32,852 nt of DNA from positions 1 to 32,852 of the forward strand of contig JALGUR010000026.1 in assembly GCA_029820565.1 (NCBI GenBank), given 5' to 3'. The translations under genes were made by a program, and so were the position numbers. This stretch comes from Candidatus Zipacnadia bacterium. Lineage in GTDB: Bacteria; Armatimonadota; Zipacnadia; Zipacnadales; Zipacnadaceae. Under the pieces are notes generated by a model. That model saw nothing but the letters and a program-made list of their open reading frames with translations, ran no database searches and had not been told where the DNA came from. Of this stretch, positions 1 to 32,852 are shown one piece after another. The number at the start of each line of letters is the position of its first letter. The first letter of the stretch is position 1.

Positions 1-33
1 TATTCTTTCTCAGTTGGGACGCTGTTTATTCCT

Positions 34-95
34 GCGTAGGCGGGGTTCTCTAACCCCGCCTCGACCGCCACGCAGGTTGAGAACCTGCGCTGCAC
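34..95 (+). repeat. two-hairpin repeat, copy 1
   Basis: A 62-base unit holds two perfect hairpins in tandem. The first has the stem GCGGGGTT/AACCCCGC at 40-47 and 52-59 with a CTCT loop, extended by one pair. The second has the stem CGCAGGTT/AACCTGCG at 71-78 and 82-89 with a GAG loop. A second copy of the same length lies at 31259-31320 in the same orientation, with both stems and loops identical; most differences fall in the linker. The outer stem seen in copy 2 is degraded here (GCGTAG against CTGCAC). The unit lies downstream of the TPR-protein gene, where its transcript could act as a 3' hairpin. Confidence 0.85.
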
Positions 96-145
96 GGTGT
101 TTGCTGGAAAGCGGCAAAGGTGTTACAGGATGTACAGGGTGTAGC

Positions 146-2842
146 CTAATACCACGCCTGGTAGTAGCCACCGAACAGCGGCATTCCCCATTGTAGGAGT
201 TGGTCACGGGCGGCGCCGTTGAAAGTGCGGTCCAGGGCTGTGGCAAAGGCCGGCAGGCCTTGGCTACCAGCCGGCATTGTTCTCAGTTGAGCAAATAATT
301 GACGGTACGGCTCACGGTCAATCAATTGGTCTGCGGTGTAGCCCTGGGCATCTAACAATGCGTAAAGCATACCCGCCACTACCCGCCCAGTCAGGTCCTG
401 TTCCTGACGCTCCTCGCCGGCCCGCACATATTCCTCAAGTGCCTTCAGGGCCTGGTCCCGACTGCGCAGCACTGCCTCTTGGGGCAGTTTCACGGCTGAG
501 GCACTACCGATGGCGTCACGGGTTTCGGTAACCAGTTCGTATTGCAGCGAAGCGGCGGCAAACTGACTTAGCCCGCGCATGATGTCCGATTGGTCGGCCA
601 ACTGGGGACCGGCTGCTTGCCTCACAGCATTGTGACTCAGTTGGCCCAGGCCTAACATCCAGTTGGGTGGGTCTTTAATCCCGGCGGCACTGACCCGCAT
701 GGGGTTGCCGGCCGACTGCCCGCCATTGGGGTCTACATAGATAATAGTCTTTTCATTTTGTTGTATGCCGCACCAGTCGGCCAGGATTTGCTGCGCTTGC
801 TCCCAGATATTAGGCATATTGTACTGGCGCATAAGAGGCGACACCGTATAGGGAGCAAACACCACCACTCCCTGTCCTACATAGGTATCCAAATCAGCAC
901 CCGATACACTGAAAGCGTCAGCCAGCCGCTCAGTATAGTCGGCGCTGTCCGGCCCACCGCTATCAATCTCTTCCTTTATCCAGGCGGCATCATCGGCCAG
1001 CCCACTTTGCTGATAGGTGGTTTCTAACTCTTTCAGGGCGGCCAACGCCTGCTTGCTACGTCCGGTTTGCTGATAGCAGCGGGCTAACAGATACGTCGCG
1101 GGTGCGATGAAATCACCAGTTCTTGCCTGGACCAGTTCCTCAAGCAAACTCGCCGCTCGCTTAAACTTGCCCTGGGACATTAGCAGGGCCGATTGATAGT
1201 AGTAGGCGGCTTGGACCATATCCGGTGGCGTGATAACATACTTGATATGGTGAAAGTGGGCCTCAAACCAGGCGTGTTCGGTGTGCCGCTTGTACAGTTT
1301 CATCAGTTGCAGGAAAGTATCCTTATCGGCTATCAACCCCGGTGGGAGCAAATCAGGCATAGCGGCCGCTGCCTGTGGGTACATCTGCTGGGATATCTCG
1401 TAGTTCTGCGGGTCGGCGTAGAAGCGAATCAACTTGACCAAGGCCTCAAACTCATATTCGCTGCCCGGGAAGTGTATCAGCAACTCCTGGAGGGTGAAGG
1501 CGTTATCGGGACTGACTTCTTCAGGATCTTCGTACGGGGTATAGGCGATAGCTATCTGGTAGAGGGCATCGTCGCGCAGCGGACTGCCGTGGAACTCATT
1601 GATGATGGTCGCATAGGCACCGCTGGCGTCTTGAATTGCCATTGCCTCGTCGGCCACTGACGCTATCTGCGAGCCTCCGGTGGCATCGGCATAGTGGTCG
1701 CTGAGTCGAAACAGGTCCTCAGGGCCTTTGGCCTTGTTCACTTCTTCAAACAAAATCTTCATCTGCCGGTAGCATTCACCAATGTGAAAGAAGGCATCGT
1801 CAAAGTTGTCATGGCCCGGGAATTCGCGGATGAACTGCCGGTATAGATCAATGGCCTGAGCATAGCCGCGGTAGTTCTCGTGGTGCTGAGCCATGTCCCA
1901 CAAGTCGGCGGCTTCCCGACCCGGATTCCACGCCAGCGGATCATACAGTTCCCCCGCAATTCTACGGCCGCTGCGGTTGGTGCGGCGGCGCAGGTTATTG
2001 GCCTCGCGCATGGCCGTGTTGGTATGGCTGCTACCGTACATATTGTGTATCAAGTACTCATAGGCTTCAATGGCCGGCAGCCACTTGCCCTGCAAGCGCA
2101 GCGAATTAGCGATCATCATCTGCGCGTCATCGGCGCAATCGGACACCGGGTACCAGCGCATCAGGTCCTCGGCCACCCGGATGGCCTCGTCATAGGCCTC
2201 CACCGAGAAGTACTTACGCATCAGCAAGCACAAAGCCTTCACACAGTAGTCGCTGGTCGGATGCTTATCGGCCAGAGCCTGGAGAGTGTCTATAGTAGCG
2301 AGTTCGTCATCTACTTCGTTGAATTCCTGTACCAGAAGTATATGGGCATCATCAGCCCATGTGCTGGTAGGAAACCTGGTGATTAGGAAGTTCAAGGTGT
2401 CAATAGCCGCCAGATGGTCCTTGTCCCGGGCGTACAGTTGACCTAAATGCCACGCGGCGTCGTCGGCCATGTGGCTGTCGGGGTAGCGTTGCAGCACCAA
2501 GTCATAGGCGGCCACTTGCGCCCGGAAATCCTTGCGCACCGAGGTTACCCATCCATAGTGCATCAGTGTATCATCAGCAAGATCACTGTCGGGGTAGGTA
2601 TCCAGGAAGACCTCGTTGGCCTTGATGGCGTCCATAATCTCTTTGTGCTGATACGGCTTGCAGCAGGTATAACTGGCCGTGGCGGCGTCGTCATGCTGGT
2701 TATAGTAGGTCAGACGGCTGGGGAGCAAAGCGATGTCGTAGAAAGATGGCTGGAGGGTCCTGGAGATATCAAATTCTTCAGCCCACCCTATTGACCCCGC
2801 CACCAGGCACAACAGTACTGCGACAATCGCGGACTTGCGCAT
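146..2842 (-). CDS. exported TPR-repeat protein with degenerate C-terminal peptidase-like domain
   Basis: This encodes an 898-residue protein. The start is supported by a strong GGAGGT site at 2851-2856, eight bases before the ATG. Residues 1-21 form a signal peptide (MRKSAIVAVLLCLVAGSIGWA). Residues of about 60-660 are TPR-like helical repeats with the recurring pattern 'YPDSDLADDA..', typical of the outer-membrane/periplasmic tol-pal (YbgF/BamD-like) TPR class that scaffolds envelope complexes. From about residue 665 the chain changes to a globular domain. Its WMLGLGQLSHN segment (about 728-738) sits where a gluzincin would carry HExxH, so the metal site appears lost. The specific role is unknown; periplasmic or outer-membrane scaffolding is inference. 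No partner gene is adjacent. Confidence 0.85.
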   Translation of the reverse strand: MRKSAIVAVLLCLVAGSIGWAEEFDISRTLQPSFYDIALLPSRLTYYNQHDDAATASYTCCKPYQHKEIMDAIKANEVFLDTYPDSDLADDTLMHYGWVTSVRKDFRAQVAAYDLVLQRYPDSHMADDAAWHLGQLYARDKDHLAAIDTLNFLITRFPTSTWADDAHILLVQEFNEVDDELATIDTLQALADKHPTSDYCVKALCLLMRKYFSVEAYDEAIRVAEDLMRWYPVSDCADDAQMMIANSLRLQGKWLPAIEAYEYLIHNMYGSSHTNTAMREANNLRRRTNRSGRRIAGELYDPLAWNPGREAADLWDMAQHHENYRGYAQAIDLYRQFIREFPGHDNFDDAFFHIGECYRQMKILFEEVNKAKGPEDLFRLSDHYADATGGSQIASVADEAMAIQDASGAYATIINEFHGSPLRDDALYQIAIAYTPYEDPEEVSPDNAFTLQELLIHFPGSEYEFEALVKLIRFYADPQNYEISQQMYPQAAAAMPDLLPPGLIADKDTFLQLMKLYKRHTEHAWFEAHFHHIKYVITPPDMVQAAYYYQSALLMSQGKFKRAASLLEELVQARTGDFIAPATYLLARCYQQTGRSKQALAALKELETTYQQSGLADDAAWIKEEIDSGGPDSADYTERLADAFSVSGADLDTYVGQGVVVFAPYTVSPLMRQYNMPNIWEQAQQILADWCGIQQNEKTIIYVDPNGGQSAGNPMRVSAAGIKDPPNWMLGLGQLSHNAVRQAAGPQLADQSDIMRGLSQFAAASLQYELVTETRDAIGSASAVKLPQEAVLRSRDQALKALEEYVRAGEERQEQDLTGRVVAGMLYALLDAQGYTADQLIDREPYRQLFAQLRTMPAGSQGLPAFATALDRTFNGAARDQLLQWGMPLFGGYYQAWY

Positions 2843-3012
2843 AATAACTCACCTCCGCAGGTTATCCATTACATCTATTACTCCAGCAGTCTCTCACCCA
2901 ATACTTCCGCCCGAGTCGAGGCGATGTACACCTTTTAAGTTATTTTACCCTAACTGACGCAAAATATGCAGACGTCAGGCATATCTGTGACAGCAACATC
3001 TGGACCACCAGT

Positions 3013-3029
3013 GCCTCCGAAACGAAGGC
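3013..3029 (-). terminator. short hairpin after the small lipoprotein gene
   Basis: On the minus strand the stem GCCTTCG/CGGAGGC (one G-T wobble) closes on a TTT loop, 17 bases past the stop of the 38-residue ORF. There is no following T-run, so it is at most a weak or factor-assisted terminator. Confidence 0.3.
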
Positions 3030-3045
3030 CCCCCGCTATCAAGTC

Positions 3046-3162
3046 TTATAGACGTTGCCTTCCCAGGATAGGTTCAAAAGCAAACACGGCGCTACGGCAT
3101 CCCGCGGCCAGCACTACTAAACTCAGACACACAACAGAGGTAAAACCAAGCACCTTTCTCAT
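3046..3162 (-). CDS. putative 38-residue small lipoprotein
   Basis: A 38-codon ORF has an ATG preceded eight bases upstream by AAGGAGGT and, further up, a good promoter (3186-3214). The protein starts MRKV, continues with a hydrophobic stretch (LGFTSVVCLSLVVLAAG) and reaches Cys22 in an LAAGC context. This looks like a type II signal peptide with lipobox; the -3 residue is Ala instead of the usual Leu. The mature part would be only 17 residues, rich in hydrophobic and basic residues (C-R-S-A-V-F... ending GRQRL). This size is reminiscent of entericidin-like mini-lipoproteins, but I see no sequence identity and assign no function. It is transcribed divergently from the GH20 gene and stands alone before the TPR gene. 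Confidence 0.55.
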   Translation of the reverse strand: MRKVLGFTSVVCLSLVVLAAGCRSAVFAFEPILGRQRL

Positions 3163-3185
3163 CACCGACCACCTCCTTCACTGTC

Positions 3186-3214
3186 ATTATAGCACGATAC
3201 CCGTCCCGGTACAA
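3186..3214 (-). promoter_or_regulatory. extended -10 promoter of the small lipoprotein gene
   Basis: On the minus strand TTGTAC (3209-3214) is followed after exactly 17 bases by a perfect TATAAT (3186-3191), with a TGC extended -10 directly before it. Transcription would begin near 3179, leaving a leader of about 18 bases that consists mainly of the ribosome binding site. Confidence 0.6.
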
Positions 3215-3228
3215 CGAGATGCCCCGAT

Positions 3229-3257
3229 TTGACAGGGCTGTTATGTTGTGATAGATT
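3229..3257 (+). promoter_or_regulatory. promoter of the GH20 gene
   Basis: A perfect TTGACA (3229-3234), a 17-base spacer and TAGATT (3252-3257) with a TGA extended -10. The predicted start near 3264 gives a 5' leader of about 50 bases. Its -35 box lies only 14 bases from the -35 box of the divergent lipoprotein promoter, so the two may share control. Confidence 0.6.
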
Positions 3258-3313
3258 GTCCCCAGGTATTAACACGAGCCTGAATTGGCCCGCGAGGCTG
3301 AAGGGAGACAAAA

Positions 3314-5794
3314 ATGAGGCAGATAACGCAGGTAGTGGTAATTCTATTGGCTGGTGCCATAGCAGCGGGGGCGCAGGGCGCGTGGTTCACCGAGGACTTT
3401 GAGGATATCTCGCGACTGCAAATGAGCGGATGGCTGGTTGAGCCCGGCCGCGGCCAGGTAGTCATAAAGCGTGGGGACAGCTGGCGGTTGCTGAAGATGA
3501 AATTCAACAGCGGCGAGTATACCACCATTCGCCCCTATCTGCGCATCCAGTGTGGCACAGGAACGGTCTTCTTTGACAATCTTAGAATAGACCGACTGCC
3601 CATTCAGAACCCGCGTTTTGGGCAGGCTGAAGGCAATCGGCTGCTCGGCTGGGAGCAGGACGATGTGGGCCGCACCGTATTCTGGGCGCCCGGTGTCGGC
3701 AGCGGTCGAGGCTGTCTTCGCATTACTCGCTCCACCAGCGGCATGAGCCGCGTATGGCAAGACGTACCTTGCCGGCCGAACACCGATTACGCGCTGCGCG
3801 TCTTGGCGCGCCCCCAGGACCTACAAGGCTCAGCCTACGCCGAGGTCTATGGGATCAATCCCGCCGGCGGCCTGGGCCGGCTTTTCGGCGGGACAGCTGG
3901 CGTCAGAACTCCCAGAAAACGTCTGGGAAGCCAGGTACTGGCTCTCCGGCCTCGCGGCGAGATACTCACAGCCTCGCGCTCTATTACGGTGCCCGGTGAG
4001 CGGCTACTGCGCATCCACGCTGACCTGAACGTCGAGAACCTGCCCGAGGGCCAACTGCGACTGGGCGTAGTGCATCAGATCTCAGGTGCTCAACTCGGTA
4101 GTATGTCAGTAGAGGGCGGTGAGGAAGGCTGGACGCGGCACGCAGCTCATTTCCTTTCCCCACCGGAAGGAAAGGTTGCGTTAGTGCTTGTAGCTGAGGC
4201 CCATAGGGGTCGTACTTGTGTGGATAACATATCCGTGACCGAGCCCCGCCTTACGATCAACCCGCAGAAGATACACCTGCAGCCCGCTTGCCAGTGGTTG
4301 CGCCTGAGCCCGGGCCAAGTGCCTGAGTTAGACATGCCGGACAGCAAGCTATTGGCGCGCGGCCGCAAAATGGTAACCGAGGCCCTGGGGCGCAAGTGGG
4401 ACCAGGTCCCGCCGCAAGTAGACACCACAGGACCACCCATTCACATAAAAATATCAGGCGAAAAGGTGTCCTGGCCAGCTACAGAGAGTTATCGTCTCAG
4501 AGTTAGCCTGGATGGTGCGCGCATTGAAGCCGCGACCGAACGCGGCGCCTTTTTGGGCCTGATGACGTTGGTTGACCTGATAAGCATAACTCCAGATATG
4601 CCGGATGGTACAGTGGCCATACCAGGATGTGAGATCGAAGATTGGCCCGCTATGCCTTTCCGCGCGACGTATATGGGTGGGTTGCCCAGGGACGAAGACT
4701 CGCGCTTGGCGTGGTGTCACCGGTTTGCCCGGCTGAAGTTGAATGCCGTGGTCATCGAGGATAGCATCTGGTTCCACCTTGACGACGCAGAGAACCGCCG
4801 TCTGGCCCAGGCGGCATCTGCCGACTTCCGCAGCTACGGCCTTGAGCCTATACCGGAATTGCAGAGCTTTGGATGGGCTGGCTGTCAGCTCGCCATTAAC
4901 CCTAATGTAGTGGAAGGCACCTGGCAGCAGGACGAAAAAGTCACTCTCCACGGTCAGCAGCCGGCTGCTCTGGCTCACCCCAACGTCATCCGCACCCCCA
5001 GCACCGATATTGTTCTGACCAACGAACAAAAGACGGTCACCTACGAAGAAGCCCGCGATTATGTGGTCATCCCGGGTCAGATGAAGTATATCTTCCGCTC
5101 CGATGCCGAGCCGTTCAAGGTCCAGCGCACCCCCAATAGCCGCATACCCGACGGTACGACAGTGCTGGCCAACTATGATTGGGTCTCACGGGCAGACAGC
5201 GGCAACTGTCCGTACTGCCCTTCCGAGCCGCAGACCTACAAAATAATGATTCCGGCTATCCAGAACACCATCAAATATCTGCGCCCGAAGTATTTACACA
5301 TCGGCCATGACGAGCCGGCCGTGCTCAACAGGTGCAGCCGCTGCCGCAAGCGCGATATGACCGGCGCCGAGTTAATAGCCGAGGACCTACACAAACTCAA
5401 CAATGCCGCTCATGAGGTCGCCCCTGAGATTGTACTTATGATGTGGGCGGACGCCCTGAATCCCTATCACAATGGCACCTGGTTCCGGGGTGAACACGAG
5501 GAAGAATTGAATTTGGTGCCCAAGGACATTATCCAATGTGTGTGGTTCTACGGGGGCGGCGAGCCACTGTCCGCTGGCCGCCGCAGCTTTGAGCACTTTC
5601 AGAACTACGGGTTTGCCGTGACTGGCTCTCCCTGGTATGACCACGAGTGTTGCCGCAATTGGGGCCTGGTAGCCGGTGAAGCTCGGCGCGAACACATCAA
5701 CTGCCTGGGACTGTTGTACACGAGTTGGGCCGGTCGTTGGGAGGCTCTGGAGACTCTGGCCGATGTTGCCTGGCGGGCTGTTGACGACGGGTAG
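3314..5794 (+). CDS. secreted GH20-type beta-N-acetylhexosaminidase with N-terminal carbohydrate-binding-like modules
   Basis: This encodes an 826-residue protein; the start is supported by GGGAG seven bases before the ATG. Residues 1-20 form a signal peptide. Residues of about 23-310 contain two or three beta-sandwich segments of carbohydrate-binding type, each ending in a 'DN(L/I)' strand (FFDNLRI, CVDNISV). Residues of about 340-440 match the GH20b accessory domain. From about 445 (PAMPFRATYMGG) to the end is the GH20 barrel. The catalytic Asp-Glu pair is D666-E667 in LHIGHDEP (family consensus HxGxDE). In GH20 the Asp orients the substrate acetamido group and the Glu is the general acid. 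The likely role is removal of terminal GlcNAc or GalNAc residues outside the cytoplasm; the exact substrate is unknown. The first binding module looks short. Confidence 0.85.
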   Translation: MRQITQVVVILLAGAIAAGAQGAWFTEDFEDISRLQMSGWLVEPGRGQVVIKRGDSWRLLKMKFNSGEYTTIRPYLRIQCGTGTVFFDNLRIDRLPIQNPRFGQAEGNRLLGWEQDDVGRTVFWAPGVGSGRGCLRITRSTSGMSRVWQDVPCRPNTDYALRVLARPQDLQGSAYAEVYGINPAGGLGRLFGGTAGVRTPRKRLGSQVLALRPRGEILTASRSITVPGERLLRIHADLNVENLPEGQLRLGVVHQISGAQLGSMSVEGGEEGWTRHAAHFLSPPEGKVALVLVAEAHRGRTCVDNISVTEPRLTINPQKIHLQPACQWLRLSPGQVPELDMPDSKLLARGRKMVTEALGRKWDQVPPQVDTTGPPIHIKISGEKVSWPATESYRLRVSLDGARIEAATERGAFLGLMTLVDLISITPDMPDGTVAIPGCEIEDWPAMPFRATYMGGLPRDEDSRLAWCHRFARLKLNAVVIEDSIWFHLDDAENRRLAQAASADFRSYGLEPIPELQSFGWAGCQLAINPNVVEGTWQQDEKVTLHGQQPAALAHPNVIRTPSTDIVLTNEQKTVTYEEARDYVVIPGQMKYIFRSDAEPFKVQRTPNSRIPDGTTVLANYDWVSRADSGNCPYCPSEPQTYKIMIPAIQNTIKYLRPKYLHIGHDEPAVLNRCSRCRKRDMTGAELIAEDLHKLNNAAHEVAPEIVLMMWADALNPYHNGTWFRGEHEEELNLVPKDIIQCVWFYGGGEPLSAGRRSFEHFQNYGFAVTGSPWYDHECCRNWGLVAGEARREHINCLGLLYTSWAGRWEALETLADVAWRAVDDG

Positions 5795-5818
5795 AACAAT
5801 ACCCATCAGGACACAAAA

Positions 5819-5850
5819 CGGCCCCAGGGCGTAGCGCAACCCTGGGGCCG
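5819..5850. terminator. bidirectional terminator hairpin between convergent GH20 and GH3 genes
   Basis: An 11-bp perfect GC-rich stem (CGGCCCCAGGG paired with CCCTGGGGCCG) closes on a ten-base loop. It lies between two convergent stops (5794 plus, 5880 minus). On the minus strand it is followed by GTTTTGTG, on the plus strand by GTTCTAT, so termination in both directions is plausible. Confidence 0.7.
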
Positions 5851-5879
5851 GCCGTTCTATGGTCTCCAGCATCAGCCGG

Positions 5880-8156
5880 CTATGACGATGTTACACTAAC
5901 CTCAGTGAGGAACCGAGAGCGGCTGCCTATTTCCCGCTTGTGCATCAACTCGAACGTGCCTTCTAACCTTATGTCCTCCGAGGAGCTGCCCACCATTACT
6001 TCAAACTCACCCGGCTCCACGACCAGATTCATATCTATGTCATAGTACGCCAGCAATTCAACCGGCATAACAAAGGTCACGGTCTTTTTCTCGCCTGGTT
6101 GCAGGGTCAGGCGCTGGAAGCCTTTTAGTTCCTTTCTGGGCCGGGTGACGCTGGCCACCAGGTCGTGGATATAGAGTTGGACTACCTCATCGCCGGTGCG
6201 ATCACCGGTGTTTTGCACCTCACAGGTTATCCGTATCTCCTCTTCGCTGCCCACTTGCTGGGGAGTTATCTGCAAGTTGCCGTAGGCAAACTCGGTGTAA
6301 CTGAGGCCGTGGCCGAAGGGATACAGGGGCTCGCGCTCCGTGAACACGTATTTGGCCCAAGAAGCCGTCGAGGAAGCCCGGCGATTATACGGCGTTGGTA
6401 CCTGGCCCACCGTCCGCAGCAGAGAAACGGGAAGTTTTCCGCCCGGGTTGTAATCCCCGAATAGCACCTCAGCGACTGCGTTGCCGCTCTCTTCACCCGG
6501 CAGCCAGGCCTCGACTATGGCGGGTACATTCTCAGCCGCCCACGGGATGGTCAACGGGCGCCCATTTACCAGGACAACTATCACCGGCTTGCCCGTCTGG
6601 TGCAATTCCTTGAGCAGGTCTTCCTGAACGCCGGGCAAGTTCAGTTCGGCCCGGTCCAAGTTCTCCCCGGAAGTAGCATTCTCGTGTAACGCCGACTTGC
6701 CCCCCACTACCGCGATCACCACATCTGAATCGGCCGCCGCCCGGACGGCTTCGGCAAAGCCCTCGGTAGAGATGCCCGTTACATCGCAACCAGGCGCATA
6801 ACGAACTTCGCACTCCGCTGACACGCAATTCCTTATGCCCTCCAGAACACTGACAATCTTCACCGCGTCTCCCTCCAGGCGCCTGTAGACAGTGTAGGCG
6901 TAATCCCCCAGCAGGGCGTGAGTGTCGTCCGCATTTGGTCCGACCACGGCGATAGACTTGATATTCTTATCCAGAGGCAGCAGATCGCCATCGTTCTTCA
7001 GCAGAGTAATGGAGCGACGCGCCGCCTCCAGAGCCACGGCGCGGTGTTCAGGCATATCAAACACCTTGCTTACTTCACCGGTAGGCACGTACGGATCGTC
7101 AAACAGCCCCAATAAGAATTTAAGCCGCAGGTGCCGCCGCACGGAGAGGTCCACTATCTCTTCGCGGAACTCCCCGCGCTTTGTGGCCTCTATGAAGCCC
7201 TCTGTGTAACAGTGGGCGCCAGGGTTTTCAATGTCCAGTCCCGCCGCCAGCGCCTGTTTGCCGGCCTCGGTGGCATCGGCGGCGGTGTAGTGGAAGCTAT
7301 ACAGCATTGCCACCACACCCCAGTCGGCCACCACAATCCCCTTAAATCCCCACTCGCCGCGGAGAATATCAGTCAGCAATTCCTTGGAGGCCGCGCAAGG
7401 CACTCCATCTATGTCATGATAAGCGGCCATCACCGATTCGGCGCCGCCCTCCTTCACTGCTACCTGGAAGGGCAACAGAAATACTTCGCGCAGCACCCGC
7501 GGGCCGATGTGGGCTGGCGCACAGTTGCGGCCGCCCTCGGTGAGACTGTAGCCAACGTAGTGCTTTAGGGTGGCTACTATTCCTTGGCGCCAGTCGTCGC
7601 CCCGCAAGCCCTGGACGAAGGCCGTAGCCATACGGGAGACCAGGTAGGGGTCCTCGCCCAGGGTCTCCTCGGTCCGCCCCCAACGAGGATCCCAGGCCAC
7701 CTCCAGCACCGGCGAGTACATCAGATGACTGCCCGCGGCCCGGGCTTGCTGTCTGATTATCGTAGTCATCTGTCGGGATAATTCCGGCGACCAAGTGGCC
7801 GCCATTCCAATCGCCTGGGGGAAGGTAGTGGCACCCATGCAGGTGAAGCCACTGAGACACTCGTCATTTACAATCGCTGGAATCCCCAGTCGCGTCTCCT
7901 CGGCCAGAAACCGCTGAATACTATTGGCGTTTTCTGCCGTTCGTTCGGGCGGCAATTCAGTGGCCCCCGCCGATATAGAAATCTGCCCGATGCCTCCGCC
8001 CAAGTGCTCTACCATCTGGGTACGAGACAACTTTCCGTCTTCACCCAGAAGTGCTCCCACACCTACTCCTGTCAACTGCGCGACCTTCTCCTCCAATGTC
8101 ATCCGGGCAAGTAATTCCTCAATCTGCTCTTGTTGTTGCTCGGTAATCTCCAGCAA
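5880..8156 (-). CDS. glycoside hydrolase family 3 (beta-glucosidase/beta-xylosidase type), cytoplasmic
   Basis: The reading frame can be extended to a GTG at 8261, but I prefer the TTG at 8156. GGAGGT (8164-8169) stands seven bases before it, nothing resembling a ribosome site precedes the GTG, and the GH3 homology begins right after the TTG (EELLARMTLEEKVAQLTG). This gives 758 residues without a signal peptide. Domains in order: TIM barrel about 15-350 with nucleophile D278 in VVADWG and the KHYVGYS loop; an alpha/beta sandwich about 385-610 with candidate acid/base E498 in ATSGENLDR; a fibronectin-III-like domain about 650-740. The enzyme releases terminal non-reducing beta-linked sugars. 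It probably acts on imported oligosaccharides; the specificity cannot be read from sequence. Confidence 0.9.
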   Translation of the reverse strand: MLEITEQQQEQIEELLARMTLEEKVAQLTGVGVGALLGEDGKLSRTQMVEHLGGGIGQISISAGATELPPERTAENANSIQRFLAEETRLGIPAIVNDECLSGFTCMGATTFPQAIGMAATWSPELSRQMTTIIRQQARAAGSHLMYSPVLEVAWDPRWGRTEETLGEDPYLVSRMATAFVQGLRGDDWRQGIVATLKHYVGYSLTEGGRNCAPAHIGPRVLREVFLLPFQVAVKEGGAESVMAAYHDIDGVPCAASKELLTDILRGEWGFKGIVVADWGVVAMLYSFHYTAADATEAGKQALAAGLDIENPGAHCYTEGFIEATKRGEFREEIVDLSVRRHLRLKFLLGLFDDPYVPTGEVSKVFDMPEHRAVALEAARRSITLLKNDGDLLPLDKNIKSIAVVGPNADDTHALLGDYAYTVYRRLEGDAVKIVSVLEGIRNCVSAECEVRYAPGCDVTGISTEGFAEAVRAAADSDVVIAVVGGKSALHENATSGENLDRAELNLPGVQEDLLKELHQTGKPVIVVLVNGRPLTIPWAAENVPAIVEAWLPGEESGNAVAEVLFGDYNPGGKLPVSLLRTVGQVPTPYNRRASSTASWAKYVFTEREPLYPFGHGLSYTEFAYGNLQITPQQVGSEEEIRITCEVQNTGDRTGDEVVQLYIHDLVASVTRPRKELKGFQRLTLQPGEKKTVTFVMPVELLAYYDIDMNLVVEPGEFEVMVGSSSEDIRLEGTFELMHKREIGSRSRFLTEVSVTSS

Positions 8157-8292
8157 TGTAAGCACCTCCAAAGTTAAGCATCCATCTGGTTCATCGGATA
8201 TGACTATTTTCGCGAGAAGTTTCTTATTCCCTCTTGAGCCATAGTAGTGAACTATAGGCACTACGGCCCATCAGTTTGGTCATCCTTGCCAC

Positions 8293-8322
8293 TTGCTATT
8301 TATCTGCGGCCTATTGTAGAAT
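8293..8322 (+). promoter_or_regulatory. possible promoter of the membrane protein gene
   Basis: TTGCTA (8293-8298), an 18-base spacer and TAGAAT (8317-8322), about 50 bases before the ATG at 8373. The match is moderate, and the gene itself has no visible ribosome binding site. Confidence 0.35.
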
Positions 8323-8372
8323 GTCACTACCAAGACCACAAGTGTACACCTGCGCTCTGCTGAAAATCACCA

Positions 8373-10325
8373 ATGGCTAACACAACTTCGGGCCAAATTA
8401 ACCCCGGCCGAGGAGTTAGTTGGCGGGCCATAATTCTGGCCCTCATCCTCATTCCCTTCAACGCCTTATGGGTCCAGAGCATGGAATTGCTCTGGGACAC
8501 CGGCTGGCCTGACGCCGTCTCCTTGTTGTTCAATACAATCTTTATACTGCTATTTCTGGCCTTGGGCAACCTGGTATTGCGTCGCTGGTTGCCCCAGTGG
8601 GCCCTGGAGCCTGGGGAGTTGGTCGTGGTCTATGTGATGCTGTGCCTGAGTACTGTCATATGCGGCCACGACTTCCTGCAGGTTCTGGTGATTATGCTCA
8701 TTAGCCCCAGTTATTATGCCACCCCGGAGAATCAGTGGGAAGATTTATTCTTACGCCGACTGCCTCCTTCCCTGATAGTTAATGACCAGGGGGCGGCTAA
8801 TAGTTTTTGGGAAGGCGGGGCCTATCTGTATTCCTGGTCAGCCTTGCGTCCCTGGGTAGTGCCCGCCGCTATGTGGATAGGTTTTACAATAGTGCTGCTG
8901 GGCGTGATGATGTGCATCAACATTGTAGTATGGCGGCGTTGGAATGACCAGGAGAGGCTTACCTATCCGCTGCTCCAACTTCCCCTGCACTTGACCAAGC
9001 CCGGCTTTCAGTTGTTGGGCCGTGACCTGCTGGGTAATAAGTTGTTGTGGATAGGATTTGTCGCCACGGGCGCTATTGACCTGCTTAACGGCCTTGCCCA
9101 TTTATATCCTCGTCTCCCCTCCCTGCACGTTACCCACACAGTTGTGACACCAACCACCTATCCTTGGCTAGCTATGGGCTGGACGGCCGTTGCTATTTAT
9201 CCGTTTGCTATCGGCCTGGGGTATATGATGCCCCAGGACTTTTTGTTCTCTTGCTGGTTCTTTTACTGGTTGTGGAAGGCCGAAATGATTGTCGGTTATC
9301 TCATTGGTGCGGTTCAAGCGACCGCCTTCCCCTACGTGGACGAACAGACTTTCGGGGCCTACGCGGGCATTGGCATTTTCGCCTTATGGACGGGCCGTCA
9401 CTATTTTGGCCGCGTTATCGGCGATTTGCTACGGGGTAGTTCGTCGTCACATGACCGGCCCCAGGCTCTTCTGCATCAAATTGGCTTTGGCGGTATGATC
9501 GTGGGTTTATTTATTCTGATTATCTTTGCCACTAACGTGATGGGCATCGGCCTTCCGGCGGCATTGCTCTTCTTAGGCGGCTATCTGCTCATTGCTTTCT
9601 CGATAACCCGGATGCGAGCGGAGTTTGGCCTACCTGTTCATGATTTCTGGACCAGCCCGCTGCAGATTGCTGTCAACATTGCCGGCGGTAGAGCCTTTGG
9701 CGCCCGTAACTTGACGGCACTTAGCCCGTTGCTATGGTTGGTCAGATCGCAGCGCAGTCAGCCTATGCCCCATGGCTTGGAGGGCTTGACCCTGGGCGAG
9801 CGGCGCGGGTTGGCTGGATTATCTGTGTTAGGAGCGCTGAGCCTGGCAATAATTGTGGGCACCATCGCCGGCTTCTGGAGTATGCTGCATCTGGGCTATA
9901 GGCACGGCTTTACCCTCAACCCGATGACCGATGCCACTTATCTGGCCACGGGCCACATTTTTCAGCGGGCTGCAGGTTGGCTGACCCTTCCCCCTCCTGT
10001 CCATTTGGAGCGACTGGCCGGCCTACTCGTAGGGGTCCTCTTTAGCATAGGACTACTACTGATGCGCCAGCGGTTTGTCTGGTGGCCCTTTCATCCGGCG
10101 GGCTATGCGGCTTCCAGCATGACATTTATGGGGCTGTTGTGGTTGCCGATGATGGTGGCGTGGGCGGTGAAAGTGTTAGTGCTTCGTTACGGGAGCCACA
10201 AACTGTACCGGCGCCTTCTCCCCTTGTTTTTGGGCCTGATTCTCGGAGAATTTGTGATGGGAGGCGTGTGGGGATTAGTCGGCGTTATTGGTACTTTTGA
10301 CACTTATCGCTTCTGGCCATATTGA
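8373..10325 (+). CDS. polytopic membrane protein, DUF6785/OPT-transporter-like
   Basis: This encodes a 650-residue protein with roughly 12-14 hydrophobic helices spread over its length and no soluble domain. After a short polar N-terminus the first helix is WRAIILALILIPFNALW. Polar loops carry SMELLWDTGWPD and SPSYYATPENQWEDLF. The arrangement matches a family of large integral membrane proteins common in uncultured bacteria (recalled as DUF6785/DUF6784) that resemble oligopeptide transporters. I could not verify this by search. Transport is inference; with a GH3 gene transcribed divergently next door, uptake of glycan or peptide fragments is possible. No Shine-Dalgarno site precedes the ATG. 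Its stop lies only five bases from the stop of the convergent DUF362 gene. Confidence 0.7.
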   Translation: MANTTSGQINPGRGVSWRAIILALILIPFNALWVQSMELLWDTGWPDAVSLLFNTIFILLFLALGNLVLRRWLPQWALEPGELVVVYVMLCLSTVICGHDFLQVLVIMLISPSYYATPENQWEDLFLRRLPPSLIVNDQGAANSFWEGGAYLYSWSALRPWVVPAAMWIGFTIVLLGVMMCINIVVWRRWNDQERLTYPLLQLPLHLTKPGFQLLGRDLLGNKLLWIGFVATGAIDLLNGLAHLYPRLPSLHVTHTVVTPTTYPWLAMGWTAVAIYPFAIGLGYMMPQDFLFSCWFFYWLWKAEMIVGYLIGAVQATAFPYVDEQTFGAYAGIGIFALWTGRHYFGRVIGDLLRGSSSSHDRPQALLHQIGFGGMIVGLFILIIFATNVMGIGLPAALLFLGGYLLIAFSITRMRAEFGLPVHDFWTSPLQIAVNIAGGRAFGARNLTALSPLLWLVRSQRSQPMPHGLEGLTLGERRGLAGLSVLGALSLAIIVGTIAGFWSMLHLGYRHGFTLNPMTDATYLATGHIFQRAAGWLTLPPPVHLERLAGLLVGVLFSIGLLLMRQRFVWWPFHPAGYAASSMTFMGLLWLPMMVAWAVKVLVLRYGSHKLYRRLLPLFLGLILGEFVMGGVWGLVGVIGTFDTYRFWPY

Positions 10326-10330
10326 GGCTG

Positions 10331-11368
10331 CTACCGACGAGCGGCAATGCTCAGAGGGTGCCTTTGGCCTTCCAGCAGACTATCTTCCCCAGGTCCGCTG
10401 AGGGCAACCGTAATAAGGTCAGGATGGCACTGGCCCAAACAATACTGCTCGCCGGCCACTCGCAGGTATTCGGGGATTGAGTCCAGGGGCTCAGTCTCAT
10501 TAGCCTGCTGGTTGCGCTTGGCTGCCAATATCCGGTAGCCCATAACATCCACGGCGACTGGATCGGTAGACAGCAGCAGTCCCCTATATTCCCAACGCGG
10601 TTCGGGCTCCTGGGGGGTAGGAAGGGCATAATACGGATGCAGGGCAGCCAACAAGTGCAGTCGAGTTCGCTGCCGGACTATCGGTTCAGCGGCTGCTGAG
10701 GGCAACTGCTGCGGGTCAGAAAGTAGATTAAGACGGCGAGTGTGAGGGACGCAGCTCAAATGATTAGCAATGGTCCCTCTCATCCCCACCTGCTCGTCAG
10801 GGCGCAGGCAGGCCACATTGATTATGCCGTCACACATATCCAGTACTATGCGGCTAATTCCGTGGCGGTAACCGGCTGATTCAGCGCCATAACACTTCAC
10901 CCCGGTTCGGTTCCGGCGTAGGGAGAAGCCCGCCGCAAACAAATCTCGTTCATCGGTGGCAAATATCAGGATATTCTCCGCCCGCAGCCCTGTTGCCACA
11001 AGCCGAGCAATGATGGCATCCACCAGTACAATCGGCACGGGCGGCTGTTGCACATCAATCATCAATCCTACCCGGTCAGTGGGGACAAACATCTGCGACC
11101 AGAACTGCTGCGAGGACTGCCCGGAAAAAGCCGCCACGGCCCGATCGATCAAATCCTGGATAACTTCATAGTCTATCTTGCCCTCCGGATAGATGCCTGG
11201 GGGAGCAAAAACCGGACCAGGCAAGTACAGATGATCAGCGCGAGCCAGGCCCACCGTAGCCGGACCCGGCGGCCGTTGGGGGGCAGCCGCCACCGGTTCA
11301 TACCACCCCAAGCCGATTGTGCTCATCATCACTAATACACCGATGATAGAATAGCACCGATAATTCAC
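10331..11368 (-). CDS. exported DUF362-family protein
   Basis: I place the start at the GTG at 11368: GAGGA lies seven bases upstream and the protein then begins with a signal-peptide-like stretch (VNYRCYSIIGVLVMMSTIG). A TTG at 11389 is in frame but has no ribosome site. The protein has 345 residues. Family features: DRVGLMIDVQ followed by a helix (LVDAIIARLVATGLRAENILIFA), and the C-terminal STDPVAVDVMGYRILAAKR block close to a GLGQ-like segment (CLGQCHPDLITV). DUF362 members often accompany ferredoxin domains or Tat-exported proteins of unknown role. Here no CxxCxxC iron-sulfur motif is present. Function unknown. Confidence 0.75.
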   Translation of the reverse strand: MNYRCYSIIGVLVMMSTIGLGWYEPVAAAPQRPPGPATVGLARADHLYLPGPVFAPPGIYPEGKIDYEVIQDLIDRAVAAFSGQSSQQFWSQMFVPTDRVGLMIDVQQPPVPIVLVDAIIARLVATGLRAENILIFATDERDLFAAGFSLRRNRTGVKCYGAESAGYRHGISRIVLDMCDGIINVACLRPDEQVGMRGTIANHLSCVPHTRRLNLLSDPQQLPSAAAEPIVRQRTRLHLLAALHPYYALPTPQEPEPRWEYRGLLLSTDPVAVDVMGYRILAAKRNQQANETEPLDSIPEYLRVAGEQYCLGQCHPDLITVALSGPGEDSLLEGQRHPLSIAARR

Positions 11369-11440
11369 ACTATTATCCTCATATACCAATTATTGACTCA
11401 TTCAAATATATGGACAGGCCAGCCCCGATATGGTTGCGAG

Positions 11441-11469
11441 TTGGGGGAAGGATAGTCTTGTGTTACAAT
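11441..11469 (+). promoter_or_regulatory. promoter of the secreted clan-A glycosidase gene
   Basis: TTGGGG (11441-11446), a 17-base spacer and TACAAT (11464-11469) with a TGT extended -10. The predicted start near 11476 gives a leader of about 67 bases before the ATG at 11543. Confidence 0.5.
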
Positions 11470-11542
11470 CAACCGAGGGTATTGGACAAATGGTCAGCGT
11501 AGCGTGGTGACGTTGAGCATAACTCATAGAAGGAACAGATCT

Positions 11543-12862
11543 ATGAAGCAGACTACTATAATTGGCATCATCCTGGGGATCAGCCTCTGCGTATCGGCCG
11601 CCTCCGCCCCTCCGAGCATCCCGGCACTGCTGCTGAGAAATCCCGATGTCCGGGTCTACCGGCGCTCGCCGACTGAGTTGTGGGTCTATGATATGCGCCC
11701 TGAGTTGGGTATGGGGATGCACGGTATGCCTGACGAGCAGATTGATATGGTCAGCGCGTTGGGCATTCGTCTGGTCAGGCATACGATGTATTGGTACCTA
11801 ATGGAGAACACTACCGACCCTGGAGTATATGACCCCAAGTACCTGGCACGCTGGGACGACCTGGTGCAGCGCTGCCAGCAGAAGGGCATTGAACTGGAAG
11901 TGGTGGTCCACGGCAACGCTCCGGGGCTGAGTTTTGAGAACCGCCACCAAGCCTACCGCCGCTTCGCCCAATTTGTGGCAGCGATGGTGGGCCGTTATCC
12001 CAGTATCCGCTTCTGGGAGTTGTGGAATGAGATGGACGTGGCTTTTACTGACTTGTTCGGCGCCGGGGTAGAAGGGCCCGAAGGCCAGCCTATCCCGATG
12101 CTGCAGCGCGGCCAGATGTACGCCGAGATGCTCAAGGTAGCCTACCCGGCTATCAAAGAAGCCAATCCCCGAGCCTGGGTACTGACCGGCGGGATGAGCG
12201 ACTGCGGCGATTTCCCCCGTGGCATCTACGAAAGTGGCGGCAAAGACTACTTTGACATAATGAATATTCATACTTACGGCGTGCCCATCCAGTATAGTCT
12301 CGTCGCCCGCGGCCTGCGCGTCTACGAGGTGATGAAGGAGTTTGGCGACGAAAATCGCCCGCTATGGAACACCGAATGGGGTATTGACGCCGGCAATTTC
12401 GTCGCGGCCTGGGGCTGGCCTCATGAGCGCGGCGAAGACGATGCCCAATACTTTGATGAGGCTCACAAAGACCAGTGGCGTTCAGTGTTAGAGGACCACT
12501 GGAGGCGACGGCTGTATCAGAAGGTCCTCCCTTATCAATTCTCCGCTGATAATGAGCGCCAGGTCACCGGTGAGCCCCAACTCCCTGAGGCAATGACCCT
12601 AAATGACTTTGGCTTCGGCATCGTGCGCTCCGACGGCCTCACGCCCCGACCGACTTACCAGTGGCTCAAAGAGTTGCAGTATAACCGTTACATAAATCGC
12701 CAGCCAGTGCGGACAATGGATGTGGAGGTCTATCTGCCCGACGGCGCTCATCCGGTGGGCTATGAATACTCCAACAAATGGCGCGAAGGAATCCTGATCA
12801 TCCGCAATGTAACGGTAGATAGTCTCTTCCCCACGGTCATCAGGCTTAGGCCGGGTGACTGA
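11543..12862 (+). CDS. secreted glycoside hydrolase, clan GH-A (GH5/GH39-like)
   Basis: The ATG at 11543 is chosen over an in-frame start at 11504. AAGGA lies eight bases upstream, and the protein then starts with a normal signal peptide (MKQTTIIGIILGISLCVSAASA). It has 439 residues. The TIM-barrel landmarks of clan GH-A are visible. The general acid/base is E163 in FWELWNEMD. The nucleophile is E278 in LWNTEWG, preceded by a conserved IHTYG strand (about 242-246). A short beta domain follows after about residue 385. Retaining hydrolysis of a beta-linked polysaccharide or glycoside is expected; the exact family and substrate are open (GH5, GH39 and GH42-like families share these motifs). No downstream terminator is seen; the next gene has its own promoter. 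Confidence 0.75.
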   Translation: MKQTTIIGIILGISLCVSAASAPPSIPALLLRNPDVRVYRRSPTELWVYDMRPELGMGMHGMPDEQIDMVSALGIRLVRHTMYWYLMENTTDPGVYDPKYLARWDDLVQRCQQKGIELEVVVHGNAPGLSFENRHQAYRRFAQFVAAMVGRYPSIRFWELWNEMDVAFTDLFGAGVEGPEGQPIPMLQRGQMYAEMLKVAYPAIKEANPRAWVLTGGMSDCGDFPRGIYESGGKDYFDIMNIHTYGVPIQYSLVARGLRVYEVMKEFGDENRPLWNTEWGIDAGNFVAAWGWPHERGEDDAQYFDEAHKDQWRSVLEDHWRRRLYQKVLPYQFSADNERQVTGEPQLPEAMTLNDFGFGIVRSDGLTPRPTYQWLKELQYNRYINRQPVRTMDVEVYLPDGAHPVGYEYSNKWREGILIIRNVTVDSLFPTVIRLRPGD

Positions 12863-12936
12863 GAATATCGCGTGCTTCCGTTCGGCGCACTCGGCAAAAC
12901 CATACCAGTTTCTCCTACAGAATCTCGAAAAAGCCT

Positions 12937-12965
12937 TTGACAGCAAGACGGCCATGATGTAACAT
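12937..12965 (+). promoter_or_regulatory. promoter of the metallopeptidase-like gene
   Basis: A perfect TTGACA (12937-12942), a 17-base spacer and TAACAT (12960-12965). The predicted start near 12972 gives a leader of about 45 bases containing AAAGGAGGAA before the GTG at 13018. Confidence 0.6.
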
Positions 12966-13017
12966 CTGTAGCAACCACGGGACATAGAGCAGGGCAAATA
13001 AAGGAGGAAGGCAGAAC

Positions 13018-13626
13018 GTGACCTGCGTTATCGAAGGTAAGTATTGCCGTTTGGATTATTCAGATTTCTCCTCCTGTGAACGTCGGGCAAAGCAATTAAT
13101 AGACTACTTCGATATCAAATACCCCAGAATTCTCGAACTGGTCGGGCTTCGGTTTCGTGAACTCGTGAACATTCGCATGGATAAGACAGCGTGCGGGGCT
13201 GCTAAGGTTGGTGATAATGACATTGTATTCAATGCAAGCAAGATCCATGTCGAGGACAAAGGATTCCTAATCCACGAAGGAACGCACGTGGCGCAGAATT
13301 TCCGACAGTGTAGTGAATGGCTTATGGAGGCAATGGCTGAGTTTGTTCGTTTGAAGTTGGGCTGGGACTATCCGAAACGCTGCTACGACTTTCGGCCGAG
13401 TATGGTATGTAGGAGTTCGGGTCTACACAAACAACATTATTGGGTGTGGGCAGATTTCTACGAATGGCTCACAGAAAGATACGCTAACAAGGGAGACCTG
13501 CTGGTTGATTTCACAGCCGCCTTGAAGAAGGACCCGCCAGACAACGAAGAGCGGTTCCTAACGGAGGCGTTTGGCAAATCTAGTTGTCAGCTCTGGATGG
13601 AATATGTCGGCCTGCGTTTGGGTTAG
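13018..13626 (+). CDS. basic-secretory-protein-like zinc metallopeptidase domain protein
   Basis: The GTG start is supported by a strong AAAGGAGGAA site eight bases upstream. The protein has 202 residues and no signal peptide. LIHEGTHVAQ (H86-E87, H90) is an HExxH zinc motif. It is followed at the spacing expected for plant basic secretory protein-like peptidases by WLMEAMAEFVRLKLGW, where the family usually has WL.EG.AD.VR. A third ligand is therefore plausible in the second motif. The protein is Cys-rich for a cytoplasmic protein. Base and codon use are visibly less GC-rich than in neighbouring genes (more AAG/AAT/GAT, fewer GGC/GCC). The gene is monocistronic, with its own promoter and a strong terminator. 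All this suggests an acquired cassette. The substrate is unknown. Confidence 0.6.
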   Translation: MTCVIEGKYCRLDYSDFSSCERRAKQLIDYFDIKYPRILELVGLRFRELVNIRMDKTACGAAKVGDNDIVFNASKIHVEDKGFLIHEGTHVAQNFRQCSEWLMEAMAEFVRLKLGWDYPKRCYDFRPSMVCRSSGLHKQHYWVWADFYEWLTERYANKGDLLVDFTAALKKDPPDNEERFLTEAFGKSSCQLWMEYVGLRLG

Positions 13627-13677
13627 ATCGGAAGGTTCACCAATCGTGTTGCACGTGAGGTGGCGTGTATACCAAGA

Positions 13678-13698
13678 AGGGCGACTATTTGTCGCCCT
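13678..13698. terminator. strong terminator between convergent genes
   Basis: AGGGCGAC/GTCGCCCT forms an 8-bp stem with a TATTT loop, followed on the plus strand by CTCTGTTCTT. It ends the metallopeptidase-like gene. It also lies downstream of the transaldolase gene on the minus strand, where TTCTT follows. Confidence 0.8.
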
Positions 13699-13730
13699 CT
13701 CTGTTCTTCGCTCTGGCTCCGAGCCTAAAC

Positions 13731-14381
13731 TTACAGGCTCAGACCGGCTTTGTTCCAGTCGGCCAAGAACCGCTCAACGCCCACGTCGGTCAGCGGGTGG
13801 TTGAACATCTTCTCTAACACCGCAAAGGGAATGGTGCAGATGTCCGCGCCAATCAACGCCGCCTCCACGACGTGCTGGGGATGACGGATACTGGCGACGA
13901 TGATCTCTGTCTCAAAGTCGTAGTTGTCATAAATCCGGCCAATCTGCTCAACCAGGTCCATGCCCCGGTGGCCAATATCGTCTAACCGCCCGATAAACGG
14001 CGAGATGAACGTGGCTCCGACCTTAGCGGCCAGTAGGGCCTGATTCGGCGAGAAGCACAGAGTGCAGTTGGTCTGTATCCCTTCCAGGGACAGGACACTG
14101 ATGGCCTTGATGCCCTCCTTAATCATGGGGATTTTCACTGCGATATTCGGCGCCCACGAGGAGACCTTACGGGCTTCCTGAATCATGCCCTCAGCCTCCA
14201 GACTGACCACCTCGGCGCTTACCGGCCCGGGACAGATCTCACAGATCTCCTTTACTACCTCCTCAAAGGGCCTGTTCTCGCGGGCCACCAGGCTGGGATT
14301 GGTGGTCACTCCATCTATTATGCCCCACGAGCAGGCGGTGCGAATATCCTCAACATTAGCGGTATCGGCAAATATCTTCAC
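13731..14381 (-). CDS. tal: transaldolase, TalC/fructose-6-phosphate aldolase-like subfamily
   Basis: This encodes a 216-residue protein, the usual length of the small transaldolases. The GTG start has AGGAGG about seven bases upstream. The opening [13 protein letters not shown] and the GVTTNPSL motif are diagnostic. The Schiff-base lysine is K83 in NIAVKIP. At the position that separates transaldolases (Phe) from true fructose-6-phosphate aldolases (Tyr), this protein has F129 in SPFIGRLDD. It should therefore transfer dihydroxyacetone units in the non-oxidative pentose phosphate pathway rather than cleave fructose 6-phosphate. It follows the NifU-domain gene by 50 bases on the same strand and may be cotranscribed. 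Confidence 0.9.
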
Positions 14382-14431
14382 CGTACTGCCTCCTGTAACT
14401 GATTATTACTGACATTTGCCTGGGCTGCCCA

Positions 14432-14662
14432 TCAGTCCACGGCCTCTACTGCCGCGATCTGGGGAATCTCCTCCTTGAGTACCCTCTCAATACCCATGCT
14501 CATAGTCTGTTGGGCCATCGGACAGCCCTTGCAGGCTCCTTGCAAGCGTACTTGTACAGTGCCATCCTCGCTCACTTCCACCAGTTCCACATCTCCCCCG
14601 TGGCTCTGCAGGTGCGCCCTGATCTTCTGTATTACTTCTTCTACTTGCTCTCTTAAAGTCAT
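14432..14662 (-). CDS. Nfu/NifU C-terminal-domain iron-sulfur scaffold protein
   Basis: This 76-residue protein consists only of the NifU-like domain. The N-terminal helix VEEVIQKIRAHLQSHGGDVELVEV is followed by two strands and the GACKGCPMAQQTM segment with C44 and C47. In Nfu proteins this CxxC pair bridges a dimer and binds a transient Fe-S cluster delivered to apo-enzymes. The ATG has GGAGA seven bases upstream. It is not next to nifS or nifH genes, so it fits a general Fe-S carrier role. The client could include RimO, encoded nearby, which needs two clusters; that link is only inference. Confidence 0.9.
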   Translation of the reverse strand: MTLREQVEEVIQKIRAHLQSHGGDVELVEVSEDGTVQVRLQGACKGCPMAQQTMSMGIERVLKEEIPQIAAVEAVD

Positions 14663-14722
14663 CTGATCGTCTCCTTTGCCTCAGACAATTGATCTCTCAG
14701 AATTCAATCATACCTTGGTGAC

Positions 14723-15352
14723 TCACTCAAACATTCGGAATGTGCTGGGTCTTAGCCCGGCTTCGCGGAGTAGACTCTCAGCGGTCGTTATCAGTTTGTC
14801 TCGCTTGCTGACCGCGCCGGGCCCATTCGGGTTCGCTGCCTCGCGCAGATACCCCTCTATCTGCCAGCGCCCAGGATTGTTCGCTACCGCCCACACCGCC
14901 AGCTGGGCCGCCGGGTGTGGGGGCTTGCGGCGGGCAATTACCCGCGTCAGCCGCGCCATCCGCCTATTCGGACACGCTGTGGGAATCATCATATCCGCTG
15001 GGGTGGGAGTACGCAGCCCAATATTGGTGCAGGCCGCAGGTATCCGGATACTGGCAATCCGCCGCTGGCTCAGGTCAATGTTCAGTGAGCCGAATGTAGT
15101 CATGCCCTGCACCCCGGGGCGCTGGCTCTGAAACTGGGTGCCTGGTGTGACGCTCAAGTTTGCAGGTCCATAGGGGCTTCGTCCCACCGTTCCCTGAAGG
15201 GCAGTCGGGCCGGCGCCCCGAAATTGGGCCCATACCTGTCCGCTTTCCAGCGCCACCAGCAAATCCACCGGACCTTGTTCCGCCCACACCCCGCCTGACC
15301 CCAGTACTACCAGAACGACCACTATCAGGGCTGTCTTCGTTCGCGCCCGCAT
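14723..15352 (-). CDS. exported protein of unknown function
   Basis: The ATG at 15352 is chosen over an in-frame start at 15382 because GAGGAGGT precedes it and a signal peptide follows directly (MRARTKTALIVVVLVVLGSGGVWA). The 209-residue product has a beta-rich N-terminal half (EQGPVDLLVALESGQVWAQFRGAG). A central part has two cysteines (PAACTNIG, PTACPNRR), and a helical C-terminal part contains AAQLAVWAVANNPGRW. Such an AVWA.(T/A)(D/N)N segment is seen in several bacterial secreted proteins, but I do not recognise the family. It has its own good promoter. The NifU-domain gene starts 60 bases beyond its stop on the same strand and could be read through. Confidence 0.7.
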   Translation of the reverse strand: MRARTKTALIVVVLVVLGSGGVWAEQGPVDLLVALESGQVWAQFRGAGPTALQGTVGRSPYGPANLSVTPGTQFQSQRPGVQGMTTFGSLNIDLSQRRIASIRIPAACTNIGLRTPTPADMMIPTACPNRRMARLTRVIARRKPPHPAAQLAVWAVANNPGRWQIEGYLREAANPNGPGAVSKRDKLITTAESLLREAGLRPSTFRMFE

Positions 15353-15391
15353 GGTATCCACCTCCTCAACTGTTATCTTCACTCTTAAGGT

Positions 15392-15420
15392 ATTTTACAG
15401 CAATGCCAGCGCCCTGTCAA
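15392..15420 (-). promoter_or_regulatory. promoter of the 209-residue exported protein gene
   Basis: On the minus strand a perfect TTGACA (15415-15420), a 17-base spacer and TAAAAT (15392-15397), about 40 bases before the ATG at 15352. Confidence 0.6.
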
Positions 15421-15691
15421 GGCACCTTACCTCTGAGTTATCTAACGATCTCCACCCGGCGAAGACCTACCAATCAGCGCCTCTATCTACATTACATTGA
15501 TAAGGCGGGTGCCGGTCTGCATAATGCAAATTGACCTTGAAGAGGGTACATTTGGTTCTAAGTAGAAGGCAGGTCTTAATGGGAAAGAGGTCAGAACCAT
15601 GTGCACAAGCCGATGGCCAGCAGGTAATCATCCCCCACAGCCAAGTCGCCACCGTCATCAACCGCTCCCCCGTCACCAAGCCAAGATAGGA

Positions 15692-15707
15692 GCGGCATTC
15701 CTGCCGC
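15692..15707 (+). repeat. mini-hairpin repeat, copy a
   Basis: GCGGCA/TGCCGC stem with a TTCC loop, preceded by TAGGA. It is one of four related units in the window (15754, 20323 and 20367) that share the CA..TG loop closure and flank while the outer stem pairs change in a compensated way. Confidence 0.7.
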
Positions 15708-15712
15708 GCTTG

Positions 15713-15744
15713 CCCGCCGAAGCTGCTTTCACAGCGAAGGCGGG
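15713..15744. repeat. hairpin with symmetric GAA/GAA internal loop
   Basis: CCCGCC pairs with GGCGGG. After a GAA/GAA internal loop, GCTG pairs with CAGC, leaving a CTTTCA hairpin loop. It lies between mini-hairpin copies a and b. Confidence 0.6.
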
Positions 15745-15753
15745 ACTGCTATC

Positions 15754-15769
15754 GGGCCAGGGATGGCCC
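15754..15769 (-). repeat. mini-hairpin repeat, copy b
   Basis: GGGCCA/TGGCCC stem with a GGGA loop on the plus strand. The family orientation is minus, with the flank TGTGGGA. It is inverted relative to copy a, about 50 bases away. Confidence 0.65.
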
Positions 15770-15821
15770 TCCCACAAAAACTGCCTCCGAGACCAGCGGC
15801 CTCTGTCTATTCCTGGGCAGC

Positions 15822-16946
15822 CTACTCCGGCAGGGGCACGGCGCCCAACAGGCGCAGGGCGTGGTCCAGGTAGCGCTCAGAGTCGTCAAAGCTCCCTGCC
15901 GCAAAGGCCGTGCGGGCGACCTTCAGTAGTTCGCCGATAGCCTGGGCACTTTCCGCGTCTTCGGCGAGTAACTGCTGGTAGGGCTCGCCCGCGAATTTGA
16001 ACTTGGCCCTGATGCGGTGCTTCTGGGGAACCCGAACGTAGGCGGGGTCGTCCTCGTGGCCTTCAGGGATGCCTTCAGTCGCACTAATCCCGGGCACGGG
16101 GATGAACTCGGTGGCGAGCGCTACTGGCCCTTCCACTACCGCAGGCGCTTCGGTAGGTGCCTCTGGAGGTGGAGGTACGACGGTAGGCGGGCCGACAGTG
16201 GCTCTCCCGGTAATGGGGGTGGGCACCTCTACAGCAACCGGCGCCGGGACCTCAACGGGAGCGGGCAGTGTCATAAATGGTCTGAGGTTCTTCATCAGGT
16301 TCACGGCCACTTCTTCACGCTTGAGCAGGTAATCCTCCTCAGGGAGATTACGCACCACATTGAAGGCATCCACGATCAGCAAAAGCGGGGCGCTGCGGGG
16401 TACAGCCGGTTCCATAGTCGCCTCTTCTTCGGCGGTCGGTGCCCGGGGAGGTTCTTCTTCAGTTTCGGCCAGCGCGGTTCCAGCAGGCTTGGGAGGTGGT
16501 GGTGGTGAAACAGTGGTGGATACTTGGGGCAGCGTGGCGCCCGCCGGCATTTTGGAGACCGGCGTGGTCAAGGGCAGACGCTGTTTGATATTGTAAGCCC
16601 AGATAGCCGCCAGTTCCCGGGCGTCGATCGCATTGGCCTCGGCTTCGGCCGGATAGATACCAATGACTTTGACGGGTCCGACGAAGATATGCCAGCGCCC
16701 GTCAACTTCCTTCAGACTAACTTGCGGATTCTGGGTATCTTGGGTGGAGATGACTTCGGCTATGGCCTTGTCAATGGCGGCGGCTCGCTCCTTGAGATTG
16801 GCATAAGGTCCGGGGGTACGAATGCGGGCCACCAGCCCGTTGGCAATGTTAATATTCTCCGACTGTTGGGCCATTAGCGGAACCACTATGCCAATGGTCA
16901 TAGCCACAGTTAGTATGGTACGGCAACTTCCGGTTCTGCTCAGCAT
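15822..16946 (-). CDS. exported proline-rich protein of unknown function
   Basis: The ATG at 16946 is preferred to a TTG at 16973. AAGGAGA stands nine bases upstream, and the protein then begins with a plausible signal peptide (MLSRTGSC RTILTVAMTIGIVV PLMA). The product has 374 residues. The first domain, about 30-135, contains ANGLVARIRT, a helix LKERAAAIDKAIAEVI and VDGRWHIFVGPVKVIGI. This fold recurs at the N-terminus of secreted proteins and some mechanosensitive channels in cyanobacteria and related groups. Two long Pro/Ala/Glu-rich linkers (about 140-190 and 225-290) flank a short helical segment. The C-terminus, about 300-374, is helical and TPR-like (LLKVARTAFAAGSFDDSERYLDHAL). Envelope location is likely; function is unknown. 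Confidence 0.7.
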   Translation of the reverse strand: MLSRTGSCRTILTVAMTIGIVVPLMAQQSENINIANGLVARIRTPGPYANLKERAAAIDKAIAEVISTQDTQNPQVSLKEVDGRWHIFVGPVKVIGIYPAEAEANAIDARELAAIWAYNIKQRLPLTTPVSKMPAGATLPQVSTTVSPPPPPKPAGTALAETEEEPPRAPTAEEEATMEPAVPRSAPLLLIVDAFNVVRNLPEEDYLLKREEVAVNLMKNLRPFMTLPAPVEVPAPVAVEVPTPITGRATVGPPTVVPPPPEAPTEAPAVVEGPVALATEFIPVPGISATEGIPEGHEDDPAYVRVPQKHRIRAKFKFAGEPYQQLLAEDAESAQAIGELLKVARTAFAAGSFDDSERYLDHALRLLGAVPLPE

Positions 16947-17002
16947 CGCAAACACTCTCCTTAGGAACGCCAAATTTACCGGCTGTGTTGGATACTTGCC
17001 TA

Positions 17003-17031
17003 ACTATAGTGTATCTGCTGGCCTGCGTCAA
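17003..17031 (-). promoter_or_regulatory. promoter of the proline-rich exported protein gene
   Basis: On the minus strand TTGACG (17026-17031), a 17-base spacer and TATAGT (17003-17008). It lies within the 99-base gap after gltX, so the downstream gene need not depend on the rimO-gltX transcript. Confidence 0.6.
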
Positions 17032-17045
17032 GTCACTGCCGCCAT

Positions 17046-18548
17046 CTACTGGGATTCCTCGTCACCACTGGGCTGTAGTTCGCTGGCGGCCGACAAATCG
17101 GCGGCTCGACGCAAGCGGCCTACGACGGCTGATTGGTCAATAAGCGCCATCAGATGAAACAGGCTCGGCCCGATGGTGGTGCCCGTTACCGCTGCCCGAC
17201 AGGGATGAATTACTTTGGCCGCTGACAGCCCCAGTTCATCGGCTAAACCCCGTACTGTCCCTTCTATCGTATCTGGTGTCCAGGCACTCAGCGCTTCGAG
17301 ACGATTGGCCAGCGCCGTCAATTTCGGAGGCGTCTGCGCGTCATTGAGCCACTCCCGGCGAGCACGATTTTCATATTCAAAGTCATCGGTGAAGAAATAG
17401 CGGGCCCAAGTGGTGAAAGTTGACAATAGTTTTACCCGGCTCTGCATCAGTTCAACGACCGCAACCAGCCACTGCTGGCGCTGGTGGCTGGGCTCAGCCT
17501 CCATCAGGTCGGCTTCCTGAAGTATGGGCAGCACCCAGTCGGCCAGGTACTGGGGGTCAGCCCTATTTACATACTCACCATTCATCCACTCGGCTTTGGC
17601 CACATCAAACACTGACGGCGAACTGCCACACGCCTCCAGCGAGAACCGCTCTAGGATTTGCTGGCGCGAAAGAATCTCTTCTTCGCTGCCCGGCGACCAG
17701 CCCAACAGGGCCAGGAAGTTAAACATCGCTTCGGGCAGAAATCCCTGCGCTGCGTAATCGGTCACGGCTACTGCGCCGTGGCGTTTGCTGAGTTTGGTGC
17801 GATCTTCGCCAAGTATCAGAGGTAGATGAGCGTACCGGGGCGGCTCAATGTCCAGGGCTTGTTGCAGTTGCAAGTGTATCTGGGTGTTGGGCAGGTGCTC
17901 GACTGCGCGGATGACGTGAGTGATTTCCATTAAGTGATCGTCCACTACTACTGCTAAATGGTAGGTGGGATAGCCCGAAGTCTTGACGATAACGGGATCT
18001 CCGATTAGGGCATTATCGTAGGTTACTTCGCCCTGGATGATGTCGTTGATGATGGTATTGCCGGTCTCTTTGACGCGGAAACGAGTACAACTCTCTCGGC
18101 CTTCCTCGCGCCGCCGCTGTTTGTCTTCTTCGGTCAGGTCACGGCAGCGGCCGTCATACCGCGGCGGCACACCCCGCGCCCGCATCAATTGCCGCTGCTC
18201 TTCCAGTTCTTCCGGCGTGCAGAAGCATTCATAGGCCCGACCTGCGTCTACGAGTTTCTGGACGTAGGCCTGGTAGATCTCCAGGCGCTCGGACTGCACA
18301 TAAGGCCGGTATGGTCCACCCACATTCGGTCCCTCATCCCAATCCAGCCCCAGCCACCGCAGCCCGTCGTAGACGACACCGAGGGCCTCAGGCGTGGAGC
18401 GCAATTCATCAGTATCTTCTATGCGCAGCACCATCGCCCCACCCTGTTGCCGGGCAAATAGCCAGTTGAACAGCGCAGTATGAAGGTTGCCGATGTGCAT
18501 ATATCCCGTCGGCGCGGGCGCGAATCTAACGCGAATCTGTTCCGCCAT
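17046..18548 (-). CDS. gltX: glutamyl-tRNA synthetase (GluRS)
   Basis: This encodes a 500-residue class I aminoacyl-tRNA synthetase that charges tRNA-Glu. The ATG has GGAGA eight bases upstream. The HIGH-type motif is MHIGN (residues 17-21) inside FAPAPTGYMHIGNLHTAL. The KMSKS-type motif is KLSKR (252-256). RIEDTD and the zinc-finger-like CFC...YDGRC segment (about 108-135) fit bacterial GluRS, and the C-terminal alpha-helical anticodon-binding half is complete. Ala replaces the common Ser in 'PSPTG'. The gene is the last of three with rimO and a small membrane ORF, 21 bases after the latter. The sequence alone does not show whether the enzyme is discriminating or also charges tRNA-Gln. Confidence 0.97.
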   Translation of the reverse strand: MAEQIRVRFAPAPTGYMHIGNLHTALFNWLFARQQGGAMVLRIEDTDELRSTPEALGVVYDGLRWLGLDWDEGPNVGGPYRPYVQSERLEIYQAYVQKLVDAGRAYECFCTPEELEEQRQLMRARGVPPRYDGRCRDLTEEDKQRRREEGRESCTRFRVKETGNTIINDIIQGEVTYDNALIGDPVIVKTSGYPTYHLAVVVDDHLMEITHVIRAVEHLPNTQIHLQLQQALDIEPPRYAHLPLILGEDRTKLSKRHGAVAVTDYAAQGFLPEAMFNFLALLGWSPGSEEEILSRQQILERFSLEACGSSPSVFDVAKAEWMNGEYVNRADPQYLADWVLPILQEADLMEAEPSHQRQQWLVAVVELMQSRVKLLSTFTTWARYFFTDDFEYENRARREWLNDAQTPPKLTALANRLEALSAWTPDTIEGTVRGLADELGLSAAKVIHPCRAAVTGTTIGPSLFHLMALIDQSAVVGRLRRAADLSAASELQPSGDEESQ

Positions 18549-18569
18549 ATTATCAATCTCTCCGTGAAG

Positions 18570-18773
18570 TCATCTCAGCGACCTGGCGATAGTATAAAGG
18601 ACGCTCCCAAGCAGGAAGCCAATCGCGACCACCCACCAGCTGCTGACGTCGGGTGTGCGGGGCTTTCTCACCAGAGACCAGATAATGTGCATCAGACCGC
18701 CCCCCACACAAAGCAAAGATATGATGGCTGCATCAAAGAACAGTATTGGGGTGAATTGCTCCAGCAGACTCAT
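18570..18773 (-). CDS. small membrane protein between rimO and gltX
   Basis: This encodes 67 residues with two predicted membrane helices: FFDAAIISLLCVGGGLMHIIW (about 12-33) and WWVVAIGFLLGSVLYTIA (about 46-63). They are joined by a basic loop VRKPRTPDVSS, so the loop should face the cytoplasm. It starts 24 bases after the rimO stop and ends 21 bases before gltX, which supports translation as part of that operon. The ribosome site is weak (GTGGAT). I do not recognise a family. Confidence 0.6.
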   Translation of the reverse strand: MSLLEQFTPILFFDAAIISLLCVGGGLMHIIWSLVRKPRTPDVSSWWVVAIGFLLGSVLYTIARSLR

Positions 18774-18797
18774 TTCGTATCCACTTACTACGTCACC

Positions 18798-20144
18798 CTA
18801 ATCAGTGGCCACGACCACTTCCAGATCGTGCACCTGGGCCTTCTCGACCTTGGCCCACACGAATTTTCCCAACTCAAGGGTATTATTGTCCTCCGCGTAG
18901 ATTATGACCTCCCCGTCTATCTCGGGCGCATCCCGATACGACCGGCCTGCCCATCCGTCGCCCTCCTCCAACTCTCTCTCTACGAGGACCCGCAAGCGCT
19001 GCCCAACCAACCGCTCGTTATTAGCCAGTGAAATATCCTCCTGGACTGAGTACAACTCTTCCTGGCGCTGATTGGCTACTTCCTCGGGTACCTGGTCGGG
19101 CAACTTGGCGGCAGCAGTGCCCGGCTCGGGCCAGTAGCGAAATACCGCCAGGCGGTCAAACCGGGCCTCCTGGACACAATCCAACAATAATTGGAAATCC
19201 TGTTCGGTCTCGCCGGGGAAACCGACGATAAAGGTAGTGCGCAGTGCAGCCTTGGGAATTATCTGCCGAATCTGATTGATTAGCCGCAGATAACTCTCGG
19301 TGTTTCCTGGTCGGCGCATCTGTCGCAAGACTGCTGAAGCCACGTGCTGAAAAGGTATGTCAAAGTAGGGCACTACTGCGTCGGCGCGAGCGACGGCCTC
19401 AATGAGCGCCTCAGACACCCGACTGGGATACATATACATTATTCGTATCCAGCCGTCATAGTCTCGCGTGGGCAACTCGTCTAATAGTTGAACCAGCGAG
19501 GCCGGGGGCTCCAGATCGTGGCCGTAGTTAGTAGTATCTTGGGCGATTAGGCAAACTTCCCACACGCCTTCCTCCACCAAGGACGCCAACTCGTCGCGAA
19601 TGTCGTCTACGGGACGGCTGCGGTATGGCCCGCGCAGGGAGGGCACCGTGCAAAAACTGCACCGGTTGTTACAGCCTTCTGCGACTTTCAGATACGCCAG
19701 CCACTGCGGCGTTGAACGCCAGCGCGGCGTCTCGGCATTGTATATATAAGTCAGCGGCGACTTTATTACCTCGCGCTGCCCTTTGAGGGCCAACTGAACG
19801 GCCTCCACCACCTGGTCCACTGCCCCTGGCGTTAGGAAGACGTCCACCTCGGGCAACTCGTCCCGGATGCTATCAAGGTGGCGTTGGGGCAGGCAGCCAG
19901 CGCAGATGAGAGCCTTCAGTTGGCCGGTCTCTTTGAGTTCCGCCACATCCAGGATAGCCTCAACAGCCTCCTGCTCCGCCGGCGCAATGAAGGCACAGGT
20001 GTTGACAATGAGCACCTGCGCCTGCTCGGTATCCTCCACGATAGAATAGCCGGCCTGCTCTAACAGGCCCAGCATCACTTCCGAATCCACCAAGTTCTTC
20101 GGGCAGCCCAGCGATACCAGGGCGACCGTAGGCTTTTCGGTCAT
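18798..20144 (-). CDS. rimO: ribosomal protein S12 methylthiotransferase RimO
   Basis: This encodes a 448-residue radical-SAM enzyme that adds a methylthio group to the conserved aspartate of ribosomal protein S12. The N-terminal UPF0004 domain carries the three cluster cysteines C14 (SLGCPKNLVDSE), C50 (VNTCAF) and C84 (CAGC). The radical-SAM motif C158-x3-C162-x2-C165 is in EGCNNRCSFCTVPSLRG. A TRAM domain ends the protein. SLGCPKNLVDSE and CTVPSLRG favour RimO over the tRNA enzyme MiaB. AGGG lies about ten bases before the ATG. It is the first gene of the rimO - small membrane ORF - gltX operon and is separated from the methyltransferase gene upstream by a repeat cluster. Confidence 0.95.
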   Translation of the reverse strand: MTEKPTVALVSLGCPKNLVDSEVMLGLLEQAGYSIVEDTEQAQVLIVNTCAFIAPAEQEAVEAILDVAELKETGQLKALICAGCLPQRHLDSIRDELPEVDVFLTPGAVDQVVEAVQLALKGQREVIKSPLTYIYNAETPRWRSTPQWLAYLKVAEGCNNRCSFCTVPSLRGPYRSRPVDDIRDELASLVEEGVWEVCLIAQDTTNYGHDLEPPASLVQLLDELPTRDYDGWIRIMYMYPSRVSEALIEAVARADAVVPYFDIPFQHVASAVLRQMRRPGNTESYLRLINQIRQIIPKAALRTTFIVGFPGETEQDFQLLLDCVQEARFDRLAVFRYWPEPGTAAAKLPDQVPEEVANQRQEELYSVQEDISLANNERLVGQRLRVLVERELEEGDGWAGRSYRDAPEIDGEVIIYAEDNNTLELGKFVWAKVEKAQVHDLEVVVATD

Positions 20145-20213
20145 TTGCGGTTATCCCTTTGTATAAATTTTGCGCCGAAAGGCCAGAGGTATCAACGCAA
20201 GCCGGGTCTTTCT

Positions 20214-20306
20214 GTAGGGGCGAAACTTGCTGCGCAGCAGTAGGTTCCGCCCAGTGTACGCTCAGGCCAAAGGCGGGCGGAAGATGCTTCGCACTTCCGC
20301 CCCTAC
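20214..20306. repeat. hairpin repeat bounded by GTAGGGGCG inverted ends
   Basis: The 9-base GTAGGGGCG (20214-20222) and its exact inverse CGCCCCTAC (20298-20306) bound this unit. Inside are a palindromic GCTGCGCAGC and a 9-bp stem GGGCGGAAG/CTTCCGCCC (20275-20283 with 20294-20302). The unit fills the space between the methyltransferase gene and rimO. Confidence 0.7.
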
Positions 20307-20322
20307 GAACGGCACACGGGTC

Positions 20323-20338
20323 GGGACAAGGATGCCCC
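20323..20338 (-). repeat. mini-hairpin repeat, copy c
   Basis: GGGACA/TGCCCC with an AGGA loop on the plus strand. There is one A-C mismatch on this strand, which reads as a G-T wobble on the minus strand. The family orientation is minus, with the same TGTGGGA flank as copy b. Confidence 0.6.
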
Positions 20339-20366
20339 TCCCACAGTAAGATAGAAAACAGCAATC

Positions 20367-20382
20367 GCGACAGGAATGTCGC
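20367..20382 (-). repeat. mini-hairpin repeat, copy d
   Basis: GCGACA/TGTCGC stem with a GGAA loop on the plus strand. The family orientation is minus, with the flank GTAGGA as in copy a. It lies just past the methyltransferase stop codon. Confidence 0.7.
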
Positions 20383-20384
20383 TC

Positions 20385-21296
20385 CTACGACGGCCGCGAA
20401 CATCCCTTATCATTCCGAAATATCAGGCAGTAATGATGGTGGTAATTGGGGACGAAGATTTTGGGGTAGCCCCAGATGCCTAATTGTTTGGTGTTCTGGC
20501 ACCAGATACGCTCACCCTGGAAATTGAAGGTGCGGCTGAGGCGCTTTTGCAGATCCCAGGCCAGCGGCACTACGTAACCGTCCGCCACGCGCAAATTCTG
20601 GGCAACCACTACCATATATTTGTCGGGCTTCAGCAGCCGCTGACACTGGTCAAAGACCGCCCCCAGCGCCTCTATGAACTCGTCATAATCTTCAATATTA
20701 CCCAGGTCATCCTCACTTTCTGAGTAATGAGTATCCAGGCCTTGGCTGGCCCGTTGTTTGTGTGTTGATTCTACCCCGCCGCGGCTTTTGTGCAGCATAT
20801 TCCAGTACGGCGGCGAGGTGATGATGAAATCAAACTGCGGCAATTCGCCGTCACTGCAAGCCAGGCAATCCTGCCATAGCGCCGGGTCGGTCAAGCGCCG
20901 AGCATCGCCCGCCAGCACCTGGACATTACCCAGGGCATCCAATCGCTGGAGCCGCTGTTGAGTTACCTGCACATATTTAGGCGACAACTCCACCCCAATG
21001 GCTTTGCGGCCCTCCTCCAGGCAGGCTATCAGAGTCGCGCCACTGCCACAGAATGGATCCAATATCCATTGGTCTGGCTTAGTAAAGAAGTTAACAAACT
21101 CAGCGACTAATTCTTCGGGATAGCGAGCGGGGTGAAGTTCGGTGTCCTTGTTGCGGTGGTAGCGCGGCGAGTCGCAGACAAACCAAGATTTGGTAAACCT
21201 AATCCAGTGCTTGCCAGTCAGTTCGTTGAGATCGTTAGCCGGATGAATATCAGACTGGCCGCCATCATTTGGTGATTGTTCAGAACGCGTAGCCAT
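20385..21296 (-). CDS. orphan N4-cytosine/N6-adenine DNA methyltransferase
   Basis: This encodes a 303-residue site-specific DNA methyltransferase. The SAM-binding motif I is LDPFCGSGATL (D80-PFCGSG) with the acidic VELSPKY strand after it. The catalytic motif IV is TSPPYW (160-165). The Ser-Pro-Pro-Tyr form is common in N4-cytosine enzymes, but N6-adenine activity is not excluded. Motif I precedes motif IV with little between them, so the target recognition part is probably the C-terminal 100 residues or the N-terminal segment. No restriction endonuclease gene is adjacent. The ATG lies five bases after the ftsK stop without its own ribosome site, which implies translational coupling to ftsK. 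Confidence 0.85.
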   Translation of the reverse strand: MATRSEQSPNDGGQSDIHPANDLNELTGKHWIRFTKSWFVCDSPRYHRNKDTELHPARYPEELVAEFVNFFTKPDQWILDPFCGSGATLIACLEEGRKAIGVELSPKYVQVTQQRLQRLDALGNVQVLAGDARRLTDPALWQDCLACSDGELPQFDFIITSPPYWNMLHKSRGGVESTHKQRASQGLDTHYSESEDDLGNIEDYDEFIEALGAVFDQCQRLLKPDKYMVVVAQNLRVADGYVVPLAWDLQKRLSRTFNFQGERIWCQNTKQLGIWGYPKIFVPNYHHHYCLIFRNDKGCSRPS

Positions 21297-21301
21297 TGAG
21301 T

Positions 21302-23629
21302 TCAGTCCGCGGACTGTGGTTCCTCGCCCGCCGTCGCATCAGACGGCTCACTATCTGGGCTATATTGGGTCAACGTTTCGGATAGGGCCGCCTCGGCCAT
21401 ACCCGGGCCGACTAACACCTGGCGTGGCTTGGGGCCTTCGTGAGGACCGACTACTCCGCGGCGCTCCATCATATCTATCAGGCGGCCAGCGCGCGCATAA
21501 CCCACCTTGAAGCGGCGCTGTAACATTGACACTGAGGCCTGCTGTTCGGCTACTACGTATTCAACCGCCGCTCGGTATAATTCGTCACTGGCCGCCACGT
21601 CCGCCCCATAGTCTTCCTCCTCCCCGGGCATGTCAGGAATTATTTCGAAATCGGGTTCGCCCTGGTCACAGAGGTAGGCGACAACCTTCTCAATATCACT
21701 CCGCGGCACAAATGAGCCCTGCATTCGTATGGGTTTGGGGGCGTCCAGGGGCGCATAGAGCATATCCCCGTTGCCAATCAGCCGCTCGGCTCCCTGGCCA
21801 TCCAGAACCGTGCGTGAGTCGTGCATAGACGCGACGGCCAGGGCAATGCGGGAGGGCATATTGGCCTTGATATTGCCGGTAATTACCTTTACCGAAGGCC
21901 GCTGGGTGGCGACTACCAGGTGGATGCCCGTCGCCCGCGCCAACTGAGCAATGCGGCAGATAGAGTATTCAAATTCGGCGCGCGCTTGTATCATCAGGTC
22001 AGCCAACTCATCAATGACAATAACCACACAGGGCAGCGGGTCAAATTCGTCAATGATGCCCTCCTTGGGCATTCGGGCCAGTTCATTGTACTCAGAGAGA
22101 TTGCTGACTCCTTTCAGGGCAAATTTGTCGTAGCGCTTTTCCATCTCCCTGATGGCCTGAGTGAGTACGCTGTGCGCCTGCCTCAGGCTGTAGACCACGG
22201 GCGATATCAAATGAGGGATGCCATCGTAAATGGATAATTCCACCCGCTTGGGGTCAATAAGCATTAAGCGGACCTGCTCCGGGGAATGCCTCATCACCAG
22301 ACTGAGTATTACCGAGTGCAGGCAGACACTTTTGCCCGAACCAGTAGCCCCGGCGACGAGCAGATGGGGCATAGGTACTAAATCAGCGATTATGGGCTGA
22401 CCGGCAATATCTCTGCCTAACGCTATCGGCAACGCCCCGTCACGGCTCTGGAACTGCTCGGATTCCATCACGCCGCGCAGGCTAACTACCGAGCGGTGTT
22501 CGTTGGGTACCTCAATACCAATGGCTGATTTGCCCGGAATTGGTGCCTCTACCCTGACATCTACTGCGGCCAGACTCATCGCCAGGTCATCAGCCAGCCG
22601 GGTTATCTGGTTGACGCGAATGCCGCGCTCCGGCTCCACCTCGTATCGGGTCAGCACTGGCCCCCGTTCAAAGTGGGCAACCTTGGCGGTTATGCCAAAA
22701 CTCTCCAAGGTATCCTCCAACTTGATAATGCTCTCTGCCGTCTCTTCCTTCATCTCCTGACTATCGGTTTCCGCCTTCAGTTTCTGCAACAGCGACGTCG
22801 GCGGCGGGGTGTAGGATTGGGGAGGGCTTACCAATTGCAGTTGGGGCTCCCGGGCCCCTTCGTTGTTCTCCCCCTTGGCGGTCCGGGGCTTGGCGGTAGG
22901 GGCGGGATTGGCTGCGGCTGGTGGAGATGGTGAGTCATCAATCTCTGGCTCTCCTTGCTGGCCAGGGGGCGATTCGGCTTCGTCGTCCAAGTCTACTCGC
23001 GGTCCCCCGGTTTCCACCCGTCGCCCTCGGGAGCGGCGGGCTGCCTCAGCTTCCTGGCGCAGGCTGCGCCGACGAGGTCGGTTGCGCCGCTGGGTTATCT
23101 CTCCGAGGTATTTTGTGCCTTGCCCCACCGCTGTACTTATTCCGCCCACTAACTGCCGGGTGGAAGACTGAGTAATGAGTATAACCGCAACCAGAGCAAT
23201 GCCCCCCAAGACAATATAACTGCCTGCTGCGCCCAGAACCTTCAAGAAGGCCCAAGCAATAGCCGCCCCCACACCACCGCCGCTCCGGGTTAGTGTTTCT
23301 GGGGCGAAGAAATCGGCATCCAACGGAACGAGGAGGTGGCATAGGACGATTATGACAATAAACAGTAGCGCCAGTCCCATCAATGTCTGGGGCCCGCCCA
23401 AGCGGGTCTGCTCCAACCCATACAAGACCGCCAGCCCAAAGGCGGCTGCCGGCATCAGATATGCGCCTATGCCGAAAGTTAACAGTAATCCTTGAGATAT
23501 AGCGTGAGGCACGAAGCCGCCATTACGACTGCCATAGAATAGGCTGGCCAGTAATAAGGCCCCCAAGGTGACAAATCCGACAGCAGCTATGTCACGCTTC
23601 AATCGGTCGTCCTGGCCCTGTTTTGCCAC
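21302..23629 (-). CDS. ftsK: FtsK/SpoIIIE-type DNA translocase
   Basis: This is a septal ATPase that pumps chromosomal DNA during division. Two GTG codons are possible. AGAGG sits nine bases before the one at 23629 and touches the one at 23638, so I choose 23629 (775 residues). In order: a hydrophobic N-terminus with about four membrane helices (20-160); a basic and then acidic/Pro-rich linker (180-280); the alpha/beta motor with Walker A GATGSGKS (about 427-434), Walker B VVIVIDELADLM and DPKRVEL; and a C-terminal winged-helix gamma domain (VSMLQRRFKVGYARAGRLIDMME) that reads KOPS-like sites. The length is typical of SpoIIIE-like members. Confidence 0.95.
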   Translation of the reverse strand: MAKQGQDDRLKRDIAAVGFVTLGALLLASLFYGSRNGGFVPHAISQGLLLTFGIGAYLMPAAAFGLAVLYGLEQTRLGGPQTLMGLALLFIVIIVLCHLLVPLDADFFAPETLTRSGGGVGAAIAWAFLKVLGAAGSYIVLGGIALVAVILITQSSTRQLVGGISTAVGQGTKYLGEITQRRNRPRRRSLRQEAEAARRSRGRRVETGGPRVDLDDEAESPPGQQGEPEIDDSPSPPAAANPAPTAKPRTAKGENNEGAREPQLQLVSPPQSYTPPPTSLLQKLKAETDSQEMKEETAESIIKLEDTLESFGITAKVAHFERGPVLTRYEVEPERGIRVNQITRLADDLAMSLAAVDVRVEAPIPGKSAIGIEVPNEHRSVVSLRGVMESEQFQSRDGALPIALGRDIAGQPIIADLVPMPHLLVAGATGSGKSVCLHSVILSLVMRHSPEQVRLMLIDPKRVELSIYDGIPHLISPVVYSLRQAHSVLTQAIREMEKRYDKFALKGVSNLSEYNELARMPKEGIIDEFDPLPCVVIVIDELADLMIQARAEFEYSICRIAQLARATGIHLVVATQRPSVKVITGNIKANMPSRIALAVASMHDSRTVLDGQGAERLIGNGDMLYAPLDAPKPIRMQGSFVPRSDIEKVVAYLCDQGEPDFEIIPDMPGEEEDYGADVAASDELYRAAVEYVVAEQQASVSMLQRRFKVGYARAGRLIDMMERRGVVGPHEGPKPRQVLVGPGMAEAALSETLTQYSPDSEPSDATAGEEPQSAD

Positions 23630-23697
23630 GGCTCTCACCCTCTGGTTCTGTGAAGTAGTCTGCGTCCTGAGACGGGTGATAAGCGGCCCGTACCGAT

Positions 23698-23726
23698 ATT
23701 ATAGCACAAATACGGCTCGGTGAAAA
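23698..23726 (-). promoter_or_regulatory. extended -10 promoter of ftsK
   Basis: On the minus strand TTTTCA (23721-23726), a 17-base spacer and a perfect TATAAT (23698-23703) preceded by TGC. The GTGCTATAAT string is identical to that of the small-lipoprotein promoter at 3186. The leader would be about 60 bases. Confidence 0.6.
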
Positions 23727-23769
23727 GGTAATAGTCCTGAAACTTGCTCTCAGCCAATGCGCGGCGCAG

Positions 23770-23798
23770 TTGCGAGTACCTAATCATTGTGGTAACCT
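23770..23798 (+). promoter_or_regulatory. possible promoter of the PHP-ECF operon
   Basis: TTGCGA (23770-23775), a 17-base spacer and TAACCT (23793-23798) with a TGG extended -10. It is the best candidate I see upstream of the ATG at 23843, but the -10 match is weak. Confidence 0.3.
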
Positions 23799-23842
23799 AA
23801 TGCTAACTGTGTGAGAACTTTACTACTAATAAGGCGAGTGAT

Positions 23843-25708
23843 ATGAGTAGCAATCAGCAGTTGGGCACCATCAAATTAGATCCGCCCGGTCCGGTAGTAG
23901 CAGGCCGCCGGGGCACCTGGCGGCTAATGTACACAGTAGGTTCGCGGGGCATATCTGTCGGCGGCGGCGTGCGCATCGCCCCGCCTCATCAGCCTTATAA
24001 CAGCTGGGAAGTGGGCAAGGTCATCGCTACTTGCAGCCGGCCCGGGGCGAATTGTGAAGTGAAGTTGGACAACGTCTGTCCGGCTACCTACCACTGGCGC
24101 CAAGTGGCTATTATCCAGGTGACGGTGTGGGGCGCAAGCCTCCAGGAAGGTGACGAAATCATAGTGACCATAGGCGAGAGAGGTGGGTATGTCAGCGGGT
24201 ATTTTTTGCGGGCGCGAGCCCAGAAGATTGCTATTCCCCACACTCAATTCGACGTGTGGGTGGATGCGGACGGTAATGGTTCGTATCTCCTCGGAGGCCA
24301 AGACTCCGAGGGCTTCGTACGCTTGGAGCAGGTGCCGCGCTTTGACGTCATCGGCGGCCCGGCTGATTATTTCTCAGCAGTAGTCAGGCAACCGGCGCAT
24401 CCCGACGGCCCCTCGCGGATAGTGATTTGTGCTCGTGATGAATATGACAACCGCAGCCGCAGTTATCGCGGTACGCCGACCATCACCCCTAAGGACGCTG
24501 CTGGCACGGCGCTATTTGATGACAGCGCTGAGGGTAGTGTCCAGGTGCGGGTTAATGACCAAATTGCCCCCGGGCAGCGAATCACTGTCTATGATGCCGA
24601 ACAGGAATTGATCGGCACCAGCAATCCGGTATGCCCTGACCTTGCCGCGCCGTACCATATCTACTTTGGTGATTTGCATGTAATGACCGGCCGTGGCCAG
24701 CCCTATGAGAGTTGCGGCAGCGATCACCCTACATCCTACCGCTATGCTCGCGATGTGGCGGGATTAGACTTTGCCGTCGTTACGATGCAACCGGGCAGTG
24801 AAGAGGTCTGGCAGCAAGACTTAGCCGTAGATGCCGAGTTCAATCAGCCCCAGCGATTTGTCACTTTCCCTGCCGTAGAGTTCTATTTTACTACGGGCCA
24901 CAAGAACGTCTACTTCTCTGCCCCTAACCCACCTCTGCTGCGCGCTCAGACTCCAGAGGAGTTATGGCAAGCCATTGGTGATACAGAATGTATGGTAATA
25001 CCGCATCATCCCAATTGTCATTCTGAGTCACGGCCCCGGACCGGCTGGGGCCCCTATGATTTCACTACAATAAATCCGCGCTACGAGCGGCTGATAGAGG
25101 TTTGCCAGAATCGGGGCTTATTTGAGGTTGACGATGTAGGTGGGAATGTGTACCTGGGCGGATATGGCTCCTCGGTACAGGATGCCCTGGCCCAGGGTTA
25201 CCGTCTGGGATTTGTGGGTGGCAGTGATAGTCACGTCGGTCTGGCGGGCGAGAGCCGCAGCGCCCTGGCTGGGCTGGACCCTGAGGAAATAGTAATAGGT
25301 GGGTTTACTGCGGTTCTCGCCCGTGAACTGACCCGAGAGGCGATCTGGGAAGCCCTCCAGGCGCGGCGCTGTTATGCTACTATGGCCGCCCATATATTGC
25401 TATCGGTCAAACTCGACGACCATCTAATGGGCTCGCAACTAACCACTGACCAAATCGGCCCCCAGCGGGCTTTGCAGATAAAGGTGGCCAGCCATCGCCA
25501 GATTGAACAAGTAGAGATAGTGCGCAACAATCAGGTCGTAGCCTGTTTTGCTGGTGAGGGACTGAACTTTGAAGAAGAATGGATAGATGACAAGCCCTTA
25601 GACCAGGTAGAACGATTAGGCGACCCGGGCACTGTGTTCTACTATGTCCGAGTCACCCAGCGCGACCGGCGGATGGCCTGGTCAAGTCCCATCTGGATTG
25701 AAAGGTAA
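23843..25708 (+). CDS. PHP-domain protein, DUF3604-like
   Basis: This encodes a 621-residue protein without a signal peptide. Residues 1-265 are beta-rich, with immunoglobulin-like segments. From about 272 a PHP-type metal-dependent hydrolase domain starts: HIYFGDLHVMTG (D277, H279), then IPHHPN (H388, H389) and GGSDSHVG (D462, H464). This matches DUF3604, whose usual first motif is GDLH.HT; here Met replaces the second His of that motif. The C-terminal 100 residues form another beta domain. PHP domains hydrolyse phosphoesters or related bonds with two or three metal ions; the substrate here is unknown. It is the first gene of an operon: the ECF fusion starts six bases after its stop. Confidence 0.75.
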   Translation: MSSNQQLGTIKLDPPGPVVAGRRGTWRLMYTVGSRGISVGGGVRIAPPHQPYNSWEVGKVIATCSRPGANCEVKLDNVCPATYHWRQVAIIQVTVWGASLQEGDEIIVTIGERGGYVSGYFLRARAQKIAIPHTQFDVWVDADGNGSYLLGGQDSEGFVRLEQVPRFDVIGGPADYFSAVVRQPAHPDGPSRIVICARDEYDNRSRSYRGTPTITPKDAAGTALFDDSAEGSVQVRVNDQIAPGQRITVYDAEQELIGTSNPVCPDLAAPYHIYFGDLHVMTGRGQPYESCGSDHPTSYRYARDVAGLDFAVVTMQPGSEEVWQQDLAVDAEFNQPQRFVTFPAVEFYFTTGHKNVYFSAPNPPLLRAQTPEELWQAIGDTECMVIPHHPNCHSESRPRTGWGPYDFTTINPRYERLIEVCQNRGLFEVDDVGGNVYLGGYGSSVQDALAQGYRLGFVGGSDSHVGLAGESRSALAGLDPEEIVIGGFTAVLARELTREAIWEALQARRCYATMAAHILLSVKLDDHLMGSQLTTDQIGPQRALQIKVASHRQIEQVEIVRNNQVVACFAGEGLNFEEEWIDDKPLDQVERLGDPGTVFYYVRVTQRDRRMAWSSPIWIER

Positions 25709-25714
25709 TAGCCA

Positions 25715-28312
25715 ATGCGTGATGCTATCGCGATGTGGCGCAATACCAAGATGGTAGTCCTGGTGGCACTGTCGGCTGCTCTTTACGCTGCTATTCTCAT
25801 TCCCTTCAAGCCCATTCCTATAATCCCCGGTATCACTGAGATTCGCCCCGCGGCCGCTATCCCTATTGTTACTGGCCTTCTGTTTGGCCCGGCGGCGGCC
25901 TGGGGCTGTGCTATGGGCAATCTGATCGGTGACTTTTTCGGCACCGTCGGCCCGGGCAGTCTCTTTGGTCTGCTGGGTAACTTCCTGTTGGCTTATGTCC
26001 CTTACCGCCTGTGGCATCTGCTCTCGCCGCGCCGGCTCGCGACAGGTGCAGTGGGCCAGTTACCAGTCTTTGCGTTGGTCACCATAGCCGGCAGCGCGGC
26101 GTGTGCGGTGGTGATAGCCTACGGCATTGACCTGTTAGGACTCGCACCCTATGAGATAGTAGCGACCATTATCACTATCAACAACTGCCTGGTGGGCATC
26201 GTCCTGGGGATGCCGCTGCTGGCGCTGCTGTACCCTCGAGCCCGCCGCTGGGGTCTGACTTATCCGCAGATAATGGCTGATGAAGACGTGGGCAATGGAC
26301 TGCTTTCCCCGCTGGCTGGGCTGATGGTGGTGGCCGCAGGCGCCGTGGGAGCTTCGGCGGCTCTGGACAAGGCCGGCGTCTTTGTTCGGGTTGGCGCCGG
26401 CTTGGCGGGACTGGTAACTCGCCACGCCGCCGCCTTCCAGGAGGCCTGGGGCACTACGTTGCTGGTGCCCGAAGAGATGGCTCTGCGGCAGGTGGGTTTG
26501 ATATGCAGTCTGGCGCTGTGTGGGGGAGTGGTGCTGCTGGCTCGCTTGCCGCGGCGCTATCGCCCCGCAGAGGCACCAACTATGACTGAGCCGCGGCCCG
26601 TCCTGGGAGGCGTGGACGTTGAGGGCCTGAGTTTCACCTACCCTGAGCAAGCCACTGCCGCTCTGGACGATATAAACTTCAGCCAACGCCCCGGCGAGTT
26701 ATGCTACCTTATGGGCCGTACGGGCGCCGGCAAGTCCACCCTCTGCCTCTGTCTCAATGGCGTCATACCTCGCCTACAGCAGGGCACCTACCGGGGTCGG
26801 GTTCAAGCGGCAGGTTTGGAGGTGGCGAGTCTTCCGGTGGCCGCTACCGCCCAGCACGTGGGGGTAGTCTTCCAGGACTTTGAAAGTCAACTGTTCTGCA
26901 GTGATGTAGAGCGTGAGATAGCCTTTGGATTAGAGAATCACGGAGTTCCTTCCCGGCAAATGCACCAGGCCGTGGCGCGCTGGCTGAACGTGGCAGGCTT
27001 GTCCGATCTGCGACTTCGCGACCCCACTACTCTCTCCGGTGGGGAGAAGCAGCGGCTGGCACTGGCCGCGGTTATGGCCGCGGAGCCTCAAATAGCAGTG
27101 TTGGATGAGCCGACGACTGACCTGGATCCGCAGGGGGCTGCCGCAGTCACCTCGGCCTTCCAGCGGCTTCACCACCAGGGCCGGACCCTGTTGATCGTGG
27201 ACCACAGTAGCCCGCGGGCCATGGACGCTGATAAATTGCTGGTTCTGGATAGTGGTCGGCTGGCGTATGCCGGGAGGCCCGAAGAAATACTGGCCCAGCC
27301 CGCCCCGGCGGAGCGCTGGGGACTGCAATGCCTCCCCACAGCCCAAATCTGCGCTCAGTTAGGTCTGGAGGCCCGGCCCGTAACGGTTGCCCAGGCTGCT
27401 GACGAGTTGCACGCGGTCGGTGTCAAACTCGACGGGCAAAAGTGGGGTGCCTTACAGCACAAAGAGGCCCAGCGGACCAGTGAATACGGGGAAGTCGTGG
27501 TAGAGGTAGAGGACCTGCACTTCGCCTATGATGGAGTGCCGGCCCTAAACGGGGTTTCCCTCCAAGTGCGGTGCGGTGAGTTTTTAATAATCTTAGGCAG
27601 CAACGGCTCGGGCAAGACCACACTCTGTAAGCATCTCAACGGACTGCTGAAGCCCCGAGCAGGGCAGGTCCTTATTGCTGGTCGGTCCACCGCCCAGCAG
27701 GATACCGCTGAGTTGGCCGCCACGGTTGGCTACCTATTCCAGAATCCTGACCATCAGTTGTTTGCCGATACTGTTTATGCGGAGGTCGCTTTTGGTCCAC
27801 GTAATTTGGGGATTTACGGCGAAGGATTGGAGTACCGGGTACGCCACGCCTTGGAACTGACCGAACTGACCGGCTACGAGCAGGCCGACCCATTTGCGCT
27901 CACCAAGGGTGAGCGGCAGCGGGTTGCCCTGGCCTCGGTGCTGGCTCTGCTGCCACGGGTAATTGTCTTTGACGAACCGACCACCGGCCTGGACATCCCC
28001 CAGCAGCAGGCTATGTTTGACCTGCTGGGCCGCCTGAACAGTGAAGGCCAGACCATCATTATGGTAACTCACCACGCCGAGGGAGCCATTGCCTACGCCC
28101 ACCGCGCCGTTCTTATGGCTGATGGCGAGATTGTCGCCGACGGGCCGGTGCGCGAGATATTCTCGGACGCTAACCTCTGCGCCCAGGCTCATCAGTCTGT
28201 ACCCGCCAGCGTCCAACTCTCCCAACAGGTTTTGGGAGTGACGCTGCTAAGCCCGGCTGAATTCGCCGAATGTGTCAGAGTCACTGAAGAGGGGAGAGGT
28301 GAGGGGCAGTGA
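25715..28312 (+). CDS. fused ECF transporter: S component plus EcfA and EcfA' ATPases in one chain
   Basis: This encodes 865 residues. Residues 1-290 are membranous. The first block (VALSAALYAAILIPFKPI, then IRPAAAIPIVTGLLFGPAAAWG and GNLIGDFFG) is typical of ECF substrate-binding S components, and two more helices follow. The first ABC ATPase has Walker A GRTGAGKST (334-342), signature LSGGEKQR (440-447) and Walker B VLDEPTTDLD (D464, E465). The second has Walker A GSNGSGKTT (628-636), the unusual signature LTKGERQR (729-736) and Walker B VFDEPTTGLD (D753, E754). ECF transporters import vitamins or metals; the substrate cannot be told and I see no riboswitch. The last codons overlap the GTG of ecfT by four bases (GTGA), so the products are coupled into one complex. 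Confidence 0.88.
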   Translation: MRDAIAMWRNTKMVVLVALSAALYAAILIPFKPIPIIPGITEIRPAAAIPIVTGLLFGPAAAWGCAMGNLIGDFFGTVGPGSLFGLLGNFLLAYVPYRLWHLLSPRRLATGAVGQLPVFALVTIAGSAACAVVIAYGIDLLGLAPYEIVATIITINNCLVGIVLGMPLLALLYPRARRWGLTYPQIMADEDVGNGLLSPLAGLMVVAAGAVGASAALDKAGVFVRVGAGLAGLVTRHAAAFQEAWGTTLLVPEEMALRQVGLICSLALCGGVVLLARLPRRYRPAEAPTMTEPRPVLGGVDVEGLSFTYPEQATAALDDINFSQRPGELCYLMGRTGAGKSTLCLCLNGVIPRLQQGTYRGRVQAAGLEVASLPVAATAQHVGVVFQDFESQLFCSDVEREIAFGLENHGVPSRQMHQAVARWLNVAGLSDLRLRDPTTLSGGEKQRLALAAVMAAEPQIAVLDEPTTDLDPQGAAAVTSAFQRLHHQGRTLLIVDHSSPRAMDADKLLVLDSGRLAYAGRPEEILAQPAPAERWGLQCLPTAQICAQLGLEARPVTVAQAADELHAVGVKLDGQKWGALQHKEAQRTSEYGEVVVEVEDLHFAYDGVPALNGVSLQVRCGEFLIILGSNGSGKTTLCKHLNGLLKPRAGQVLIAGRSTAQQDTAELAATVGYLFQNPDHQLFADTVYAEVAFGPRNLGIYGEGLEYRVRHALELTELTGYEQADPFALTKGERQRVALASVLALLPRVIVFDEPTTGLDIPQQQAMFDLLGRLNSEGQTIIMVTHHAEGAIAYAHRAVLMADGEIVADGPVREIFSDANLCAQAHQSVPASVQLSQQVLGVTLLSPAEFAECVRVTEEGRGEGQ

Positions 28313-29112
28313 ACTCCCGCTTCCTGTACTTAGACACTGATAGTCCCCTCCACCGCTTGCACCCGGTGACGAAAATCATCGGCCTGATCCTGCTGTTTGT
28401 GCCGGCAATGGCCTTCAATCACCCTTCAGCACAACTCGCCGTCCTGGCTCTGGCGCTGGTGCTACTGAGCGCCGCTCGGTCAATGGTCAACCTGGGCCGG
28501 ATGTACAAATTCCTGGCGGTGCTGCTGTGTATGTCAACACTGATGTGGGCTTTGTTTCTCCGTGATGTGCCCGAAGATGTGCAGTTGTTGGCATCCCTTG
28601 GACCTGTTGTAATCTCCGATGTGTCCCTGCTATATGGCGTGGCGATGGGCCTGCGTATCACCGCCCTACTCGTATTCGGCCTGGTATTCATCTCCACTAC
28701 CAAGCCCGAGGACTTCACCTACGGCCTGCGGCGGATGGGCGTGCCCGTAACCGCCTCGGTTGCCTTGGCTTTGGCCTTCCGGCTGGTGCCTACGTTTATG
28801 CAGACCGTGCAGACGGTCACTGAGGCCCAGCGGGCCCGCGGACTGAGGCTATATGAGGGCGGGCTGCGGCGGCGGCTGCGGCGCTACGTCCACCTTATCG
28901 TGCCGATTATGGGTTATGCTCTGCGACGAGCCGATGACCTTTCCCGTGCTCTGGAGGCCCGTGGCCTCTCTGCACCGGGCCGCCGGACCGAATATTTCAG
29001 CCCCCGCCTCGCCTGGGCTGATATAGTGGCCCTCGTCGCGATAGTCGTCCTGGCCGCCGCCTGCATCTACCTGCGCCTGAGCGGCTACGGCGAACTGCTG
29101 GCAAGGCTGTAG
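28309..29112 (+). CDS. ecfT: ECF transporter transmembrane subunit EcfT
   Basis: This encodes a 267-residue membrane protein, the energy-coupling subunit that links the two ATPases to the S component. The two coupling-helix motifs of the family are present: ARG at 176-178 (AQRARGLR) and ARG at 217-219 (LEARGLS). About five or six hydrophobic helices include one at the C-terminus (ADIVALVAIVVLAAACIYL). The N-terminal SPLHRLHPVTKI is characteristic. The GTG start overlaps the stop of the S-A-A' fusion. With that gene it makes a complete ECF transporter. Confidence 0.92.
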   Translation: MNSRFLYLDTDSPLHRLHPVTKIIGLILLFVPAMAFNHPSAQLAVLALALVLLSAARSMVNLGRMYKFLAVLLCMSTLMWALFLRDVPEDVQLLASLGPVVISDVSLLYGVAMGLRITALLVFGLVFISTTKPEDFTYGLRRMGVPVTASVALALAFRLVPTFMQTVQTVTEAQRARGLRLYEGGLRRRLRRYVHLIVPIMGYALRRADDLSRALEARGLSAPGRRTEYFSPRLAWADIVALVAIVVLAAACIYLRLSGYGELLARL

Positions 29113-29114
29113 GG

Positions 29115-29143
29115 CTCACCCCTAACCCCTCTCCGTTCCGGAG
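29115..29143 (+). repeat. 29-bp direct repeat left of the DUF559 gene
   Basis: It begins CTCACCCCTAACCCCTC and ends CGGAG, and matches 29786-29814 at 27 of 29 positions in the same orientation. It can fold (CCCCTC with GAGGGG and an inner TCCG/CGGA). It follows the ecfT stop directly and could also serve as a 3' hairpin for that operon. Confidence 0.75.
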
Positions 29144-29152
29144 GGGGGACAA

Positions 29153-29824
29153 GTGGGTATCATTGGGTTGTCTGTATCCCGCCGAGCGCAGTGCCGAAGA
29201 TGGGAGGAAGGAAAGACAACTGGAATGTGTCTATCTTGCGACGCGGAACAACTAGGCAACGCCGAGGCCCCTACACGTCGGGGAGACCAACAGGTGGATG
29301 TTACCTCTGTCCCTGTGTCCCACAAGCTCTCCTCTCCCGCAGGGAGAGTCGCCGACGCGCCAAAGCCGCTATGGCGACGGCGCGGGGCTGGGGGTGAGGC
29401 AGCATTCTCCCTTCCTGCAGGCCGCGAGGCAACCCGTCGAGTCGTCGGCGTAGCCCGCCGGGATAAGGTCGCCTTCGCCCGAGAGCAACGCCGGCAGCCG
29501 ACTCGAGCTGAGAAACGGCTGTGGAACGCACTACGGAATCGCCAACTCGGACAGAAATTCCGTCGCCAGCACCCTATCGGCGATTTTGTCCTCGACTTCT
29601 ACTGTGCCCGAGCCGCATTGGCAATTGAGATTGATGGACCTGCACATGCGCGGCAGTCGCGGTCCGACGAATGGCGTGATGCCCAGCTTAAGCGTATAGG
29701 TATTCGTGTGCTAAGATTGCCCGAAGAGCAGGTCAACAGCAACTTGCCAGGTGTTCTTAAAGCCATAAAGTGTGCCTTGACTGGCCTCACCCCTAACCCC
29801 TCGCCGTTTCGGAGAGAAGAATAA
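29153..29824 (+). CDS. DUF559 (VSR-like endonuclease fold) protein with repeat-derived ends
   Basis: The frame is 223 codons long. The recognisable domain spans only about residues 105-210: FAREQRRQPTRAEKRLW, FRRQHPIGDFVLDFYC (D148) and AIEIDGPAH (E159, D161). These fit the DUF559 family, which shares the fold of very-short-patch-repair endonucleases; the acidic residues would bind metal. The first 95 residues are mostly translated repeat (SSPAGRV..., GAGGEAAFSLPAG) and the last 14 (TGLTPNPSPFRREE) lie in the direct repeat at 29786. No in-frame ATG/GTG/TTG stands near the domain start. The true start is therefore unclear (GTG 29153 or an ATG near 29226 behind a GGAGGAAGGA), or the 5' end has decayed. 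Confidence 0.6.
   Translation: MGIIGLSVSRRAQCRRWEEGKTTGMCLSCDAEQLGNAEAPTRRGDQQVDVTSVPVSHKLSSPAGRVADAPKPLWRRRGAGGEAAFSLPAGREATRRVVGVARRDKVAFAREQRRQPTRAEKRLWNALRNRQLGQKFRRQHPIGDFVLDFYCARAALAIEIDGPAHARQSRSDEWRDAQLKRIGIRVLRLPEEQVNSNLPGVLKAIKCALTGLTPNPSPFRREE
29331..29400 (+). repeat. GGGAGAG/GGGGGTGAGGC repeat with an inserted hairpin
   Basis: CTCTCCC/GGGAGAG (loop GCA), then a 35-base insert at 29349-29383 that is itself a hairpin (TCGCC/GGCGA, CGCCG/CGGCG), then GGGGCTGGGGGTGAGGC. Without the insert it matches the copy at 30081-30116. It overlaps the 5' part of the DUF559 frame. Confidence 0.65.
29786..29814 (+). repeat. 29-bp direct repeat right of the DUF559 domain
   Basis: This is the second member of the pair with 29115-29143, differing at two positions. 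It encodes the last residues of the DUF559 frame. Confidence 0.75.
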
Positions 29825-30161
29825 GGGAAAACTACTGATGGGTCCACATGTGGGAAAGGAAAAGAAGGAAACAGTAGCAACAACTTGGGATGCCGGAAAA
29901 AGCAAAGACCAGTGACATCTGTTCGTAGTGCAATCTCCCCTCTCTGTTCTGGACATGAGGACGAGAAGGCTCATAATGTCTCGGTACGGGGTGCGGGTTG
30001 TCGTGAAGGACCAGTGAGCGTGATGTGTGGTGAGGAGGGAATCAGATAAGAGCTATTAGGTGTTGTTCGTCCCACAATCTCCCCTCTCCCCCAGGGAGAG
30101 GGGCCGGGGGTGAGGCATCCCTTCTCGCGAGACCAGGTGCAGATAGGCCGGCGGTGAGGCA
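29825..30161. other. gene-free stretch with repeat copies
   Basis: A 337-base gap between the convergent DUF559 and hypE genes. 29825-30075 holds no gene I can support. 30081-30116 is a repeat copy with a strong hairpin. 30146-30160 holds a fragment of the same repeat (GGCGGTGAGGCATC). Confidence 0.5.
30081..30116. repeat. GGGAGAGGGG-type repeat with 10-bp hairpin
   Basis: CCCCTCTCCC (30081-30090) and GGGAGAGGGG (30094-30103) pair perfectly over a CCA loop, followed by CCGGGGGTGAGGC. The hairpin may help end transcription from either side, but no T-run follows. Confidence 0.75.
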
Positions 30162-31181
30162 TCAGCAAATCCGGGGCAGGAGTTCGCCGGAGGGCATATC
30201 TACGATGCGGGTGGTGCCGATGGCGGTTTGGAGGCGCACCTGGGGTGGGCCGGCGGCTATGACTTCGCCGATGATGCTGCTCTGTTGACCGAGTCCGAGT
30301 GGAGAAGACTTCATCGTGCTTAGGGCCTGCTGGGCAGCCTCGGCGGCCACGAATGCCACTACCTTGCCCTCATTGGCCACGTGCAGCGGGTCCAGTCCCA
30401 ATATCTCGCAGATAGCCGACACTTGTGGCTTTATGGCAATAGATTCCTGACGAATTTCCACGGTAACCTGCGCTTGCTGAGCGATTTCATTCAGCGTGGC
30501 CGCCAGGCCGCCGCGAGTTGGGTCGCGCAGGGCATGGACCTGAGGCCCTAAGGCCGCAATCATTTCTTTGACCAAGGCGGCCAGCGGGGCCGAGTCGCTG
30601 AGGACCTCGCCAGCGACCTCCAATTCCTCCCGCGCGCACATCACCGCGATGCCGTGGTCGCCGATGCTGCCGTTGATGAGAATGGCGTCACCCACTTCAA
30701 CGCGTCGGGGATCAACCTGGACTTGCTCATAAACGACGCCCAGGCCTGAGGTGTTAGCAAAAAGTCCATCAGCCCCGCCGCGCTGGACTACCTTAGTGTC
30801 ACCCGTAACAATCGGCACCCCGACCTGCTGAGCCGCTTGCGCCACCGAGCCCACTATCTGATGCAAATCGGCGCGAGGAAAGCCTTCCTCCACGACCAGG
30901 GCCAGTGACAAAAAGCGGGGCTCAGCCCCCATCATGGCTAAGTCGTTGACCGTGCCATACACGGCCAGGCTGCCAATATCACCACCGGGGAAGAACAGGG
31001 GCGAGACGACAAACGAATCGGTAGTAAAAGCCAGGCGCATATCGCCGACCGAGACGACAGCCGCATCATTCAGCGGCTGATCGGTCGCTGCCAGCAGAGG
31101 CATAAACTCCTCTCTGATGAGTTGCTGGGAGAGCAGTCCCCCAGCGCCATGGGCCAGACTTATGAAGTCAGAGTTTTGCAT
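30162..31181 (-). CDS. hypE: hydrogenase maturation protein HypE (carbamoyl dehydratase)
   Basis: This encodes a 339-residue protein of normal HypE length. HypE receives a carbamoyl group from HypF on its C-terminal cysteine and dehydrates it to a thiocyanate, which becomes the cyanide ligand of the NiFe-hydrogenase iron. The essential terminal Cys is present (GELLPRIC, C339). The N-terminal HGAGG motif, the ATP-binding TDSFVVSPLFFPGGDIG segment, GDTKVV and DPTRGGLA are all typical. The ATG has no clear ribosome site. The hypD gene lies upstream on the same strand, with the two-hairpin repeat between them. No hydrogenase structural gene is in the window. Confidence 0.95.
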   Translation of the reverse strand: MQNSDFISLAHGAGGLLSQQLIREEFMPLLAATDQPLNDAAVVSVGDMRLAFTTDSFVVSPLFFPGGDIGSLAVYGTVNDLAMMGAEPRFLSLALVVEEGFPRADLHQIVGSVAQAAQQVGVPIVTGDTKVVQRGGADGLFANTSGLGVVYEQVQVDPRRVEVGDAILINGSIGDHGIAVMCAREELEVAGEVLSDSAPLAALVKEMIAALGPQVHALRDPTRGGLAATLNEIAQQAQVTVEIRQESIAIKPQVSAICEILGLDPLHVANEGKVVAFVAAEAAQQALSTMKSSPLGLGQQSSIIGEVIAAGPPQVRLQTAIGTTRIVDMPSGELLPRIC

Positions 31182-31255
31182 AATGTTGGTGGTAGTTCTC
31201 TTGATTTTGGCGGTATGGGCTACCCGCCCGTGATGGATGCAATAGAACCACCCTC

Positions 31256-31324
31256 GTCGCGTAGGCGGGGTTCTCTAACCCCGCTTCCCCAGCCCGCGCA
31301 GGTTGAGAACCTGCGCTACGCGAC
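31256..31324 (+). repeat. two-hairpin repeat, copy 2, with outer stem
   Basis: This is the same unit as 34-95 but with an intact 9-bp outer stem: GTCGCGTAG (31256-31264) pairs with CTACGCGAC (31316-31324). Inside are GCGGGGTT/AACCCCGC with a CTCT loop (31265-31284) and CGCAGGTT/AACCTGCG with a GAG loop (31297-31315). The whole can fold as a three-way junction. It sits between hypD and hypE, inside what is probably one transcript. Confidence 0.85.
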
Positions 31325-31343
31325 TATATAGCGTATCATCCGG

Positions 31344-32279
31344 CTACAATCCGGGTTCATAACGATACACTGCGGCACATGCTCCCTCGGACGAGACCAT
31401 ACACGGGCCAATCGGGTGGTCGGGTCGGCAGGCGGTCCCGAAGAGAGCGCACTTGGCGGGCCGCTTGGCTCCCCGCAGGATAGCGCCACATTCACATCCG
31501 GGCGGCTCCGGCACAGGCTGCAAGTCTAATTGAAAGCGCCGCTGCGCGTCAAATTGGCCGTATTTCTCGCGTATTTGCAGGCCGCTGACCGGGATTTGGC
31601 CCAGCCCGCGCCAGCGAGTGGCCGCAGCCCGGAAGACCTCATCCATCTTCGCGAGGGCGGTGGGATTACCTTCCGGCTTGACGGCGCGGCGGTACTGGAT
31701 GACTACCTCCGACTTGCCTTCCTGACGCATACGGGCTAACTCATAGACCGCTTCCAGAATGTCAGTGGGTTCAAATCCGGCTATGACGCAGGGAATGCCC
31801 GCCTCTGCGACTGGCTGATAAGGGTGGGCACCGATAATTACGCTGACATGTCCAGGGCAGAGGAAGCCGTCAATGCGCACATCATCCTGGCCTATCAAGG
31901 CGCTCATCGCTGGCGGAATTAACTTGTGTGCGACCAGAACTGTGAAGTTCTCCAGCCCTAACTGTGCTGCTTCCAAGATGCAGACGGCCACGCTGGGAGC
32001 AGTCGTCTCGAAGCCCACTCCCATAAACACGATTTGCTCGCTGGGATTCTCCTGCGCCCATTGCACCGCCTGCATCGGCGAGTAGACCACTTTCACCTGT
32101 CCGCCGTGAGCCTTGACCTCTCCCAGACTGGCTTGGCTACCGGGCACCTTTATCATATCGCCGAAAGTCGCCAGCCATTCGTCGCCGGCTGCCAGGTCTA
32201 TGGCCGCGTCAATGACCTCCGGCGGCGTCACACACACCGGACAGCCCGGCCCGGAAATCAGTCTCAGTTCCTCCCACAC
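31344..32279 (-). CDS. hypD: HypD, main body, missing its N-terminus through a frame break
   Basis: HypD assembles the Fe(CN)2CO group with HypC during NiFe-hydrogenase maturation. This 311-codon frame (opening at a GTG without ribosome site) begins at WEELRLISGPGCPVCVTP and runs to the normal C-terminus. It includes the GVGFETTAPS segment, LCPGHVSVIIG and the [4Fe-4S] cysteines in the last 50 residues (GCECG, AKCALFGTAC, GPC). About 60 residues expected at the front are not in frame. The start codon and MEVCG motif lie in the overlapping frame 32264-32377. Unless the sequence is in error, no functional HypD is made from this copy. Confidence 0.85.
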   Translation of the reverse strand: MWEELRLISGPGCPVCVTPPEVIDAAIDLAAGDEWLATFGDMIKVPGSQASLGEVKAHGGQVKVVYSPMQAVQWAQENPSEQIVFMGVGFETTAPSVAVCILEAAQLGLENFTVLVAHKLIPPAMSALIGQDDVRIDGFLCPGHVSVIIGAHPYQPVAEAGIPCVIAGFEPTDILEAVYELARMRQEGKSEVVIQYRRAVKPEGNPTALAKMDEVFRAAATRWRGLGQIPVSGLQIREKYGQFDAQRRFQLDLQPVPEPPGCECGAILRGAKRPAKCALFGTACRPDHPIGPCMVSSEGACAAVYRYEPGL

Positions 32280-32377
32280 ACTTCCATAAAGCAGTTTGGG
32301 CCAGCCGATGCTTTGGCTATCTTTCGCGCCAAGGCCTGGACTTTTTGGGGATTGTGGTATTCGTCAATGTACTTCAT
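32264..32377 (-). pseudogene. hypD: detached N-terminal fragment of hypD
   Basis: A 37-codon frame starts at ATG 32377 and reads MKYIDEYHNPQKV...GPNCFMEVCG, then RN and a stop. This is the canonical HypD N-terminus up to the essential cysteine (C34 here) of the MEVCGxHT motif. Intact HypDs continue with HT..I...GL..LLP before the SGPGCPVC block. Those roughly 16 residues are absent and the frame changes, so a deletion of about 45-50 bases that is not a multiple of three best explains it. The ATG has at most a weak ribosome site. Confidence 0.8.
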
Positions 32378-32414
32378 ACTTGCCAATGTTCCGGGCCTGC
32401 TGCCTGTCTTATGG

Positions 32415-32852
32415 CTATCCCAGCGCTACGTCCAGTATCATCATAACAGTAAAACCTACCATAGCGCCCATAGTAGCGAAATCTGTATGGCCTTCGCGTT
32501 GGGATTCGGGGATTAGTTCTTCGGTTACTACAAAAATCATCGCCCCGGCGGCAAACGCCATAGCATAAGGTAGGAGAGGCCGAGCTAACAGCACTGCTGC
32601 CGCGCCGAGAACACCGGCGATTGGCTCCACAATTGCTGAGAGCTGCCCGTACCAGAAGCTCTTGAGCCGCGACATTCCCTCGCGCCGCAGCGGCATGGAC
32701 ACCGCCAAGCCCTCAGGGAAGTTCTGGATTCCAATACCTATGGCCAACGCTACAGCGGCGGTCACGGTCGCCGCGGGCAGGCCGGCAGCTGCTGCGCCGA
32801 AGGCCACGCCCACGGCCAATCCCTCGGGGATGTTATGCAGGGTGATGGCCAA
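32415..32852 (-). CDS. ZIP-family metal transporter, partial at the window edge
   Basis: The last 145 residues of a ZIP (ZupT/GufA-like) divalent-metal importer are visible; the gene continues past base 32852. The two metal-site helices carry [10 protein letters not shown] and the [14 protein letters not shown] variant, followed by a conserved C-terminal part ([31 protein letters not shown]). ZIP proteins carry Zn, Fe, Mn and sometimes Ni into the cytoplasm. The gene ends 37 bases before the hypD ATG on the same strand, so a shared transcript is plausible. Nickel supply for hydrogenase maturation is a possible but unproven reason for the linkage. Confidence 0.88.

Follow-up and report, generated by a model that had tools for sequence, protein, structure and literature searches.

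A one-chain S-A-A' ECF importer of Zipacnadia and its possible role in 5'-deoxynucleoside uptake

Gene organization of the locus

The window, i.e., the whole stretch of 32,852 nucleotides of contig JALGUR010000026.1 that was analyzed, contains three consecutive genes on the forward strand. The first of these (23843..25708) encodes a DUF3604/PHP-like protein of 621 aa, identified from its ORF and from Pfam and NCBIfam searches. After a gap of six bases (25709..25714) follows the gene for an S-A-A' ECF importer protein of 865 aa in one chain (25715..28312), which was delineated from the ORF, domain models, relatives, and a structural model. The third gene (28309..29112) overlaps the second by 4 bases and encodes EcfT, a protein of the CbiQ family with 267 aa. 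These three co-directional ORFs, with their gap and overlap, lie exactly where a preliminary description of this DNA had placed them. The start codon of the S-A-A' gene is backed by relatives that share the same N-terminus, M(R/K)(D/E)xxxMW. Further downstream, a DUF559 endonuclease-like gene (29153-29824) is located between ecfT and hypE; it is absent from G002, the nearest relative, in which ecfT ends only five bases before the similarity resumes at hypE. Elsewhere in the window (8373-10325), DUF6785/DUF6784 membrane proteins are encoded, and in one family several relatives (L065-L069) have genes for such proteins right next to the importer.

The 865-aa protein is an ECF importer in one chain

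The N-terminal part of the protein (residues 1-178, 25715..26248, forward strand) is a QueT-like S domain that matched the Pfam family QueT (PF06177) with 59 bits in a profile search (cut-off 33.7). A search of PDB sequences with the S profile gave no match, and fold comparison was used for that reason. The AlphaFold (AF2) model of residues 1-289 (pLDDT 83.8, pTM 0.83) retrieved TmRibU first among PDB folds, followed by ThiT, BioY, and PanT, with a probability of 1.0 for the best rows. Thus, the comparison with S components by structure prediction, as proposed in the preliminary description, assigned the domain to the ECF S fold. A linker (26249..26599, forward strand) with two more predicted membrane helices at about residues 199-219 and 257-276 separates the S core from the first ATPase, and a similar C-terminal pair of helices is found in stand-alone S relatives. 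In the model of the whole chain, the A and A' domains were confident and the linker was weak at residues 245-252 and 278-294.

The two ABC domains, A (residues ~300-545, 26612..27349) and A' (residues ~594-840, 27494..28234), are likewise on the forward strand and pass the models for ECF ATPases, with 424.9 bits for TIGR04520 (cut-off 315) and 412 bits for TIGR04521 (cut-off 330). Walker A and Walker B motifs were read in both; the former are GRTGAGKS in A and GSNGSGKT in A'. The signature motif is LSGGE in A and an altered LTKGE in A'. Among 47 related A-A' proteins in which both signatures were read, A' had L[TS]KG in all 47, as opposed to LSGG in A. This difference suggests that one ATP site is degenerate, so that the two sites of the importer are probably unequal. 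The adjoining T subunit matched PF02361 (CbiQ family) with 115 bits. Domain models and S fold therefore agree with the earlier claim that S, A, and A' are joined in one protein of 865 residues, and the ECF nature of this protein together with EcfT is secure.

Although it is a member of PF06177, the S domain differs from the short paralogs of that family (about 150-175 aa), which scored 129-147 bits in five cases and 87 in one. Both types occur in the same Firmicutes genomes, where the long type scored 69-79 bits. Conversely, the short paralogs reached at most 16 bits against a profile of the long subfamily, whose members exceeded 160, and the profile scores did not group the long S type with the short QueT-type proteins. 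The S domain represents a distinct subfamily within PF06177 that is longer and very conserved.

Distribution and architecture of the importer family

Of 60 relatives, 22 have the importer when the S domain is taken as the criterion. It forms one chain in the majority of families in the order and likewise in G041. Families f5 and f10, on the other hand, encode S and A-A' separately, and the genes of f8 are broken by contig ends. The full S-A-A' fusion was found in 18 rows, of which 15 were distinct (14 from Zipacnadia and one from Nitrospirae, L121), while S is kept as a separate gene at 40 other loci. The gene context was derived from mechanical ORF calls, its associations are given uncorrected for the large number of loci examined, and several of the genomes are incomplete. 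At a Methanocalculus locus (L120, 7665-9281), T and S are fused in one chain, which represents another fusion solution.

Within the complex, S is the most conserved domain. Specifically, its identity between the clade and Firmicutes amounts to 54%, as compared to 41% for A, 47% for A', and 31% for T. This is the pattern that a common ligand in Firmicutes and this clade would be expected to produce.

Gene context of relatives and the substrate

Gene neighborhoods in relatives provided the main clues to the substrate. At L092, L094, and L100, three loci from Firmicutes, genes for MtnA, MTA phosphorylase, a Met gamma-lyase-like enzyme, and a GntR regulator surround those of the ECF system. Two of these (L094 and L100) also encode an MTA/5'-deoxyadenosine deaminase-like protein, and the remaining one (L092) a fuculose-phosphate (fuculose/ribulose-1-P) aldolase-like gene. 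MTA phosphorylase adjoins T or S in L087, L090, and L093. An independent instance of this MTA-type context is the actinobacterial operon of Pseudonocardia acaciae (L137), in which the gene order is nucleoside phosphorylase, A-A', MtnA, T, S, and class II aldolase. Phosphorylase, MtnA, and class II aldolase all belong to the DHAP shunt, the pathway for 5'-deoxynucleosides (PMC6079011, PMC12632272). Based on gene context only, we predict that the substrate is a 5'-deoxynucleoside (MTA or 5'-deoxyadenosine) or a 5-deoxypentose derived from it, a call that we consider evenly balanced and that assumes the same substrate across relatives at about 50% identity. The preliminary description had also suggested a search for linked genes or riboswitches in relatives. 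This search produced the MTA-type genes of Firmicutes and Pseudonocardia, but no preQ1 or other riboswitch that could point to a substrate in the window or at any locus searched.

Among the relatives of its own class and in the window itself, no gene of the MTA pathway adjoins the importer. Elsewhere in this genome, MtnA is encoded with a score above cut-off, and a gene of the MTA-phosphorylase type falls slightly short of its own. Nearly every genome of the class has MtnA and MTA phosphorylase, so that their occurrence here cannot tell substrates apart. Five Deltaproteobacteria loci (L110, L115, L116, L123, and L124) have a YciI-like gene and CaiB-type CoA transferases downstream of the importer, and the substrate may be different there. 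The literature searched contained nothing relevant on an ECF importer of MTA or methylthioribose, or on MtsT.

The genes that follow the importer in its own class raise the alternative that it carries a pentose or another sugar. Five loci (L076, L078, L079, L080, and L179) have S, A-A', T, DUF4432, and a GHMP kinase, four others (L070, L072, L077, and L177) have DUF4432 alone after EcfT, and two (L065 and L066) have a GHMP kinase in divergent orientation. We take DUF4432 to be mutarotase-like and the GHMP kinase to be of the anomeric sugar kinase type; a mutarotase and a 1-kinase as followers would fit a 5-deoxypentose substrate. However, the GHMP kinase scored below the cut-off of every specific curated family, neither gene lies beside the importer in the window, and the same S subfamily goes with nucleoside genes elsewhere, so that transport of a pentose or another sugar is rather unlikely. 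For 5-deoxyribose or methylthioribose as the sugar, this alternative would overlap the prediction made above. The five-gene operon that ends in the GHMP kinase is conserved in related genomes, and in L078-L080 a 16S rRNA gene was observed near it.

Taken at face value, the Pfam name would place the importer in the QueT family as a transporter of queuosine precursors (preQ1/queuine). Matches to PF06177, at 59-64 bits, do exceed the cut-off both in the window and in the 22 relatives, and a tRNA-guanine transglycosylase (Tgt) is encoded in the genome. However, scores of the subfamily are weak (about 60-70 bits versus the 129-147 of most short QueT-type paralogs), the neighboring genes are of the MTA/DHAP-shunt type rather than queuosine genes, and QueC is present in the genome above cut-off, which would fit a probable synthesis of preQ0 de novo. 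The missing preQ1 riboswitch also counts against this function, although this is a weak point as the short paralogs have none beside them either. Queuosine transport is thus very unlikely, and the scores of the short paralogs, the riboswitch result, and QueC led us to reject it as the first-choice substrate.

The DUF3604/PHP-like neighbor

The protein encoded upstream of the importer matched DUF3604 with 40 bits, above the cut-off and aligned over 37 residues only, and the NCBIfam model for CehA/McbA (NF038032) with 56.9 bits, under the cut-off of 80. Its earlier label as PHP-type is fair. Yet its metal motif does not follow the pattern, since motif I (residues 277-281, 24671-24685) reads DLHVM instead of the usual HxH. 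DLHVM or HVM was invariant in this protein and in 17 of 17 orthologs, whereas paralogs mostly have HxH. The protein thus belongs to a coherent subfamily with an altered metal site, in which Met stands for the second histidine of motif I. No solved relatives were found with the single sequence, and profile matches to RecA fusion constructs and a cadherin were discarded as low-score and implausible.

The tight spacing had suggested that this protein acts on the imported compound. According to such a scenario, enzyme and importer would be a functional pair at the level of the genus, with the hydrolase releasing or processing what is imported. The six-base spacing and common direction suggest co-transcription, and a remnant of the PHP gene in G001, of the same genus, indicates that the arrangement may predate this genome. 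This remnant is a 93-aa ORF (L061, 1408-1689) that corresponds to the first 24 and last 74 residues of the PHP protein with a large internal deletion. The site of the importer between ftsK and hypE is occupied in G001 by an Eco57I-type restriction-methylation gene (L061, 1788-5585).

Synteny argues against a pair. G002, another member of the genus, has no PHP gene at its importer (L081, JALGTV010000054), which also lies between FtsK and HypE but is preceded by another gene. Aligned with G002, the window is similar at the DNA level through ftsK up to 23728 and, after a gap, again from 25708, the junction at which the importer starts. The upstream gene of G002 (L064, 3306-4121) encodes a protein of 271 aa that reads as isochorismatase-like and has no Pfam or NCBIfam match. 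Outside the genus no linkage was detected, even though many genomes have both genes. No DUF3604 gene was found upstream of the S gene in about 18 relatives with readable upstream DNA, nor at any of the importer loci when these were queried with the PHP protein by tblastn. Both genes were present in eleven genomes (G007 with only part of the importer) and always on different contigs, including genomes in which these contigs are large (C4 of 375 kb and C55 of 173 kb in G038; C70 of 280 kb and C73 of 88 kb in G041). Orthologs of the PHP protein (40-69% identity) were detected in about 15 genomes and had no S or T in the flanks examined, in which generic ABC genes at about 30% identity appeared in two genomes only. 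Instead, these orthologs adjoin sulfatases and other unrelated genes.

The spot between ftsK and hypE is therefore variable, and the PHP/DUF3604 gene is a lineage-specific neighbor there. DUF3604 genes are so numerous (at least 8 in this genome and more than 20 in some relatives) that a junction with the importer by chance is plausible. Since the PHP gene is unlinked to ECF genes in every relative examined, the very outcome that the preliminary description had named as a refutation, the proposal that its product acts on the imported compound found no support, a functional pair is highly improbable and was rejected on synteny, and the gene is probably a neighbor that takes no part in import.

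Proposed function and significance

In ECF transporters, the ligand meets S on the outside, S topples when docking to T, and ATP hydrolysis by A and A' resets it. With moderate confidence, we favor as the best overall explanation a dedicated importer made of the S-A-A' protein and EcfT, which takes up a SAM-derived 5'-modified nucleoside or 5-deoxypentose and for which the PHP gene is dispensable. In this presumably ATP-driven importer, S, A, and A' are permanently joined. The ligand of the S domain would be 5'-methylthioadenosine or 5'-deoxyadenosine, both of them 5'-modified nucleosides that S-adenosylmethionine chemistry releases, or the derived 5-deoxypentose. Toppling of S on docking to T would free the compound inside, and ATP hydrolysis would reset S. 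Nucleoside phosphorylase and MtnA, encoded elsewhere in the genome, could then pass the compound into salvage. The PHP/DUF3604 gene would not be needed for import. By analogy with other ECF systems, the fusion should keep S from leaving the complex or from being swapped, which would make the importer a dedicated one.

A broader joint reading across taxa is more tentative. It would combine an unnamed QueT-like S subfamily that imports 5'-deoxynucleosides or pentoses in Firmicutes, Actinobacteria, Deltaproteobacteria, archaea, and Armatimonadota; a one-chain S-A-A' form in one class of Armatimonadota, in which S is unable to leave the motor; and a new 5-deoxypentose 1-kinase route through DUF4432 and GHMP kinase in some relatives. 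If the substrate call is right, this subfamily would provide a transporter for 5'-deoxynucleoside salvage, a pathway in which uptake is only vaguely characterized, and the "QueT" annotation that misleads in many genomes would be corrected. In addition, the covalent S-A-A' chain offers a natural test of whether S must detach from the ATPase motor during the transport cycle. A conserved, mislabeled S subfamily with a testable substrate is a more interesting outcome than the pairing with PHP.

Comparison with known systems

Fused A-A' pairs have already been described in ECF systems (PMC6828968). Full S-A-A' chains were not encountered in the literature searched. The mycobacterial protein Rv2326c is, we presume, a possible case of such a chain. 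Like group I (dedicated) ECF transporters, the system described here has an S fold, two ABC domains, a CbiQ-type T, and adjacent genes, but differs in that S is covalently tied to A-A' via two extra membrane helices. QueT and QrtT, the accepted ECF S components for queuosine precursors (PMC11130926), share with our subfamily the Pfam membership above cut-off and the order of motifs. However, they have about 160 aa as compared to about 250-290 aa in the S proteins studied here, and the latter are set apart by distinct motifs, a weaker score, no preQ1 riboswitch, and another gene context.

CehA/McbA-type DUF3604 metallohydrolases resemble the upstream protein in the DUF3604 match and in conserved DxH and G-S/T-D-S/N-H motifs, whereas the latter has Met in place of the second metal histidine and scores under the NCBIfam cut-off. 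Finally, the DHAP shunt (mtnK or phosphorylase, mtnA, and ald2) resembles the loci of importer relatives, in which genes for phosphorylase, MtnA, and class II aldolase accompany the ECF genes. In the window, no shunt gene is adjacent to the importer. The papers on this pathway describe sugar transporters or a permease together with it, and no ECF system (PMC6079011, PMC12632272).
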